Assembly: GCA_026003335.1 (NCBI GenBank)
Contig: BPHB01000001.1
Location: 1,324,591 to 1,388,590 of the forward strand
Length of the DNA: 64,000 nucleotides
Direction: 5' to 3'
DNA from: Chitinophagales bacterium
GTDB taxonomy: Bacteria > Bacteroidota > Bacteroidia > Chitinophagales > CAIOSU01
The stretch's first letter is position 1. Each line of letters starts with the position of its first letter. Position numbers and translations under genes: made by a program. This document shows, in pieces, positions 1 to 64,000 of the stretch. The notes beneath the pieces are model-generated. The model saw only the letters and a list, made by a program, of their open reading frames with translations, searched no databases and had not been told where the DNA came from.

Positions 1-1
1 A

Positions 2-457
2 TCGGACGGCTCTATTCAGCTTCAGGTTTCCGGTGGCACTCCCCCCTATTTTTATCATTGGAATGACGGAGACAGTATCTCCATAAAAACCGGACTCGGA
101 GCTGGTAATTACGGTGTAACGGTGGAGGATTTTAATGGTTGTAGCGCAGCCGGTGTATTCACTATTTCAGATGTTATTAACTCAGTATGGACTCCGGATA
201 AGGGCACCATTCAGGTTTACAACATCCTGGCAGACAAGCAGCTTATTGTGGAGAGTAAACAAGACATAATCAAAAGCATCAGGATATATGATCTGAGCGG
301 CAGGTTGCTTATTCAAACTCCGGAAAGCCTATCACCCTCCGGTAGGATTGCTGTAGCCATACATAAACTGAGTGCGGGCAGTTATATTGTTTCAGCCGAA
401 ATGCTGCATGCAGATCATACATGGTTTATATCGGAGCGATTTGCATTGCTGCGATAA
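2..457 (+). CDS. C-terminal part of a SprB-repeat surface protein with T9SS sorting domain (5' end outside window)
   Basis: Frame 2 is open from the first base to a TAA at 455-457, so this is the 3' end of a longer gene; the first in-window ATG (122) is not the real start. Residues 1-50 are a SprB-type repeat (DGSIQLQVSGGTPPY, then W-N-D-G and G-V-T-V-E-D-F-N-G-C), the module of gliding adhesins. The last 80 residues form a type A T9SS C-terminal domain (IRIYDLSGRLL, then LSAGSYIVS, ending FALLR). The protein is therefore expected to cross the outer membrane through the type IX system and be anchored or released at the surface. It converges with the next gene (13 bp apart). The family assignment of these modules is secure; the whole-protein function cannot be judged from this fragment. 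Confidence 0.85.
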   Translation, partial: SDGSIQLQVSGGTPPYFYHWNDGDSISIKTGLGAGNYGVTVEDFNGCSAAGVFTISDVINSVWTPDKGTIQVYNILADKQLIVESKQDIIKSIRIYDLSGRLLIQTPESLSPSGRIAVAIHKLSAGSYIVSAEMLHADHTWFISERFALLR

Positions 458-469
458 ACTGTTAAGCTC

Positions 470-2611
470 TTATTTGAAATTTGCTTTCACCCGCAGACCT
501 TCCGAAGGCAACATCAGCTGGATAGAGTGTTGATTTTTGTACCCTGATAATGACCATCCGGTAAACTTTCTGCCGCTTTCCGGAACAGCCCTGAGCTCTA
601 CTGGAACACCTTGAAAGTAGATACCCTGCCAGGGATAGTTATCAGGACGTATCGTATTCACCTGTATCTTCCCGGGTCCTTCCACTTCAAGGGTGAGCAC
701 CGCAAGACCTGGTAATACAAACCGTTGGATGATATCCTGCCGGATAACGTCCGGACGTTTCTCCGCAAATTCTTTGAGCATTTTAATCTGTGAGCCCGGT
801 TCCACGAAATTCACCAGTAAGCGCCAGCGCTGGTAATCTCTCTCTTTCTCCTGGGCGATAACCTGCTGAATACTATCAATAAGATTTTGCACATGATCCG
901 GAAATAAAACCGAATTCAATAAGTCAGCAAACCGATTAATGAAATAATGGCGGAACCCGAGGTTTTCCAGCATTTCATTCCAGAAAAACAGGGTTTCGGG
1001 GGCTAATTCGGTAGTAAGGCTTGAAAAAGTAGGCTCATCATATCTGCCCCAGGAGTCTTCATCGTAGGCCAGCATTCTCCATTTGCCATCCGGTGTACGG
1101 GGACGCCAGAAGCGGATATTAACCTTATAGTCATGCGTTGCGGAATAGATTTCAAATATCCAGTAGTCTACCAGGCTCTCTTTGTCTACCATGGTAAATA
1201 TCCGCTGCACGGTGGAGTCCTGGTACACATCGTTGCGTCTGACATACTCCAGCAATTGCTGGTAATGATCTGTGCTGCCGGCAACCACCTCCAGTTCATA
1301 GCCATCCAACATATCTATGTTTTTTATGCCGTAATTATTTTTAATAAAGTCGGAACCCTTCTTTTCCATGAGATTGTATAGTCCCCAATAGGTTCCGTTG
1401 AGATAAACCACTACGGGTTGGTAAGCTTGCACATCCACTTTTGATCCCGCATTTTTGATGAGATGATACATCAATTCATTTTTAATCCGCTCACCTGCTA
1501 TTTCCCTGTCGAAGCCTCCGCGGCCGGAAGTAACATCTGCACGCAAAATCAGTCCGTTGATGTTGTTTATATGTGGCTTATCCGGAAAGAAGGCATACTC
1601 AATGCGGGAAGGGCCAAATCTTTTATCTGCATCTAAGGTAAAGGAAAGCTTTGAAGAGCTGCGGCTGGTAAATCCAAAAGGTTTCATGCCCAGCATCAGA
1701 TTGAGTTGCTGTTGCCCCTGGCGGTCATAATATTCAAAGTTTACGGGCTTTTTAAAGTCGCGAAAAGGATTAGCATACAAACCACTTCGGGGATTATACA
1801 AGTCTGAAGGGCTTATGGCTATAGCTACTACGGGCAAGGCGGGCGTTTCATCAAAAAAGAAAGTTTCGGTAACCACAGGTCCTGGAAGATAATTTTCCCT
1901 AAAACAGGCAGCCCGCAATACGGTGGTTTTTTCCAGCGCAATCGGTTCCTTATACACCTGTGCCTGTCCAGGCTGAGGGCTGCTGCCGTCCATTGTGAAA
2001 TACACATCAAACCCTTCGGGGAAATCTATTTCAACCGTTATTTTTTTTATCTGGTAAAACCCACCCTTTGCCTGAATATGCGGTGCAGGACATCTTCGGG
2101 TAACAGGCGGATGACGAGGATTGGGCGCAAGAGGAGAAGGTGCCTGACAATAACTCCATGTGTTGTCTTCCAGGCGACAGTAAGAAAAGTCAGGATACTG
2201 CGGAGGAAAACTTACGGAGTCCACAATAGCTTTTCCATCTTTATCCAGCAAGTAAAGCGCTTCTCCGGCAGAATTCAGCTTAAAGCCGGCATGAAAGGGC
2301 CCTTGTTCTTCATCATCATCAAACCAGATGACCTTAAATGCTCCAGGAGCCAACCATGTAGTGCCAATAGAATTTTGTGGAACCTGCCATCTGCGTGCTG
2401 AACTCAGGTCAGTACAAAAATACATTCCGGCAAGGTCAACCGGCTTAGTACCGGAATTATATATTTCTGCAAAGTCATCATACTCCAGGGAGTCATCCAT
2501 GAGAATATTGACATTGTTAGCCACAATTTCATTTATGATAATCTGAGGTAGAGCCATTGACGGGCAGAGTAGAATAAAAACGGACAGAATTCTTCGGATA
2601 GAAGCGCGCAT
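470..2611 (-). CDS. Secreted CotH-kinase-like protein with lamin-tail domain
   Basis: About 713 residues from the ATG at 2611 (MRASIRRILSV), which gives a clean signal peptide ending near ALPQ. An upstream in-frame ATG at 2626 lies inside the U-tract of the preceding gene's terminator, so 2611 is preferred. Domains in order: lamin-tail domain (starts IIINEIVANN, about 25-130), chitobiase C-terminal-like segment (VYFTMDGSSPQPG, about 200-250), CotH kinase-like domain (about 260-600; GLYNLMEKKGSDFIKNNYG and WRMLAYDEDSWGRYD, the expected kinase metal/nucleotide residues), and a C-terminal InlB-type beta repeat with G-W. CotH proteins are atypical kinases that phosphorylate secreted proteins; here kinase activity is inferred only from motifs. 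No T9SS sorting domain is visible. Neighbouring genes on both sides encode surface proteins. Confidence 0.8.
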   Translation of the reverse strand: MRASIRRILSVFILLCPSMALPQIIINEIVANNVNILMDDSLEYDDFAEIYNSGTKPVDLAGMYFCTDLSSARRWQVPQNSIGTTWLAPGAFKVIWFDDDEEQGPFHAGFKLNSAGEALYLLDKDGKAIVDSVSFPPQYPDFSYCRLEDNTWSYCQAPSPLAPNPRHPPVTRRCPAPHIQAKGGFYQIKKITVEIDFPEGFDVYFTMDGSSPQPGQAQVYKEPIALEKTTVLRAACFRENYLPGPVVTETFFFDETPALPVVAIAISPSDLYNPRSGLYANPFRDFKKPVNFEYYDRQGQQQLNLMLGMKPFGFTSRSSSKLSFTLDADKRFGPSRIEYAFFPDKPHINNINGLILRADVTSGRGGFDREIAGERIKNELMYHLIKNAGSKVDVQAYQPVVVYLNGTYWGLYNLMEKKGSDFIKNNYGIKNIDMLDGYELEVVAGSTDHYQQLLEYVRRNDVYQDSTVQRIFTMVDKESLVDYWIFEIYSATHDYKVNIRFWRPRTPDGKWRMLAYDEDSWGRYDEPTFSSLTTELAPETLFFWNEMLENLGFRHYFINRFADLLNSVLFPDHVQNLIDSIQQVIAQEKERDYQRWRLLVNFVEPGSQIKMLKEFAEKRPDVIRQDIIQRFVLPGLAVLTLEVEGPGKIQVNTIRPDNYPWQGIYFQGVPVELRAVPESGRKFTGWSLSGYKNQHSIQLMLPSEGLRVKANFK

Positions 2612-2660
2612 GTGTATTAAAAACAAACCCCCTCCCTACATAATATATGAGAAAGGGGGT
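2611..2660 (-). terminator. Rho-independent terminator of the 800-residue surface protein gene
   Basis: A 7-bp stem (ACCCCCT at 2627-2633 with AGGGGGT at 2654-2660) with a 20-nt loop is followed in the minus direction by the U-rich run TTTGTTTTTAATA. It lies 47 bp past the stop at 2707. The U-rich run covers the upstream ATG (2626) of the CotH gene, which argues for the ATG at 2611 as that gene's start. Confidence 0.6.
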
Positions 2661-2706
2661 CTTAGAATCAAGGAGTGGCTTTAAAAAATGAGAAAAAGAC
2701 GTTTTT

Positions 2707-5109
2707 TCATTCTCTCAAATCCCTTAATACGGTCTGATCGTGTGCAATAACCGCATCCAGTTCTTTTCTTACTTGCTCCCATTGAGCAAACAATTCCGGC
2801 ATTTGGGTTTTCCAGATTTGCAAGGCTCTTTGTTTAACGGATTTTTGCTGCATGGGATCCCTTAGTTTTTGCAGATCCTGCATAGATATATCGCTTTTGT
2901 TCTGCAAAGCTGTTAATAGTTGCTTTTGCTTTTCTATCAACTCCTTTGCATAGGCTTCCCTTTCTTCCGAACTGGCAAACTTCTTCACGGCAGCATTTTT
3001 TTGCTCTTCTGCCCTCTGAAGTGCAGCAGTCAGAATTTCGGTGGAGTAATAAAAGCCTTTAAAGCCCTCGTTTCTTTGTATAATATCTACAGTGACCCCC
3101 GTGGCATCCACATTTTTAATGATCATTCTGGCTTCTCCCCCGAAAGGAGTGAGTTCAATGTACAAGTCATTGAATTCCACATCAGCAGGAATTTTCCCTG
3201 ACAGACGTGTGTCCCACGGGATATGCACCGTACTCTCATTCTCTTTTACTTTGATTGCACCGGCAATGCGCATACCGCGTAATTCAGGATTATCCACCTG
3301 ATGTACAATGTCAGGATGCACCTTTTCCACATGTCCGCGGGCAAGCATGATCCAAATTTTTCCCTGTGACGTACGTGATCCGTCAAAAGCTTCCAAGGCA
3401 TAACCCAGTATCATGCCACCCTTGTTGGCTTTCATACCCACTCCCTGGGTGCTGGAAGAAGTAATAGGATCGCCAGGCATAATGCGGCCCCCCTCCATAT
3501 TTACTTTTACTTTTACACGACCGGTGAGCGCCACCGGTTCACCTGCTTCCGGTGTGTTAAGAAAAACAGAGGGATTTTCAGATATTGCCCCCACCAGCAG
3601 CGGCTGGTAAGGTTCTGTGGTTAGCTCAAAAGCCTGAGGATTGTTTTTGGAAATAGCAACCAGATCGCCCGGCTCAGGTTTTCTGGATTTTCCGGTAACC
3701 GCAAAAAACTCGGCAAGGTCTCCCAGCAGCTGGTTGGAATTTGCATAAATGGAGCCCGAAGCACGTATTTCGCCAAAGGCTGCATAGATGGGAGCAGCAG
3801 TGCTATCAGCCCACTTGTAATCTATTCTACCACTGTAAGCCAACAGATAATCTCCATCACCGGCATGTTCTTCCAACTTTACATACCAGTTGGTTCCATT
3901 GGGATCCTGACCATCCCAGTAATGCTGATCCCACGCCCATCTTGAAATGTAATAATCATTTGAGCTATTGTAATAAAAGGTATCTAATGCACCGTTGGGA
4001 TAATAAGGGGGAAATGGGCTGACAAGGTTAAGGTTTGCATTGGACACATTCACGCTACCTATGAATTGTCCCCTCACCCGTGCTGTGAAACTAAGCGGAA
4101 ACCCTTCCGCATCGGCCATAGTAACTTTAAAATGAAAGTTGGTTATGCTTCGGCAGGCATCGGCTCCTCCGGCATTCAAAGATGGAAAATGATTCCACGT
4201 GGGAGCACCGGTGCCGAAAATCAGATAGTAATTAAACGTGCTGTCATAAGTTCCGGAAACCTGTGTATTGGGAATACACGAAGCTCCTGAAATATTTCCT
4301 ACGGTCATCCCGTCATTTACCGCTACAGAACCTCCGTAGAGCGTAGTGTCAGAATTTCTCAGAGCACCGCGGAAGTCAGCATCCCCCAGAAACAGTGCTG
4401 CATTTCCACCCTCAACCAACTTCAGCTTATTATTGATTGTATCAATGCTGGCTTTGTTTATAAAAACGGCCGCAAAACCGGCGGAATCTTTATTAAAAGC
4501 CTGCAAAGCCGGTAGAGTATCGCTTTGCGTCTCCGCTATAATGCCATAGCTGCTGTCACTTACCACCCATAATGCCGGCAGCAATCCGGAAGAAGAGTAT
4601 GCCCGGATAGCCGTTCCGTTTTGACTATATGCATAGATGGCGGAAATGGAATCAGCTTGTGTCACAGCCTTCAGGGCATGCCCGATAAGGCTTATGGCGT
4701 CAATGGCCGGCACTGTAGTATTTCCACCTTCTGCACGGATAGCAATCCCATTGGCATTGGCTTTCACGTGTAGCTTGGTTAGGGGCACGACAACTCCGAT
4801 ACCCACATTACCACTAAAAACATCATTAGTATCCGGATAAATATTAATACCATCTTTTATCCAGGCCCCTGCACCTCCGAAACCGAAGGCATTCCAGGAC
4901 GTGCTGTCACGTCCCTCAAACTTCTGTGTAGCGGGATTGAAACGAATACTACCAGGAGCCGTACCAGTGGTAAATCCGATTTTTATACCTCCCTCCACAT
5001 GCAGTTTCTCCTGTGGATTAGCTGTGCCGATACCCACATTTTGGGCATGTATCAGTCCCGTGAAAATAAAAAAGGTAATAATAAGAGTGTAAAGCTTCCT
5101 CATACACAT
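2707..5109 (-). CDS. Large secreted protein resembling a phage fibre trunk, with C-terminal coiled coil
   Basis: An 800-residue protein with a signal peptide (MRKLYTLIITFFIFTGLIHA, cleaved before QNVGIG). It begins with the NVGIGTANPQEKLHVEG motif, repeated near residue 100 (NVGIGVVVP..KLHV), typical of Bacteroidota proteins related to phage tail fibres. The middle (about 270-450) is Tyr/Asn-rich and likely beta-structured. Around residues 460-600 is a module with GDLAEFFAV, PEPGDLVAI, GRVKVKV and PGDPITSSS, often found next to S74 chaperone domains. No S74 peptidase motif is seen; the last 110 residues are charged, predicted coiled coil. Trimer formation is inferred from the family. No T9SS sorting domain is present. 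The ATG at 5103 is an equally good start. It sits between two other surface-protein genes on the same strand. Confidence 0.7.
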   Translation of the reverse strand: MCMRKLYTLIITFFIFTGLIHAQNVGIGTANPQEKLHVEGGIKIGFTTGTAPGSIRFNPATQKFEGRDSTSWNAFGFGGAGAWIKDGINIYPDTNDVFSGNVGIGVVVPLTKLHVKANANGIAIRAEGGNTTVPAIDAISLIGHALKAVTQADSISAIYAYSQNGTAIRAYSSSGLLPALWVVSDSSYGIIAETQSDTLPALQAFNKDSAGFAAVFINKASIDTINNKLKLVEGGNAALFLGDADFRGALRNSDTTLYGGSVAVNDGMTVGNISGASCIPNTQVSGTYDSTFNYYLIFGTGAPTWNHFPSLNAGGADACRSITNFHFKVTMADAEGFPLSFTARVRGQFIGSVNVSNANLNLVSPFPPYYPNGALDTFYYNSSNDYYISRWAWDQHYWDGQDPNGTNWYVKLEEHAGDGDYLLAYSGRIDYKWADSTAAPIYAAFGEIRASGSIYANSNQLLGDLAEFFAVTGKSRKPEPGDLVAISKNNPQAFELTTEPYQPLLVGAISENPSVFLNTPEAGEPVALTGRVKVKVNMEGGRIMPGDPITSSSTQGVGMKANKGGMILGYALEAFDGSRTSQGKIWIMLARGHVEKVHPDIVHQVDNPELRGMRIAGAIKVKENESTVHIPWDTRLSGKIPADVEFNDLYIELTPFGGEARMIIKNVDATGVTVDIIQRNEGFKGFYYSTEILTAALQRAEEQKNAAVKKFASSEEREAYAKELIEKQKQLLTALQNKSDISMQDLQKLRDPMQQKSVKQRALQIWKTQMPELFAQWEQVRKELDAVIAHDQTVLRDLRE

Positions 5110-5202
5110 TTACTTTATTCGTCAATAAACAAATCAGGCAATGCAATCTAATTTAGGTTATTCTGCCTGAAATATCAAATTCATCCTCTTGTATTTTAAA
5201 AT

Positions 5203-5249
5203 ACTAAATCCCCAAGCAACCCTACCTTAGAGTTACTTGGGGATTTAGT
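5203..5249 (-). terminator. Strong terminator hairpin downstream of the giant adhesin gene
   Basis: A perfect 14-bp inverted repeat (ACTAAATCCCCAAG at 5203-5216, its complement at 5236-5249, 19-nt loop) lies 32 bp past the adhesin stop codon. The minus-strand transcript continues into an A/T-rich stretch (ATTTTAAAATAC). It isolates the adhesin transcript from the next gene, which starts at 5109. Confidence 0.65.
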
Positions 5250-5280
5250 TATTCAGAATGCTAAAGAACAGCTCAGCTTA

Positions 5281-8200
5281 TTACTGCTGGGTTTGAACCA
5301 GCTTCCGCACATACACATCACCCGACTCTGTTACCAGCCTGTAGAAGTACATGCCATCGGCACGGGCGTTGGTCTTGAAGTCAAACTCATAGAGCTTGTC
5401 TTTTTCGGCAACACCCTCAAAGAGATTCTGCACTTCTTCTCCAGCTACATTGTACACCTTGAGGCTTACACGCTCTTCAGCTTTCAGTCTGAACCGGATG
5501 GTGGTGCTTTCGCTGAATGGGTTGGGTTGAGCGCTCAGTTCAAATCCGGCATCACCCATACTGGTCAGTAATTCTTCCGGCTTAGCATTGGCGCTACAGG
5601 GACCCAGTGCCCAATCACCATGTTGCAGTTTCTTGCTGACATCTTTGTTCTTCACACAGTGCTCATGAGGCGGACGTGGACCTGCCGGATCATGACACAT
5701 CAGGGTCTTGCCGATGCCACAACCGTTGTCGCAGGTAAATCCTTGAGCATCTACATAGGTTTCTATGAACAGCTCTCTGAACGATCCACCAATCAACTGG
5801 TCAGAAGCTACCGTGCAGTTGGTGGGGAGCTTGATATCCGGACGACCGGATCCTACAATTTCCACATAGGTGGTCGGTCCAAATACTCCACCCGGTAATC
5901 CGGCAGCGGATACTGTCATGGATTCACCATTATCCATATCAGTAAAGGTAGCGATGAGCGTGTTATGCAACGGATCGGCATAGAAATTCACCGTAGCATC
6001 TTCGACACTCAGGCTGTCATACAGCGTGTAGTGCACTACTAAGCTGCTGATGCCACCGTTACACAGACATTTGGGCTGTTCGGGCATGTTACAGGACTGA
6101 CCATCCTTATCAATGAAGCCGAATACGGTAAGCTGATCACCTAAGCTCACACCCTGCAGGTAGTCACTGCAGCTGGTATGCACCTGAAGATCGCACACGT
6201 CATATCCTGCAATGGTGAAGTAAGTGGTATTATTAAGCTTGGATAATCCTGCTGCGTCAGCTCTTACCACAATGGTATCGCCCGGTTGCAGATTAGAGTA
6301 TGTACCAAGCTGATAAGTATGATTGCTCTTGGCATAGGCAGTAACCGTGCCACCTGGCTCCCCAGTATAAATCAGGCCAAGGAAAGCAATACCACCGGAG
6401 CACGGACAAGGAGCACTCATACCACAAGTGTTATTCTTCGTATCCGTGAGGCCCAGCACCTTGAAGTCTCCGAAGATATGGTCTACGATATCTGCACCGT
6501 GACCATTGGCACAATCAGTGGGTATCTGCGCATAGGGACCCGGAGCATCTACAATTTCCATATAGGTGATAAAGCTGAGCTTATTACCGTTGTTTAATGT
6601 TCCGTTTACCAGCAACTGATCACCCTGCTGTACGTTGTAGAAGGTCTGGAAGACATCCATCTGTGGGAAGTTTCTTACACGTACAGTAGCACCACTGGGA
6701 CCTCTGTATTCTACCAGCATATATTTGATATGCCCGCTCGGATGACAGATGTTACATGCACCGGGAGGTACCACCGGTTCACCACAATCAGCAGAATTTG
6801 TAATCACGCCCGGGCACGAACCGATCTTCCACCCCTGAGCAAGCTTATTCGCAACATCATCTACCTTTATGCAGTAGTTCTTGTTGCTTGTATTACACAT
6901 AGACACGCGATCGAGCGCGGAGCCACAGCGTACATCTACCACATTCACCGTATGACTACCATACCCGATGCATCCGTTTGCACTGGTTACGGTGAGGTAG
7001 TAAGTAGTGGTAACCTGCGGAGCAACAATGATAGTCGGGGTAGTATCGCCTGTGCTCCACTGATAAGTGTAAGGTGGCAACGCACCTGTAACATTGGTAG
7101 TAATCTGGGCTACGTTTTCAGGATAATAGCCATATGCAACAGTCTGATCAGCACAGATACCCAGATCAAGCGGGTCGGGCTGCGTCAGCGTGATGGATGT
7201 ATCAATGGAGCACCCGTTAGCATCGGTAATGGTGACATAGTAGGTACCAGCCCAGATGTTTGTCAGGTCTTCCACATTGGCATTGAACGGTCCGCCTGTA
7301 CCCAGAGTAGTAAATACCTGGGTTGTGGTTTTCACGAAGCTATAGGAGATGGCATCCACTTCAAAGTCAGGCGAAGCATTTGACTCAATCCGCACATAGC
7401 GTGTCGGGATGGTGGTCACAAAGGTCTGATTGAAGTAGGTTTCCGTTGTGGTACTTACCGGGGCACCATTGGTTGCAAACGCCACTCCATCTGAAGATTC
7501 AGCAACTTTCATTACGGAGGTACCGGATTGTCCTGGTTTCTGTCTCCAACGAATTGTGTAGGTCGTACCCGCAGGCAATTCATCATCCAGCTCAAATACA
7601 CAACGGTCTCCGATTTGTTCCCATCGAGCACCATAATTATCAGGTGCACCTGTAACCTTTACGCTATTATAAACGTTGCATCCTACACACCCGCCATTTC
7701 CATCACTGCTGCTGCTATGGCTGCTGCTGCTGCTGCTGTTACCACCACTAAAGGGGTTGATGGCGTAGCCGCTTACCGGAGTATTGGTCACAATAGTGTC
7801 TACCACAATGATAACACTATCGGGGCCGGTCCACTGATAGGTGTAGGGCTCACACATGGCACCGCCCGTTACATCCAGATTAATGGAACCATCACTGGCA
7901 CCATAGCAGCTTACATTAAATCCACTTGAATAGGTGGGGCTGCTCAGGTCGGTTACTACAAGCGGATTAGGTTGCTGCAGGTTAAATAACAGCATTACCG
8001 TGCAGTTGTTTTGATCTTTAATTACAACACGGTAGGAGCCCGGGCCGAGGCCGGTTTGGTCTTCTGCACCAGGGGTAAGGCCTGAACCATTAGGCGTTGT
8101 CCATGTATAGGTGTATGGACCACATCCTCCGTTTACTGAGACATCAATACTGCCGTCATTAGCTCCATAGCAGGATATTTGATACCCACACTCGTATTCG

Positions 8201-11200
8201 GAAACTATCGCTGTAGCCAAGAGAGCATCCGGCTCGGTGAGCGTAATGCATCCGCTTGCTGACTGTCCATTACCGGGGTAGCCCTGTAATCTGGAGTCCG
8301 TAACCGTATAGCAGTATTGCCCAGGACCGAGACCACTGATATCTTCTGTTGTGGCGGAGAAGCCATTAGGCCCTGTCCAGGTAAAGGTATAAGGTAGGCA
8401 GGCTCCGTTTACAGTAAGGTCAATGGAACCATCATTGGCACCGTTACAGCTAATGTTGTATCCGCAGGCAAACTGGGAAGTGGTATGGGATACTACCAGC
8501 GGGGTCGGATCTACATTGACCACGAAGTTGCACACCGCAGTGTTGCCGGACGGATCAACCGCTACGTAGTTTACCGCATAAGAACCCGGATCCACATCAA
8601 ACTCATCACCCGGCAGATAATTGCTAGTAAGCGTGTAAGAGCAATTGTCAGAAGCCGTAGGTGGAGTCCAGAATACCTGCGGGTTGCAATCACTAGGATC
8701 TGCTATCACGTTAATGTCAGATGGGCAGTTATAGATAACCGGATCTTCATCATCCGTAATCAGGATAGACTGGGCACAGCTGGCCTGATTGCCACTGGTA
8801 TCTACTACAGTCCAAACCACAGTAGTAACACCTACGTCATAGGTATCCGAGGCATCACTTGTTCCGTTATAGTCATTGGTGACTGATGCAATTACACAGT
8901 TATCTCCTACTGTAGGTGCACCTACGGTGACTGCAGCCGTACACAAGCCCGGATCTGCGGTTTGTATGATATCGGCAGGGCAGGTAATCGTAGGCAGTTC
9001 ATCGTCAATAATGGTTACGGTGAAGCTACAGGTAGACACGTTGCCATGAATATCTGGCACCGTGAAAGTAACCGTAGTTGTTCCTACCGGATAGAAGCCG
9101 GACGGATCCCATTGGTCTGCGCCACCGGGATAGTCATGATAGACGTTGAGCCAGTCTAATCCGCAATTATCATCGGCAAAGGCATTCTGCGGCTCTACAT
9201 AAGCACCACATTGCCCGGCATCTGAAAATTGCGTGACATTGTCAAAGCACTGCACCACTGGCGGCTCGTCATCGGTAATGGTTACCGTAAAGAAGCACTG
9301 TGAGCTGTTGCCATGTATGTCAGTGACCGTATAGGTAACCGTGGTGGTTCCTACGATGTAGTTGGCTGAAGCATTGTTGGTGCCCGTATAATCATTGGAG
9401 TAAGATGCTACGGCACAATTATCGCTTACGGCCGGATCAGCCACGAAAATATCTGCACTGCATTCACTCGGATCAGCTGTCTGGTTAATATTGGCCGGAC
9501 AGGTGATAGCCGGTGCTTCATTGTCGGTTATGGTTATCGTAAAGGAGCACTGTGCGTTGTTGCCATGTATGTCGGTGACCGTGTAGGTAACCATGGTGGT
9601 TCCCACATTATAGTCATCGCTGGCATCACTGGTGCCATTATAGTTATTCACCACACTGGCCACAGCGCAGTTGTCACCGGTTACCGGAGACGGCACACTT
9701 ACCCCCGCTTCACATTCACCCGGATCAGCCGTTTGAACAATGTTGGCCGGACAGGTGATAGTCGGTGCTTCATTGTCGGTTATGGTTACCGTCATGCTAC
9801 AGGTAGATGTATTACCGTAAATATCCGGTACAGTAAAGGTTACCACCGTTGTACCTACAGGATAAAAGCCGTCAGCGTTATAGGTAGCTCCCGTATATGT
9901 ATTTGATATGGAATCTACATTAAATCCGCAATTATCTGAAATGGATGCTGCATCATAATTTATAGCCACATTCGCTCCACATAAGCCGGAATCCGCTGTT
10001 TGCATGACATGCGGAGGACAAATTACCACAGGAGGTTCATCATCGGTTATCACCACAGTGAAGAAGCAGTACGAAGCATTCCCATGTACATCGGTGACGG
10101 TATAACCGACAGTTGTAGTTCCTACTGAATAAGTTGCCGAAGCGTTACTGCCGCCTGTGTAGTCATTCACTACTGAGGCTACCCCGCAGTTATCATTCAC
10201 TACAGGCTCAGCAATGAAGAGGTCGGCACCACACACCGAAGGATCAGCCGTCTGAGTAATATCAGCAGGACAGGTAATGGTTGGATTTTCATGATCTTCT
10301 ACAGTAATATCCTGCTGACAACTGGACTGATGGCCATAGATATCGGTAACCGTCCATGTAATGGTAGTAGTTCCAACAGGGTAGGTGTCGCTGGCATTGT
10401 TGGTGCCATTGTAACTGTTCACCACACTGGCTACGGCACAGTTGTCTGCCGTAGTGGGACCTGCTACGGTAACTGCCGCTGAGCAGGCACCCGGATCGGA
10501 ATTGTGCACCTGGTCAGGAGCACAGGTGATAGTGGGATCTTCATCATCTGTGACTATGATGAGCTGACTACATGTGGTCGTATTTCCGTTGACATCGGTT
10601 ACTGTCCATATTACGGTAGTTGAACCTACCGGATACACATCTGATCCATCGGAGGTGTTATTGTAGCTGTTCGTCAGAGAAGCCACCCCACAGTTATCTC
10701 CTGTAGCCGGTATGGGGAAGGTTATAACGGCTTCACATACTCCGGGATCAGCCGTTTGAGTTATGGCAGACGGGCAGGTAAGGCTGGGCGCCTGGACATC
10801 ATTCACTGTAACGGTGAAGCTACAGGTATTGGTATTGCCATTCACATCCGTCACGGTATAGGTTACCGTGGTTACGCCTACCGGATAATTATCCGATGCA
10901 CCAGGGCCGCCATTGTAGTCATTGATTGCCGATGCAACGCCACAGTTATCTGATGTAGCTGGCAGACCGATTACTGCATTGGCATTACATGCATTGGCTA
11001 TGCTGTTGATATTCACATTAGCCGGGCACGTAATCTGCGGCAGTTCATTGTCCTGAATAGTGACAGTCATGCTGCAGGAGCTGGTATTGCCATGCACATC
11101 CGTCACTGTCCAAACGACTGTGGTCAAACCTAGCGGATACACATCACTTGCAGCGGAAGTGCCATTGTAGCTGTTAACCACTCCGGCCACCGCACAGTTG

Positions 11201-14200
11201 TCACCCACAGTCGGGTTGGGGAATACTGCGATGCTAGCAACACATTGGCCTGGATCGGTTTCATCCACAATGTTTGCCGGACATGTAATAGTGGGATTTT
11301 CGTTATCAGTAATCGTAATATTCTGACTACACTGAGCAGTGTTGCCGTAGATATCGGTAACTGTCCATACTACGGTTGTAGTGCCTACCGGATAGGTATC
11401 GCTCGCATCTGCAGTACCATTATAATTATTGGCTACTCCGGCCACGCCACAATTATCTGCTGTGGAAGGTGCGGCAACCGTTACGGCAGCGTTGCACACA
11501 CCTGCATCTGCGGTTTGTGTAATATTAGCCGGACAGGTAATGGTTGGGTTTTCATTATCCGTGACCGTAATGCTTTGGGTACAGCTTGCCGTATTGCCAT
11601 GTACATCTGTAACTGTCCACACAATCACAGTGGTACCTACAGGATAGAAGTCGTTGGCGTTGCTGGTTGAGTTATAGTCGTTAATTACAGATCCCACGGC
11701 ACAGTTATCAGCCGTTGACGGATCTGCTACGTTAACATTGGCTCCACAGAAGCCCGCATCGGCAGTTTGAGTCTGATTGGGTGCGCAGGTAATAGAGGGC
11801 ACCTCATCATCCGTGATTGTGATATCCTGCGTACACGTGGCGGTGTTGCCATGAATATCTGTAACGGTCCACACAACAGTGGTTGTCCCAACCGGATAGG
11901 TATCACTTGCATCTGCTGTACCGTTGTAACTATTAATTACAGAAGCCACCCCACAGTTGTCGCTGGTAAAAATCGGATCGTTAACAATGACAGCGGCAGT
12001 ACATACCCCGGGATCAGCCGTTTGAGTCTGGCCTAAATCGCAGGTAATTTGAGGTGCTTCGTCATCGGTAACGGTAATGTTTTGCGTGCATACTGCAAGG
12101 TTTCCATTCACGTCAAATACGGTCCACGTGAGCGTAGTTGTGCCAACAGGATAGTAGTCGGAAGCGTCATCCAGGAAGTTATAGTCGTTGTAGTAGAAAT
12201 CTACCCCGCAGTTGTCACTTGCAAACGGGCTGTTCACAGTGACGAGGGCCTGACATTCTCCCGGGTCAGCTGTTTGTACTTGATCAGCAGCACAGATAAA
12301 TGTAGGCAACTCATCATCCACTACAGTAATATTCTGTGTGCATTCAGTATAATTACCATATATGTCAATGGCAAACCAAGTCAGCGTTACAGTGCCTACC
12401 CCGTAAATGCCACTGGCATCATCCGTGAAGGTAAGGTCATTACCCCAGAAGTCAACCTGACAGTTATCGGAAACTGTAGCATTATTCACAGCAACATAGG
12501 CCTGACACTCACCCGGATCTGTGGACTGAACCTGATCCGGAGCACAAGTCAGCACAGGAGCTTCATTATCCACTACGGTAATTGTCTGGAAGCACTCATT
12601 GTAGTTTCCGTTGACATCAAATATACCCCAAGTAAGCGTGGTAGTTCCTACAGGATAGAAAGCGGAAGCATCTGTGGTAAAGGTGTAGTCATTGTAGTAG
12701 AAGTCAACAGCACAATTATCACCGACTGTCGGAGCCACTACGGTTACATTGGCTCCACATTGACCGGCATCTACGAAATGCGTCTGATCAGGCGCACAGG
12801 TGATGGTGGGCGGTTCATTATCCACTACAGTTATGGTGTGGCTGCATGATTTTGCATTTCCATTCACATCCAGAACCGTCCATTGCACTGTAGTAGTACC
12901 TACGTTATACACATCTGAAGCGTCTGACTGGAAATTATAATCATTAATATAGGAATCCACACCACAGTTATCCGCAGTTACCGGTGCAGGAATGGTTACG
13001 CTGGCACTGCAGTTGCCCGGATCGGTGTTTACCGTCTGACTGGGCGGACAGGTTATAGAAGGCAGCTCATTATCATTGACGGTGACCGTAAAGCTACAGG
13101 TAGCAGTCAGCCCATTTACATCTGTAACCGTGTAAGTTACAGTGCTTACTCCAAGCGGATATACACCGGAGGCATTATTGGTACCCGTCTTATTGTTGGT
13201 CAGGCTTTGCACTCCGCAGTTGTCATTGGCTTGCGGTATTGCCACAGAAACCGTAGCCTCACACACTCCCGCATCGGTATTCTGAGTAATGTTGGCCGGA
13301 CAGGTAACCGTAGGCGGCTGATTGTCTACGACAGTGATGTTTTGATAGCAGTTTGTATTCCAGTTGCCATTCACATCCAGCGCCTTCCAGTTAATCGTAG
13401 TTGTGCCAACCGGAAAGTCATCATGGCTGCCGTTAATTACTACACTATTTACCGTACCAATAATCAGCGCAACACCACAATTATCCGTTGCTGTTGGGGC
13501 AGTAAGGGTTACATCCGCCTTACAAAGGCCTGGGTCGGCATTTACGGTAATATCGGCAGGACATGAAGTGAAGGTGGGATTTTCCAGGTCGATCACAAGA
13601 ATGAACTGGGTCTTTATAGTGGAATTTCCATTGATATCCGTAACTGTCCAGGTAACTACCGTTATTCCTTCCGGATATATACCACTCGCATTATTGGTGC
13701 CGGTATAGGAGTTTGTTACGCTTTGAATGCCGCAGTTATCTGCTACGTTAATCAATTGCGGTACGATAAAGCCTGCCTGGCATTCACCCGGATCTGTTAC
13801 TGTAAAGATATTCTGCGGGTTTTCATAGGTCGGAGGTTCGTTGTCTATAACTGTAACGGTGAACGAACAGGTCTCCGTATTGCCAAAGTTATCGGTTACG
13901 GTCCAGGTTACCGTGGTTACCCCTACCGGATAAGTAGCTGAAGCATCATTCGTGCCGGTATAATCATTAACCACAGTAGTGCCGTTAGCCAAACAGTTGT
14001 CGTTAATATCCACTGCCGGTACGCTAACATAAGCCTGGCACTGACCGGGATCATTATTCTTCGTTACATTATAGCACTCCAGTATAGGTGGAAGGTTGTC
14101 CAGCACCGTAACCGTTGCGCTGCAGGTAGAGGTATTCCCATTCACATCGGTGACAGTCAGCACAATCGGATTAGGTGAGGTGCTTACATCATTACAGTTG

Positions 14201-17200
14201 TAAAATACCTGGGATGCATTGACAAATGTATCAACATCCGTAGTTGCCGTAAGTTTGAGGCTTGCTATGCCACAGGCGTCACTGCTTCCGTTATTGATGG
14301 TGTCTGGTACGACAAATCCCGTTCCGGCAAAATCCAGTTCAATCGTGTAGTTGCGGCAAACAGCCGTTGGAGGTGTTACATCCTGTACTGTAACATTGGA
14401 GATACAGGTACTATTATTCCCATTTACATCATAGACCGTTAACACGGCTGTTTGTACCCCCACATCTGCACAATCAAATGTTGTGGGGAATACACTCAGC
14501 GATTGTACTGCACAGTTGTCATTACTACCGTTATCCACCTGCACAGCAGTAATAGACTGGTTGCCGTTTGCATCCAGCTGTATAGTGATGTCTTTACATA
14601 AGGCATTGGGTGGGGTAATGTCCTGAACAGTCACCGTTGCACTGCAGGTGGAAGAATTACCATTTACATCTGTAACCGTCAGGGTTACGGTATTTCCGCC
14701 CACATTGGCACAGGTAAAGGTATTTGGTGCTACCGCATAAGAAGCAATGCCGCAGGCATCACTGCTGCCATTGTTCACCTGTGTGCCTGTAATGGAGACA
14801 CTTCCCCCACCCGGAGCAGTTGAACTCAGATTTACCGTGATGTTTTTGCATTGGGCTACAGGGGGCACATTATCCTGGGTTGTCACAACAGCAGTGCACG
14901 TGGCAGTATTGCCGCTCGGGTCACTCACTGTCAGTATCACATTGGTGTTCCCCACATTAGAGCAGTTGAAGCTGGTTTTGGAAGCCGCCAAGCTAACACC
15001 GCAGGCATCACTGCTGCCATTATTAATCTGGGCCGGGGTGATAGTGGCTGTCCCACTGGCATTGAGCTGTATTGTAATATTCTTACACTGAGCCACCGGT
15101 GGAGTTACATCCTGCGTGGTAACCGTGCCCACACATGTGGAGGCGTTTCCGCTCGGATCGGTAACTGTGAGTGTTACTGGTGTGCTGCCTACATCCGAGC
15201 AGCCGAAATTGGTTTTACTGAGGCTCAGAGTTATACCGCAGGCATCACTGCTGCCATTATTAATCTGGGCCGGAGTGATGCTGGCGGTACCCGCAGGGCT
15301 TAGCTGGATGGTTATATTTTTGCACAAGGCTACAGGCGGTGTAACGTCTTGTATCTTCACGGTAGCTGTGCACGTGGAGGTGTTAGAGTAAGGTGCCAGA
15401 TCCGTTACTGTTAATATCACACTGTTATTCCCTACATCTGAGCAGTTGAAACTGGTCTTAGATGCGCTGTAGGAGGCTATGCCACAGTTATCACTGCTGC
15501 CGTTATTGATATCCGTTGCCACTATCGTAGCTGTTCCTCCCGCGCTCAGATTGACGGTAATGTTTTTACAGATAGCCGTTGGAGGCTGCACATCGTTTAC
15601 GGTAACCGTGAAGCTGCACGTAGCCGAATTTGCGAAATTATCCGTGGCTTTATACGTAACTGTTGTAGTCCCTACGGGGAAGGAAGAACCACTTGCCAAT
15701 CCCGCGATTCGTTGCACATTTAAACCAATACAATTATCTGTGGCTGTGGGATTCGGATAAGTAACCGGGGCACTACATGCATTGGTTGCGTTGCCGGTCA
15801 CAATGTTAGATGGGCAGGTAATGACGGGTGGATCGTCATCAACTACCGTTACGTTAAAGCTGCAAGTGGTAGAATTACCGGAGGCATCCGTAGCACGGTA
15901 GGTAACCGTGGTGGTAGTTGCTCCCGGAAAAGCAGACCCTGACGCAAAGCCGGAAATCAGAACCGTATTCAACCCCGGACAGTTATCAGAAGCAGAAATA
16001 ATATAATTCACTATGGCTTGACAGGCTCCAGGACCTGTGTTGGTAGTGATGTTGCTGGGACAACTGGTGAATACGGGTAATTCATTATCATTCACCGTAA
16101 CCGTAAATGAACACTGACGGGTCTGCCCCACAGCATCCGTTACCCGGAAAGTATTCGTGGTAACTCCTTTGGGGAACTGTGAGCCACTGACCAGACCAGC
16201 AAGCTGAGTCAGAGTTGCTCCCGGGCAGTTGTCACTATAAGAGACATTGTAGGAAATCGTTGCGTAGCACTGCCCCGGATCCGTATTTACGGTGATGTTA
16301 GACGGGCAGGTAATGTTGGGCAACTCATTATCCACAATGGTAACTGTAAAGCTACACGTGGAAACATTTCCTTTGGTGTCGGATACGGACCATACATTGG
16401 TAGTGGTGCCTTTCGGAAAACTGGTACCGGAAGCCTGGCCGCTTGTGAGGGTCGGGCCGCTGGCTATGCCACAGTTATCCGATACTGTCGGAGTGCTGTA
16501 CGTAACTGTTTTGGCACAGGTGCCTGGAGCCACATTATCGGTAATATTGCCAGGGCAATTGATTACCGGGAAGGTTTCATCCACCGTTATCTTCACCACA
16601 TTGGAGGTAGCCTGTGTACATCCATTACCGCTGGTATTATATAATAGTCTGTACCATCTGGAGGCAGTGAGGTTTCCGGTATTTTCCGATGCGCCAGTGC
16701 CCCCATTAGTCCACGGACCACCAGGGCCTGAGGTGCTATATTGCCATTGATAAGAAGGTGTGCCGGTGCCCCCGCTTACACTGGAAGTAAGCGTGGTACT
16801 CTGATTATAACACAAATCCGTGCTGGCGGCCGAGATAGATACAGAGGGATCGGCAACCACCGTCACGGTAACCGTGTTGGATACCGCCTGGTCACAATTG
16901 GAGCCGGTACAGGAGTAGAGCACCCGATACTGGGTTGTTGAGGTTAATGCACCGGTATTCTGCGTGGAGGAAGTACCCAGATTCACCCATGAGCTGCCAT
17001 CAAAATATTGCCACTGGTAACCGCAGCTTCCGGTTCCTCCGCTGCCACTGGCTGTAAGGGTTGCCGAACCACCGCTGCAAATGGTTGTGGTACCTGAAGC
17101 CGTCACACTGGGATCAGCCACGACCACTACGCTGGCCGCTGACGAATACACGGCCGGACAAACCCCGTTTTGCACCAGTGCGCGCACCTGCCACGTACCT

Positions 17201-18255
17201 ATACTCGTAAAACAGCAATTAGAAGGAGCACTCGTGCTGCCGCCTCCGCCCCAGTTCGTCCACGAACCTCCGGGAGGGATGTATTCCCACCTTACTACCG
17301 AGCCGGTATGACCACTGAGTGTGTGCTGAACAGCAAAGCCCTGATCAGCACAGATAGTTTGCGATGAAGGACTTACTGTTCCGCCTACAGATGAGGTATT
17401 GATAGTAACCGTTACGCCTCCGCTGGCAGGACCCCAACATCCCGAGGAGTTGTTAAGACCTCTGACATAGTAAGTACCGCTGGCGGTGACAACCAGACTT
17501 GAGCCCGATCCCAGCGAGGTAGAGGTGCCAGAGGGAGAGGTTTGCCAATAATAGGTGACGTTTGCAGGTTGCGCGTTGGTAGTCAAAGTAGCGGAATTAC
17601 AGTAAGTACCACCACCGGAGGGGGTATTGGGCTGACAGGGCCCGTTATCACGATACTTAAGCACTGCCGAAACGCCCGTAAAATCATGTTGCTGGCAGTT
17701 GAAGCGGTTTACAATAGCAATGAAATTTCCGGTCGTTTGCACATTGTTATGATAGAGAATAGATGCAGTAGTTCCAGAGCAATCCGGACCGCTGTCATCA
17801 TTATAGGCCTGAGATACCCATGAAGACCCGTTATACCAATAGATGGTAAGCTGTGTATCAAAACTGGAGCCACAGGTGCTGATGGTATAGGTATCGCCCA
17901 GGTCAGCGGTAAAATAGTTGTAGGTGCCGCTACCTACGGAAACCTGTGTGAAGGAGCCGCAGGGCGGACGGCCAATGGCTTGCCCAGGCCCGCTCCATCC
18001 ACACCCGCTGCCAGGACTGGGATTACTGGGGCATGCCTGTGCATACACCTTGTTGCCAGTATGCATCAGCAACACCATGGAAGCCGAAGCAATCAGTGCC
18101 AGAAAGAAGCGTTTTAAAATAAAAAAGCTTACAAGCTTCATATGCGCCTGTAAGCTTTGTTTATCGGCACTTGTGTTCTGGCATACTGCATTGTTGCCAC
18201 AACACGTTACCAATGTCACATGCGCTTCGGTGTGTTGGTTGACTATCCTTTTCAT
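5281..18255 (-). CDS. Giant HYR/SprB-repeat adhesin secreted by T9SS (4324 codons)
   Basis: The first ATG is at 18255. A second at 18141 starts a textbook signal peptide (MKLVSFFILKRFFLALIASA, cleaved after KVYAQA) and may be the true start, giving 4286 residues. Order, numbered from 18255: PPC-like domain (75-205), Ig-like domains (205-555), 32 HYR-type units of about 84 residues (560-3245) with core ITCP..ITQTADPG.C, DNCG and VGTTTV.WTVTD; units 5-10 are a variant (CKNITIQL, INNGSSDACG). Then come three SprB repeats (3250-3700), the third interrupted by a Ser-rich linker and an F5/8-like domain, three tandem Cys-rich domains of about 120 residues (3833-4180) flanked by C-H modules, and a type A T9SS sorting domain (4237-4324, PNPFSESTTIRF). 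HYR domains are Ig-like folds linked to adhesion; the ligand is unknown. Confidence 0.92.
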   Translation of the reverse strand: MKRIVNQHTEAHVTLVTCCGNNAVCQNTSADKQSLQAHMKLVSFFILKRFFLALIASASMVLLMHTGNKVYAQACPSNPSPGSGCGWSGPGQAIGRPPCGSFTQVSVGSGTYNYFTADLGDTYTISTCGSSFDTQLTIYWYNGSSWVSQAYNDDSGPDCSGTTASILYHNNVQTTGNFIAIVNRFNCQQHDFTGVSAVLKYRDNGPCQPNTPSGGGTYCNSATLTTNAQPANVTYYWQTSPSGTSTSLGSGSSLVVTASGTYYVRGLNNSSGCWGPASGGVTVTINTSSVGGTVSPSSQTICADQGFAVQHTLSGHTGSVVRWEYIPPGGSWTNWGGGGSTSAPSNCCFTSIGTWQVRALVQNGVCPAVYSSAASVVVVADPSVTASGTTTICSGGSATLTASGSGGTGSCGYQWQYFDGSSWVNLGTSSTQNTGALTSTTQYRVLYSCTGSNCDQAVSNTVTVTVVADPSVSISAASTDLCYNQSTTLTSSVSGGTGTPSYQWQYSTSGPGGPWTNGGTGASENTGNLTASRWYRLLYNTSGNGCTQATSNVVKITVDETFPVINCPGNITDNVAPGTCAKTVTYSTPTVSDNCGIASGPTLTSGQASGTSFPKGTTTNVWSVSDTKGNVSTCSFTVTIVDNELPNITCPSNITVNTDPGQCYATISYNVSYSDNCPGATLTQLAGLVSGSQFPKGVTTNTFRVTDAVGQTRQCSFTVTVNDNELPVFTSCPSNITTNTGPGACQAIVNYIISASDNCPGLNTVLISGFASGSAFPGATTTTVTYRATDASGNSTTCSFNVTVVDDDPPVITCPSNIVTGNATNACSAPVTYPNPTATDNCIGLNVQRIAGLASGSSFPVGTTTVTYKATDNFANSATCSFTVTVNDVQPPTAICKNITVNLSAGGTATIVATDINNGSSDNCGIASYSASKTSFNCSDVGNNSVILTVTDLAPYSNTSTCTATVKIQDVTPPVALCKNITIQLSPAGTASITPAQINNGSSDACGITLSLSKTNFGCSDVGSTPVTLTVTDPSGNASTCVGTVTTQDVTPPVAQCKNITIQLNASGTATITPAQINNGSSDACGVSLAASKTSFNCSNVGNTNVILTVSDPSGNTATCTAVVTTQDNVPPVAQCKNITVNLSSTAPGGGSVSITGTQVNNGSSDACGIASYAVAPNTFTCANVGGNTVTLTVTDVNGNSSTCSATVTVQDITPPNALCKDITIQLDANGNQSITAVQVDNGSNDNCAVQSLSVFPTTFDCADVGVQTAVLTVYDVNGNNSTCISNVTVQDVTPPTAVCRNYTIELDFAGTGFVVPDTINNGSSDACGIASLKLTATTDVDTFVNASQVFYNCNDVSTSPNPIVLTVTDVNGNTSTCSATVTVLDNLPPILECYNVTKNNDPGQCQAYVSVPAVDINDNCLANGTTVVNDYTGTNDASATYPVGVTTVTWTVTDNFGNTETCSFTVTVIDNEPPTYENPQNIFTVTDPGECQAGFIVPQLINVADNCGIQSVTNSYTGTNNASGIYPEGITVVTWTVTDINGNSTIKTQFILVIDLENPTFTSCPADITVNADPGLCKADVTLTAPTATDNCGVALIIGTVNSVVINGSHDDFPVGTTTINWKALDVNGNWNTNCYQNITVVDNQPPTVTCPANITQNTDAGVCEATVSVAIPQANDNCGVQSLTNNKTGTNNASGVYPLGVSTVTYTVTDVNGLTATCSFTVTVNDNELPSITCPPSQTVNTDPGNCSASVTIPAPVTADNCGVDSYINDYNFQSDASDVYNVGTTTVQWTVLDVNGNAKSCSHTITVVDNEPPTITCAPDQTHFVDAGQCGANVTVVAPTVGDNCAVDFYYNDYTFTTDASAFYPVGTTTLTWGIFDVNGNYNECFQTITVVDNEAPVLTCAPDQVQSTDPGECQAYVAVNNATVSDNCQVDFWGNDLTFTDDASGIYGVGTVTLTWFAIDIYGNYTECTQNITVVDDELPTFICAADQVQTADPGECQALVTVNSPFASDNCGVDFYYNDYNFLDDASDYYPVGTTTLTWTVFDVNGNLAVCTQNITVTDDEAPQITCDLGQTQTADPGVCTAAVIVNDPIFTSDNCGVASVINSYNGTADASDTYPVGTTTVVWTVTDIHGNTATCTQDITITDDEVPSITCAPNQTQTADAGFCGANVNVADPSTADNCAVGSVINDYNSTSNANDFYPVGTTVIVWTVTDVHGNTASCTQSITVTDNENPTITCPANITQTADAGVCNAAVTVAAPSTADNCGVAGVANNYNGTADASDTYPVGTTTVVWTVTDIYGNTAQCSQNITITDNENPTITCPANIVDETDPGQCVASIAVFPNPTVGDNCAVAGVVNSYNGTSAASDVYPLGLTTVVWTVTDVHGNTSSCSMTVTIQDNELPQITCPANVNINSIANACNANAVIGLPATSDNCGVASAINDYNGGPGASDNYPVGVTTVTYTVTDVNGNTNTCSFTVTVNDVQAPSLTCPSAITQTADPGVCEAVITFPIPATGDNCGVASLTNSYNNTSDGSDVYPVGSTTVIWTVTDVNGNTTTCSQLIIVTDDEDPTITCAPDQVHNSDPGACSAAVTVAGPTTADNCAVASVVNSYNGTNNASDTYPVGTTTITWTVTDIYGHQSSCQQDITVEDHENPTITCPADITQTADPSVCGADLFIAEPVVNDNCGVASVVNDYTGGSNASATYSVGTTTVGYTVTDVHGNASYCFFTVVITDDEPPVVICPPHVMQTADSGLCGANVAINYDAASISDNCGFNVDSISNTYTGATYNADGFYPVGTTVVTFTVPDIYGNTSTCSMTVTITDNEAPTITCPANIVQTADPGECEAGVSVPSPVTGDNCAVASVVNNYNGTSDASDDYNVGTTMVTYTVTDIHGNNAQCSFTITITDNEAPAITCPANINQTADPSECSADIFVADPAVSDNCAVASYSNDYTGTNNASANYIVGTTTVTYTVTDIHGNSSQCFFTVTITDDEPPVVQCFDNVTQFSDAGQCGAYVEPQNAFADDNCGLDWLNVYHDYPGGADQWDPSGFYPVGTTTVTFTVPDIHGNVSTCSFTVTIIDDELPTITCPADIIQTADPGLCTAAVTVGAPTVGDNCVIASVTNDYNGTSDASDTYDVGVTTVVWTVVDTSGNQASCAQSILITDDEDPVIYNCPSDINVIADPSDCNPQVFWTPPTASDNCSYTLTSNYLPGDEFDVDPGSYAVNYVAVDPSGNTAVCNFVVNVDPTPLVVSHTTSQFACGYNISCNGANDGSIDLTVNGACLPYTFTWTGPNGFSATTEDISGLGPGQYCYTVTDSRLQGYPGNGQSASGCITLTEPDALLATAIVSEYECGYQISCYGANDGSIDVSVNGGCGPYTYTWTTPNGSGLTPGAEDQTGLGPGSYRVVIKDQNNCTVMLLFNLQQPNPLVVTDLSSPTYSSGFNVSCYGASDGSINLDVTGGAMCEPYTYQWTGPDSVIIVVDTIVTNTPVSGYAINPFSGGNSSSSSSHSSSSDGNGGCVGCNVYNSVKVTGAPDNYGARWEQIGDRCVFELDDELPAGTTYTIRWRQKPGQSGTSVMKVAESSDGVAFATNGAPVSTTTETYFNQTFVTTIPTRYVRIESNASPDFEVDAISYSFVKTTTQVFTTLGTGGPFNANVEDLTNIWAGTYYVTITDANGCSIDTSITLTQPDPLDLGICADQTVAYGYYPENVAQITTNVTGALPPYTYQWSTGDTTPTIIVAPQVTTTYYLTVTSANGCIGYGSHTVNVVDVRCGSALDRVSMCNTSNKNYCIKVDDVANKLAQGWKIGSCPGVITNSADCGEPVVPPGACNICHPSGHIKYMLVEYRGPSGATVRVRNFPQMDVFQTFYNVQQGDQLLVNGTLNNGNKLSFITYMEIVDAPGPYAQIPTDCANGHGADIVDHIFGDFKVLGLTDTKNNTCGMSAPCPCSGGIAFLGLIYTGEPGGTVTAYAKSNHTYQLGTYSNLQPGDTIVVRADAAGLSKLNNTTYFTIAGYDVCDLQVHTSCSDYLQGVSLGDQLTVFGFIDKDGQSCNMPEQPKCLCNGGISSLVVHYTLYDSLSVEDATVNFYADPLHNTLIATFTDMDNGESMTVSAAGLPGGVFGPTTYVEIVGSGRPDIKLPTNCTVASDQLIGGSFRELFIETYVDAQGFTCDNGCGIGKTLMCHDPAGPRPPHEHCVKNKDVSKKLQHGDWALGPCSANAKPEELLTSMGDAGFELSAQPNPFSESTTIRFRLKAEERVSLKVYNVAGEEVQNLFEGVAEKDKLYEFDFKTNARADGMYFYRLVTESGDVYVRKLVQTQQ
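7705..7737 (-). repeat. AGC trinucleotide microsatellite coding for poly-serine
   Basis: In the adhesin reading direction there are six AGC codons (7720-7737), one CAT, three AGC (7708-7716) and one AGT, coding six Ser, His, four Ser. The tract forms a flexible linker between the first half of the third SprB repeat and the inserted domain. Slippage would change linker length in frame. Confidence 0.85.
8500..16580 (-). repeat. Array of 32 HYR-type repeat units inside the adhesin gene
   Basis: About 250-bp units in tandem, counted by their conserved starts (P.ITCP or PPVA.CKNIT) followed by DNC or DAC. Protein identity is much higher than DNA identity, but exact DNA repeats exist: 39 bp are identical at 14998-15036 and 15235-15273, exactly 237 bp (79 codons) apart. 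Units fall into groups: canonical (1-4), a CKNITIQL subfamily (5-10), and a more uniform TADPG subfamily (18-31). Confidence 0.85.
18124..18158. repeat. Perfect 10-bp inverted repeat around the second start codon of the adhesin
   Basis: AAAGCTTACA (18124-18133) and TGTAAGCTTT (18149-18158) form a stem with a 15-nt loop. The in-frame ATG at 18139-18141 (minus strand), which starts the cleaner signal peptide, lies inside the loop. In mRNA this could expose or mask that start. Confidence 0.6.
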
Positions 18256-18479
18256 AGTAAAACGGGTTTATTCAAAGTAAAATTTCCCTTTTGGGAGTTG
18301 ATTATGGGTCAAAATAAAATATTTTAACAATTCCTGCAAAAGTTTTTTTAACAAAATCATCAGCACATAGTGTGGCGCCTTAATATCTTTTTTTTCTCAT
18401 CTCACATTGTCTGACTCGCTCAAAGTTTAAGGTCAATAATATCAAAGCTATGGCACTGATTCACGCAATAACGAGAAAT

Positions 18480-18791
18480 TTATTTTGCCACATTACTGGC
18501 TTCTCTGTATTTGGCTGACCATTTGTAAAGAATGTTTTGCACCTGACGCTCACTGATATTGTAGGTTTCGGCTAATTCTATCACCGTGTTGCTGCTACGG
18601 CCGTTGTTTTTTGCCAGAATCTCATAGTAGTCATGTACAATCATAAAATTTCTTAGCCTTTCAGGATCGGTTATCCCGTCGGCAATCATGCTCATGAGCA
18701 ATGTTCTGGAGTCAGGATGCTTGTCAAATTTGGATAGATACAGTTCAAGGAACCGTTTTATGATTTGGATTTTATTGGGCTGCTTAGTCAT
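18480..18791 (-). CDS. Small protein with C-terminal helix-turn-helix
   Basis: 103 residues, all helical in appearance. Residues 65-95 (TVIELAETYNISERQVQNIL) have the spacing of a helix-turn-helix: short helix, turn at N-I-S, recognition helix with ERQVQNILYKW. The N-terminal half (IIKRFLELYLSKFDKHPD) is probably a dimerisation or partner helix pair. I do not recognise a named family. It could be a DNA-binding regulator, possibly of the adjacent adhesin gene, which starts divergently from nothing else and lies directly downstream on the same strand; that link is inference. It has its own A/T-rich leader. Confidence 0.6.
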   Translation of the reverse strand: MTKQPNKIQIIKRFLELYLSKFDKHPDSRTLLMSMIADGITDPERLRNFMIVHDYYEILAKNNGRSSNTVIELAETYNISERQVQNILYKWSAKYREASNVAK

Positions 18792-18996
18792 AAAAGTGCT
18801 TAAAAATAAGGCGTTCTGATGGATTTTTTTGCAGATAACCGTTCAAACTTTAGCTCTACGCAATTATCGGAAATCAATTTATCCCCCGCTTCAAAAAAAG
18901 TCAATTCTTTTTGCCATCCTTTAACTGTAGGGTTACAATCCCACGCATTGTGGCGTGTGCTTTCTTTTTAATTTTAAGCAGCAAAACAATGACGCA

Positions 18997-19731
18997 ATGC
19001 GGGTAGCTTATTATTTCATCTGGATTGTCTTGATTACCGGATCCGGCTGTCATCTCTCTGATGAAAAGCACAAGGAAAAGGCTGATAGCCAATCAGTAGC
19101 CTGGCGCAACAGTCACCGGGAGCAGATGGGCTTAAAAGGCTCTGTGAAGCACCTTTATGAGATCACCTTCTATGCTCTTTCCCATTACGGAGAAGTTGTA
19201 CCAGGAGAGCCTATTGAAGGCACCGAATACTCCTATTTGTTTGACAGGCAAGGCATGCTCACGGAAAAAATTTTTTGCGAGCGGCCGGATAATTACTCCG
19301 AAAAATGGAGTTGCAAGTTGAATGAGCTGGGATTTCCTGTGGAAGCCGTTATCGTGGATCCTTCAGGAAAGCGTTCCATGGAATCTTACCGCTATGATGA
19401 AAAAGGAAACCTCATTGAGAAGAAACTGTTTAAGCCACAGATACAGCGGTGGACGTTTACCTATGACAACCAGGGGCGCAGAACGAGCATGACTGTGTAT
19501 GACCTTCCTTACAACGAGATGCGCACCACTACCTATGATGCAGAGGGCAATCCCAAAGAGGTTATGCAGTACTTTGCTGACGGAAATCTGAAGGAGAAAT
19601 ATCTGTGTAAACATACATTTGACAAGGAGGGAAACTGGATTCAGCAAATCCAATATACGGCCCACATTCCTGATATTGCACCTGTCCCGGCCTTTATTAC
19701 CATCAGAGAAATTGAGTACTATGAGCTCTAA
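18997..19731 (+). CDS. YD-repeat lipoprotein of unknown function
   Basis: From the ATG at 18997 the product is 244 residues with a lipoprotein signal (MRVAYYFIWIVLITGSGC, lipobox GSGC). The ATG at 18955 would add a charged, signal-disrupting segment and is disfavoured. The mature part has four YD/RHS-like motifs: YRYDEKGNLIEKK, FTYDNQGRRTSM, TTYDAEGNPKEV and HTFDKEGNWIQQ, each about 30 residues apart, forming a beta-strand-rich sheet. No toxin domain or other enzyme motif is seen. Short YD-repeat lipoproteins of this type are common in Bacteroidota and mostly uncharacterised. The gene stands alone; the preceding HTH gene is divergent. Confidence 0.65.
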   Translation: MRVAYYFIWIVLITGSGCHLSDEKHKEKADSQSVAWRNSHREQMGLKGSVKHLYEITFYALSHYGEVVPGEPIEGTEYSYLFDRQGMLTEKIFCERPDNYSEKWSCKLNELGFPVEAVIVDPSGKRSMESYRYDEKGNLIEKKLFKPQIQRWTFTYDNQGRRTSMTVYDLPYNEMRTTTYDAEGNPKEVMQYFADGNLKEKYLCKHTFDKEGNWIQQIQYTAHIPDIAPVPAFITIREIEYYEL

Positions 19732-19874
19732 CTGCACTTATGGAGCGAGGGTGATGCCCCTGCCCGGCACAGGCTTTTTTTTCTTTCATCCGGCTTGTCG
19801 GGCATTAGGTTAGCCGGTAGAATGCAGATGATATACTATCTTCATGGCCGCAGAATGTGCAATACTTTTCCCGA

Positions 19875-22091
19875 ATGGACAGAAAACGTCCCCGCAACTC
19901 CCCCACCGGTACGACCAGGAAGTTAGGTTCCGGCAAAGGCTTTGTTTCTTTGCTTGTGTCTCATTATTGGTATTTCCTTTTACCGTTGTGTGCCTTCATA
20001 TTATTCAGCAACACCCTGCACATTGGTTTTCCCGGGGATGACCCGGCCGTAATAAAAAATCATCGTTTCGTACAGGAAGGTATCAAAGGCACTGGTAAAA
20101 TTTTTACACATGGATTCTATGATGCCTATGAATATAAAGACCCGGCTTACAATGACCCGCTTTACCGTCCGGTGGTGCTTCTTTCCTTTGCCATTGGTAA
20201 AACCCTCTGGGATAATAACCCGGTTATTGAACATGGTATAAACATTTTGCTCTATGCTGTCTGTGGCATACTGCTGTTTTATTTTTTGAACCTGACCGGA
20301 GCTACTCCCTCGCCTGTTACAGCTGGTGTAGTCGTCCTGCTCTTTCTTGTACATCCGGTGCATACGGAAGCAGTGGCAAGCATCAAAAACCGTGATGAAC
20401 TGCTTTGCCTGATTTTTATGCTGGGCACGCTGGTATCCCTGGTTCAGTTCATAAAGACCGAAAAACGCACTTTTCTCTTTGCCACCTTTCTGAGTTTTGT
20501 GCTGTGTCTGCTTTCAAAAGAAATGGGCATAACACTGCTCGCGCTCATGCCCCTAACCATTTTTTACGTCCAGCAGGATTTTAAAATCTCCCGCTGGCTT
20601 GTCCTGCTTATACCGGCAGTGGTGCTTGCTGCCCTTTACCTTGCGGTAAAATTTTTGGTTTGCGGCAGTCTTATAAACCCCAGCCTGCACTTCATGGATA
20701 ATTCGCTGCTTGCTGCCCAATCCTGGGCTGATATGCTGGCCACCAACTTTCTTATTCTTCTTAAATACCTCTGCATGCTTGTTTTCCCGTATCGCCTTGG
20801 CTGGGATTATGCATACCACCAGATACCAACGGTGAGCTGGCTGCATCCACTTCCCATGTTATCTCTGCTCATTCATGTGGCACTGCTCGCCTATGCTTTT
20901 GCCGGACTGCGCAAGAAACACTTTATTGCCTATGGGCTGCTATTTTATTTCATTACCCTCTCAGTTGTTTCTAACCTCTTTGTAAAAATCAGCAGCACCA
21001 TGGCTGACCGTTTCCTGTTCGCTCCCTCCGCAGGCTTTATTCTTGCAGCCGTACTCACAACAGCATTGTTGCTGGGTAAAATTGCGGACAAACAAATCAG
21101 GTCGGCTTTATCCTCAAGCCTCACCGTGATAGTAATCGGACTTCTGGCATATAAGACGTATGCCCAGAATAATATTTGGGCTGACCCTTTCAGCATAGCA
21201 CAAAATGGAGTGAAAGTTTCCCCTAACAGTGCTAGGGCTCATCTGTTTCTGGGACACGAATATATTTCCCGATCTGGTCAAACCCGGGATCGCATCCAAC
21301 AGGTGCAACTCATTAAAAAAGGTATTGCCTGCTACCAGCGCAGCCTGACCATTTATCCTCAATATAGCGGTGCGCTGAACAGTCTGGGTAGAGTCTATCA
21401 CTCGCTCGGTATGCCCGATAGTGCCCTGTACTACTTCCGGCAAGTGCCTCCGGGCGACAGGGAATATCCTCTGGCATGCTACGGAATGGGCGATGCCTGG
21501 TATTCCCTGGGACAGAAGGATTCAGCCCTCTACTATTTCATGAAAATACCGGAAGATGAAGTGGTATTTGGTCTTGCCGCCAACAGCATCGGATTTATGT
21601 ATTCACAGATGAATCGTCCTGATGAAGCGCTTCGCTATTTGAAGAAAGTGCGCCCGGAAAATCCTTCTTATGGGAAAGCTTCCATGAACATAGGCAAGTT
21701 ATTCATCAACGAAGGGCTACCCGACAGTGCCCTGCATTACTTTCTCAAGGTTCCCCCTGATGATGCCGCTTTCGCGTCAGCGCGCGTGGAGGCTGCCCGC
21801 GTTCTCATAGATCAAAAGAAGTATGCCGAAGCCATTGAAGTGCTGGAAAAGGTCGGGCGCAATCAGGGAGCTGTCCCCTACCGCAATGCGCTTTACTTTA
21901 GTGGAAGGGCTTTTTATGAAATGGGAGACCTGCAGTCAGCCCTTTACTATTTTCATAATGCCACTCTGATTGATCCGGGTTTCCGCCCTGCTTACGAAGC
22001 CATGGCACAAACCTATAAAGCAGCCGGTGATGAGGAAAAAGCTGCCTACTACACCCGGCTGGCACAAACAAAACCTGAACCCACAAACTGA
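19875..22091 (+). CDS. TMTC-like GT-C membrane protein with TPR tail
   Basis: About 738 residues from the ATG at 19875; a GTG at 19857 would add six residues. The N-terminal 430 residues have around ten membrane helices. The first loop has GDDPAVIKNHRF, matching the acidic pair expected in GT-C glycosyltransferases, and HPVHTEAVASIKNRDELLC closely resembles the TMTC O-mannosyltransferase signature. The C-terminal 300 residues are TPRs (repeated ALYYF, PDSALYYF, SLGR.Y.SLG). Role by family: transfer of a sugar from a lipid carrier to proteins on the outer face of the inner membrane. Donor and acceptor are unknown. No other glycosylation genes are adjacent. It is convergent with tRNA-Arg. Confidence 0.7.
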   Translation: MDRKRPRNSPTGTTRKLGSGKGFVSLLVSHYWYFLLPLCAFILFSNTLHIGFPGDDPAVIKNHRFVQEGIKGTGKIFTHGFYDAYEYKDPAYNDPLYRPVVLLSFAIGKTLWDNNPVIEHGINILLYAVCGILLFYFLNLTGATPSPVTAGVVVLLFLVHPVHTEAVASIKNRDELLCLIFMLGTLVSLVQFIKTEKRTFLFATFLSFVLCLLSKEMGITLLALMPLTIFYVQQDFKISRWLVLLIPAVVLAALYLAVKFLVCGSLINPSLHFMDNSLLAAQSWADMLATNFLILLKYLCMLVFPYRLGWDYAYHQIPTVSWLHPLPMLSLLIHVALLAYAFAGLRKKHFIAYGLLFYFITLSVVSNLFVKISSTMADRFLFAPSAGFILAAVLTTALLLGKIADKQIRSALSSSLTVIVIGLLAYKTYAQNNIWADPFSIAQNGVKVSPNSARAHLFLGHEYISRSGQTRDRIQQVQLIKKGIACYQRSLTIYPQYSGALNSLGRVYHSLGMPDSALYYFRQVPPGDREYPLACYGMGDAWYSLGQKDSALYYFMKIPEDEVVFGLAANSIGFMYSQMNRPDEALRYLKKVRPENPSYGKASMNIGKLFINEGLPDSALHYFLKVPPDDAAFASARVEAARVLIDQKKYAEAIEVLEKVGRNQGAVPYRNALYFSGRAFYEMGDLQSALYYFHNATLIDPGFRPAYEAMAQTYKAAGDEEKAAYYTRLAQTKPEPTN

Positions 22092-22124
22092 AGCGTGCGC
22101 CTGCCAGCCGTAACCTATGGCATG

Positions 22125-22198
22125 TGACCCCGGCAGGACTCGAACCTGCGACCAATAGCTTAGAAGGCTACTGCTCTAATCCACTGAGCTACGGGGCC
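22125..22198 (-). tRNA. tRNA-Arg (anticodon TCT)
   Basis: A full cloverleaf on the minus strand: acceptor GGCCCCG pairs with CGGGGTC (one G-T), D-arm TAGCTCAGTGGATTAGAGCA, anticodon loop CTTCTAA with anticodon TCT (reads AGA), T-arm CGCAGGTTCGAATCCTGCG. The discriminator base is A; CCA is not encoded. No remnant of an integrated element is seen next to it. Confidence 0.95.
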
Positions 22199-22231
22199 TT
22201 AAACTGAACTGCAAATTTAATAAAGAAGATT

Positions 22232-22790
22232 TCAGCGAAGAATGGTGAAGCGTTGAGTTGCGGAACTCCGGTCATCTGATATCCGCAACAGATATGCTCC
22301 CTCCTGAAGAAAGCTGAGATCAAGCTCATACTGTCGCGTATCCATCTGTAGCGATTTCCGGTAAACGTATTGCCCAGGCATATCCATGGCATCAATATTT
22401 ATCTTCTCCGTCTATGATTTTGTAATTTCAATAAACAACTTCCTCTTGGTGAGCGTTGGGAAAATCCTGAAATCAAATTCTGATTCTATCGGCCGGGCCG
22501 AAGTAGGACAATCGGGGACATAAAAGAATAAGAGACGGGATTAGAAACATTGCCGCATTGATCTTCAAGGTTTCCGCTCAATGTCAGTATATAGCTTCCC
22601 ATGACGGCAATTGGCTGGATTAAGGTGATTGTTACCTCCCGTTCCCTGATAAGATTGTGTTTACATATACCCGTTGTTGCAAAGGGGAATCACTCCGATT
22701 CAGTCCTGCTCGGGGCCGGTGACCTGAGGCAACAGCAGGCAGGGGCAGCAGCAGGAGCGTGATGATTAAGCTGTTGATCTTTCCTACTTG
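22232..22790 (-). pseudogene. Decayed, internally deleted T9SS substrate gene
   Basis: Minus-strand fragments in different frames read as one former gene. Near 22785-22700: a signal peptide without start codon (KINSLIITLLLLPLPAVASG). Then, in another frame, an Ig-like segment (VTITLIQPI..., SYILTLSGNLEDQCGNVS). After a one-base frameshift near TCTTTTATG (about 22510) come the sorting-domain pieces FRIFPTLTKRKLFIEI, an in-frame TAG, then INIDAMDMPGQYVYRKSLQ and LSFLQEGAYLLRISD, ending RFTILR and TGA at 22232-22234. Both ends of a T9SS-secreted protein survive but the middle is gone. This explains the otherwise gene-free 670 bp between the tRNA and ung. Confidence 0.75.
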
Positions 22791-22871
22791 AATCTTAAAA
22801 ATACATCTTCCCCCTGACGTTGTGAAAATACTCTCCTCATTTTATAAGTTAGCGCAAGCATTTTTAGATGT

Positions 22872-23552
22872 ATGGCTGACGTTGCCCCCCAGATTGAAGC
22901 ATCCTGGAAGGCGATTCTTGATGAAGAATTCCAAAAGCCTTACTTCCGGAAAATAAAAGACACGCTGGTGGCCGAGAAAAACAGCGGAAAGACTATCTAC
23001 CCGCCCGGACCGCTCATCTTCAATGCCTTTAACCTCACCCCTTTTGATGCAGTGAAAGTAGTGATTCTCGGGCAGGATCCCTATCACGGCAAAGGTCAGG
23101 CACACGGGCTATGCTTTTCGGTGCCCAGAGGTATAGCTCCTCCCCCGTCACTGGTCAATATTTTCAAAGAGTTGCACGATGACACGGGCATTCCGATACC
23201 GTCACATGGCAACCTGGAGAAATGGGCAAGGCAGGGCGTGTTTCTGCTCAATGCCATTCTCACGGTACGTGCCGGTGAGCCGGCCTCCCACAGCAAAATA
23301 GGCTGGCAGTATTTTACGGATGCCGTCATCCGGAATTTGTCTGAACAACGTGCCGGACTTGTATTTCTGCTCTGGGGCAAATTCGCTCAGGAGAAGGCCG
23401 CCCTTATTGACCCAACGCGGCATCATATTCTCCGGGCTGCTCATCCTTCGCCTTACTCGGCAAGTGGTTTCTTCGGCTGCAAACACTTTTCCAAAACCAA
23501 CGAGGTTCTGCAACATGAGGGATATAACCCGATTGATTGGCAGCTGGATTAA
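22872..23552 (+). CDS. ung: Uracil-DNA glycosylase, family 1
   Basis: 226 residues, the usual length. Removes uracil from DNA to start base excision repair. Motif A GQDPYH at 67-72 carries the catalytic Asp69; motif [14 protein letters not shown] starts at His191, the second catalytic residue and minor-groove loop. FSVPRG and [14 protein letters not shown] also match the family. The ATG at 22872 gives the normal N-terminus ([14 protein letters not shown]). It stands alone, ends in its own terminator and converges on the next gene with 2 bp between stop codons. Confidence 0.97.
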
Positions 23553-23554
23553 AT

Positions 23555-26197
23555 CTATCTTACCTGATAAGCAATCAGGTTATTTTTTTCATCTCCGGCT
23601 ATAACCACATTTCTGCCTGTTTCAAATAAGTCAGCCATGATAAAAGGAGTGCTGGCAGACAGGGGGAAACCCTGATAAATGGCAAATGTTGAGTCCAGAT
23701 AATAAATCTTACGCGCCTCTGACGAAAGCAGGCCAACATTCTTTTTATCATTGACTTCCACAATGAACACCTTGTTTATTTTTTCGGCAAAAGAAGGCGA
23801 GGCTACTTCTTTCAGGTTTTCATCATAAATTTTAACAATCAATGAATCTGCAAATACGAATTCATAGCGGCCATCTCCCAACAGGTCATCGTAGAGGAGG
23901 TCAAAAAAGTTTTTCGGTATGTTTTGTTTCTGCTTACTGAAGGAGCCATTGCGGTAAACTTTATAGAGATTTCCGTCTTTATCGGCATTCATCAGCTGAA
24001 AATTATCGCGTGTAAGGCGAAGACCGAAATCGGTGTCAAATACGTAATCCAGCTTAATGGGCTTGGCTCTGCGTTCTCCTCTGCGGTTAAAATAGAATAC
24101 TTCTCCGTTTTCATTGGCTGCAATGAGGTAATCTTTTCCTTCCACCAAAGCATATTTCATTGGATAGCGCACCCTGCCGGTATTTTTCTGTGGACTCCAT
24201 CCCGGCAGGGGCTTGCCGCTTTTATAAAAACCGTAAATGTTGCCATTTTCACAGGCGACAAAAAGCCGGTAATCCCGGTTCTTATCATAGTCTGTAATAA
24301 GAAGCCCGTTAGTAGCCGGTGCAGGCAATCTCAGCGGGTATGATGCCACATTATCGCCTTTGCGGTCAATCACATATATCATATTTGCCGTATTGAAAGC
24401 ATACTGCAGCTTGGTGTTTTCATAAAAGTCTATCAAATAAATTTTACTCATTATTAAACCATCCAGCTGACGCTTCCAAAGTATTTTTCCGGCTTTGGTG
24501 ATCAGATACAGATTATACAGGGAATCCTGGACAAGTATTTCTTTTTCATTGGTGTAATGATTGACAACAAATACCGGAGCCATAGCCGCGGGGGCATCAA
24601 GCCTTACTTGCCATAGTACGTTACGATAGTCATCCGTCTGGGTTGAGTGCATTATGTATCCGCTAGTGAAAAATATATTTTCATAATAGTTGAACTGGAG
24701 CGCAGCAGGACTGAAATGCAGAAAGTTTTTGTCGCCCTTACGGATATCCGTGAGCAAACTGTTACTAAGTGCGGCATGGAGTATTTCTGCGCATCGGGAA
24801 GTATTGAAATATATATAAAGATTAGCCGAAGAAGTCAGGTTGCGCTCAAAGACCATGTACTCGGGGTCATTGGCAAGAGTCTGATTATCTTCATAGTTGC
24901 CCAGTATTGTTTTAATCACCGACACCTGATTGGCGAAGACAACAAAATTATCTACCACCGTGTAATACGGAGAGCTGATTTGAACAAAATGATGATCAAA
25001 CAGGCGGCTCAGGCTATCCGTGGATGCAAGCTGCCCAATGGGGTATGCTTTGAATTCTTCCAGTTGCAGGTCAGCTCCGGTAAACCGCGCCCGCTCGGCC
25101 AGGCTTTGTATTGCAATGTCAGGGTCAATGGCTTTTACAATTAAAAAAGCATCTTCCTGAAAATTTTTATCCAGCGGCTCAAGCACTCCGAAACACCACT
25201 CATTCCCCATCCAGTTGCGAAAGTTGTCCAGCTCAGGAGAGAGAATTTTCCCCAGCCTGCTCATGTATGCATAAAAATCATCAGCAGAGTAATAAAAAAA
25301 CAGAGCCGTTTTGTAGGGCATCACCCGGGTAAGCTCAATCTGTGAAACTGTTGGCACCGTAAACCTGCTCAGATAATGATCCTCTGCAAAACGGGTGTAG
25401 CCATTAATGATAAAAGAGTTATTTCTGATTTTCAGATCCAATTCCATCCATCCGGCAAAATCAGCCAGCGGCTGAAACAGATTCGCGTATTCTTCATTAA
25501 AAATCATAGGCAGATAGCTGCGTATGTGATCAAAACGGATATAAACTATTCCATCGGCATCCTCACCGCCCAGGTCGCTCACTTCTCTGAAACCTGGATC
25601 ATCCAGCAATGATACGCCCGATCGCAATTGGGCTATTGCCTCTTCCACCAGAAAAGGAGTGTAGCTAATCAGTAATAGTCCGTTCACAAAAGACACAGAC
25701 ACCGGCTTTTTTGCGGATGCAAGGGTTATTTCATAAATGACTTCATCCCGATAGATCCGCCTGCCGAAATCGCGCTCATCAGGTGCTTCAGTGAAAAGAG
25801 CAAACTTTTCGCGACTGAACTTCTTGCTCTTTATGACATACAGAAAATCAAATGCATCCCTTCCGGTTATGCTCAAACTGGCGAGCATGGTAGAGCCCTC
25901 ACGGAGGCTGAAAGTTGTATCGTGTAATTTTATCCGGAACAGGCTGTCCACTGCATCCAACTGATACATCAGTTTACGGTAAAAAGCCGCCTTGCTTAAG
26001 TCTTCGTGAAAAGCCGCTTCCCGAAATTTTTTCATTGACTCTGCCGGCTGCCTGAATTCAAACACTAGTGACACCGAAGTCGGCAGGGCCTCATATCCGG
26101 ATCGGTTTTCTGACATCACCAGCACCAGCCGGATATAAGCCGCTGTGACAGCAATCAACACCATTACCAATAAGCCAATCAGCCAGTATCCTCTCAT
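23555..26197 (-). CDS. Large membrane-anchored protein with C-terminal propeller-like repeats
   Basis: 880 residues with one N-terminal membrane segment (WLIGLLVMVLIAVTAAYI); the rest is expected outside the inner membrane. Residues 35-520 are a mixed alpha/beta region reminiscent of DUF3352-type proteins (EALPTSVSLVFEFRQP, TMLASLSITGRDAFDFLYVI). Residues 520-880 have repeated blades of the type LLITDYDKNRDYRLFVA, GNIYGFYKSGKPLPGW, GEVFYFNRRGERR and GNLYKVYRNG, suggesting a PQQ/FG-GAP-like beta propeller. The protein ends NVVIAGDEKNNLIAYQVR. No catalytic motif is recognised. A periplasmic scaffold or sensor is possible but unproven. It is monocistronic. Confidence 0.6.
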   Translation of the reverse strand: MRGYWLIGLLVMVLIAVTAAYIRLVLVMSENRSGYEALPTSVSLVFEFRQPAESMKKFREAAFHEDLSKAAFYRKLMYQLDAVDSLFRIKLHDTTFSLREGSTMLASLSITGRDAFDFLYVIKSKKFSREKFALFTEAPDERDFGRRIYRDEVIYEITLASAKKPVSVSFVNGLLLISYTPFLVEEAIAQLRSGVSLLDDPGFREVSDLGGEDADGIVYIRFDHIRSYLPMIFNEEYANLFQPLADFAGWMELDLKIRNNSFIINGYTRFAEDHYLSRFTVPTVSQIELTRVMPYKTALFFYYSADDFYAYMSRLGKILSPELDNFRNWMGNEWCFGVLEPLDKNFQEDAFLIVKAIDPDIAIQSLAERARFTGADLQLEEFKAYPIGQLASTDSLSRLFDHHFVQISSPYYTVVDNFVVFANQVSVIKTILGNYEDNQTLANDPEYMVFERNLTSSANLYIYFNTSRCAEILHAALSNSLLTDIRKGDKNFLHFSPAALQFNYYENIFFTSGYIMHSTQTDDYRNVLWQVRLDAPAAMAPVFVVNHYTNEKEILVQDSLYNLYLITKAGKILWKRQLDGLIMSKIYLIDFYENTKLQYAFNTANMIYVIDRKGDNVASYPLRLPAPATNGLLITDYDKNRDYRLFVACENGNIYGFYKSGKPLPGWSPQKNTGRVRYPMKYALVEGKDYLIAANENGEVFYFNRRGERRAKPIKLDYVFDTDFGLRLTRDNFQLMNADKDGNLYKVYRNGSFSKQKQNIPKNFFDLLYDDLLGDGRYEFVFADSLIVKIYDENLKEVASPSFAEKINKVFIVEVNDKKNVGLLSSEARKIYYLDSTFAIYQGFPLSASTPFIMADLFETGRNVVIAGDEKNNLIAYQVR
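23562..23588 (+). terminator. Intrinsic terminator of ung
   Basis: Stem ACCTGAT (23562-23568) with ATCAGGT (23574-23580), 5-nt loop, followed by TATTTTTTT. It begins 10 bp past the ung stop and lies inside the last codons of the convergent gene, so the same bases code the C-terminus NLIAYQVR on the other strand. Confidence 0.75.
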
Positions 26198-26363
26198 GTA
26201 TTAAAATGTACGGTGCGGTTTTGTGGGCAATTTTTGAATCATTTCTGACAGTAGCGGATTATTATGTATACTTCGGAGTTCATGTGCCTGAATTTAACTT
26301 CAAAACTAAAGTATTGCCCCTTGTATGTAATATTGCTGCAGCGAATGATGCCAACTTATAGCT

Positions 26364-26750
26364 GTGCATAAAGGTGTTTTCTCCCTAATTGCCTTTTTAG
26401 GCCTGCTTGCCGTGGCTATTGGTGCGTTTGCCGCCCATGGGCTGAAGCCCCGTTTAAGCGAACAGGCTTTGCAATGGATGGAGACCGGAAACCGCTATCA
26501 TTTTTATCACACCCTGGCAGCGCTTGCGGCAGCCTGCCTGCACAACAGAAGACCCACCGCACTGTTTTATTATTCTTTACTGGCGTTCATTACAGGAATT
26601 GTCCTGTTCAGCGGCTCCTTGTATGTGATGGCGTTGACCGGGTTTACTGCTGCAGGTATTGTCACTCCCCTGGGCGGCCTGAGTTTTATGGTTGGCTGGC
26701 TGCTGTTGGGATTTGCTGTATGGAAGGATTTTGCTGCATCCGGGCACTGA
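26364..26750 (+). CDS. DUF423 (YgdD/TMEM256-type) inner-membrane protein
   Basis: 128 residues with four membrane helices. Family hallmarks are FLGLLAVAIGAFAAHGLK at the N-terminus, W.ETGNRYHFYHTLA in the first loop, and FSGSLYVMALTG and TPLGGLSFM.GWL later. The start is GTG at 26364; the ATGs just upstream are out of frame. The biochemical role of DUF423 is not known. It is divergent from the preceding large protein and convergent with DUF4249. Confidence 0.85.
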   Translation: MHKGVFSLIAFLGLLAVAIGAFAAHGLKPRLSEQALQWMETGNRYHFYHTLAALAAACLHNRRPTALFYYSLLAFITGIVLFSGSLYVMALTGFTAAGIVTPLGGLSFMVGWLLLGFAVWKDFAASGH

Positions 26751-26783
26751 ACAACACCGCATCCGAATCTGGCAGGCAAACTT

Positions 26784-27701
26784 TCATTTTAATTTTATCA
26801 TCGCAGAATGTATTGCGCTGCCTGCAAAAATGCCGTATCCGTTCTTTACATTTCCGTAAACCGGAAGAAAATCATCATCCTCATTGCTTGACCGCTGCTG
26901 CTTAAGTGTTTTGATATAATCATAATAGGCCTGTGATATATGGAGCAGATCCACATATAAGTTTACCTCCTCATAGCGGCTTAAACGCACAGCTTTAAAA
27001 TGCAGGGTAAGCTTCATTTGCCTGCCGTTAAAAGTGCCATCGGAAAAAAGTATAGACCAACTACTTTCCTGAAAAAAATCCGACAGCTCCTCCTCCGGAG
27101 TAGCTTTCCGCCCATCGCTGGTAGTTGATATTACCGTATCTCCGGTTGTTTCGTTGACCACAGCCCTCTGCATCTGTAGCCAGGTGTTCAGACGATACAT
27201 ATTTTTTTCCGCAGCAATATCGCTAAAGAATATTTCCACTATTCCGTCCTGATTCTGACTGGCATCTCCTTTGGACACCAGACGTACCGAATCCATGCGT
27301 ATAAGGACAGGCATGCGCTCGTTTGCGGTTACTATACCATAATGAGGATGCTCCACCCGTATGGAATACTTTTTACCGAAAACCGGAGTAAAGGATGACT
27401 GGTAAGCACCAAAGGTATTAGCAGTGTCTGAAGGTACGTAAACCAGAACCTCGCGAAAGGTATCTTCCTCATAAAGATACACTCTGGCATCTGCAACAGA
27501 AACAATATTCATAGGGGCAAGGATGGAAGAGCTTCTTGTAAGATACAGGCGAAAAGAACTGTAATTATCAAACAGGCAGTTAACCGTCAGTTGCGTATCC
27601 ACCATAGTCTCCGGAGGAATATATTCTTTTTCACAGGAACTTAATCCTGTAAGAAGAACCAGGAGGAACACCCTGCATTGCTGTCCGGATGGTATTGACA
27701 T
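26784..27701 (-). CDS. DUF4249 lipoprotein partner of the TonB receptor
   Basis: 305 residues. Lipobox LTGLSSC near residue 23 predicts a lipoprotein, probably on the outer membrane. The following region (TQLTVNCLFDN...F.LYLTRS) and the Ig-like pattern (GKKYSIRVEHP.YG.VTA) match DUF4249. Its ATG is one base past the stop of the upstream TonB-receptor gene, so the two are co-transcribed. DUF4249 proteins regularly pair with CarboxypepD_reg-type receptors; they are thought to help receptor uptake or assembly, but the ligand is unknown. Confidence 0.85.
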   Translation of the reverse strand: MSIPSGQQCRVFLLVLLTGLSSCEKEYIPPETMVDTQLTVNCLFDNYSSFRLYLTRSSSILAPMNIVSVADARVYLYEEDTFREVLVYVPSDTANTFGAYQSSFTPVFGKKYSIRVEHPHYGIVTANERMPVLIRMDSVRLVSKGDASQNQDGIVEIFFSDIAAEKNMYRLNTWLQMQRAVVNETTGDTVISTTSDGRKATPEEELSDFFQESSWSILFSDGTFNGRQMKLTLHFKAVRLSRYEEVNLYVDLLHISQAYYDYIKTLKQQRSSNEDDDFLPVYGNVKNGYGIFAGSAIHSAMIKLK

Positions 27702-27702
27702 G

Positions 27703-30135
27703 CTAAAAGCTGATAGTATATGTTAGTGAGGGCAAAACCGGGAAAAGACTCAACTGCCGGTAACTTACCCTAATGTTGCCGTCTTTATCGGTGCGGCTAT
27801 CCCGGTAAATTGAAAATACATTCAGACGATTATACACATTATACACACTTATATTAAAAGTATGGCCAAACCGCCTGATACTTTTGCGGTAAGTAAATGA
27901 GAGGTCAAGATGATGATATGCGGGGAGCCGGGCATTATTTCTTCCGGCATATACTTTAACCTTAGCATAGCTGGCTGTTGGAATCCCGTTTCGTACATTA
28001 AACTCATGAGTAGCCACATCATACCAGGAATCGTAAAGCTGAATGGCCAATGTGTAGGCATTACCACTGCCATATACCCAGGATGTGCTTATTTCAAAAT
28101 GCTTTCTGAAACGGTAGTTTATCTGTGCTGCTACATTATGCCGCCTGTCATACTTATAAGGGAAAAATTTACCCTGATTGAGAGCATCAAATTTCCGTTT
28201 GCTCCATGCCAGAGTGTAGGCCAGTGATCCGGAGACTTTTCCTGCAGTACGGGCAAGATAAAACTCTACACCATAGGCAATTCCGGTTCCACCGGATACT
28301 ATCCTGTTTTCCCATGTCTCCGTAATGCCGGGTGAAGACTCATCTTTATACTCCACAAGATTATGCATTACACGGTAAAAACCATCCATGCTCCACTCAA
28401 AATAACGTGGTAGCTTCTGCATCACGCCAGCCGTAAAATTCCATCCTATCTCGGGCGGGGCTTTAGCTGTGGCCGGCACCCAGTAATCATTGAGCACATC
28501 CACATTCACTGCGGTGAGCAAATGCAGGTTTTGCGACAATGCAGAGGCCGAAGCCCGCACAAATAAGCGCTGCAGCGGATTATACAGTATGTGCAAGCGG
28601 GGTTCCAGGCTGACAAACGCTTTATTCCCAGGATTGTAAAGCCGCGCATGTACCCCGCTGGCAAGGGTAAGTTTTTCGTGTGCCTTGTATGTATCTTCGG
28701 CATAAAGAAACCACTCTGCCGTGGGATATAGCCTATTGGTGTCGGTGAATACCTGATCGGGTGCATTGAAGTCTTTAACCTGCTCTGTGCCCTCCCCAGG
28801 TTCAAACAGAACCGCCTGACCTCCTAAGCCTGCACGCACGCTATGACGGCCGCTGGAATACGCGACATCCGTGTAAAGACTCAGATGACGGACGTAAGAC
28901 ACAGCGTCCGTGTAATAACCTTTCATATAATTAGTGTCTCCGGTTGCAACAATGAAACTGCCATATACATCTGCATAAGAACCATCAAGACGATAATGAC
29001 TGTAACCCGCGCGTGTTGTCACCTCCCATTGTGATGTCGGCCGGGCAATCCATGCCATGGAAGCAACTTCGTTGCCCCATTTTACCTGGTTGAGATAGTC
29101 GCCCTGTTCGTAATAAGTCAGATTGCTGAGTCTATAGGTTCTTTCCAATGAATAATAGTCTCTATTGGCAAAAAAGCTGAGCTCCACGCGGTGGCGGTCA
29201 TTGAAGCGATGTATCATCCGGGCATTCACATCACCAAAATAATAACTAACGGTGCCCTGCTGGTCTGCACCAGCAAACTGCCTTCTGGATATCGGTTTGA
29301 GATAAAGCCCGGCATAGCACACGCGTGCCGAAAAAGAAAAGACAGTGTGCTTTTTACAGGTTAAAGGTCCTTCCAGATGCAATCGCGAGGTTATCAGCCC
29401 GAGCGAAAACTGTCCGCTGATGCGTTCTGTTGTGCCATCTGCTGACTGGATGGTGATCACCGAGCCCAGGCGTCCGCCAAAACGTGCCGGATACTTGTCT
29501 TTATACAGGTCAATGCGCTCAATAGCATCCCCGTTGAAAACAGAAATAAATCCATAAATATGCGAAGGGTTAAACACCGGTACGCCATCCAGCAGCATCA
29601 GATTCTGATCCGGGCTGCCTCCCCGGATAAAGATACCCCGGGATCCTTCACTGCCCGATTGTACACCCGGCTGCATCTGAACAGTTCTCATCGGATCATT
29701 CTCCCCCAGAAAAGAAGGCAGCAGAAAAAAACTTTCTTTAGGCAAAACCACAGCCCCGCCCTCATCCATGAGTGCCATTCTGGGTGTGCGTTTTTCTGAA
29801 ATAGCCACCTCCGGCATCAGCGCAGCTTTCAGCTTAAATTCAATCAACGTATCGCTGGATAAAAATATGGTTGGGTTTGCCGTTTCAAACCCCAGGTAAG
29901 AGATTAAAATCTCCCAGGCCCCTTCCGGGAGAATGAGCTGAAACCATCCTGAAGAGTCGGAGTATGTGCCGCGTTCCAGCGAACTTACAAACACAGTGGC
30001 GTTATGCAACGGATGCCCCTGCTCGTCAAGAACCTTTCCGCTCAGACGATATTGCCCATACACAGGAAAAATAAGCAGTAAACATACCGTCACGGCAAGA
30101 AAACGAACGCAGGTGGCTGCACTCTTATCCTTCAT
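27703..30135 (-). CDS. TonB-dependent outer-membrane receptor with CarboxypepD_reg-like N-domain
   Basis: About 810 residues from the ATG at 30135 (MKDKSAATCVRFLAVTVC, signal peptide ending VYGQ). In-frame upstream ATGs would run into rmuC. After the signal: beta-sandwich domain YRLSGKVLDEQGHPLHNATV (about 27-110), plug domain (MRTVQMQPGVQSG, GIFIRGGSPDQNLMLLDG, PARFGGRLGS, about 130-260), then a 22-stranded barrel to the terminal aromatic (SLTYTISF). It imports a ligand across the outer membrane using TonB energy. Absence of a SusD gene and presence of DUF4249 argue against a polysaccharide system. The substrate cannot be told from sequence. Confidence 0.9.
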   Translation of the reverse strand: MKDKSAATCVRFLAVTVCLLLIFPVYGQYRLSGKVLDEQGHPLHNATVFVSSLERGTYSDSSGWFQLILPEGAWEILISYLGFETANPTIFLSSDTLIEFKLKAALMPEVAISEKRTPRMALMDEGGAVVLPKESFFLLPSFLGENDPMRTVQMQPGVQSGSEGSRGIFIRGGSPDQNLMLLDGVPVFNPSHIYGFISVFNGDAIERIDLYKDKYPARFGGRLGSVITIQSADGTTERISGQFSLGLITSRLHLEGPLTCKKHTVFSFSARVCYAGLYLKPISRRQFAGADQQGTVSYYFGDVNARMIHRFNDRHRVELSFFANRDYYSLERTYRLSNLTYYEQGDYLNQVKWGNEVASMAWIARPTSQWEVTTRAGYSHYRLDGSYADVYGSFIVATGDTNYMKGYYTDAVSYVRHLSLYTDVAYSSGRHSVRAGLGGQAVLFEPGEGTEQVKDFNAPDQVFTDTNRLYPTAEWFLYAEDTYKAHEKLTLASGVHARLYNPGNKAFVSLEPRLHILYNPLQRLFVRASASALSQNLHLLTAVNVDVLNDYWVPATAKAPPEIGWNFTAGVMQKLPRYFEWSMDGFYRVMHNLVEYKDESSPGITETWENRIVSGGTGIAYGVEFYLARTAGKVSGSLAYTLAWSKRKFDALNQGKFFPYKYDRRHNVAAQINYRFRKHFEISTSWVYGSGNAYTLAIQLYDSWYDVATHEFNVRNGIPTASYAKVKVYAGRNNARLPAYHHLDLSFTYRKSIRRFGHTFNISVYNVYNRLNVFSIYRDSRTDKDGNIRVSYRQLSLFPVLPSLTYTISF

Positions 30136-30144
30136 GAAAGGCTG

Positions 30145-30189
30145 AAAAAAAATCAGCATGAGCATCCGCAATCTCATGACCGGGATGCT
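30145..30189 (-). terminator. Possible terminator after rmuC
   Basis: Inverted repeat AGCATCC (30161-30167) with GGATGCT (30183-30189) directly follows the rmuC stop at 30191. A run of eight Us follows, but 8 nt beyond the stem, so termination may be weak. It occupies the leader of the TonB receptor gene. Confidence 0.35.
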
Positions 30190-30190
30190 T

Positions 30191-31516
30191 TTAAAACAGT
30201 TCATTTTGATTCTGCTTTGCGTCTTCATCCGGTAGGCTGCGGTCAAGCCACTTCTGTGGAATGACTTTGGTATTTTCGGCACCCAGTTCGCGGAGCTTTT
30301 CCACGCGTCCAATCAGGCTTCCCCTGCCGGTAAGTTTGGTCATAGCGCTGGAATAGGCTTCCTGGGAAGCTTTGATTTTTTTTCCAATCTCTTCCAGATC
30401 AGAAAGCAGGTTGGTGAATTTATCATACAAGGCTCCGGCCTGTCGTGCGATTTCCCGCACGTTGCGATTCTGATATTCCTGCTTCCACATCGTAGAGATG
30501 GTGCGTAGGGTAGCCCACAAGGTAGTGGGGCCGGTGAGGACAACATTCCGTTCCATGGCTTCCTGAAATAAAGCGTGGTCATGTGTCAGCGCCAGAGCCA
30601 AGGCGGGTTCAATAGGCACAAACATCAGCACGAAGTCAGGGCTGTTGTTATAAATCTGCTGGTATTTTTTTTCGCCCAGGGTTTTGATATGCTTGCGGAT
30701 AGAATGCACATGATTTTGCAGATGTCTGGACTTTTGGTCTTCATCGGTTTCAGAAATAAACCGTTCATAATCCAGCAGGGATACTTTTGAGTCAATAATG
30801 ATTTTTTTATCGTCCGGCAGATTGATGATAATATCGGGCTGTAGCGTGCGCCCATCTTCCGTTACAACGCGTTGCTGAATGAAGTATTCGCGATCCCGGA
30901 CCAGACCAGATTTTTCCAGTATGCTCTCCAGAATGATCTCACCCCAGGTGCCTTGTGTTTTTGTATCTCCTTTGAGGGCACGGGTGAGGTTGCGCGCCTC
31001 TTCACTCAGCCGCTGATTCAGTTCACCCAGATTCTTAAGTTGCTCCATCAGCCGGGAGCTGCGGTCAATGGTGTCTTTATGGGATGACTCTACTTTTTTT
31101 TCAAATGCCTCCAGCTTTTCACGCAGGGGTTGCAAAATCTGATCTATATTTTGCTTGTTCTGCTCGGTAAATTTTTTGCTTTTATCTTCCAGTAATTCGC
31201 CTGCAATGTTTTTAAACTGCTCCACCAACATCTGCCGCATCTGCTCCACTTCAATTTTGTGCTGCTGAAACCGCTCGTGGAGATTATTGTAATCCGCTTC
31301 CAGGCGGGCATGGCGGTTTTCCGTCTCCCGTAAAAGTTGTGATTCTTTTTCCAGGCGACTGGTGGCTTGCTGCAGATTTTCAGAGAGCAGGATATTACGT
31401 TCTTCCAGCTTACTGAGAGTGGTTTGATACCTGCCGCGCAAAAGCAGCCATGCCAGCAGTGCCCCGGCTGCAAACCCAGCGGCCAGAAAAATGAGGTTTA
31501 GAACAAAGTGCATCAT
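30191..31516 (-). CDS. rmuC: DNA recombination protein RmuC
   Basis: 441 residues. An N-terminal membrane helix (MMHFVLNLIFLAAGFAAGAL) is followed by a long coiled coil (about 30-165), then the nuclease-like RmuC domain: TKTQGTWGEIILESILEKSG, YFIQQRVVTEDGR..QPDIII, KKIIIDSKVSLLDYE, FVLMFVPIEPAL and GPTTLWATLRTI. RmuC limits inversion of short repeats in DNA. It lies 45 bp after the DAHP synthase gene on the same strand, with no obvious functional link. Confidence 0.93.
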   Translation of the reverse strand: MMHFVLNLIFLAAGFAAGALLAWLLLRGRYQTTLSKLEERNILLSENLQQATSRLEKESQLLRETENRHARLEADYNNLHERFQQHKIEVEQMRQMLVEQFKNIAGELLEDKSKKFTEQNKQNIDQILQPLREKLEAFEKKVESSHKDTIDRSSRLMEQLKNLGELNQRLSEEARNLTRALKGDTKTQGTWGEIILESILEKSGLVRDREYFIQQRVVTEDGRTLQPDIIINLPDDKKIIIDSKVSLLDYERFISETDEDQKSRHLQNHVHSIRKHIKTLGEKKYQQIYNNSPDFVLMFVPIEPALALALTHDHALFQEAMERNVVLTGPTTLWATLRTISTMWKQEYQNRNVREIARQAGALYDKFTNLLSDLEEIGKKIKASQEAYSSAMTKLTGRGSLIGRVEKLRELGAENTKVIPQKWLDRSLPDEDAKQNQNELF

Positions 31517-31561
31517 ATCATGAAAGGCGGATTTAAAGTTTGTTGCCGACTTTAGCCCCTT

Positions 31562-32665
31562 TCAGGAAGCCGGAAAGCGCAGTTCCTGTGCCCTACTGTT
31601 CATAATGCGCGTTTGCTGGCGGATAGACTCCTGGTGTATCAACTGAAATATCTTCAGGATAAGCTCGTCCGATAGTCCCAGTTCCCGGGCCCAGGCGGTG
31701 CGTGTTTCTACAATATCTTTCCAGCGCTCAGGCTGAAGTACGGCAATGTTATTTTCTTTTTTAAAAAGCCCGATTTGCTCAATGACTTTCATGCGTTCCT
31801 TCAGGGCAAGAATAAGCTCTTCATCATGTTTATCTACGATTTCACGCAGTTCCCTAAGCGTAGCCCTGAGCATGCTTCCGGTAGCACCTTTTTCACGGAC
31901 AACCAATGCCTGCAACAACTGTGTAAGCGCATTAGGGGTAAGTTGCTGTGCAGGGTCACTAAGCGCTTTGTCGGGCTCAGGGTGTACTTCAAGCATAAGC
32001 CCGTCAAAATTCAGGTCCATGGCTTGCTGAGCTATTCGGGGGATGAGGTCACGTTTTCCGCATATATGACTGGGATCACAAATAATCGGCAGGTCAGGGC
32101 GTAAACGTTTTAGCTCAATGGGTAACTCCCACATGGGCTTATTGCGATAGCCGCCTCTTTCTGCTGATGAAAAGCCACGATGAATGGCTATCAATTTTTG
32201 GATACCCGCATTTTCCAGGCGCTCAATGGCTCCCAGCCAGAGATTCAGGTCAGGGTTGATGGGATTTTTTACCATCACGGGTATGTCCGTGCCCCGGAGC
32301 GCATCCGCTATTTCCTGCACGGTGAAAGGATTTGCGGTTGAACGGGCGCCAATCCATAATACATCTATCTGGTGCCGAAGACAAAGCTCAACGTGCTGCC
32401 CCCTGGCTACCTCAACGGTGGTTCGCAGTCCGGTCTCCTGTTTGACTCTCTGCAACCATTGCAATCCTACCGCCCCCACTCCTTCAAAAGCGCCGGGTCG
32501 CGTACGGGGCTTCCAGATGCCAGCCCGGAATAAAGTTACCGGAAGGCCACTTAGGGCATAAGCTGTCTGCATAACCTGATGTTCGCTTTCGGCACTGCAT
32601 GGGCCACACACCAGGAAGGGCCTGGCTTCTGAAAATACAGATGACGGGAAGGCAAGATTTTTCAA
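31562..32665 (-). CDS. Bifunctional DAHP synthase / chorismate mutase
   Basis: 367 residues. Residues 10-255 are the type I-beta, KDO8PS-like DAHP synthase (VCGPCSAESE, FRAGIWKPRTRPGAFEG, VMVKNPINPD, AIHRGFSS, PIICDPSHICGKR, GLMLEVHPEPDKALSD). Residues 265-360 are an AroQ-type chorismate mutase (LREIVDKHDEELILALKERM, KKENNI, IFQLIHQESIRQQ). This fusion with mutase at the C-terminus is the Bacteroidota arrangement. It condenses PEP and erythrose-4-phosphate at the head of the shikimate pathway and converts chorismate to prephenate; in fusions of this kind the mutase domain usually serves feedback control. It is divergent from the next gene. Confidence 0.95.
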   Translation of the reverse strand: MKNLAFPSSVFSEARPFLVCGPCSAESEHQVMQTAYALSGLPVTLFRAGIWKPRTRPGAFEGVGAVGLQWLQRVKQETGLRTTVEVARGQHVELCLRHQIDVLWIGARSTANPFTVQEIADALRGTDIPVMVKNPINPDLNLWLGAIERLENAGIQKLIAIHRGFSSAERGGYRNKPMWELPIELKRLRPDLPIICDPSHICGKRDLIPRIAQQAMDLNFDGLMLEVHPEPDKALSDPAQQLTPNALTQLLQALVVREKGATGSMLRATLRELREIVDKHDEELILALKERMKVIEQIGLFKKENNIAVLQPERWKDIVETRTAWARELGLSDELILKIFQLIHQESIRQQTRIMNSRAQELRFPAS

Positions 32666-32809
32666 TGAGATCGGTTTTGGGGAACAACAAAGTTAATAAT
32701 CCTGCATTCAGCCACCGCAAAAGCTTACTTATGTTTGCAGCAGCCTGTATAAAGCAACATAACCTTAATCTGTGGTTAACAATAGAAGTAAATCACCACA
32801 CACATCTGT

Positions 32810-33547
32810 ATGGAAAAAGAACAACTGGCAGCACATCTCATTGACAAGTACAGGGAAACCGTAGCCAGACGATATAATTATCGTTACCTATCTGAGCAGT
32901 TTGACCTGCCTGATCAGCTCACTGAAGATGTAGTGGAGGATTTGCGCAACTATTTTCTGACCTGGCTTTACCCTCCTGCGGCCGAAAGGAAAAAAGTGGA
33001 TGAAGCTTTTGAAAGCCTGCGCAGCTTTATACAGAAACCGGCAAAAACATGGGCATTGCTGGGCAGTATGGCCAATGCCATTTTCCGATTTGGAATGCAA
33101 TTTCCGCAGGCATTAAAAGCCGGTATGGTGTCGCTGGAATCATACCTGGACGCCAAACGTTTTGAACAAGAGTTGCTGGAAGCCGCCCTGAAGCTCGGTC
33201 TTACTCCCCCTCTGTCAGATGCTGATTTTGAAAAGTGTATCGCTCACCTTCCCAGACGCGATCTGAACAGGTTCGTACACCATGTAATTTCTCTTTTTGA
33301 ATCTATGGCCAACACCAGGCTGCTGAAAAAAACCATTCTGATTATGCAGGATGTGCTGAGAAAGATTAAAGCCAACAAGAGATTGTATTCCGAAAACGAC
33401 CGTAAAGGCATTGAACTGGGAATAGCTATCCTGCAGGCCGGGTATGATTTGTTCAGTCACTATCCGGAAAGCCTGAAGCAAGAGATTATTGCCATCATCC
33501 GTGCCAACGAAGAAAACTATCTGAAGCAGGTATTCGGGTCGGCCTGA
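32810..33547 (+). CDS. Helical protein of unknown function
   Basis: 245 residues, almost entirely helical, with no signal peptide or membrane segment, so probably cytoplasmic. Features: charged N-terminus (MEKEQLAAHLIDKYRETVAR), two conserved-looking aromatic patches (YNYRYLSEQFDLP, FLTWLYPPAAER), WALLGSMANAIFRFG in the middle, and NRFVHHVISLFESMANTRLL towards the end. I do not recognise the family. The leader contains TATGTTTG (32730-32737), like a -7 element, without a clear -33 partner. It converges with rlmN, 3 bp apart. Confidence 0.6.
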   Translation: MEKEQLAAHLIDKYRETVARRYNYRYLSEQFDLPDQLTEDVVEDLRNYFLTWLYPPAAERKKVDEAFESLRSFIQKPAKTWALLGSMANAIFRFGMQFPQALKAGMVSLESYLDAKRFEQELLEAALKLGLTPPLSDADFEKCIAHLPRRDLNRFVHHVISLFESMANTRLLKKTILIMQDVLRKIKANKRLYSENDRKGIELGIAILQAGYDLFSHYPESLKQEIIAIIRANEENYLKQVFGSA

Positions 33548-33550
33548 GTG

Positions 33551-34582
33551 CTATTTGTTGGCCAGCTGTCCGCAGGCTGCATCTATATCTTTTCCCCTGC
33601 TTAACCGCACCTTGGCAGTTATTCCACGGCTTTCCAAAATGCGCACAAAAGCTTCCCGCTTTTTCAGGGGAGACTGCCGAAAAGGTAATCCCTGCACAGG
33701 ATTGTATTCAATGATGTTGACCATAGCAGGCACCCTGCGGCACAAATCCACAAGCTGACGCGCGTCTTCGGGAGAATCATTGATGCCGTCAAAAAGGATA
33801 TATTCAAAAGTGATTTTGTTTCCTGTGAGGCGGTAAAAATAATCCAGCGCATCCATGAGCTGATCAATCGGGTTGGAATCATTAATGGGCATGATTTTAC
33901 TGCGCACCGCATCATTGGCGGCATGTAAAGACAGCGCCAGCTCAAACCGCACCTGATCATCTGCAAGTTTACGGATAAGCTTGGCTATACCTGCTGTAGA
34001 AACGGTAATACGTCTTGCAGAAAAATGCAGACCTTCCGGGGAGCTTATACGATTAATAGCGCTTAGCACATTCCGGTAGTTCAGCAGAGGCTCTCCCATC
34101 CCCATAAAAACAATATTGGTAATCGGACGTCCGTAACGTACTTCAGCCTTCTGATTCAGCAGCACTACCTGCTGAAATATTTCTCCTGCCGAAAGGTTGC
34201 GTGCCAGTTTCATCTGACCGGTGGCACAAAAGCGGCAATCCAGACTGCAACCGCACTGCGATGAAACACATGCTGTCACCCTTTTTTTTGCCGGTATCAG
34301 TACTCCCTCAACCCGATTACCATCAAACAAACGGAAGCGTACCTTGGTCGTCTCGTCAGCGCTTTTCTGTTCGGCCTCTATCAGAATTCTCCGAATATCA
34401 AAACTATCGGCCAGCGACTGTCGCAGACTGACGGGCAGGTTGGTCATTTCTTCAAAAGAGGAAGCCGCTTTTTTCCAAAGCCATTCCTGAATCTGCTTTG
34501 CCCTGAATGTATGCTCCTGGCGTTGCTGCAGATACTTCTCTAATTCCGTAACGGGTATATCTCTGATATCGGGTTTCTGCAT
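33551..34582 (-). CDS. rlmN: Dual-specificity 23S rRNA A2503 / tRNA A37 methyltransferase RlmN
   Basis: 343 residues, normal length. It is a radical SAM enzyme that adds a C2-methyl group to A2503 of 23S rRNA (and A37 of some tRNAs). The cluster motif CSLDCRFC supplies Cys112, Cys116 and Cys119; GMGEPLLNY and STAGIA are SAM-binding. The methyl-carrying Cys near the C-terminus is Cys337 (DIDAACGQL). SLHAANDAVRSKIMPIN is also diagnostic. It is divergent from the tetR efflux operon; its own promoter was not clearly found. Confidence 0.96.
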   Translation of the reverse strand: MQKPDIRDIPVTELEKYLQQRQEHTFRAKQIQEWLWKKAASSFEEMTNLPVSLRQSLADSFDIRRILIEAEQKSADETTKVRFRLFDGNRVEGVLIPAKKRVTACVSSQCGCSLDCRFCATGQMKLARNLSAGEIFQQVVLLNQKAEVRYGRPITNIVFMGMGEPLLNYRNVLSAINRISSPEGLHFSARRITVSTAGIAKLIRKLADDQVRFELALSLHAANDAVRSKIMPINDSNPIDQLMDALDYFYRLTGNKITFEYILFDGINDSPEDARQLVDLCRRVPAMVNIIEYNPVQGLPFRQSPLKKREAFVRILESRGITAKVRLSRGKDIDAACGQLANK

Positions 34583-34652
34583 AAGGTAAAGTTAGTAAAC
34601 AGCTCCAAGATGGCAGCAACCACGATACAGACGATGGCAAAAAAATCATGTT

Positions 34653-34694
34653 AAACCCAGGAAACTCTAAAACATTTTTTTGTTTCCTGGGTTT
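34653..34694. promoter_or_regulatory. Perfect 13-bp inverted repeat, candidate TetR operator
   Basis: AAACCCAGGAAAC (34653-34665) and GTTTCCTGGGTTT (34682-34694) are exact reverse complements, 16 nt apart. The right arm lies wholly between the -33 and -7 elements of the tetR promoter. This is where an autorepressing TetR protein would be expected to bind; the spacing is wider than in classical tet operators. The alternative reading is a hairpin followed by TTTTT, but it would sit upstream of transcription start. Confidence 0.6.
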
Positions 34695-34710
34695 TTAAGG
34701 CATAGCTTTG
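34679..34710 (+). promoter_or_regulatory. Bacteroidota-type promoter of the tetR efflux operon
   Basis: TTTG (34679-34682), 20-nt spacer, TAGCTTTG (34703-34710) fits the Bacteroidota consensus TTTG-N19-21-TAnnTTTG. The tetR ATG at 34726 is 15 bp past the -7 element, giving a very short leader. The TTG at 34708 that opens the reading frame is part of the -7 box and so cannot be the start. Confidence 0.6.
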
Positions 34711-34725
34711 CCGCGCACTTCAAAA

Positions 34726-35325
34726 ATGACCCTTACCCAGATACTTGCACAATCAGAGGAGACTTTTCTCGTCTATGGCATCAAAAGTATAACCATGGAC
34801 GATCTGGCGCGGAAAATGGGCATCTCCAAAAAGACCCTCTATCAGTTTGTCCGCGACAAAAAAGATCTGGTCCGGAAGGTTATGAAATATCACCTTGAAA
34901 ATGAGAAGAAAGCCATTCTTCAGATTATCCGCCAAAACGACAACGCCATTGATGAGCTCTTTGCCTTAGGGCAACGCACCTTGCCTTATCTGAGTCGCAT
35001 CAATCCTTCTGTGCTCTATGACCTGCAGAAATATTATCCTGACTGCTGGAAGATGTTTCTTGACTTTAAGAACACCTTCATCTATTCACTTGTTTTGGAA
35101 AATCTGAAAAAAGGTATCGCACAAGGGCTCTATCGCGATGATTTCAAACCAGACATCGTGGCTCGTTTTTACTCGGCCCGTACGGAAATCGTGGTGAGTC
35201 AGGAAATTTTTCCTCCGCCCAAATATGCACTTGCGGAAGTTTACGCAGAATACCTGAAGTATCACCTGCGTGCTATCTCTTCGGCTAACGGATTAAAGTA
35301 TATGAGCAAACTAAAACTTTTCTGA
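34726..35325 (+). CDS. TetR/AcrR-family regulator of the efflux operon
   Basis: 199 residues from the ATG at 34726. The N-terminal HTH is typical: AEETFLVYG-like opening (SEETFLVYGIKSITMDDLAR), KMGISKKTLYQFVRDKKDLV as turn and recognition helix. The C-terminal 140 residues are the helical ligand domain. Its stop overlaps the ATG of the tolC-like gene (TGATG), so it is the first gene of a four-gene efflux operon and presumably represses it and itself through the inverted repeat in its promoter. The inducer is unknown. Confidence 0.9.
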   Translation: MTLTQILAQSEETFLVYGIKSITMDDLARKMGISKKTLYQFVRDKKDLVRKVMKYHLENEKKAILQIIRQNDNAIDELFALGQRTLPYLSRINPSVLYDLQKYYPDCWKMFLDFKNTFIYSLVLENLKKGIAQGLYRDDFKPDIVARFYSARTEIVVSQEIFPPPKYALAEVYAEYLKYHLRAISSANGLKYMSKLKLF

Positions 35326-36674
35326 TGGGGCTACAGTGGTTTCCCTTTATCGTTATAACAAGCATTCTTCTCCTACCCGGTATTATGCCGGCTTCGGCAC
35401 AGACTGACACCATGCGGTTATCTCTGCAGGAGGCTATTGATTATGCCCTGCAGCATAACCGCACCATGCAAAATGCACGACTGGACTACCTGATTACCAA
35501 AAAAAGAACGATTGAAATTATTGCCGAAGGGCTGCCGCAGCTGGAGGGAAAGATTACTTACAAAAATCAATTTGAACTACCCACTTCCCTCATTCCGGGA
35601 ACTTTTATCCCCGGAAGTAATGAAGAGTTTATAGAGTTGAAATTTGGCACCCGGCATAACCTGAATGTGGACTTTACCGCTTATCAATCTTTGATTGAGG
35701 GACGCTATTTCATTGGTCTGAAAGCCAACAAAACCTTGCTGGGCATATCGCGGGAACAAACCGAAATAGCCGAATCCAACCTGAAAAACCAGGTTTCAAA
35801 AGCCTACTACGCTGTGCTGGTAGCCGAAGAAAATGCAAGGATAATCGAAAAAAACATAGCCACCGTCACCCGGCTTTTAAATGAAACGCGCGAGTTATAC
35901 AAAAACGGTTTTCAGGACGAACTGGCCGTGGACAGGCTGGAACTGAGTTTATCCAATCTGGTATCACGAAAAAAAGAAATCAGCCTGCAAACAGAAGTGA
36001 GCAGAGATGCCCTCAAATATCAGTTGGGCTTGCCCTCTGAAACTACGCTACAGCTTACCGAGTCACTGGAAGCGCTGCTGGCTGCAGGCACCCTTCCCGA
36101 TGTGCAGAGTTTTGATTATACCCAGCGCAACGAATATCAGCTGCTTAATCACCAGAAAATAGTAAGAGGGTATGAGGCGGCCAGCTATGCGGCTGGATAT
36201 GCACCTGCTTTAAGCGCTTTCGTGGGTTACGGTTTCAATGCACAGCGGACCAGGTTTGATCTGTTTAACCCTGACAAGCCATGGTTTCGCAGCGGCTATT
36301 TCGGTCTGGAAATCAGATGGCAAATTTTTGACAGCTTCAAGAAAGGCGCCATTTACCAGCAAAAGAAACTGGACCAACAGAAAATAAACAATCAGATAGA
36401 TGACTTTAAACAACAGGCAGGACTGGAAGTGAAAAATGCATTTTCTGCCTATCAGAATGCCCTGGAAGAATTTTCCAACCAGAAAAAAAATCTTGCCCTG
36501 GCAGAAAAGATTTATACTAAGACGCAGGTAATGTATCAGGAAGGTATCGGTTCAAGCATGGAACTGGCACAGGCTGAGTCTACGCTCACTGAAACCCAGG
36601 CAAATTACCTGCGCTCCATATATGACCTTTTGGTCAAAAGGAGCGATTTAATGAAAGCTTTAGGCTATGAATAA
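35325..36674 (+). CDS. TolC-family outer-membrane efflux channel
   Basis: 449 residues with a signal peptide (ending PASAQ, about residue 26). The two tandem OEP repeats are visible: LSLQEAIDYALQHNRTMQNA at the start, long helices around 150-220, then the second copy (YEAASYAAGYAPALSAFVGY, GLEIRWQIFDSFKKGAIYQQ, YQEGIGSSMELAQAESTLTE). It forms the outer-membrane duct of the tripartite pump. It overlaps tetR by one base and the adaptor gene by 8 bases. Confidence 0.92.
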   Translation: MGLQWFPFIVITSILLLPGIMPASAQTDTMRLSLQEAIDYALQHNRTMQNARLDYLITKKRTIEIIAEGLPQLEGKITYKNQFELPTSLIPGTFIPGSNEEFIELKFGTRHNLNVDFTAYQSLIEGRYFIGLKANKTLLGISREQTEIAESNLKNQVSKAYYAVLVAEENARIIEKNIATVTRLLNETRELYKNGFQDELAVDRLELSLSNLVSRKKEISLQTEVSRDALKYQLGLPSETTLQLTESLEALLAAGTLPDVQSFDYTQRNEYQLLNHQKIVRGYEAASYAAGYAPALSAFVGYGFNAQRTRFDLFNPDKPWFRSGYFGLEIRWQIFDSFKKGAIYQQKKLDQQKINNQIDDFKQQAGLEVKNAFSAYQNALEEFSNQKKNLALAEKIYTKTQVMYQEGIGSSMELAQAESTLTETQANYLRSIYDLLVKRSDLMKALGYE

Positions 36675-37827
36675 AATACACCACATGAAGAATATGCTAT
36701 TGGCCATCTTGCTAGGCTGCCACCTATGGGGATGTACCCAGGACAACAGTTTGGAAGCAAAAAAAGAAAAACTCAACCAGCTGAAGAAGCAGCATGAAGA
36801 AATAGGTTTTCAAATCCGCGAACTGGAGCAGGAACTGAAAACCCTTGATCCGGAAGGAATGGAAACAGCAAAGAGTGGAAGGCTGGTTACTCTTTTAACT
36901 GCCGGCAAAAAAAACTTTGAAAAATATATTGATATACAGGGCACTGCCGAATCGGAGAAAAACATCACAGTAAGTGCTGAAACGGGTGGAGAGATTGTCG
37001 CCCTGCAGGTAAGCGAGGGACAGCAGGTGAAAAAGGGGCAGTTGCTTCTCCAGATAGATGATGCCCTGCTGCGCAAAGAAATAGAAGACCTAAGCCTGTC
37101 GCTTGATCTCGCCACCACCGTATTCAAACGCCAGGAAAATCTCTGGAAGCAAAATATTGGCAGCGAGCTGCAATATCTTGAAGCAAAAAACAAAAAAGAA
37201 AGTCTGGAAGCCAAACTACAAAAGCTGCAAACGCAAATAAGTAAAACTCGCATCACTGCTCCGGTAGATGGCACCGTGGAAAACATACGGGTCAAAGCCG
37301 GAGAAACGGTTTCCCCGGGTATGCCTCTGATGAATGTAGTGAACCTGGAAGAAATTGTGGTGAAGGCAGATGTACCTGAACGCTACATTGGCTCCGTAAA
37401 AAAAGGCGAGGCCGTTAGCATTTATTTCCCCGCTCTGGACATTACACGAGAGGCCTCCATCACCGCTACCGGTAGCATTATTCATCCTACCAACCGCACC
37501 TTCAGTGTGGAAATGAAAATACCCAACAAAGACCATACTCTCAAAGCCAATCTGCTGGCAATAGTTAAAATCATTGAGTACAAAAATCCTGAGGCGATCA
37601 CTTTGCCTACCCGGCTCATTCAACGCAGCAACGGAGACTACTTTATCTTCATAGCCGAAAGTTCAGCACAGGATATGATTGCCAAAAGAAGAGTAATAAA
37701 AACCGGTGCCACCTATGGTGGAGAAACAGAAATTCTCGAGGGACTGGCAGTCGGTGAAACTGTTATTGATGAAGGCGCCCATGATGTGTCCGATGGAGTG
37801 CTGCTGGAAGTTCAAAAATCGGAGTAG
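36667..37827 (+). CDS. HlyD/AcrA-type periplasmic adaptor lipoprotein
   Basis: 386 residues; lipobox LWGC (Cys23) predicts a lipid anchor. The ATG at 36685 also gives a good signal. Short coiled coil (about 28-60), then the lipoyl half-motifs split by a helical hairpin (GGEIVALQVSEGQQVKKGQL and ITAPVDGTVENIRVKAGETV), a beta-barrel domain (VVKADVPERYIGSVKKGE) and a membrane-proximal domain. The extra coiled coil before the lipoyl domain is common in Bacteroidota adaptors. It bridges the RND transporter and the TolC channel of the same operon. Confidence 0.93.
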   Translation: MNKIHHMKNMLLAILLGCHLWGCTQDNSLEAKKEKLNQLKKQHEEIGFQIRELEQELKTLDPEGMETAKSGRLVTLLTAGKKNFEKYIDIQGTAESEKNITVSAETGGEIVALQVSEGQQVKKGQLLLQIDDALLRKEIEDLSLSLDLATTVFKRQENLWKQNIGSELQYLEAKNKKESLEAKLQKLQTQISKTRITAPVDGTVENIRVKAGETVSPGMPLMNVVNLEEIVVKADVPERYIGSVKKGEAVSIYFPALDITREASITATGSIIHPTNRTFSVEMKIPNKDHTLKANLLAIVKIIEYKNPEAITLPTRLIQRSNGDYFIFIAESSAQDMIAKRRVIKTGATYGGETEILEGLAVGETVIDEGAHDVSDGVLLEVQKSE

Positions 37828-37845
37828 CCTGTAAACGATTTTGGA

Positions 37846-40800
37846 ATGAAAGAAGAAAACTCTACACCCTCAGTTATCCGGGAGTTTGGCCTGTCCACTT
37901 TTGCCGTAAACAACCGCACGGTTGTTTTTATACTTGCTTTGATGCTTTCCCTGGGAGGCTTTTTTACCTATACCAGCATGCCCCGGGAAAGTTTTCCGGA
38001 AGTCGTGATTCCAACTATTTACGTGGGCACTACCTATCCGGGCAACTCGCCCTCGGACATAGAAAATCTGATCACCCGCCCTATTGAAAAGGAAATCAAC
38101 ACCATCAGCGGAGTGGACAAAATCACATCCACCTCCGTACAGGATTACTCCACTATAATCGTGGAATTTGAGTTTGACGTGGATGTAGATAAAGCATTGC
38201 GCGAAGTAAAAGATGCCGTTGACCGTGCTAAAAAAGATCTGCCCTCCGATCTGGACCAGGACCCCAATGTCTTTGAACTGGATTTCTCAGAGTTTCCGGT
38301 AATGAACGTCAACCTTTCCGGTGACATGCCCATTGACTATCTGAAAGAGTACGCCGAATACCTGCAAGACGAAATTGAAAAGCTGCCTGAGATTTCAGAA
38401 GCCGAAATAAAAGGCGTGGGAGAAAAAGAAGTACGCATTGATATTGACGTGTTTAAAATGAACGCCTTAAAAATCAGCTTCAGCGACATTGAAAGCGCCA
38501 TCGCCAATGAAAACCGTAATATTTCCGGAGGTGAGTTGCTCACCGATGGCGTCAGACGCACCCTGCGCGTGGTAGGTGAGTTTAAGGATGTGAATGAAAT
38601 AAACGACATTATTGTAAAACATGAGCAGGGCGATGTGGTTTTTCTGAAAGACATCGGCACCGTATCCTTTGTGTACAAAGAAACCGAAAGCTACGCACGC
38701 TCACGCGATTTGCCGGTTGTTTCACTTGATGTAAAAAAACGTTCAGGTGAAAACCTTATCAATGCTGCGGATAAAATTCAGAAAATCATCCAGCGAGCAC
38801 GGGAGAAAAAATTTCCGGAAAACCTGCATATCACCATCACCAATGATCAGTCTAAAAGAGCACGCCTTGCAGTAAGTAACCTGGAAAACAATATCATCTC
38901 CGGAGTTATACTGGTAGTGTTTGTATTGCAGCTGTTTATGGGCTTGCGCAATGCCATCTTTGTAGGCATAGCCATCCCACTATCCATGCTCATCAGCGTG
39001 CTGCTGCTGGGAGCAGCAGGAGTCACCCTTAACATGATGGTGCTATTTGGCCTGATTCTTTCGCTGGGCATGCTGGTAGACAACGGCATTGTAGTCGTGG
39101 AGAACACCTATCGGCTGATGGAGGAAGGATTGTCTCCCCTGCGTGCGGCCAAAGAGGGAGTGGGTGAGGTCGCCTATCCCATCATCACCTCTACGCTTAC
39201 TACGTTAGCCGCATTTTCTCCGTTACTGTTCTGGAACGACCTGATGGGCGAGTTTATGAAGTACCTGCCCATTACGCTGATTACTTCCCTGAGTGCCTCT
39301 CTCTTTGTGGCATTGGTGATTAATCCCGTGCTCACAGCTCGTTTTATGAAGGTTCAGGCGCCTCATCACAAAGTACGCTACAGACCGCTCATCATCAGCC
39401 TGATTGTGATAGTAGTGATTATGGCGGGAGCCTATCTGGCCAGAATATGGATTATTGGCAACCTGATGGTGTGGGTTATTCTGATTACGTTGTTTAACGT
39501 TTTTATTCTTTCGCGGCTTTCTCTGTGGTTTCAGGAAAAAATACTTTCCCGTATTGAGCGCCTCTATACGCGCACTCTGCGCTTTGCTGTAACCGGTTAC
39601 CGGCCGGTTTTGCTTGTAGTGGGTACATTTATGCTGCTTGTTTTTTCTATCATTCTGGTAGGGCTGAAAAAACCAGATATTACCTTTTTTCCTGTCAATG
39701 AACCTCAATACGTGAACATATTTATTGAGATGCCGCAAGGCACTGACATTGAAAAAACCAATGAGCTCACCCTGCAGATACAACAGAAGGTTTACGAGGC
39801 TTTGGCCGACTATGAATCCATAGTGGAAGCCATTATCACCAACGTAGGAGCTGGCACCTCTGACCCGATAGAGGGACCCAGCATGGCCGTTACTCCGCAT
39901 AAGGCTAAAATCACCGTCAGTTTTGTAGACTATGAATTCAGAAACGGCATCAGCACCAGCATGGTGATGGAAAAAATCAGAGACAATCTGCGTGGTTTTC
40001 CGGGAGCTCGCATAACCATTGCCAAAAACCGCATGGGCCCTCCTGTAGGAAAGGAAATCAGTATTGAGGTTAGCGGTGAAGATTATCCCAGGCTCATCGC
40101 CCTGGCCGAAGGGATAAAATCTTACATTGAAAGCTACAACATACCGGGTATAGAAGAACTGAAGCTGGACCTTGAAACCGGCAAGCCCGAACTGCTCATT
40201 CATGTTGATCGGGGCGCAGCCAGACGCTATGGTCTATCTACCGGTCAGATAGGCATGGCCATTCGTACAGCCCTTTTTGGCAAGGAAGTGTCCAAGTTTA
40301 AGCAGGGAGAAGATGATTTCCCCATTATGGTTCGGCTAAATGAAGACTCCCGCCACAGCCTAAGCTCTATATTGAATCAGCATATTACCTTCCGTGATCA
40401 GAGCAGCGGCAAACTGGTTTCCATTCCTATATCCGCCGTAGCTACCATTGAATATACTTCGGCACTGGGCTCCATAAAAAGAAAAAACCTCAACCGCGTC
40501 ATCACCATTTTCTCCAATGTGATAGGCGGCTATAATGCCACGGCCATTAACGATAAAATCAAGCAGGCCTTGAAAACCTATGAACTGCCTCCCGGCTATA
40601 GTATTAAATTCACCGGTGAGCAAGAGGAGCAGGCTAAGACACAGCAGTTTCTCACAACTGCCTTTCTGATTGCTGTGTTTCTGGTTTTCCTTATCATCGT
40701 TGCTCAGTTTAATGCGCTCCATTCACCGATTATTATTATGATTTCGGTATTGTTTAGCACTATAGGCGTTTTTCTGGGCATCGCCATTTTTGATATGGAT

Positions 40801-41286
40801 ATTGTTATCTTGATGACTGGCATAGGTATCATCTCCCTGGCCGGCATTGTGGTAAACAATGCCATTGTGCTGATGGATTATATCAATCTCATACGGACAC
40901 GAAGAAGGAAAGAGCTTGGCTTAAACGGACAAAGGTTGCCTTATCCTGAAATCATTGAGTCAATTGTCAAAGGCGGCACCCTGCGTTTGCGCCCGGTATT
41001 GCTAACGGCAATCACTACCGTGCTGGGTTTAATACCGCTAGCCATTGGATTGAACATTAATTTCATTACTCTTCTGCAGAGATGGGATCCGCAGATATAC
41101 ATTGGAGGCGATAATGTGGTGTTCTGGGGACCTATGTCATGGACAATTATTTTCGGCTTAACCTTTTCCACCTTTCTGACCCTGATTATCGTACCGGTGA
41201 TGTACTTACTTTTTGATGCAGCCCAATACTGGTTAGAGAAACAATGGGCTAAAGCCGGTCATGAGCTGGCCGGTGAAGAAGGGTGA
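37846..41286 (+). CDS. RND-family efflux transporter (AcrB-like), enlarged
   Basis: 1146 residues, about 100 more than AcrB-type pumps. Core features are present: MPRESFPEVVIPTIYVGTTYPGNSP, TM4 with GMLVDNGIVVVENTYRL (near 412), and in the second half GIGIISLAGIVVNNAIVLMD. The extra length is mainly an insertion near 510-565 with two added membrane helices (PLIISLIVIVVIMAGAYLA, IGNLMVWVILITLFNVFIL), and an extension near the C-terminus (ITLLQRWDPQIY.GG). In TM4 the second Asp of the AcrB pair is Asn, and the TM10 Lys position is Asn. It uses proton motive force to export an unidentified substrate. The proton path residues differ from AcrB. Confidence 0.9.
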   Translation: MKEENSTPSVIREFGLSTFAVNNRTVVFILALMLSLGGFFTYTSMPRESFPEVVIPTIYVGTTYPGNSPSDIENLITRPIEKEINTISGVDKITSTSVQDYSTIIVEFEFDVDVDKALREVKDAVDRAKKDLPSDLDQDPNVFELDFSEFPVMNVNLSGDMPIDYLKEYAEYLQDEIEKLPEISEAEIKGVGEKEVRIDIDVFKMNALKISFSDIESAIANENRNISGGELLTDGVRRTLRVVGEFKDVNEINDIIVKHEQGDVVFLKDIGTVSFVYKETESYARSRDLPVVSLDVKKRSGENLINAADKIQKIIQRAREKKFPENLHITITNDQSKRARLAVSNLENNIISGVILVVFVLQLFMGLRNAIFVGIAIPLSMLISVLLLGAAGVTLNMMVLFGLILSLGMLVDNGIVVVENTYRLMEEGLSPLRAAKEGVGEVAYPIITSTLTTLAAFSPLLFWNDLMGEFMKYLPITLITSLSASLFVALVINPVLTARFMKVQAPHHKVRYRPLIISLIVIVVIMAGAYLARIWIIGNLMVWVILITLFNVFILSRLSLWFQEKILSRIERLYTRTLRFAVTGYRPVLLVVGTFMLLVFSIILVGLKKPDITFFPVNEPQYVNIFIEMPQGTDIEKTNELTLQIQQKVYEALADYESIVEAIITNVGAGTSDPIEGPSMAVTPHKAKITVSFVDYEFRNGISTSMVMEKIRDNLRGFPGARITIAKNRMGPPVGKEISIEVSGEDYPRLIALAEGIKSYIESYNIPGIEELKLDLETGKPELLIHVDRGAARRYGLSTGQIGMAIRTALFGKEVSKFKQGEDDFPIMVRLNEDSRHSLSSILNQHITFRDQSSGKLVSIPISAVATIEYTSALGSIKRKNLNRVITIFSNVIGGYNATAINDKIKQALKTYELPPGYSIKFTGEQEEQAKTQQFLTTAFLIAVFLVFLIIVAQFNALHSPIIIMISVLFSTIGVFLGIAIFDMDIVILMTGIGIISLAGIVVNNAIVLMDYINLIRTRRRKELGLNGQRLPYPEIIESIVKGGTLRLRPVLLTAITTVLGLIPLAIGLNINFITLLQRWDPQIYIGGDNVVFWGPMSWTIIFGLTFSTFLTLIIVPVMYLLFDAAQYWLEKQWAKAGHELAGEEG

Positions 41287-41289
41287 GGG

Positions 41290-41802
41290 CTATTCATCTT
41301 TGGCCGGTGTCTGCCTGGCTAGCGATTCCATTTCCTTATCTATATAATAAAGGCCCATTCCCTCAAGGCCGATAAGTTTAATCTTATCTATTAGATGAAT
41401 AAAGACGGTTTCGCTTTCCCGCTGCTCATCCACAAAAAACTGGAGAAAGTTATAGGTGGCATAGTCTTTTTCTGCATTAGCCAGTTCAGCCAGCCGGTGA
41501 ATGGCACGGGTAACTTTCTGCTCTCCGGCAAGGGCTTTTCTGCACACATCCAATATAGATTCATATTCCAGCTCGGGCTGGTCAACAGCCGGAGCTATGG
41601 CATGTCCTTCCAGATCGTTGATATACCGGAAAATTTTCAGCATGTGCTCCCGCTCATCATCAGATTGCGCATAGAAAAACTCTGCTGCGCCTGTAAGGCT
41701 TTTCTCTTCGCACCAGGAAGCCATAGCCAAATAATTAAATGAAGCTTCTGCCTCCAGCTTTATCTGAGCATTGAGCGCTTTTTCCAGCTTTTTGGAAATC
41801 AT
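41290..41802 (-). CDS. Ferritin (non-haem, FtnA-type)
   Basis: 170 residues, the normal size of a bacterial 24-mer ferritin. It oxidises Fe(II) and stores iron as mineral. The ferroxidase ligands are at the E. coli FtnA positions: Glu17, Glu50, His53, Glu94 and Gln127; the Glu126 and Glu129 region (VDEQRESE) fits site C. ISKKLEKALNAQIKLEAEAS is a typical N-terminus. It is monocistronic and convergent with the RND gene, 3 bp apart. No Fur-box-like palindrome was noticed in the 150 bp upstream. Confidence 0.95.
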   Translation of the reverse strand: MISKKLEKALNAQIKLEAEASFNYLAMASWCEEKSLTGAAEFFYAQSDDEREHMLKIFRYINDLEGHAIAPAVDQPELEYESILDVCRKALAGEQKVTRAIHRLAELANAEKDYATYNFLQFFVDEQRESETVFIHLIDKIKLIGLEGMGLYYIDKEMESLARQTPAKDE

Positions 41803-41951
41803 AGGTCTGCAAATTTTTAATGAGGATAAAGGACAAACATACTAAAAGCGAGCGGAATGGCGAAACAATTGCAGGCAGCAGACTCTCTGTGCCGGGCCCT
41901 GCCTGGTTGCTGATAGTTCCCTTCTGGCGACACCCCTGCAGAGGGAATACA

Positions 41952-42788
41952 TCAGAATTCTCCTCTGTGAGAAGATTTTTCTGCCGGCAGGTATTCCACT
42001 GTGCGCATTCTGCGTACCGGCTGCTGATAGAGGCTCATCAGTTGTAAAAATTCTTTGGGCAATTGGGTATTTACTTTTAATCCCAATGCCTTTGCCTTGT
42101 CCGGAGTGATGGGATAGTCATGTGTCCATTCTCCGCGAGTAAGCAGTTCGGAAAGCTTCCGGGCCTGCTCCTGTCCATAGTTTTTCGTCAAGATTTCCAC
42201 CAGGGCCTCCTGCATCTGCGCAATGGCTTTCTGAGCTATGTCTGCATAAATAATTGTTTTGTCGTCAATCTCATTGATATTTTTTTTCTCCAGCAAGGCC
42301 TTCAGTGAAGGAGCCGGAAATTCACCCAACTGAGGGTCAACCGGACCAAGCACGGCATTTTCACTCATCAAAATCTCATCAGCGGCAAGGGCGATAAGTG
42401 TGCCACCGCTCATAGCATAGTGTGGCACAATAACGCGCACTTTCCCTTTTCTTCTTGTTATTGCCCGTGCAATCTGCAGGGCAGCCAGAGCAAGCCCCCC
42501 GGGAGTGTGAATCACTAAGTCAATATCCTCATCCGGGCTGGTAGCTTCCAGTGCCCGCAAAACCTCTTCGCTGTCTTCCATGCTGATGAATCGCATCACC
42601 GGGAAACCCAGCAGGCTCATAGATTCCTGACGGTGTACGATAGTAATCACCCTGGACTTTCTGAGTTTTTCAATATTGGCTATCAGACGCAATCTGGCTG
42701 ACTCTATCAGCTTTTGCCGCAGTATAGGCTGCAGGGAAACTATCATCAGAAAAATCCAGAACAGGTTTCCAATTCCAGGTGAGTCCAT
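41952..42788 (-). CDS. SDH-family Clp-fold membrane serine protease
   Basis: 278 residues. One N-terminal membrane segment (IGNLFWIFLMIVSLQPIL), then a Clp/crotonase-fold protease: DIDLVIHTPGGLALAAL (90-104), catalytic Ser127 in HYAMSGGTLIALAADEI, and LGPVDPQLGEFPA as third motif, matching the SDH (serine dehydrogenase proteinase) family related to SppA. Substrates are unknown; signal peptide or membrane protein clearance is possible. It lies 5 bp after the rhomboid gene, so both are likely made together. Confidence 0.85.
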   Translation of the reverse strand: MDSPGIGNLFWIFLMIVSLQPILRQKLIESARLRLIANIEKLRKSRVITIVHRQESMSLLGFPVMRFISMEDSEEVLRALEATSPDEDIDLVIHTPGGLALAALQIARAITRRKGKVRVIVPHYAMSGGTLIALAADEILMSENAVLGPVDPQLGEFPAPSLKALLEKKNINEIDDKTIIYADIAQKAIAQMQEALVEILTKNYGQEQARKLSELLTRGEWTHDYPITPDKAKALGLKVNTQLPKEFLQLMSLYQQPVRRMRTVEYLPAEKSSHRGEF

Positions 42789-42793
42789 AGGTT

Positions 42794-43519
42794 TTAATTT
42801 AAATACTTTTTGAAATATTCATCTTCATAAAATCTGTATTTCCCTTTGCGAACAAAGAATTTGTACAACACCATCCCTGCTACAAAACCCCCAATATGTG
42901 CCCAGAAAGCAATGCCCCCGACCTGCCCCTGAAACAGAAGGAAAGAAAACGTGCCGCTGATAAGCTGACCGACAAACCAGAATAACAGATAAATGAAAGC
43001 AGACAACTCTACAAAATAGGGGAAAAAGAAAATGGGCACCCAGAATATGATTTTGCTGCTAGGGAACAGCAGCATGTAGGCGCCCATCACTCCGGAAATG
43101 GCTCCGGAGGCACCAATGGCAGGCAGCGTGGAATGGATATTAGTATAGTAATGGGTAACGCTGGCCAAAATGCCGCACAGCAGATAGAAGAGCAAAAAGT
43201 TTCGCCTGCCCATGTTGTCTTCCACATTATCTCCGAAAATATAAAGAGTCCACATATTGCCAAGAAAGTGGCCCCATCCGCCATGCAGAAACATATTCGT
43301 CACGAATGGCCATAACGTGTCCGTTCGCAGGCCCGCAATTTCAGCCCATGCCGGATGGCTATACCTGGCAGGTACAAGCCCCAGCAAATAAAAAAGCGCT
43401 TCAGCTTCTTCCCTACTCAGGGAGAGTTCAAGCATAAAAACCAAAGCATTGATGACGATGAGTATCCACGTAATTAACGGGAATGAATGAGAGGGGATGG
43501 TATCTTTCAGAGGCAGCAT
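42794..43519 (-). CDS. Rhomboid-family intramembrane serine protease
   Basis: 241 residues with six or seven membrane helices. Hallmarks: FVTNMFLHGGWGHFLGNMW (loop with HGGW.H..GN), catalytic Ser138 in AIGASGAISG, and catalytic His208 in AHIGGFVAGM. It cleaves membrane proteins within or next to their helices. The C-terminal tail is short and basic. It is the first gene of a two-gene operon with the Clp-fold protease. Confidence 0.93.
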   Translation of the reverse strand: MLPLKDTIPSHSFPLITWILIVINALVFMLELSLSREEAEALFYLLGLVPARYSHPAWAEIAGLRTDTLWPFVTNMFLHGGWGHFLGNMWTLYIFGDNVEDNMGRRNFLLFYLLCGILASVTHYYTNIHSTLPAIGASGAISGVMGAYMLLFPSSKIIFWVPIFFFPYFVELSAFIYLLFWFVGQLISGTFSFLLFQGQVGGIAFWAHIGGFVAGMVLYKFFVRKGKYRFYEDEYFKKYLN

Positions 43520-43668
43520 AATTGCTCTTTTACATAGTTCTTAAGCCCGCTGCAATATTGTGTTTTTTGTAAGAATACAAAAGTCTCCTTTTTACCAGAG
43601 CAGTATTTTAACTCTACGTGGGCAATGCATACCTTTTTTTTACCGAACAGCATCCGTTGCACCGATAT

Positions 43669-43803
43669 TCAGCTATCCCTCTGAGGGGGAGTGGTTTCAA
43701 TCTTCTGTACCTTCGGACAATCGCATTTCTTGGAGGTAGCACAGGAAGATAACAGGGCTGCTGAGAGATAAACGATAGCGGCAATAACAAGGAGTTTTTT
43801 CAT
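43669..43803 (-). CDS. 44-residue lipoprotein
   Basis: Starts at the ATG at 43803 (MKKLLVIAAIVYLSAALLSS, lipobox SSC at Cys21); the longer open frame above it has no signal and is disregarded. The mature peptide is only about 24 residues: CATSKKCDCPKVQ, then a Pro/Gln-rich tail. Three more or less paired Cys (C, C-D-C) could bind metal or crosslink. No family is recognised; tiny lipoproteins of this kind are common in Bacteroidota. It is divergent from the glycosyltransferase gene. Confidence 0.5.
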   Translation of the reverse strand: MKKLLVIAAIVYLSAALLSSCATSKKCDCPKVQKIETTPPQRDS

Positions 43804-43904
43804 TTTACTTATCCTTTGATCACTGGTAGTCATAACGCAATTCATAGCACAAACGGATATGTTGTTGGTAAATTTACCAGCTTCACTGAAAAAAGTTTTA
43901 ACCG

Positions 43905-44993
43905 TTGAGAAGAATACTGGTAGCTCCGTTAGATTGGGGATTAGGACATGCGACACGCTGCATGCCGGTTATCCGGGAAATACAGGCACTGGGGCATGTA
44001 CCGGTAATTGCTGCCGATGGCGAAGCGTTTAACCTGTTAAAGGATGCATTTCCGACAACAGAAATCATACATCTGCGCGGCTACCGGCCGGTGTACCCTG
44101 ATGACAGGGGCAATATGGTATGGACAATGCTGTGGCAAAGCCCCGCTTTTATCCAGCGTATATTTCGTGAGCACCAGGCTCTTCAGACACTGATACAAAA
44201 ATGTGCCTTGGATGCAGTGATTTCCGATAATCGCTATGGATTATGGAGCAACAAGGTGCCCTCGGTTATTATTACCCATCAGCTTTTTATTAAAATGCCC
44301 GCCTTTGTCAAGTGGATGGAAAGGCCTGTGCGACAGCTTAATCGCTTTTTCATTGAACAGTTTGACGAATGTTGGGTACCCGATTTTGCAGATGAAGAGA
44401 ACCTCAGCGGTGCGCTATCACACGGTCAGCGATTACCCTGCAATACAAGGTTTATCGGTCCTCTGTCGCGATTTGCAGATATTCAGGATGATGATGCGCC
44501 ACACCATGTTCCGGATTTGCTGATTGTCTTGTCCGGGCCTGAGCCCCAGCGTAGCCTGCTTGAAAAGGAAATCATTCCGGAGGCGGCCTCTACCGGGCTT
44601 AACACACTAATCATCCGCGGCATACCTGGCAAGCAAGAGCGTTCACAAATAAATGACCGCATCTTTTGTGTATGCAACATGGACTCCACCCAAATGTTCA
44701 AGACGCTGAAACGGGCAAAATTTATCGTAAGCAGGCCTGGCTACACCACTATAATGGACCTTGCTGCCTTAGGTAAGAAGGCCATTTTTATCCCCACGCC
44801 TGGCCAAACCGAGCAGGAATACCTGGCATGGCGGGCTGAACACACCCATGTGGGTGTAGTGCAGCGCCAGGGAAATATCCATCTGCAAACAGCCTTAGAA
44901 AAACTAAAGAGTATAGGCAGCGCTCCCCCACCGGCTCAAAGTCTGGAGTATAAAAGTGCGATCGCCCGGTTTATAGACTCTTTGACTAGATGA
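43905..44993 (+). CDS. MurG/GT28-like glycosyltransferase
   Basis: 362 residues, starting at TTG (43905); no earlier ATG fits and the family N-terminus (RRILVAPLDWGLGHATRCMP) begins right there, with the G-L-G-H-A-T donor loop. The second domain has IVLSGPEPQRS, FIVSRPGYTTIMDLAALGKK and TPGQTEQEYLAWRA, the nucleotide-sugar site of GT-B enzymes like MurG. It is not MurG itself (the UDP-GlcNAc acceptor motifs are missing). Acceptor and sugar are unknown; a glycolipid or surface glycan is a guess. No membrane segment. Confidence 0.7.
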   Translation: MRRILVAPLDWGLGHATRCMPVIREIQALGHVPVIAADGEAFNLLKDAFPTTEIIHLRGYRPVYPDDRGNMVWTMLWQSPAFIQRIFREHQALQTLIQKCALDAVISDNRYGLWSNKVPSVIITHQLFIKMPAFVKWMERPVRQLNRFFIEQFDECWVPDFADEENLSGALSHGQRLPCNTRFIGPLSRFADIQDDDAPHHVPDLLIVLSGPEPQRSLLEKEIIPEAASTGLNTLIIRGIPGKQERSQINDRIFCVCNMDSTQMFKTLKRAKFIVSRPGYTTIMDLAALGKKAIFIPTPGQTEQEYLAWRAEHTHVGVVQRQGNIHLQTALEKLKSIGSAPPPAQSLEYKSAIARFIDSLTR

Positions 44994-44995
44994 GA

Positions 44996-45478
44996 TTAGT
45001 TTTCCGCTTTAAATTGCGCCAGAGCTTTTTTCCCTTCCTGAATAAAATCTTCCGGAGCACGTCCACCCAATATCCGATAACGGACATTACCCTGTTGATC
45101 CAGATAGAGAAAAGTGGGATAAGCTGTCACCCGGTATTTGCGGGCAAATTCGGGACCCTCTCCTTTTTCCATGTCAAACTTATAATTGACAAAATGTTTA
45201 TTGTAAAACATCCCCACGTCTTCACGGGTAAATACATTTTTTTCCATCCATCGACAGGGACCGCACCACACCGCATAGGCATCAACAAAAATGGGCTTAC
45301 CCTCTTTTCTGGATTCCTGCAGTACCTCCTCCCAGCTACCTTTGAAGAAATGAATACCCGACTCCTGTGCCGAAATATCATACGGCATAAATAGCCACAC
45401 ACCGCCTATCCCCAAAAGAATCACAATTTGCAAAAGGTTAATCCCAAAGCGGATATAGCTCCAGCTCAATTTCTTCAC
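44996..45478 (-). CDS. Membrane-anchored thioredoxin-fold protein
   Basis: 160 residues if started at the GTG at 45478 (KKLSWSYIRFG then a hydrophobic stretch, cleaved or anchored near ISAQE). The ATG at 45529 overlaps murI by 92 bp and adds an unlikely N-terminus. The thioredoxin domain has FVDAYAVWCGPCRWMEKNVF (active site CGPC), a long loop and cis-Pro in TAYPTFLYLDQQG. Resembles DsbD-gamma or DUF255-type folds. Probable periplasmic thiol reductase; partner unknown. It overlaps the murI 3' end by 41 bp and is the last gene of the cluster. Confidence 0.8.
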   Translation of the reverse strand: MKKLSWSYIRFGINLLQIVILLGIGGVWLFMPYDISAQESGIHFFKGSWEEVLQESRKEGKPIFVDAYAVWCGPCRWMEKNVFTREDVGMFYNKHFVNYKFDMEKGEGPEFARKYRVTAYPTFLYLDQQGNVRYRILGGRAPEDFIQEGKKALAQFKAEN

Positions 45479-46253
45479 GAAAGAAAAAACGTGTGGTTTT
45501 TTCAAAGGATTCGGTAAGGTCTGATACATAAAATTTATTTTTTTCTGTTTTCTTCTGGCTTAGCAGTCCATTTTTAGCAAGAACCGTTCCAACTTCCTCT
45601 CCGATAAAATCTGTAGAATCAAATACGCGTATAGAGTCTCCGCAAAGCCTGTGTATTACAGGGCGGATAAGCGGATAATGCGTACAGGCCAGAATCAGAG
45701 TGTCAATACCCTGAAGCTGCTTATCAGCAAGGTAAGTACAAATGACCACCTCGCTGATTTGGTTGTTAAAGAATCCCGCTTCAATCATCGGTGCCAGCAA
45801 GGGGGTCTCCAGGGCAGAAGTGCGCAAATCGGACCGTAATGCCCGGAGCCTCCGGGTGTAAATACCCGACCGGATAGTACGCTGCGTGCCTATGATACCC
45901 ACATGGGCAACATCGCGCATGGCCGATATTCCTTGTATGACCGGGTCAATAACATTAATAAAATGCACCTGGGTGCCAAAACGGTTGACTAAATGCGCAT
46001 AAGCAGCTGCAGAAGCCGAATTGCAGGCAATGATAATGAGCTTACAGCCTTTTTCAATAAGTAAACGGGTTATGCCTTCAGCATAATGGCAGATCAGCGC
46101 TTCTGACTTTTCACCATAAGGCAGATGAGCTGTATCTCCGAAATAGATGATGCGCTCATGCGGTAAATGTCTGACAACGGTTTCTGCAATGGTAAGACCT
46201 CCAATGCCGGAATCAAATATGCCAATAGGTGCATTTGCAGAAAGCGTCAGCAA
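45438..46253 (-). CDS. murI: Glutamate racemase
   Basis: 271 residues. Makes D-glutamate for peptidoglycan. Both catalytic cysteines are present: Cys77 in IIIACNSASA and Cys190 in LILACTHYPLI. The substrate loops GIFDSGIGGLTIA and FGDTAHLPYG are intact. It lies 10 bp after the second ompH gene and ends inside the thioredoxin gene. Confidence 0.97.
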   Translation of the reverse strand: MLTLSANAPIGIFDSGIGGLTIAETVVRHLPHERIIYFGDTAHLPYGEKSEALICHYAEGITRLLIEKGCKLIIIACNSASAAAYAHLVNRFGTQVHFINVIDPVIQGISAMRDVAHVGIIGTQRTIRSGIYTRRLRALRSDLRTSALETPLLAPMIEAGFFNNQISEVVICTYLADKQLQGIDTLILACTHYPLIRPVIHRLCGDSIRVFDSTDFIGEEVGTVLAKNGLLSQKKTEKNKFYVSDLTESFEKTTRFFFREEIELELYPLWD

Positions 46254-46263
46254 GGCATGGAGA

Positions 46264-46785
46264 TTATTTTGCTGAAATGCCGAGTTTAGACTTTACCAGG
46301 TCGGTAATGTCATCCGAAGCAGGGTAGTATAACAGGTTGCTTCCCACGCTAGAATCAAACACATATTGAATGCCTTTCTCGGTAGCTACGGCCTTGATGG
46401 CGCCCATTACCTGTTCTTCAAGAGGCTTAAGCAGTTCAATCTGCTTTTGCGTCATCTGGTCCTCAGAAGATGCCTGCAGCTTCTGCATGCGGGTTTCCAG
46501 GTCGGTAATTTCCTTGGCTTTTACTTCTTTTATTGCAGGCAGCATTTCTTTTTCCTTTTCATAATATTCCTGAACCTTGGTAGTATATTCTTTTTCCATG
46601 TTGATAAGGGTTTCCTGCAGTTGCTTGGCAAACTCCTGAAGCTTCTTTTCAGCGGCTTTGTATCCCGGCATAGCTTCCAGAACATTGGTAATATTCACAT
46701 GAGCAAGCTTGGGGTTTTGCGCCGAAGCGTTATATGGCAGGAAAGACAGGATGCCTATACACACAGTTATGAATGCAAGTTTCAT
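46264..46785 (-). CDS. OmpH/Skp periplasmic chaperone, copy 2
   Basis: 173 residues from the ATG at 46785 (MKLAFITVCIGILSFLPYNA, signal cleaved after ASAQ). A longer frame upstream overlaps the first copy and is rejected. Skp pattern: KLAHVNITNVLEAMPGYKAA, long tentacle helices (about 45-125), KGIQYVFDSSVGSNLLY. Skp trimers hold unfolded outer-membrane proteins for BamA. It is 34 bp after copy 1. Confidence 0.93.
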   Translation of the reverse strand: MKLAFITVCIGILSFLPYNASAQNPKLAHVNITNVLEAMPGYKAAEKKLQEFAKQLQETLINMEKEYTTKVQEYYEKEKEMLPAIKEVKAKEITDLETRMQKLQASSEDQMTQKQIELLKPLEEQVMGAIKAVATEKGIQYVFDSSVGSNLLYYPASDDITDLVKSKLGISAK

Positions 46786-46819
46786 TTTATTTTTTTTAAG
46801 GGCGGTAAAGATAAAAAGA

Positions 46820-47365
46820 TTATTCCTTTTGAAGACTTTTGCCTGACGAAGGAGTATAGCCCAGCGACCGGATAATCTCATCGCTCTTATCATATTTGGG
46901 ACTGGAAAAGAGCATATACGGCCCACCGGCTTTGTCAAAAACAAAATCGTAGGCCTTTTCGGTGGCCATCTTTTGTATTTCATTGTAAACCCTATCCTGT
47001 ATAGGTTTTATGAGCTCCTGTTTCTTTTTAAACAGGTCTCCTTCAAAACCAAACCTTTGTTTTTGCAGCTCGCGAACGGCTTTTTCTTTTTCTTCTATTT
47101 CCTGTTGTTTTCTGATTTTGACCTCTTCAGGCATCAAAATCTGCTCGGCCTGATAAGCTTTGTACAGTTTTTCTATTTCCTCATATTTCTGGTTGATCTC
47201 CTGGCGCCACTCTTCGGCTATATCATCTATCTTTTTCTGAGCAGCATGAAAGTCAGGTATATTATCCAGAATATAGTCGGTATCTACATACACAAAACGC
47301 TGAGCCTTTGCTTCAGTCAGCAGGAGAGCCGGCAGCAGGAATATAAAGATGCTTTTTTTCATCAT
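46820..47365 (-). CDS. OmpH/Skp periplasmic chaperone, copy 1
   Basis: 181 residues with signal peptide (MKKSIFIFLLPALLLTEAKA, then QRFVYVDTDYIL). Helical tentacle from about 45 to 130, rich in E/K/Q; C-terminal sheet AYDFVFDKAGGPYMLF. It is longer and only distantly similar to copy 2, so this is an old duplication. It lies 26 bp after bamA, a standard position in this phylum. Confidence 0.93.
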   Translation of the reverse strand: MMKKSIFIFLLPALLLTEAKAQRFVYVDTDYILDNIPDFHAAQKKIDDIAEEWRQEINQKYEEIEKLYKAYQAEQILMPEEVKIRKQQEIEEKEKAVRELQKQRFGFEGDLFKKKQELIKPIQDRVYNEIQKMATEKAYDFVFDKAGGPYMLFSSPKYDKSDEIIRSLGYTPSSGKSLQKE

Positions 47366-47391
47366 TGATGTATTTTATTTTGATTCAAATT

Positions 47392-49995
47392 CTATTCTGG
47401 TTCAAAACCTAAAACAATACTGAATTTACCATACTTGCTCAGATAATCTCCGAAATCGGTTGCTTTACCCGCACTTTTGTCAAATCCTATGCCATAGTCA
47501 AATCCCAGCATGCCAAACATAGGCAGGAAAATACGGATTCCCAGCCCTGCGGAACGTCTGATGTCAAAGGGATTAAAGTTTCTGATGTTGCTCCATGCAT
47601 TGCCTCCCTCCAGAAATGCCAGTGCGTAAATAGTGGCCGATGGGTTCAGGGAGAAGGGGAAGCGCAATTCCATGGTAAACTTGTCATAAAAGGGTGCATT
47701 ATCAGCGAAGACATCATACCCGCGCAGCGAAATCACATCTACACCATAGGTTTGAAAATTTGAAATGCCATCGCCTCCGAGCTGAAACCTTTCAAAGGGT
47801 GAGAAGCCGATTTTTTTGTTGTATTTACCCAGGAAGCCAAACTTGGCTGAAAAACGCAACACCAATGGTGTTTTCTGGCTTTTAATCAGAGTAGTGTACC
47901 ATTCTGCCTGGAAACGCCACTTATGATATTCTACCCATTCAAAACGCTCCTGATCGGTGATGACTTCCTGGTTTTTAGGTGAAAAGCGCCCGCCCCGGAT
48001 AAGCGAATAAGGAGGGGTAATTTTCAAAGACAGAGAGAAGCTGGAGCCACTTCTGGGAAAAATGGGCTGGTCAACGGAATTTCTCGCCAGGATGAATTGC
48101 ACTCCCAGATTATTAAATGTACCATCGCGTACTTCAAATAACGAACGGTTTTCCAGCACAAACCGCTCATACTCCACGTAGGTATGAAAGGTGAAAAAAT
48201 CATCAGGCCATTTCAAGCGGGTGCCGATGCCCACTGTAGCTCCATTGGTAATCTGACGGCCACTGTAGTCCTGTCGGGTATGATGATAACTTACCGTAAA
48301 CGAATTGGGCTTTTTGCCCCCCAGCCAGGGCTCCGTAAAAGAAAAGCTGTAGGACTGGTAAATCTTCCCGTTGGTCTGTATACGCAGGGAAAGTTTTTGT
48401 CCGTCACCGGAAGGCAAGGGCGACCATGTACCTTTTTTAAACAGATTTTGAATGGAGAAGTTGGTAAATACAATTCCCAGGCTGCCTACAATGCTGTTGG
48501 CTGTGCCTCCCCAACCGGCTGAGAGCTCCAGCTGGTCAGAAGGTTTTTCCACAACGTGGTATTCAATATCTACGGTGCCCCGGGCTGGATCCGGAATAGG
48601 CACCACATTCAGCTGTTCAGGGTCGAAATAGCCCAGCGTGGCAATCTCGCGCTGGGAGCGAATCAGGTCAGCACGGCTGAATTTGCTGCCGGGAAGGGTG
48701 CGTAGTTCTCTTCGTATGACATGCTCTTTGGTTTTGGTGTTTCCATATATCCGCACTTCATTGATAGTGGCCTGTGGCCCTTCATAAATACGTAACTCGA
48801 GGTCAATGGTATCGTTATGCACATTCATCTCTACAGGGGTAATCTGAAAAAACAGATAGCCATTATCCATATACAAGGAGCTGATATCATTTCCGCTCGC
48901 ACTCATGTAAAGCCGCTCTTCCAGCAGTTTTTGATTATAGATATCTCCTTTCTGAATATTGAGTAATTCACTCAGGTAAGAGCTGGTGTATTTTGTGTTA
49001 CCCTTCCAGGTGATATCTCCAAAGTAGTATTGCCTTCCCTCATCCAGTTCAATATCAATTCTAAGACTCTTTCCGGCCAGATAAACCGAATCACGCACAA
49101 TTTTTGCGTCCCGGAAACCTTTGCTATTGTAATGGGCAATGATATTGTTTTTATCATTTCTGTATTCTTTTTCCAGATATTTTGACGCTTTAAAAAAATT
49201 CAGATTGGCATGTTCGCTGACATAATCGTATAGTTTAATTACCGAAAGGTTAGCCAGCACGTCATGCAGGGAAGTGCCGGGAGGCACGGCTGCCCGGATA
49301 TTTCTGCGGTTCAACAGAGCGGCAAGGTCAAACTTCACTCTTTCGCGTGTTCCTTTCATCAGCCTTTTGAGCTTACCGGTGCTGACTACTTCGTTGCCCT
49401 TAAAAGTGATGGATTCAATTTTCACTTTTGCCCCCTTGTTAATTTCAATATCCAGCATTACGCTGTTTACAAGCAGCGTGTCCCGGATTTCACGAATAGT
49501 TACCGTCACATTAAGGAAGCCCTTTTCCCGATAAAAATTTTTAATGGTGTTTACGGTAGTCTGTTTGGTATTTTCAGTGACTACGCGTCCCTTGACGAGC
49601 TTGATTTTCTCACGCAAGTCATCCGCCTCGCCTTTTTTGATGCCTCTTAAAGTAAACCGGGATAACCGCGGGCGTTCCTTGAGGGATATCTCCAGGAATA
49701 CGGTGTTGCCAACGGTTTTTGTCATGTATATCTCAATATCCGTGAAAAGGCCTTGTTGCCAGAGGTTTCTGATGGCATTGGACACGGCATCTCCGGGTAT
49801 GGTAATATTGTCTCCCACTCTCAGCCCGGACAGTGAAATGATAATATCCGGATCCAGATACTCAATACCGCTTACCGTAATTCCACCGATAGTGTATTCA
49901 CCCGGTGATGCATAGCTGATTTTGTCGTGTTGGGAAAAGGCACTGCCACACAACAAAGTGAGGGATAGAAAAGAAATGACTTGCCTTAGATTCAT
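47392..49995 (-). CDS. bamA: Outer-membrane assembly factor BamA (Omp85)
   Basis: 867 residues: signal peptide (ending SAFS), five POTRA-like domains (for example [50 protein letters not shown]; about 30-480) and a C-terminal barrel (490-867). [15 protein letters not shown] opens the barrel; [18 protein letters not shown] has the VRGF/Y-like motif of Omp85 proteins. It folds beta-barrel proteins into the outer membrane. Start overlaps the uppS stop by 4 bp. Confidence 0.95.
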
Positions 49996-50741
49996 CCCAC
50001 CTTGATTTGCTCACTGATTTTTCCAAAGCGTCTTTCCCTTTGCTGATAGGTGATAATGGCTTTATACAGGTCGTCAGCCATGAAGTCAGGCCAAAGTGTT
50101 TCGGTAAAATACAATTCGGTATATGCCAGCTGCCAGAGGAGAAAATTGCTTATGCGCTGCTCTCCGCTGGTCCGGATGAGCAATTCCGGATCAGGGTAGG
50201 GAGCTGTTGCCAGATGAGCAGAAATGACCTGTTCATTTATCTGCTCAGAAGAGATATTGCCAAGCTCAGCCTCTCTGGCTATGGCACGACAGGCCTCTGT
50301 AAGTTCCCAGCGCGCACTGTAGCTGAGCGCCAGAATAAGTGTCATCTTGGTGTTATCACGCGTCAGTTCAATAGCCTCCTGAAGAGCGTGATAGGTTTTG
50401 GGTGGTAAGGTTTTCAGATTTCCTATGGCCCGCAAGCGGATGTTGTTTTTCATTAAGGTTTTGGTTTCAGACTTGATAGAACGCACCAGCAAGTCCATAA
50501 GTGCACTTACCTCGCTTTTCGGGCGAGCCCAATTCTCAGTTGAGAAAGCATACAGGGTAAGATATTTAATGCCTAGTGTTGCGCACACCTCAGTTATCCG
50601 CTTGACTGTTTTCACGCCATTTCTGTGCCCAAATACCCTGGGGCGGTTGTTTCTTTTAGCCCACCGGCCGTTCCCATCCATGATGATAGCAATATGTGTG
50701 GGCAGCTTCCTCAGATCAATACGGGCCTTCAGGTCATTCAC
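49992..50741 (-). CDS. uppS: Isoprenyl (undecaprenyl) diphosphate synthase
   Basis: 249 residues. Makes the C55 lipid carrier for cell wall and O-antigen synthesis. MDGNGRWAK with catalytic Asp22 opens the active site; [15 protein letters not shown] and the C-terminal [19 protein letters not shown] and PDF are family motifs. A TAGTTTTG element just upstream (50761-50768) resembles a -7 box, hinting at an internal promoter. Coupled to bamA by a 4-bp overlap. Confidence 0.96.
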
Positions 50742-50777
50742 CTCCGGGCATATTTTGTGGCAAAACTAACAAAAAGG

Positions 50778-51575
50778 CTAAGGTATTTTGGAAGGTTTTG
50801 GGCACTTTTCCCGTCTGGGAGAATAGGAAATAAATATTCCGATAAACAGATAATCATCAAACCTCTCGGCAAAGCCTCTCTGCTTACCTTCAAATCCAAT
50901 TGGCGGATCAGTAACCTCTCCCGACCTATCGCTCAGGCTTCCTGAGAGTGTTCCGTCTCCCGTCTGAACCGGATACACAGAACTCACATCGTCCAGATAG
51001 TCGGTAAATGACTTCCGGTATCCTCCTTCAATACCAATAGCCCAGTCGTAGGTAAAACTGTACTTGAAGCCGCCTCCCACAGGAATACCCAAGCTGATGC
51101 TGGAGTAATTTTTCCCCTCTGTCTGCAGGGGCTTCAGCCGGTAGGTATTTCCCTGGTAATCAGTTCTCGGGTCAAAATAAAACACAGAAATTCCAGCCAG
51201 CAGATAGGGAGTAAATGAAAAGCGGCTTCTGTCCTTCTCATATCTGAAAAAATGAAATTCCACGTGGCTGGAAAACTCAAATATGTTGGATTTGAAGGAG
51301 AGGTTCCGCAGTTGCTGATAGACAAAATCTGAGCGGGCGTCTTCAAAAGCCACTCTGCCATAACTCAGAGCTTGCTTGAAGGCAAAGCGGGTTCCCAAGT
51401 TGTACCGAAAAAAAAATCCCCCGGCAGGGCCAATATATTCAAAACTGGCATTGTAGTTCAGATCGCCAAAGTAATTGGCTATTCCCGCCCATACACCATA
51501 TTCCAGATCCTGCGCATGCACATTGCTCTCCAGCAACGTGATGGCGATAATCAGGCATCCGATTTTTTTTCGCAT
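50778..51575 (-). CDS. DUF6089 outer-membrane barrel protein, copy 2
   Basis: 265 residues with signal peptide (MRKKIGCLIIAITLLESNVHA). Matches DUF6089: YGVWAGIANYFGDLN near the start, GGFFFRYNLGTRFAFK, and GIEGGYRKSFTDYLDDVS. Beta-rich; probably a small outer-membrane barrel. The upstream gene encodes a paralogue. A terminator ends exactly at this start codon, so the gene either relies on read-through or has a promoter within the terminator region. It precedes uppS by 36 bp. Confidence 0.85.
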   Translation of the reverse strand: MRKKIGCLIIAITLLESNVHAQDLEYGVWAGIANYFGDLNYNASFEYIGPAGGFFFRYNLGTRFAFKQALSYGRVAFEDARSDFVYQQLRNLSFKSNIFEFSSHVEFHFFRYEKDRSRFSFTPYLLAGISVFYFDPRTDYQGNTYRLKPLQTEGKNYSSISLGIPVGGGFKYSFTYDWAIGIEGGYRKSFTDYLDDVSSVYPVQTGDGTLSGSLSDRSGEVTDPPIGFEGKQRGFAERFDDYLFIGIFISYSPRREKCPKPSKIP

Positions 51576-51611
51576 AAAAAAAGAAGCCCAAAGTTATCCA
51601 ATTTGGGCTTC
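51576..51611 (-). terminator. Intrinsic terminator between the two DUF6089 genes
   Basis: Perfect 10-bp stem (GAAGCCCAAA at 51583-51592 with TTTGGGCTTC at 51602-51611), 9-nt loop, followed in the minus direction by seven Us (51582-51576). The last U is directly followed by the ATG (51575) of the next gene. Confidence 0.8.
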
Positions 51612-51639
51612 GGTAACGTCTTTATGTTTTTATTATTGC

Positions 51640-52626
51640 CTACCAGGTACGGCTGCGGATAAATCTTCGGTATTTGTTGACCCGCTTTTTGGTAAATCCT
51701 TTCTTCCTTACCACATTGCGTTTATGAGAATAGGAATATTCAGAGAACTGATTGGCAAACTTATAAGCTACCGAAACGGTAGTAAACAAATAGGCGTCTT
51801 TTCCGCCTGGATTGCCGCGTACCTCGCCCGGTTTGGTAATGGAACCATAGGTTTCTTCCGGATCCAGTTCATGCGACCTGCGGGAAAGAGCATAGGCAAG
51901 AGCACCTTTTTCGGGTCCGTAAAAATCAATAAACTCCTGCTCTGAAACGTAGGTGGTGCTGACATCATCCAGATAATCGGTAAAGGTAAAGCGATGGCCA
52001 AACTCCACCCCAACAGTAATATAACGCATCACATTAGCCTTCAAGCCAATTCCTATAGGTATAACCGGCTGCACACGGGAATATTTCTTCCTGTCGGGAT
52101 ATTGAGGCATTCCCTGCCCTTCGGTACCCAGCGGCTGAAGGGCTACCCATTCGCCATTGTATTTTGCCTTCGGATTGAAGTAAACAAAACCTACTCCGGC
52201 AAAAGCATATGGGGCAATCCAGTTGCGGCTGCTTCCGGGCATATAGCGCATCACATTGACTTCCCCGGTAATGGCAACCTCCATGAAATGAGACCGAAAG
52301 TGCAGATTCCGGTAATTGCGAAACCACGCATCATCCATAAATTCCTTGGTATTAGCCAACCTGTCGTCACCTTCCCACATGCCGTAGGTCAAGCTGGCTT
52401 TCATGGCAAAGAATCCGTTAAAGCTGTTTCTGAAAAACACACCGGCAGTCTGACGAAACAAGGAGGCTTCAATATCGCCAAAATAGGTTTTGCCGGTGGG
52501 CTCTTTCTTTCCCAGGTCACCCAAAAAATTGGTTACGCCCACATTAAGCCCCAACTCCATGGTCTGGCCAAAGGTAAAGCAGGTCAGGCAACACACAATA
52601 CCTGCTACACTCACAATCCGTTTCAT
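51640..52626 (-). CDS. DUF6089 outer-membrane barrel protein, copy 1
   Basis: 328 residues, signal peptide (ending TFGQ). Shares with copy 2 the opening ELGLNVGVTNFLGDLG, the central AGVGFVYFNPKAKYNGEWVA and GVEFGHRFTFTDYLDDVSTT. The C-terminal 40 residues are strongly basic (KRNVVRKKGFTKKRVNKYRR), absent from copy 2. Function is unknown; its fixed place beside uppS and bamA suggests a role in the outer membrane. It is followed by its own terminator. Confidence 0.87.
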   Translation of the reverse strand: MKRIVSVAGIVCCLTCFTFGQTMELGLNVGVTNFLGDLGKKEPTGKTYFGDIEASLFRQTAGVFFRNSFNGFFAMKASLTYGMWEGDDRLANTKEFMDDAWFRNYRNLHFRSHFMEVAITGEVNVMRYMPGSSRNWIAPYAFAGVGFVYFNPKAKYNGEWVALQPLGTEGQGMPQYPDRKKYSRVQPVIPIGIGLKANVMRYITVGVEFGHRFTFTDYLDDVSTTYVSEQEFIDFYGPEKGALAYALSRRSHELDPEETYGSITKPGEVRGNPGGKDAYLFTTVSVAYKFANQFSEYSYSHKRNVVRKKGFTKKRVNKYRRFIRSRTW

Positions 52627-52816
52627 GATAATAGTTTATGGTCTTCTAAATGGCGGTCAGACGTCACCGTATGACAAAGATGTTTACGCTAAACCCCGAA
52701 TAATTGTTACACCTAAAGCCAGATGGCGGCCGGTCTGATACATTATCAAATAGTAAAACAAAGAAAATGCCGCTTGCTTGCGACCCCTGAGAGATACCGT
52801 TTCTGAAAGCTGCCCC

Positions 52817-53695
52817 TTAGTTACGCTGGTCAGCCCCCCAACCAAGCTTGTTGCGTATGGTATTCAAATAATTCTCATCTCCTATACGCATCAGCCCGAT
52901 GGTAAAATCTTCCTTGCGCACGGCAAGCTGAAAAGTGGAATCAATGGCTTCATAGCGCGAATCCAACGTACACAGGAAGGATTCATTTCTGCCCTCCACT
53001 TCAAACGAAAGCACCGAATCATTGGAAACAATAATCGGACGCACGTTCAAATTATGTGGTGCTACAGGAGTAATAACAAAATTTTCAGAGGAGGGAAAAA
53101 TAATTGGCCCTCCGCAACTTAGGGAGTAACCTGTGGAGCCGGTGGGAGTAGCAATGATTAACCCGTCAGCCCAATATGAATTCAGCAGCTCTCCATTAAT
53201 GAACGTGTGAATGGTAATCATAGAGGAGGTATCTCTTTTATGAATAGAAAACTCATTTAGCGCATAATTCACGCCTCCGAACAGCGGCTTGTTGGAATCC
53301 AGATGAATCAGGGTGCGCCTGTCAATTTTATAGGTTCTCTCCCGCAGGGCAGTTACCGCATCTTCAATGGCATCCTTACCCGTGCTGGCAAGAAAGCCCA
53401 ACCTGCCCGTATTGATACCGAGAATGGGTATATTGGAGTTGCGTACCAGAGTGAGCGTATCCAGAATCGTCCCATCACCTCCAAGGCTTATTAAATAATC
53501 ACAATTATTGCGAATATCTTCATGGGTACGGAAGACTGTTATCTTTCTATCCGGTGTGAGGAATTCCTTAAGCAGGTCATAATAATGCGCATACACCGTT
53601 AACTCAAAACCACTTGCTGATAGCAGTTTGAACAGTTTCTGAATTATCATGATATCCTCTGCCTGAATCAGACGACCATAGATAGCTACCTGCAT
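52817..53695 (-). CDS. nadK: NAD kinase
   Basis: 292 residues. Phosphorylates NAD to NADP. GGDGT (72-76), LGINTGRLGFLAS, the NE-S/ALNEFSIHKRD segment and the ATPTGSTGYSLSCGGPI loop are all present. First of the minus-strand genes leading to the uppS-bamA cluster, 190 bp upstream of DUF6089 copy 1. That gap contains no gene; two similar stretches (ATGGCGGTCAGAC at 52650 and ATGGCGGCCGGTC at 52723) are the only structure I see. Confidence 0.96.
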   Translation of the reverse strand: MQVAIYGRLIQAEDIMIIQKLFKLLSASGFELTVYAHYYDLLKEFLTPDRKITVFRTHEDIRNNCDYLISLGGDGTILDTLTLVRNSNIPILGINTGRLGFLASTGKDAIEDAVTALRERTYKIDRRTLIHLDSNKPLFGGVNYALNEFSIHKRDTSSMITIHTFINGELLNSYWADGLIIATPTGSTGYSLSCGGPIIFPSSENFVITPVAPHNLNVRPIIVSNDSVLSFEVEGRNESFLCTLDSRYEAIDSTFQLAVRKEDFTIGLMRIGDENYLNTIRNKLGWGADQRN

Positions 53696-53764
53696 GTCTT
53701 TTTCGTTTTAAGTCAGGTAAATATAAGGGATGTCGTAATAAGACGGAGAACACATGCCACACCG

Positions 53765-55120
53765 TTAAATCTTAATCACTTCCATCATCACGGGCCACTT
53801 AGGACGCAGGGTTATCAGCGGATCCAATCCCGGATGCTCATTATCTGTTTTACGGAAACTATATTCCTGTATGGTCATGGATACCGCCAGCAGCATTTCC
53901 ATCATCGCAAAATTGTTTCCCACACATAGTCGGGGCCCTCCGCCAAAGGGGAAATAGGTAAAGCGCGGCCTGGTTTTCACTTTGTCTTTTTCAAAGCGAA
54001 GAGGATCAAATGTCTCCGGGTTGTCCCACCACTTCGGGTCGCGATGCACAATAAAGGCGGGCATAAGCAGATTGTATCCTGCAGGAATCAGGTATTCTCC
54101 CAGTCGGTCCTCTGTCAGGGCTTTACGGCCTATCGTCCATGCCGGGGGATAGAGACGCAGGGTTTCCTCTATCACCATGCGTGTGTATTCCAATTGTGTA
54201 AGATGCTCCACCCGGGGTGTTTTTCCGGCCAGCACCTGTCGGGCTTCCTGCCTGACCTTAGCTTCAATATCGGGATAAGCATGCAGGCAATACCATAGCC
54301 AGGTAAGCGCCAGAGCGGTTGTTTCATGACCGGCAAGAAAAATCGTAATAGCCTCATCCCGCAGCTGCCGGTCAGACATACGCTCACCGGTTTCTTCATC
54401 GGCTGTAGCCATGAGCATGCCCATTAAATCAAGCCTTTCGGTTGTGGTTCTGCGCCTCTGATGAATAATGCGCATGATGATGTGGTTAAGGGCCTTGATA
54501 GCCCTCCTTTCTCTGATATTCATCGGAGAGGGAAACCAGGGTGGAGGGCGGAATGGGTCGCGTATGCGGTCAATGGCCGATTCATTGGCGATATCCATAT
54601 TCTCCCCCACCGCGGCAACAAGGTCTTTCACATCAGAGCTGAACAGGGCACGCGCCACAACATGGAGCGCCAGAGCCATCATTTCCTTTTGCATATTTAC
54701 AGGTCCCTGATGGCGTTTTTTTTCCAGCTCATCCATCCATTCCCGGACGCAATCGGTCATTATGGAAAAAACAGAATACAATCTTTCGCGGCTGAAGGCT
54801 GGCTGTATAAGTCTGCGCTGCCTGCGCCAGAATTCTCCCTCACTGGTGAGCAAACCTTCACCCAGCAGCATTTTCAGCACTTCATAACCAAAACTCTTAA
54901 CATAGTTGCGATTATTTTCCTGTAATACATAGCGGATGTAATCGGGATGATAAACAATCATTACTTTTTCAAAACGGGAGGTGATACGCATGATTCCGTC
55001 AAACTGCGGACATTGTTCCTGCAGAAAGGCGATGGTGTCGGTGGCTAAATGATAACCGCTGCCCAGCAGCCAGTGTTCTTTGGCGGGTGCAGGGGGCAAA
55101 GGTAATGTGGAGGTTGTCAT
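53765..55120 (-). CDS. Cytochrome P450
   Basis: 451 residues, soluble (no membrane anchor). Oxygen-binding helix AGHETTALALTWLWY, ExxR motif in IEETLRLYPPAWTIGRKA, and haem loop FPFGGGPRLCVGNNFAMME with the thiolate Cys near residue 398. Closest in style to fatty-acid/CYP102- or CYP4-like self-sufficient-looking monooxygenases, but no reductase domain is fused and no ferredoxin gene is adjacent. Substrate unknown. Its ATG overlaps the stop of the upstream lgt-like gene (ATGA), so the two are translationally coupled. Confidence 0.92.
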   Translation of the reverse strand: MTTSTLPLPPAPAKEHWLLGSGYHLATDTIAFLQEQCPQFDGIMRITSRFEKVMIVYHPDYIRYVLQENNRNYVKSFGYEVLKMLLGEGLLTSEGEFWRRQRRLIQPAFSRERLYSVFSIMTDCVREWMDELEKKRHQGPVNMQKEMMALALHVVARALFSSDVKDLVAAVGENMDIANESAIDRIRDPFRPPPWFPSPMNIRERRAIKALNHIIMRIIHQRRRTTTERLDLMGMLMATADEETGERMSDRQLRDEAITIFLAGHETTALALTWLWYCLHAYPDIEAKVRQEARQVLAGKTPRVEHLTQLEYTRMVIEETLRLYPPAWTIGRKALTEDRLGEYLIPAGYNLLMPAFIVHRDPKWWDNPETFDPLRFEKDKVKTRPRFTYFPFGGGPRLCVGNNFAMMEMLLAVSMTIQEYSFRKTDNEHPGLDPLITLRPKWPVMMEVIKI

Positions 55121-56307
55121 GGATTTCCGGTTGTGAGAGAAGACTGCCGTTTTGCCCTGCGGATAAAGTATATGATGCCAGCCCCTCCGGCCATTATGTA
55201 AAGAATAGAAATAAACTCAGCCTGAGTCATTTCCATACCGAAAAAATTCAATGGGGTGTTCACCCGTATTTTTTCTATGAAAAATCGTTCCAGCCCCGCA
55301 AGAATAAAATAGCAGGAAATCATCAGGCCCGGAGTGGTTATTCTTTTTCTGACAGCCCACAGCAAAAAAAACAATATCAACGTAATTGTTGATTCATATA
55401 TCGGAGTAGGGAACACGCCATGTGGAAGCACATAGCAGTGTGCTTCTGCACATCCCGGAATACGTACACCCTCATTGATAATGTTATGAGGATAGGTGAA
55501 AGACCAGAGCCTGTCAGGCAGCCAACCCAGCCAGTGGGGCTTAGAGAGGGTGTTCACAATCCCCCAGTCTCCATCACCGGCTACCTGGCAGCCCATGCGC
55601 CCAAAGGAATAAGCAAGAAACAGCCCCGGAGCTGCCCCATCGGCAATATGCACCGGATTCATTCCCCGCTTCCAGGCGTAGTAGCTCACGCAAATGGTAC
55701 CCAGAATTAACCCGCCATATACAGTCAGCCCTCCAAAAAAAGACCCTAGGGGATCAGCAAGAAAGTCGCTGAGGTTGCCCGGGCTTTCAAAAAGATAAAA
55801 AAGCTTGGCCCCAACGATACCACTAACGGCTGCAACGATGGTCAGATCACCAACAGTTTCATGCGGATACACTTCAACGGTTTCCTTCTTGGGCTGAGGC
55901 AGCTTGTTTTTATTTTTTTCATAAAACTTTAAATATCCCAGAAGAAAGGCTCCTACCACTCCCCCTGCCCAGCTTCCCTGTGCCGACAGGAGAACCCTCT
56001 GCGGATTGACAGCAAATTCCGTATAATTCAATGCCACATAAATCAGTTTAAAGCCGAGCAGAAACCCCAGCAGGGCATTTAGCCCTATCTCAGCGGGCGA
56101 AGCAGGGTTTCCGATGATAACCGTTTTTTTGTAAGGCTTCAGCAGGCCCTGTTTTTCTTTTCGCCTCAATTCAAGCGACAGGATGTAGGCCGCGGCAAGA
56201 AATCCCAACGCCACAAAAAAACCATAGCTGAAAACTGGCAGGGGCACATCCACACCCGTGAGATCAAGTATCAAATCTGAAATAGTAGCATAGCAACGTG
56301 AAAACAC
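55117..56307 (-). CDS. Lgt-like (prolipoprotein diacylglyceryl transferase family) membrane protein
   Basis: 396 residues, about 100 longer than standard Lgt, with roughly nine membrane helices. Lgt features: VPLPVFSYGFFVALGFL at the start, FGRMGCQVAGDGDWG (equivalent of the Arg-Gly-Asn loop) and PTPIYESTITLILFFLLW plus GLERFFIE at the end. The normally invariant His of the S-H-G-G motif is Tyr here (LTVYGGLI), and the Asn-Gly-Glu of the central loop is changed. It may be a specialised paralogue acting on another acceptor. It follows mlaF and overlaps the P450 gene by 4 bp. Confidence 0.75.
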   Translation of the reverse strand: MFSRCYATISDLILDLTGVDVPLPVFSYGFFVALGFLAAAYILSLELRRKEKQGLLKPYKKTVIIGNPASPAEIGLNALLGFLLGFKLIYVALNYTEFAVNPQRVLLSAQGSWAGGVVGAFLLGYLKFYEKNKNKLPQPKKETVEVYPHETVGDLTIVAAVSGIVGAKLFYLFESPGNLSDFLADPLGSFFGGLTVYGGLILGTICVSYYAWKRGMNPVHIADGAAPGLFLAYSFGRMGCQVAGDGDWGIVNTLSKPHWLGWLPDRLWSFTYPHNIINEGVRIPGCAEAHCYVLPHGVFPTPIYESTITLILFFLLWAVRKRITTPGLMISCYFILAGLERFFIEKIRVNTPLNFFGMEMTQAEFISILYIMAGGAGIIYFIRRAKRQSSLTTGNP

Positions 56308-56327
56308 TTTGTCTGGATTTTAACTTA

Positions 56328-57089
56328 TCAGAGCTCGGATTTACTTTTTTTTAATTCCTGAAGAAAACGAGAGGCAAAAATGAAGTCATTCAGTTCAGGA
56401 TCGGTGGTATGCAGAATCTCTTTGTTGCTACCCTCCCAGTGTTTTCTGCCCTGATACAGAAAAATCACTTTATCTCCGATGCCCATAACCGAGTTCATAT
56501 CATGGGTATTCACCACGGTGGTGATGTTTAGCTCTTTAGTCAGATGCGAGATTAAATCATCAATGATTATAGCCGTCTTCGGGTCAAGGCCGGAGTTGGG
56601 TTCATCACAAAACAGATACTTTGGTTTCAGAATAATGGCTCTTGCTATACCTACCCTTTTTTTCATTCCCCCGCTTATTTCATCAGGATGTTTCTTTTGA
56701 GCTCCATCCAGATTTACCTGTTTGAGCACTTCATCCACACGCTTTTTCTTTTCTTTGGAAGTAAGATTGGTAAACATGTCCAGAGGGAAACGCACATTAT
56801 CCTCCACAGTCATGGAATCAAAAAGGGCGTTGCCTTGAAAAAGCATGCCGAACTCCATCCGCATGGCTTTTTTTTCCTGCCGGTTCATAGTCACAAAATT
56901 TCTGCCGTCATAAAGTATCTGGCCGGTATCGGGTTGTAGCAATCCCACCATGCATTTCATGAGCACGGTCTTGCCAGAGCCGCTGCGACCGATGATCAGA
57001 TTGGTTTTGCCGGGTTCACAAACAAGTGAAATATCCTTTAGCACCTGTTGGCCATTAAAGGATTTGCTCAGGTTTTTCACCTCTATCAT
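56328..57089 (-). CDS. MlaF-type ABC transporter ATPase
   Basis: 253 residues from the ATG at 57089 (MIEVKNLSKSFNG); an upstream extension would overlap mlaE widely and is rejected. Walker A GRSGSGKT (34-41), signature ISGGMKKRVGIARA as in the Mla/Mce group, Walker B YLFCDEPNSGLD, switch His in NTHDM. Powers phospholipid transport between membranes with MlaE. ATG overlaps the mlaE stop (ATGA). Confidence 0.92.
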   Translation of the reverse strand: MIEVKNLSKSFNGQQVLKDISLVCEPGKTNLIIGRSGSGKTVLMKCMVGLLQPDTGQILYDGRNFVTMNRQEKKAMRMEFGMLFQGNALFDSMTVEDNVRFPLDMFTNLTSKEKKKRVDEVLKQVNLDGAQKKHPDEISGGMKKRVGIARAIILKPKYLFCDEPNSGLDPKTAIIIDDLISHLTKELNITTVVNTHDMNSVMGIGDKVIFLYQGRKHWEGSNKEILHTTDPELNDFIFASRFLQELKKSKSEL

Positions 57090-57838
57090 AGTATCAGTGC
57101 CGCGATAATAAAGTTGGATATAATCAATACAATGCTGCTGAAAACCACAGCCCGCGTGCTGGCCTTGCCAATTTCCAGGGCTCCCCCGGAGACATAAAAA
57201 CCCTGATAGCATGAAATGGAAGTAATGATAAAGGCAAAGGTGATTGTTTTAAGAAACATCACCTGTACATCCAGCGGATTCAATTCATCCTGCAATCCGC
57301 GCACGTACTCCGGCACCGAGTATAAGCCGATGGATATGCCGGCCAGCAGTCCTCCGATAATACCAAAAAACACCGAAAAAATGATGAGCAACGGAAACAC
57401 AATAATGGCTGCAAGAATTTTTGGCCCGACCAGATATCCGTAAGTGTTCACACCCATGATTTCCAAAGCATCAATCTGCTCGGTGTTACGCATAGAGCCT
57501 AGTTCAGAAGCCAGATGGGAGCCCACTTTCCCTGCCAGCAGCAGACTGGAAAAAGTAGGCGCAAGCTCCAGTATCATAGAATTACGGACAATAAATCCAA
57601 TCCACCAGGTGGGCACAAACGTATCCTGTAGTTGATAGGAGAACTGAACAGCCGTTACTGCTCCGATAAACAGGGACATAACAGAGATGATTCCCAGCGA
57701 GCCAACCCCAATCTGCGTCATCTGCCGCAGGAGCTCTTTCCAATACATTACAAATCTTTCCGGCCGCGCAAAGCAACGCCCCAGCATCATCAGATATCTT
57801 CCGAAATGATAAAAGAAAGGCATTTTTAAGGCCTTCAA
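57086..57838 (-). CDS. MlaE-type permease
   Basis: 250 residues, five or six membrane helices. Conserved MlaE segment LAGKVGSHLASELGSMRNTEQIDALEIMGVN is clear (quoted in part: ASELGSMRNTEQIDAL). GAVTAVQFSYQLQ and the C-terminal ISCYQGFYVSGGALEIGKAS also match. Forms the membrane core of a lipid transporter with MlaF. No MlaD/MCE-domain gene follows, unlike the usual layout. Confidence 0.93.
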   Translation of the reverse strand: MKALKMPFFYHFGRYLMMLGRCFARPERFVMYWKELLRQMTQIGVGSLGIISVMSLFIGAVTAVQFSYQLQDTFVPTWWIGFIVRNSMILELAPTFSSLLLAGKVGSHLASELGSMRNTEQIDALEIMGVNTYGYLVGPKILAAIIVFPLLIIFSVFFGIIGGLLAGISIGLYSVPEYVRGLQDELNPLDVQVMFLKTITFAFIITSISCYQGFYVSGGALEIGKASTRAVVFSSIVLIISNFIIAALIL

Positions 57839-57886
57839 AAATACCTGATTTTTTTAGTTATTTTGACCGGGTAAGATTTCTCTATT

Positions 57887-58585
57887 ATGCATGTAGTAAT
57901 TACGGGAGCAACCAAGGGTATCGGGCGTGCGGTGGCAGAAAAATTTGCCGAACAGGGAGCCCAGCTTATCGTTTGCGCCCGCAATAAAAACGATCTGGAT
58001 AACCTGGCCCACCAACTTAAACACAAGTATGAGTGCAATATTTTGCCTGTGGCTTGTGATGTGTCGGAAAAAAAGCAGATTAAAGCTTTTGCCAGAAAAA
58101 TTAAAAAAACATGGAAAAAGCTGGATGTGTTGGTCAATAATGCAGGTCTTTTTATTCCCGGACTGGTTACCGAAGAGCCCGATGGTATGATGGAAGAACT
58201 TATGCAGGTCAACTTTTTCAGTGCTTATTATTTAACCCGCGAGCTGCTGGAGCTTATGATACCTCACCGGACGGGACACATATTTAACATGTGTTCTGTT
58301 GCTGCCTTAAAAGCTTATCCCAACGGTGGCTCGTACTCCATTGCAAAACACGCTCTGCTGGGCTTTTCACGGGCTCTACGTGAGGAACTCAAAAAACATA
58401 ACATACGGGTCACTACACTGCTGCCGGGAGCCACCTACACTTCTTCCTGGGAATCTTCTCAACTGCCGGAGAAGCGGTTCATGGATGCCCGCGATCTGGC
58501 GGAAATCATTTACAGCATTTATTCCCTTTCGGAGCGAACCGTTGTGGAGGACATTGTGCTCAGGCCTCTGCTGGGCGATATCTGA
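57887..58585 (+). CDS. Short-chain dehydrogenase/reductase
   Basis: 232 residues. Rossmann motif TGATKGIGRAVA (6-17), NNAG (about 84-87), Ser-Tyr-Lys triad in CSVAALKAYPNGGSYSIAKH, then PGATYTSSWE. NADP is favoured by the Arg after the second strand (VCARNKND). The substrate is unknown; many such Bacteroidota enzymes are annotated as general ketoreductases. It converges with the small CPMC protein, 3 bp apart. Confidence 0.9.
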   Translation: MHVVITGATKGIGRAVAEKFAEQGAQLIVCARNKNDLDNLAHQLKHKYECNILPVACDVSEKKQIKAFARKIKKTWKKLDVLVNNAGLFIPGLVTEEPDGMMEELMQVNFFSAYYLTRELLELMIPHRTGHIFNMCSVAALKAYPNGGSYSIAKHALLGFSRALREELKKHNIRVTTLLPGATYTSSWESSQLPEKRFMDARDLAEIIYSIYSLSERTVVEDIVLRPLLGDI

Positions 58586-58588
58586 CAA

Positions 58589-58834
58589 TTACCGTTCTAC
58601 GACATGCTGCTGTCTGCGATAGTGGCGATACCAGAGCAAAAAAATACTGCTGAATAGCAAATATGGCATCATAAGCAGATATAATATACCCTTATTAATG
58701 CCTGCAGCAGCGCGGCTGCCTTCCTTAAGTGACGACTCCACCGAAGCCTTGCACATCGGACACTGTGCAATAGCCGGCACGGCTAGCAACACCGCTATAA
58801 TAACCAGTAAAAAAACAAGCTGTCTGATTTTCAT
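58589..58834 (-). CDS. Small membrane protein with CPMC motif
   Basis: 81 residues: signal or first helix (MKIRQLVFLLVIIAVLLAVP), then AIAQCPMCKASVESSLKEG, a second helix (GILYLLMMPYLLFSSIFLLW) and a basic tail. The CPMC pair faces the periplasm and could bind copper or haem-type metal or be redox active. It is common in Bacteroidota and often near respiratory genes. It follows the oxidase cluster on the same strand after a 226-bp gap, so it may have its own promoter; a role in oxidase assembly is inference. Confidence 0.65.
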   Translation of the reverse strand: MKIRQLVFLLVIIAVLLAVPAIAQCPMCKASVESSLKEGSRAAAGINKGILYLLMMPYLLFSSIFLLWYRHYRRQQHVVER

Positions 58835-59060
58835 ATTCCCAGCGTAAAATTAATCCTAAGCTCCTTATCCCCGGCATCCGGAAATTGCACTACTCAGAAC
58901 TCTCTTAATGGAGGACATCCTGTTGCTTCTTTCCAGGTTACTAATGCTGCAAATAAAGCCAGCTACTTGTTTTAATAGTTGCGCCCCTATTACAAAATGC
59001 ACAACATCTGTGCACATAAAAATAGCCTCAGCACTATCTCCAGACACTATTCAAACACAC

Positions 59061-59576
59061 CTAATAATAGGGACCCATAAGCAGATAAACAGCCACCCCT
59101 GTAACGGCAACATAAAGCCAGACCGGAAATGTCCACCGGGCAATCTTTTTATGTCTTGCATATTGTCCCATCAAAGCGCGTGAAACGGTTATCAACACAA
59201 AAGGCAAAATGGCCGCTGCCAATACAATATGACTTATCAGTATGAAAAAATACACCGGACGAATGAGACCTTCGCCACCAAAGCGGGTGGGCTCAGAAAT
59301 GGCGTGATAGAAAACATAGGAAAGCAGAAAAACAACAGAGCATCCGATAGCTCCCAGCATACACATTTTATGCAAACGAATATTTTTTCTTTTGATAAAG
59401 AAAAAACCGGCTACCAGCAGCACGGTGGTCAGGCTGTTGAGAATGGCGTGGAACTGAGGAAAAAACCGAAGATTTATTCCCTCAACCGGAATCTTCACAA
59501 AAACCAGAGCCGTGACAATGACCGGCACAGCCACAGATATGGCAATAATCCATTTTTTATAGGCCCTTTCGCTCAC
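59061..59576 (-). CDS. DUF420 membrane protein
   Basis: 171 residues, five membrane helices. DUF420 hallmarks: FPQFHAILNSLTTVLLVAGF, HKMCMLGAIGCSVVFLLSYV, ISHIVLAAAILPFVL and the tail HKKIARWTFPVWLYVAVTGV. Conserved His in the second, third and fourth helices suggest haem or metal binding. Related Bacillus proteins act in cytochrome oxidase maturation. Lies 12 bp after the SCO gene. Confidence 0.9.
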   Translation of the reverse strand: MSERAYKKWIIAISVAVPVIVTALVFVKIPVEGINLRFFPQFHAILNSLTTVLLVAGFFFIKRKNIRLHKMCMLGAIGCSVVFLLSYVFYHAISEPTRFGGEGLIRPVYFFILISHIVLAAAILPFVLITVSRALMGQYARHKKIARWTFPVWLYVAVTGVAVYLLMGPYY

Positions 59577-59588
59577 CGGCTATGAAAA

Positions 59589-60260
59589 TTATTTCTTTTT
59601 TGGTTTGCTTGATTCAATCTGATAAGCGAGATCCAGCAGCACGATATCTTTCATCAATTCCTTCACGCTGGCCGAATCCGTGCCATCATAATATCCCCGG
59701 ATAAATCCCTCCTTATCCAGCAATATAAACCGCTCACTGTGAGCATAGGGATTAAGGGAATCTTCAGGAGTCTCCAGAGTAGGCACCTTATAAAAATCCT
59801 TTGCCAAGCTGTAAAGCTGAGCCTTTTCTCCGGTAACAAAGAGCCAAACTGAATCCACCGCGCCATAGGTAGCCGCATAATCCTGCAACACCTGCAGACT
59901 GTCATAATATGGATCTACGGTGTGAGACAGTAAGACAAATTCAGACTTCAGATTAGGCTGCTTTATTAAATAGTCTTGCACAGCTTTCATCTGGTTGCTC
60001 ATTATGGGGCAAATGCCACGGCAACGGGTAAAGAAGAAGTCAGCCACAGCAATTTTTCCCAGCACCTGTTTTTCGGTAATGGTATCACCCGTATGAGCAA
60101 GCAATTGGAAAGGAGGAAGAGCCGTTGTGCTCAAATGAGGGAGCTCCTTGATGCGAACTCCGGTTTTCTGTTTCAGAACCTCAAAGTAAAGGAAAAAACT
60201 CAGGGGCAATAAGAGTATGAAAATAAACGCTAACGCCTTATTGCGGGATGAGTTAAGCAT
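59589..60260 (-). CDS. SCO1/SenC-family copper chaperone
   Basis: 223 residues with an N-terminal membrane anchor (ALAFIFILLLPLSFFLYF). Thioredoxin fold: ADFFFTRCRGICPIMSNQ carries the CxxxC copper site, and LLSHTVDPYYDS supplies the third ligand His. Delivers copper or electrons to the CuA site of cytochrome c oxidase. Located directly between oxidase subunit IV and DUF420. Confidence 0.93.
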   Translation of the reverse strand: MLNSSRNKALAFIFILLLPLSFFLYFEVLKQKTGVRIKELPHLSTTALPPFQLLAHTGDTITEKQVLGKIAVADFFFTRCRGICPIMSNQMKAVQDYLIKQPNLKSEFVLLSHTVDPYYDSLQVLQDYAATYGAVDSVWLFVTGEKAQLYSLAKDFYKVPTLETPEDSLNPYAHSERFILLDKEGFIRGYYDGTDSASVKELMKDIVLLDLAYQIESSKPKKK

Positions 60261-60297
60261 GGCGTTGTAAAACTAAGGCTTTTCATAGTGCAACCAA

Positions 60298-60627
60298 TTA
60301 AAACCAGATACTGCGCAAATCCAGCCAGGCTTTCCCTTCCCATAAAAAGGCAATAATTGCCCACACAAGAAAAGCGGTGGGCAGCAATACGGTGAGCTGC
60401 AAAGCCCGGTTTTCATATTTCATGTGCATAAAAACTGCCACAATGTAAAATGCCTTAATCAGACTCATGACAATAAAAAACACATTCAAAATCATACGAG
60501 GCATGGAGTGAGGATATATTAATGCCCCTACAACCTCCACTACCGTAACTATGGCAAGAATAACGGTCACCCGCCATACACTACTGACGTGGTGTTTATA
60601 CTCTTGTTCAGTCATCGTTTCACTCAT
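60298..60627 (-). CDS. Cytochrome c oxidase subunit IV-type protein
   Basis: 109 residues, three membrane helices (VTVILAIVTVVEVVGALIYP, MILNVFFIVMSLIKAFYIVA, LTVLLPTAFLVWAIIAFLWE). Phe-Tyr-Ile-Val-Ala-Val-Phe-Met-His-Met is the family marker. Assists assembly or stability of the oxidase. 38 bp before SCO, 48 bp after subunit III. Confidence 0.9.
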   Translation of the reverse strand: MSETMTEQEYKHHVSSVWRVTVILAIVTVVEVVGALIYPHSMPRMILNVFFIVMSLIKAFYIVAVFMHMKYENRALQLTVLLPTAFLVWAIIAFLWEGKAWLDLRSIWF

Positions 60628-60675
60628 TCCAGTAAGTTTTTATTGTGATTGTAATTCTTATTATACAGCAGCATA

Positions 60676-61362
60676 TTAAAGCAGGTAAAAACACAAAAAC
60701 ACAAATACCCAAACCAAATCCACAAAGTGCCAATAGAGCCCGACCTTTTCTACCATCTCATAATGTCCTCTGCGGTCAAATACCCCCATCCATGCCTGAA
60801 TAAAAACAATAATATTCAACAATACCCCCGTGGTAACGTGAAAGCCGTGGAATCCTGTAATGGTAAAAAACAAATGACCAAAAACCAGAGGCGCGGTATA
60901 GGTTTCACCGGTAGAATGATAGGTACCCGTCCAGGGAGTGGTCAGGGTCATACCTCCGTGTATGAGGTGTGTCCATTCCCAAGCCTGGCTTCCTAAGAAG
61001 GTAAGCCCCCCTAGTATGGTCAAGCCCAGCCAGAGCAACACACCCTTACGATTCATGCGCGCACCTTCCTGTACGGCACGCACCATGGTTACGCTGCTCA
61101 TAATGAGGGTGAATGTCATAAAACTCACAAACATCAGAGGCAGGTAGGTATGCCCCATGAAGGGGAATGCCGAAAAAACTTCATTGGGATCTGGCCAGTC
61201 TGTATGACTAAACCGGATTGCTCCATAGGTTATCAGCAATGCACCGAAAGTAAAGGCGTCAGACAGCAGGAAATACCACATCATCATTTTGCCGTAGCTG
61301 ACTTTAAAGGGCGAAACCCCGCCCCCCCAGAGGTCTTCCTGCTTGATGGCTTGACTGTTCAT
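60676..61362 (-). CDS. ctaE: Cytochrome c oxidase subunit III
   Basis: 228 residues, about six helices. Conserved GHLFFTITGFHGFHVTTGVL, and the C-terminal YWHFVDLVWVFVFLCFYLL are the subunit III signature. This is the more typical of two subunit III-like proteins here. It supports subunit I; no cofactor is bound. Confidence 0.93.
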   Translation of the reverse strand: MNSQAIKQEDLWGGGVSPFKVSYGKMMMWYFLLSDAFTFGALLITYGAIRFSHTDWPDPNEVFSAFPFMGHTYLPLMFVSFMTFTLIMSSVTMVRAVQEGARMNRKGVLLWLGLTILGGLTFLGSQAWEWTHLIHGGMTLTTPWTGTYHSTGETYTAPLVFGHLFFTITGFHGFHVTTGVLLNIIVFIQAWMGVFDRRGHYEMVEKVGLYWHFVDLVWVFVFLCFYLL

Positions 61363-61393
61363 ACTTGTTTTTTAAGCTTTTTTTTAAATTAAT

Positions 61394-62005
61394 TCAACTT
61401 ACCAGAAAAAAAATCAATAAATACAGCCACAGTATATCCACGAAATGCCAATAAGTGGCCAGCATTCCTATACGGATACGCTTGTTGCTGTCGGTTCGGT
61501 AAATAAGAAAATTTGCAGGATTGCTAAACAATACCAGAGACTTAATAAAAGCAATCAGTAAAAAAAGCATGCCGCCAGCCACGTGAGCCACATGCAGGTA
61601 GCTGATCACATACACAAATGAGCCGGAAGGATTTCCGCTGAGAAAAACACCAATCTCTTGCAGCTTCTTCCAGCCCAGATACTGGCTCACCATGAAGGCG
61701 CTTCCCAACAGCAGGGTCAGGCCCATCGCCAGGCGATAGGCCTGCAAACGTTCCTGACGAAATGCACGCACAGCCCATTGTATCGTCACGCTGCTACCCA
61801 TCAGGATAACAGCGCTGAGAATAAAATTATAGGGCAGGCGAAACTCTACCCAGTTGCCGGCAGATTTCCTGACTATATAGGCACTGGTTAATCCGGCAAA
61901 CATCATAATCAGGCAGGCTATGCCCAGCCATAATGCAAAGCGCTGCGGGTGAACCCCGAAAGGTCTTTCGCCCGTTGCTTCCCTACTATGCATGACTATA
62001 TCCAT
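61394..62005 (-). CDS. Second heme-copper oxidase subunit III-type protein
   Basis: 203 residues, five helices, also ending in YWHFVDILWLYLLIFF, and with SYLHVAHVAGGMLFLLIAF in place of the usual H-G-x-H motif. It diverges from ctaE and lies directly after ctaB (2 bp) and before ctaE (31 bp). Two adjacent subunit III genes of this kind are usual in Bacteroidota oxidase operons; they are probably both part of the complex. Confidence 0.9.
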   Translation of the reverse strand: MDIVMHSREATGERPFGVHPQRFALWLGIACLIMMFAGLTSAYIVRKSAGNWVEFRLPYNFILSAVILMGSSVTIQWAVRAFRQERLQAYRLAMGLTLLLGSAFMVSQYLGWKKLQEIGVFLSGNPSGSFVYVISYLHVAHVAGGMLFLLIAFIKSLVLFSNPANFLIYRTDSNKRIRIGMLATYWHFVDILWLYLLIFFLVS

Positions 62006-62007
62006 TT

Positions 62008-62925
62008 CTACACTGCCCCAGCCAGTAATGCAATAAGTACTACCGGAAGATAGAGCACCGACCCTATCATCATCGCCTTTGCCTGCTTACTGCTGCAGTG
62101 CAAATACAGCTCCACACTCTGCCACAGGAAAACTATGCCTGCCGCCAGAATAACGGCTGCAGCTACATAATTTATCATACCGGTTAACAGTGGCAGCGAT
62201 GAAATTCCGATTAAAGCCAGAATATATAAGATGCTTAGAAGGGCCGTGTTCCTGTCGCGCCCGGCACGGGAGGGCAACAGCTTGAAACCCGCACGCTGAT
62301 AGTCCTCGTAAGCAAGCCAGGCTATTGCCCAAAAGTGCGGAAACTGCCATAAAAACTGTATGCTGAACAGCAGCATTGCTTCAAAAGTAATTGTACCCGT
62401 TGCACATACCCATCCGATAAGAGGCGGCAAGGCTCCGGGAATACCACCCACCAACACCGCTATGGGAGACAGCCGCTTGAGAGGTGTGTAAACAAATGCA
62501 TAGAGAAATAGTGAAAGAGCACCCAGTATGGCGGCCAGCATGTTAAAAGTAAACCATAAAATCAGTACACCTGCCACAGCACTGATGCCCGCGGTGAGCA
62601 GCGCTTCAGGCATACCCATGCGCCCGGCTGCAAGTGGGCGGTTACGGGTGCGATGCATCAGACGGTCATATTCCTTTTCCAGAATCTGGTTAAAGGCATT
62701 GGCCGCAGCTGTTATAAGAAATCCTCCGATAATTACCCAAAAAACATCCGTCAGCAACACATTCCCACGTGTGGCAAGACAATACCCGACTACAGACGAA
62801 AATACTACAGTAAGCGAAAGACGAAACTTAAATAAACGGGCGTAATCGGTCAATTTAAAATACAGAGAGACATATGCTCCCGCCCGAGAAAGCGCTGCTT
62901 CAGAAGAGGTTTTTGCAGTATTCAT
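62008..62925 (-). CDS. ctaB: Protohaem IX farnesyltransferase (haem O synthase)
   Basis: 305 residues, nine helices (UbiA family). Prenyl-diphosphate site NAFNQILEKEYDRLMHRTRN, second Asp-rich loop in AYEDYQRAGFKLLP. Converts haem B to haem O for the oxidase encoded around it. Placed between ctaD and the subunit III genes. Confidence 0.95.
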   Translation of the reverse strand: MNTAKTSSEAALSRAGAYVSLYFKLTDYARLFKFRLSLTVVFSSVVGYCLATRGNVLLTDVFWVIIGGFLITAAANAFNQILEKEYDRLMHRTRNRPLAAGRMGMPEALLTAGISAVAGVLILWFTFNMLAAILGALSLFLYAFVYTPLKRLSPIAVLVGGIPGALPPLIGWVCATGTITFEAMLLFSIQFLWQFPHFWAIAWLAYEDYQRAGFKLLPSRAGRDRNTALLSILYILALIGISSLPLLTGMINYVAAAVILAAGIVFLWQSVELYLHCSSKQAKAMMIGSVLYLPVVLIALLAGAV

Positions 62926-62957
62926 CTGTTCACTTAAATGCGTTGTGCATAGATTAT

Positions 62958-64000
62958 TTAATGGCCTTCATCCCTTTCACCTTCCCGCAACGGAACGGTC
63001 TGCGGAATGTATTCTCGTCCGTCTTTATTGTAGTCATACGGCCACCGATATACCTGCGGTATCGCTCCGGGCCAGTTGCCATGCCCCGGTCTTATAGGGG
63101 TGGTCCATTCCAATGTATTAGCCTGCCAGGGATTCTGTTCGGTTACTAACCGACCTTTAAAAATGCTGTAAAAGAAATTGAATATGAATAGAAGTTGCGC
63201 TAAAAACGTCAAAATAGCGAACACCGTAATAAACACATTCATATCGGTATAAGTATTGAAAGTTTCAAAGGTGGAAAAGGCAAAATACCTTCTCGGTACC
63301 CCGGTCATGCCCATGTAGTGCATGGGCCAGAAAATCATATAGCTACCGATTAGCGTTGTAATAAAATGAATATAGCCTAAGGTATTATTCATGTATCTGC
63401 CAAACATTTTTGGGAACCAGTGATAAATACCGGCAAACATACCGAAGAACGCAGCCACACCCATTACAATATGAAAGTGGGCTACTACGAAGTAAGTATC
63501 ATGCAACTGAATGTCAATGGCTGAGTTGCCCAGAAAAATGCCGGTGAGACCTCCGGATATAAACAGGGAAATAAACCCGATAGCAAAACACATCGCCACC
63601 GTCAACCTCAGATTGCCACGCCAGAGCGTGGTAATCCAGTTGAACACCTTGACGGCTGAAGGCACCGCAATCAGCAGGGTGAATAGCACAAAGATGGAGG
63701 CTACAAACGGGTTCATACCGGAAACAAACATATGATGCGCCCACACAATGAACGAAAGCACAACGATGGCCATAATGGAATAGACCATGGCACGGTAACC
63801 GAAAATGGGCTTGCGCGCATTTACGGAGAGCACTTCGGAAACAAGCCCCATAGCCGGCAGAATGATAATGTACACTTCCGGATGTCCGAGAAACCAAAAA
63901 AGGTGCTGATACAAAATCGGGCTTCCTCCTGAATAACTCAGTGCTTCTCCTCCGATAAAAATGTCAGAAAGGTAAAAGCTCGTCCCCAGAGAACGGTCAA
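62958..64000 (-). CDS. ctaD: Cytochrome c oxidase subunit I, C-terminal part (5' end outside window)
   Basis: The frame is open to the window edge (DRSLGTSFYLSDIFIGGEAL upstream of an internal TTG), so about 347 C-terminal residues are seen. GHPEVYI carries the CuB His with the crosslinked Tyr; VWAHHMFVSG gives the two other CuB His; HDTYFVVAHFHIVMG binds haems a and a3. The K-channel-type Tyr and the TSxx...K region fit an A-type (caa3/aa3) oxidase. C-terminal tail TVPLREGERDEG is hydrophilic. Confidence 0.96.
   Translation of the reverse strand, partial: DRSLGTSFYLSDIFIGGEALSYSGGSPILYQHLFWFLGHPEVYIIILPAMGLVSEVLSVNARKPIFGYRAMVYSIMAIVVLSFIVWAHHMFVSGMNPFVASIFVLFTLLIAVPSAVKVFNWITTLWRGNLRLTVAMCFAIGFISLFISGGLTGIFLGNSAIDIQLHDTYFVVAHFHIVMGVAAFFGMFAGIYHWFPKMFGRYMNNTLGYIHFITTLIGSYMIFWPMHYMGMTGVPRRYFAFSTFETFNTYTDMNVFITVFAILTFLAQLLFIFNFFYSIFKGRLVTEQNPWQANTLEWTTPIRPGHGNWPGAIPQVYRWPYDYNKDGREYIPQTVPLREGERDEGH

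Follow-up and report, generated by a model that had tools for sequence, protein, structure and literature searches.

The giant ORF and its split SprB repeat

The window, the whole 64,000-nucleotide stretch of a Chitinophagales genome analysed here, carries on its minus strand a giant ORF (Table 1). The order of domains in its product is an HYR array, three SprB repeats of which the third is split, a weaker SprB-like match (residues 3716-3771, positions 10-63 of a local SprB profile) and a C-terminal T9SS sorting domain; a hydrophobic stretch was read by eye near residues 45-70. The sorting domain scores 34.1 bits against TIGR04183 (NCBIfam cut-off 23), which points to T9SS type A cargo, and no RTX family was found in the C-terminal 623 residues at E 0.001 (Pfam) or 0.01 (NCBIfam). 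Because its C-terminal sorting domain is of the T9SS type, the protein is not an RTX adhesin. It is a putatively secreted surface protein and consists mostly of HYR repeats; a role as a gliding adhesin would be conjecture.

Table 1. Features of the giant ORF and of its split SprB repeat (window coordinates)
Feature	Residues	Coordinates	Strand	Basis
Giant ORF, 4324 aa		5281..18255	minus	Open over 4324 codons; ORF and profile scans
HYR array (29 stretches by Pfam)		~8506..16521	minus	Pfam count; extent read from sequence, ends approximate
SprB repeat 1, intact	3267-3342	8230..8457	minus	Local SprB profile
SprB repeat 2, intact	3360-3429	7969..8178	minus	Local SprB profile
SprB repeat 3, N-half	3447-3479	7819..7917	minus	Profile positions 1-31, 35.6 bits
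Insert, ~179 residues	3480-3658	7282..7818	minus	Gap between SprB halves; boundaries approximate
Predicted strand before Ser tract	3480-3490	7786..7818	minus	AF2 model, pLDDT ~52-67
Low-confidence, probably disordered stretch with Ser/His tract and CxxC	3493-3541	7633..7779	minus	pLDDT <50
Ser6-His-Ser4 tract		7705..7737	minus	Sequence
Domain core, predicted CBM/galactose-binding-like beta sandwich	3523-3640	7336..7689	minus	Profile and model
Predicted 19-residue final strand	3631-3649	7309..7365	minus	AF2 model, pLDDT ~57-74
SprB repeat 3, C-half	3659-3694	7174..7281	minus	Profile positions 31-66, 39.5 bits
T9SS type A sorting domain, TIGR04183/PF18962	~4244-4320	5296..5526	minus	Pfam, NCBIfam

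Elsewhere on the minus strand of the window, Pfam matches lamin-tail, Fn3-associated and CotH kinase domains in the product of a neighbouring gene (470-2626), and DUF3352, along with a weakly matching beta-propeller, in another protein (23555-26197). SprB-like matches are very frequent in the source genome (177), and a 6311-aa ORF of the same genome outside the window (L129, G000:C1:811500-831400) holds 72 SprB repeat matches. Used as a query, the C-terminal region of the giant protein matched 6 of 386 genomes of the order, including its own, the other five over parts of the query. The six other genomes of the family yielded no ortholog of this region, either carrying the insert or lacking it.

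The third SprB repeat was compared with its neighbours by means of the local profile, a 66-position model derived from 231 hits; these came from SprB loci of the source genome and its family (L083-L101). Both halves use profile position 31, with no gap between them; when joined across the insert, they match positions 1-66 of 66 with 80.6 bits, more than either intact neighbouring repeat (76.3 and 65.3 bits with the same profile). The low confidence of a single-sequence AF2 model of both halves with the insert (pLDDT 44.8) leaves some room for two separate truncated repeats on either side of an independent domain, an arrangement made highly improbable by the gapless meeting of the halves and by a joined score exceeding those of the intact neighbours. 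A sequence-only reading of this DNA had described a third repeat with a normal start and a normal end around an insert of about 170 residues; the split and its two normal ends are borne out, while the insert is nearer 179 residues. The same reading placed the insert midway along the fibre, which is incorrect: it lies after the HYR array, in the C-terminal fifth of the protein.

A scan of 26 ORFs from the source genome and others of the same family, the giant ORF included, gave 565 SprB matches, which after merging of overlapping stretches amounted to 530 outside the giant ORF, 500 of them full length. None of these 530 is split, and the third repeat of the giant ORF is the only split one in the 26 ORFs; the sequence-only reading had called for a search for other SprB proteins with the same insertion. 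Of 264 internal inserted residues in the scanned SprB repeats, 229 fall after position 31, which is the site of the insert. By these profile comparisons, the third repeat is a single repeat cut at its natural indel loop.

The Pfam SprB family (PF13573) recognizes single repeats above its cut-off of 28 bits (45.4 and 38.5 bits). The third repeat scores 42.4 bits joined, against 45.4 bits when its N-part stretch is scored by itself; the 37-position model spans the N-part only and is therefore unable to test the split. SprB is missing from the output of a Pfam scan of the whole 4324-aa protein, although single repeats exceed the cut-off. No domain nested in an SprB repeat is described in the titles and abstract openings of the literature searched. 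In the available text of PMC5712786 the string 'SprB' belongs to an unrelated name, SpRBL.

The inserted domain

Against a profile of 54 relatives from which the window copy had been left out, the insert scores 124 bits over model positions 32-150, the first 31 positions of the profile having no match in it. Because this score was reached without self-training, the insert is a real domain. Its match to Pfam F5_F8_type_C (PF00754), the search proposed together with the original label 'F5/8 C-like', falls below the cut-off (14.5 bits against 28.2, E 0.039); the same Pfam family is matched by 4 of 18 members of the domain family, with a best E-value of 0.00044. A comparison of the single insert sequence with solved chains gave no match, and the family profile matched the CBM32 of AlyQ (E 0.026).

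An AF2 model of the insert, computed from an alignment of eight rows (the window copy and L102-L108), has a mean pLDDT of 67.2, rising to ~81-93 over residues 3558-3627, and places a strand at each end of the insert. CBM29 entries occupy the top 11 of the 50 structural neighbours listed; the best has Z 8.7 and an rmsd of 2.9 over 106 residues, close to the range below Z 8 in which similarity may reflect only a common arrangement. A carbohydrate-binding module or domain is named in the titles of 30 of the 50 neighbours, and other rows include a phage lambda tail-tip protein, muskelin, an ephrin receptor, meprin, BcsB and IFT25. Kgp, a protease of P. gingivalis, is also represented among the neighbours, by its cleaved adhesin domains K1 and K3 (Z 7.3, 18-19% identity). 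Foldseek TM-scores are low, at 0.21-0.37 by query length. The insert is thus predicted to fold as a CBM-like jelly-roll beta sandwich of the wider CBM/galactose-binding-like kind; the sequence-only reading was right to see a domain within the SprB repeat, and its assignment to F5/8 type C is not fully supported.

In the model, the strand preceding the Ser tract is a candidate for strand 1 of the jelly roll and for one side of a two-stranded neck, and the final strand, which is predicted to extend beyond the domain core, may form the other side. Cysteines occur in the window copy at residues 3523, 3526 and 3552, and its downstream flank has none.

The Ser tract and the motifs quoted in the sequence-only reading lie where it had placed them. 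Structural alignments begin at model residues 6-15, in or just after the strand that precedes the tract; since the structural matches take part of this strand as jelly-roll strand 1, the tract may belong to the domain as an internal loop and not be the linker to SprB that had been proposed. When the tract was excised from the sequence, the profile match became no longer than before, and the profile thus does not support the loop assignment. The tract is encoded by (AGC)6 CAT (AGC)3 AGT. The (AGC)6 run (nucleotides 7720-7737) is unique in the 3.9-Mb genome and is the sole triplet run of at least five units within the window; slippage in (AGC)n would alter the length of the tract without loss of frame.

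Relatives and nesting in other repeats

The domain is present once in the source genome. Searches with its single sequence matched 19 of 396 genomes of the order and, of the seven genomes in the family, the window's own alone. A family profile that included the window copy matched 35 of 396 order genomes, 36 of 395 class genomes and 9 of 395 genomes in the phylum sample, one of the last, a weak match, being labelled outside the class; the three samples overlap and contain the window's own genome, and the profile searches reached up to the phylum. Three of the six other family genomes have weak profile matches (31-37 bits) near the N-terminus of other proteins. A pattern scan of bacterial and archaeal genome contigs with four close relatives found seven loci, all titled as Bacteroidota groups (among them Acidiluteibacter ferrifornacis and Salibacteraceae, Flavobacteriales and Saprospiraceae assemblies). 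With the window domain alone, 50 stretches of the genome contigs fitted the pattern and none was confirmed; viral contigs scanned with two queries, the domain and the joined SprB repeat, also gave no confirmed match.

This sparse distribution, together with the lack of a second split repeat among the SprB matches scanned, would be compatible with a neutral and recent chance insertion of foreign or mobile DNA that happened to be in frame. Such an origin is improbable, as the insert retains the conserved pattern of its family and sits exactly at the indel loop, relatives of it are nested as well, and its base composition is ordinary. The GC3 of the domain is 0.425, against a mean of 0.479 (sd 0.046) for 120-aa windows, and composition thus does not support a foreign origin.

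In all, 90 domain stretches with distinct sequence keys were collected, the window copy being counted twice through a duplicate locus; some of the 90 are surely chance matches, since scores reach as low as 13 bits. Read by eye, the relatives lie between TSP3-like acidic runs, near the N-terminus or within other repeats. In L014, L023, L030 and L047 one open frame holds two copies of the domain, and in L033 (G693:C294) the domain is interrupted by one in-frame TGA.

Nesting in other repeats was assessed by joining the flanks across the domain and scoring them with local profiles, keeping the best of 25 trims; a copy was called nested when the gain over either flank was at least 5 bits and the joined score at least 38 bits. 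For Ig, HYR and SdrD_B, the local profiles were applied to the very loci that had served to train them. By this measure the window copy is nested in its SprB host, as are ten copies in Ig/PKD-like hosts (L073, L119, L014 twice, L029, L027, L018, L016, L026 and L118), which are cut near model positions 20-22, a loop other than that of SprB, and two in SdrD_B-like hosts (L047 twice). Marginal gains were obtained for L010 (HYR, +4.4 bits), L123 (SdrD_B, +4.3), L035 (Ig-like, +3.5) and one L023 copy (+2.0); the remaining Ig-like 'Ig2' cases, L009 and the LamG case L031 were assigned by reading only. L043, L103 and L117 gained more than 5 bits with totals below 7 bits and were dismissed as noise. 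Among the best 45 of 92 rows by gain, only the window copy and its duplicate gain 5 bits with the SprB profile. A first automatic split-host scan with local profiles, superseded by the joined-flank test, had likewise returned only these two.

Pfam models did not confirm the other hosts in the four pairs compared: joined flanks scored lower than one flank for HYR_4C in L009 (31.7 against 34.9 bits), Laminin_G_3 in L031 (23.9 against 27.8) and SdrD_B in L047 (35.0 against 38.3), and higher by 0.7 bits for Ig_2 in L014 (14.1 against 13.4). As these joined scores are no better or hardly better, the host assignments outside SprB rest on local profiles or on reading.

A quick tree was built from 63 of the 90 stretches, leaving out 26 that score under 44 bits and the duplicate; 24 of its 60 inner branches are open. 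The nested and non-nested labels had been set by eye before the tree was made, and the clades to be tested were picked after it was seen. Nested groups are scattered over different parts of the tree, with a minimum of six changes between nested and non-nested states, and a single clade of all nested-labelled rows is rejected (p-AU 0.0017). A constraint that unites the two Ig-like groups is not rejected (p 0.377), and all twelve of the Ig-labelled rows cluster in a single group, so that one insertion is possible for them. The window copy has an end branch of 1.01 and lies within no starred set; its placement is unsure, and L003 is closest to it by path.

Cysteines on both flanks occur in 27 of 33 non-nested domains and in 4 of 27 nested ones. 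These counts do not establish a tie between a base disulfide and nesting, as both HYR-labelled copies show the opposite (2 of 2) and the independent pairs, one on starred branches and six in all, are too few.

A broader and more speculative proposal, which we regard as doubtful, is that these domains form a portable 'plug-in' head family that would have entered, on several occasions, loops of beta-sandwich repeats of unrelated kinds (SprB, Ig/PKD, SdrD_B, perhaps HYR and LamG-like) in giant Bacteroidota proteins, as a counterpart of the RTX split domains. The loop after strand 1 in the window copy, at the far tip of the head, would then be tuned in length by slippage of the genome-unique triplet repeat. 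A domain family within several unrelated hosts would be a natural series for the study of domain insertion.

A candidate lateral head and its comparison with known systems

We favour, with moderate confidence, the interpretation that the CBM-like domain nested in the SprB repeat serves as a laterally displayed head for ligand binding on an adhesin exported by the T9SS. The beta sandwich would occupy the loop in which one SprB repeat tolerates changes of length, and the two halves of this repeat would fold together as one stalk repeat. A short two-stranded neck may carry the domain sideways, so that both termini of the domain are at the base and its distal loops are exposed, and the predicted fold points to a ligand that is probably a glycan. 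The display principle would be shared with the split domains of RTX adhesins. In the sequence, the split at the indel loop, the membership of the insert in a domain family and the T9SS type A sorting domain argue for this interpretation, and in the models the predicted jelly-roll fold, neck strands and disordered Ser tract are consistent with it. The location of the domain near the C-terminal sorting end rather than the N-terminal end counts against a head, as do the modest structural similarities, the low confidence of the model of the whole split repeat and the lack of an ortholog in the sister genomes searched.

The nested domain might instead be a non-binding spacer or bulge that stiffens, kinks or sizes the fibre, its nesting being tolerated because its ends lie close together. 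Many relatives lie between TSP3-like acidic runs (25 of the 63 tree rows, labelled by eye), where a spacer is as likely as binding, and ligand-site residues of the domain are not established. The best structural matches are carbohydrate-binding modules, and the conserved pattern of the domain is kept across differing contexts, both of which speak against a mere spacer; we consider that role possible though rather unlikely. If the lateral-head interpretation is correct, it singles out, in a protein that consists of repeats elsewhere, one head open to testing, and the rule drawn from RTX adhesins, that split Ig-like repeats should be sought as a guide to ligand-binding heads, would extend to giant T9SS proteins of Bacteroidota.

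The predicted jelly-roll beta sandwich would resemble that of F5/8 type C domains (PF00754) and of CBMs (CBM29, CBM22, CBM32 and others); unlike these, the window copy scores under the Pfam cut-off and has no identified counterparts of known ligand residues. The host is a standard SprB repeat by PF13573 (N-part stretch) and differs from the other SprB repeats scanned in being split. In that respect the arrangement is as unusual as the sequence-only reading had judged it; nested display as such is more widespread, relatives of the domain being nested elsewhere and split-Ig display being documented for RTX adhesins.

In AhLap of A. hydrophila, FrhA of V. cholerae and MpIBP, according to the available text of PMC12077191 and PMC10865825, a sequence-discontinuous Ig-like domain projects a ligand-binding domain that has both termini at its base. 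The available text of PMC12077191 contains neither 'Bacteroid' nor 'type IX', and that of PMC10865825 does not contain 'Bacteroid'. The protein described here is like these adhesins in being long and in having a stalk repeat that is discontinuous in sequence and a nested domain, as judged by profile with a whole-fold model of low confidence. It is unlike them in that its host is an SprB repeat cut near the middle, whereas the split Ig-like domain of FrhA is cut after the first strand (available text of PMC10865825), and in that it ends in a T9SS sorting domain and its ligand binding is predicted from the fold. Nested display is known from other adhesins, and here it appears to occur within an SprB repeat of a T9SS cargo protein.
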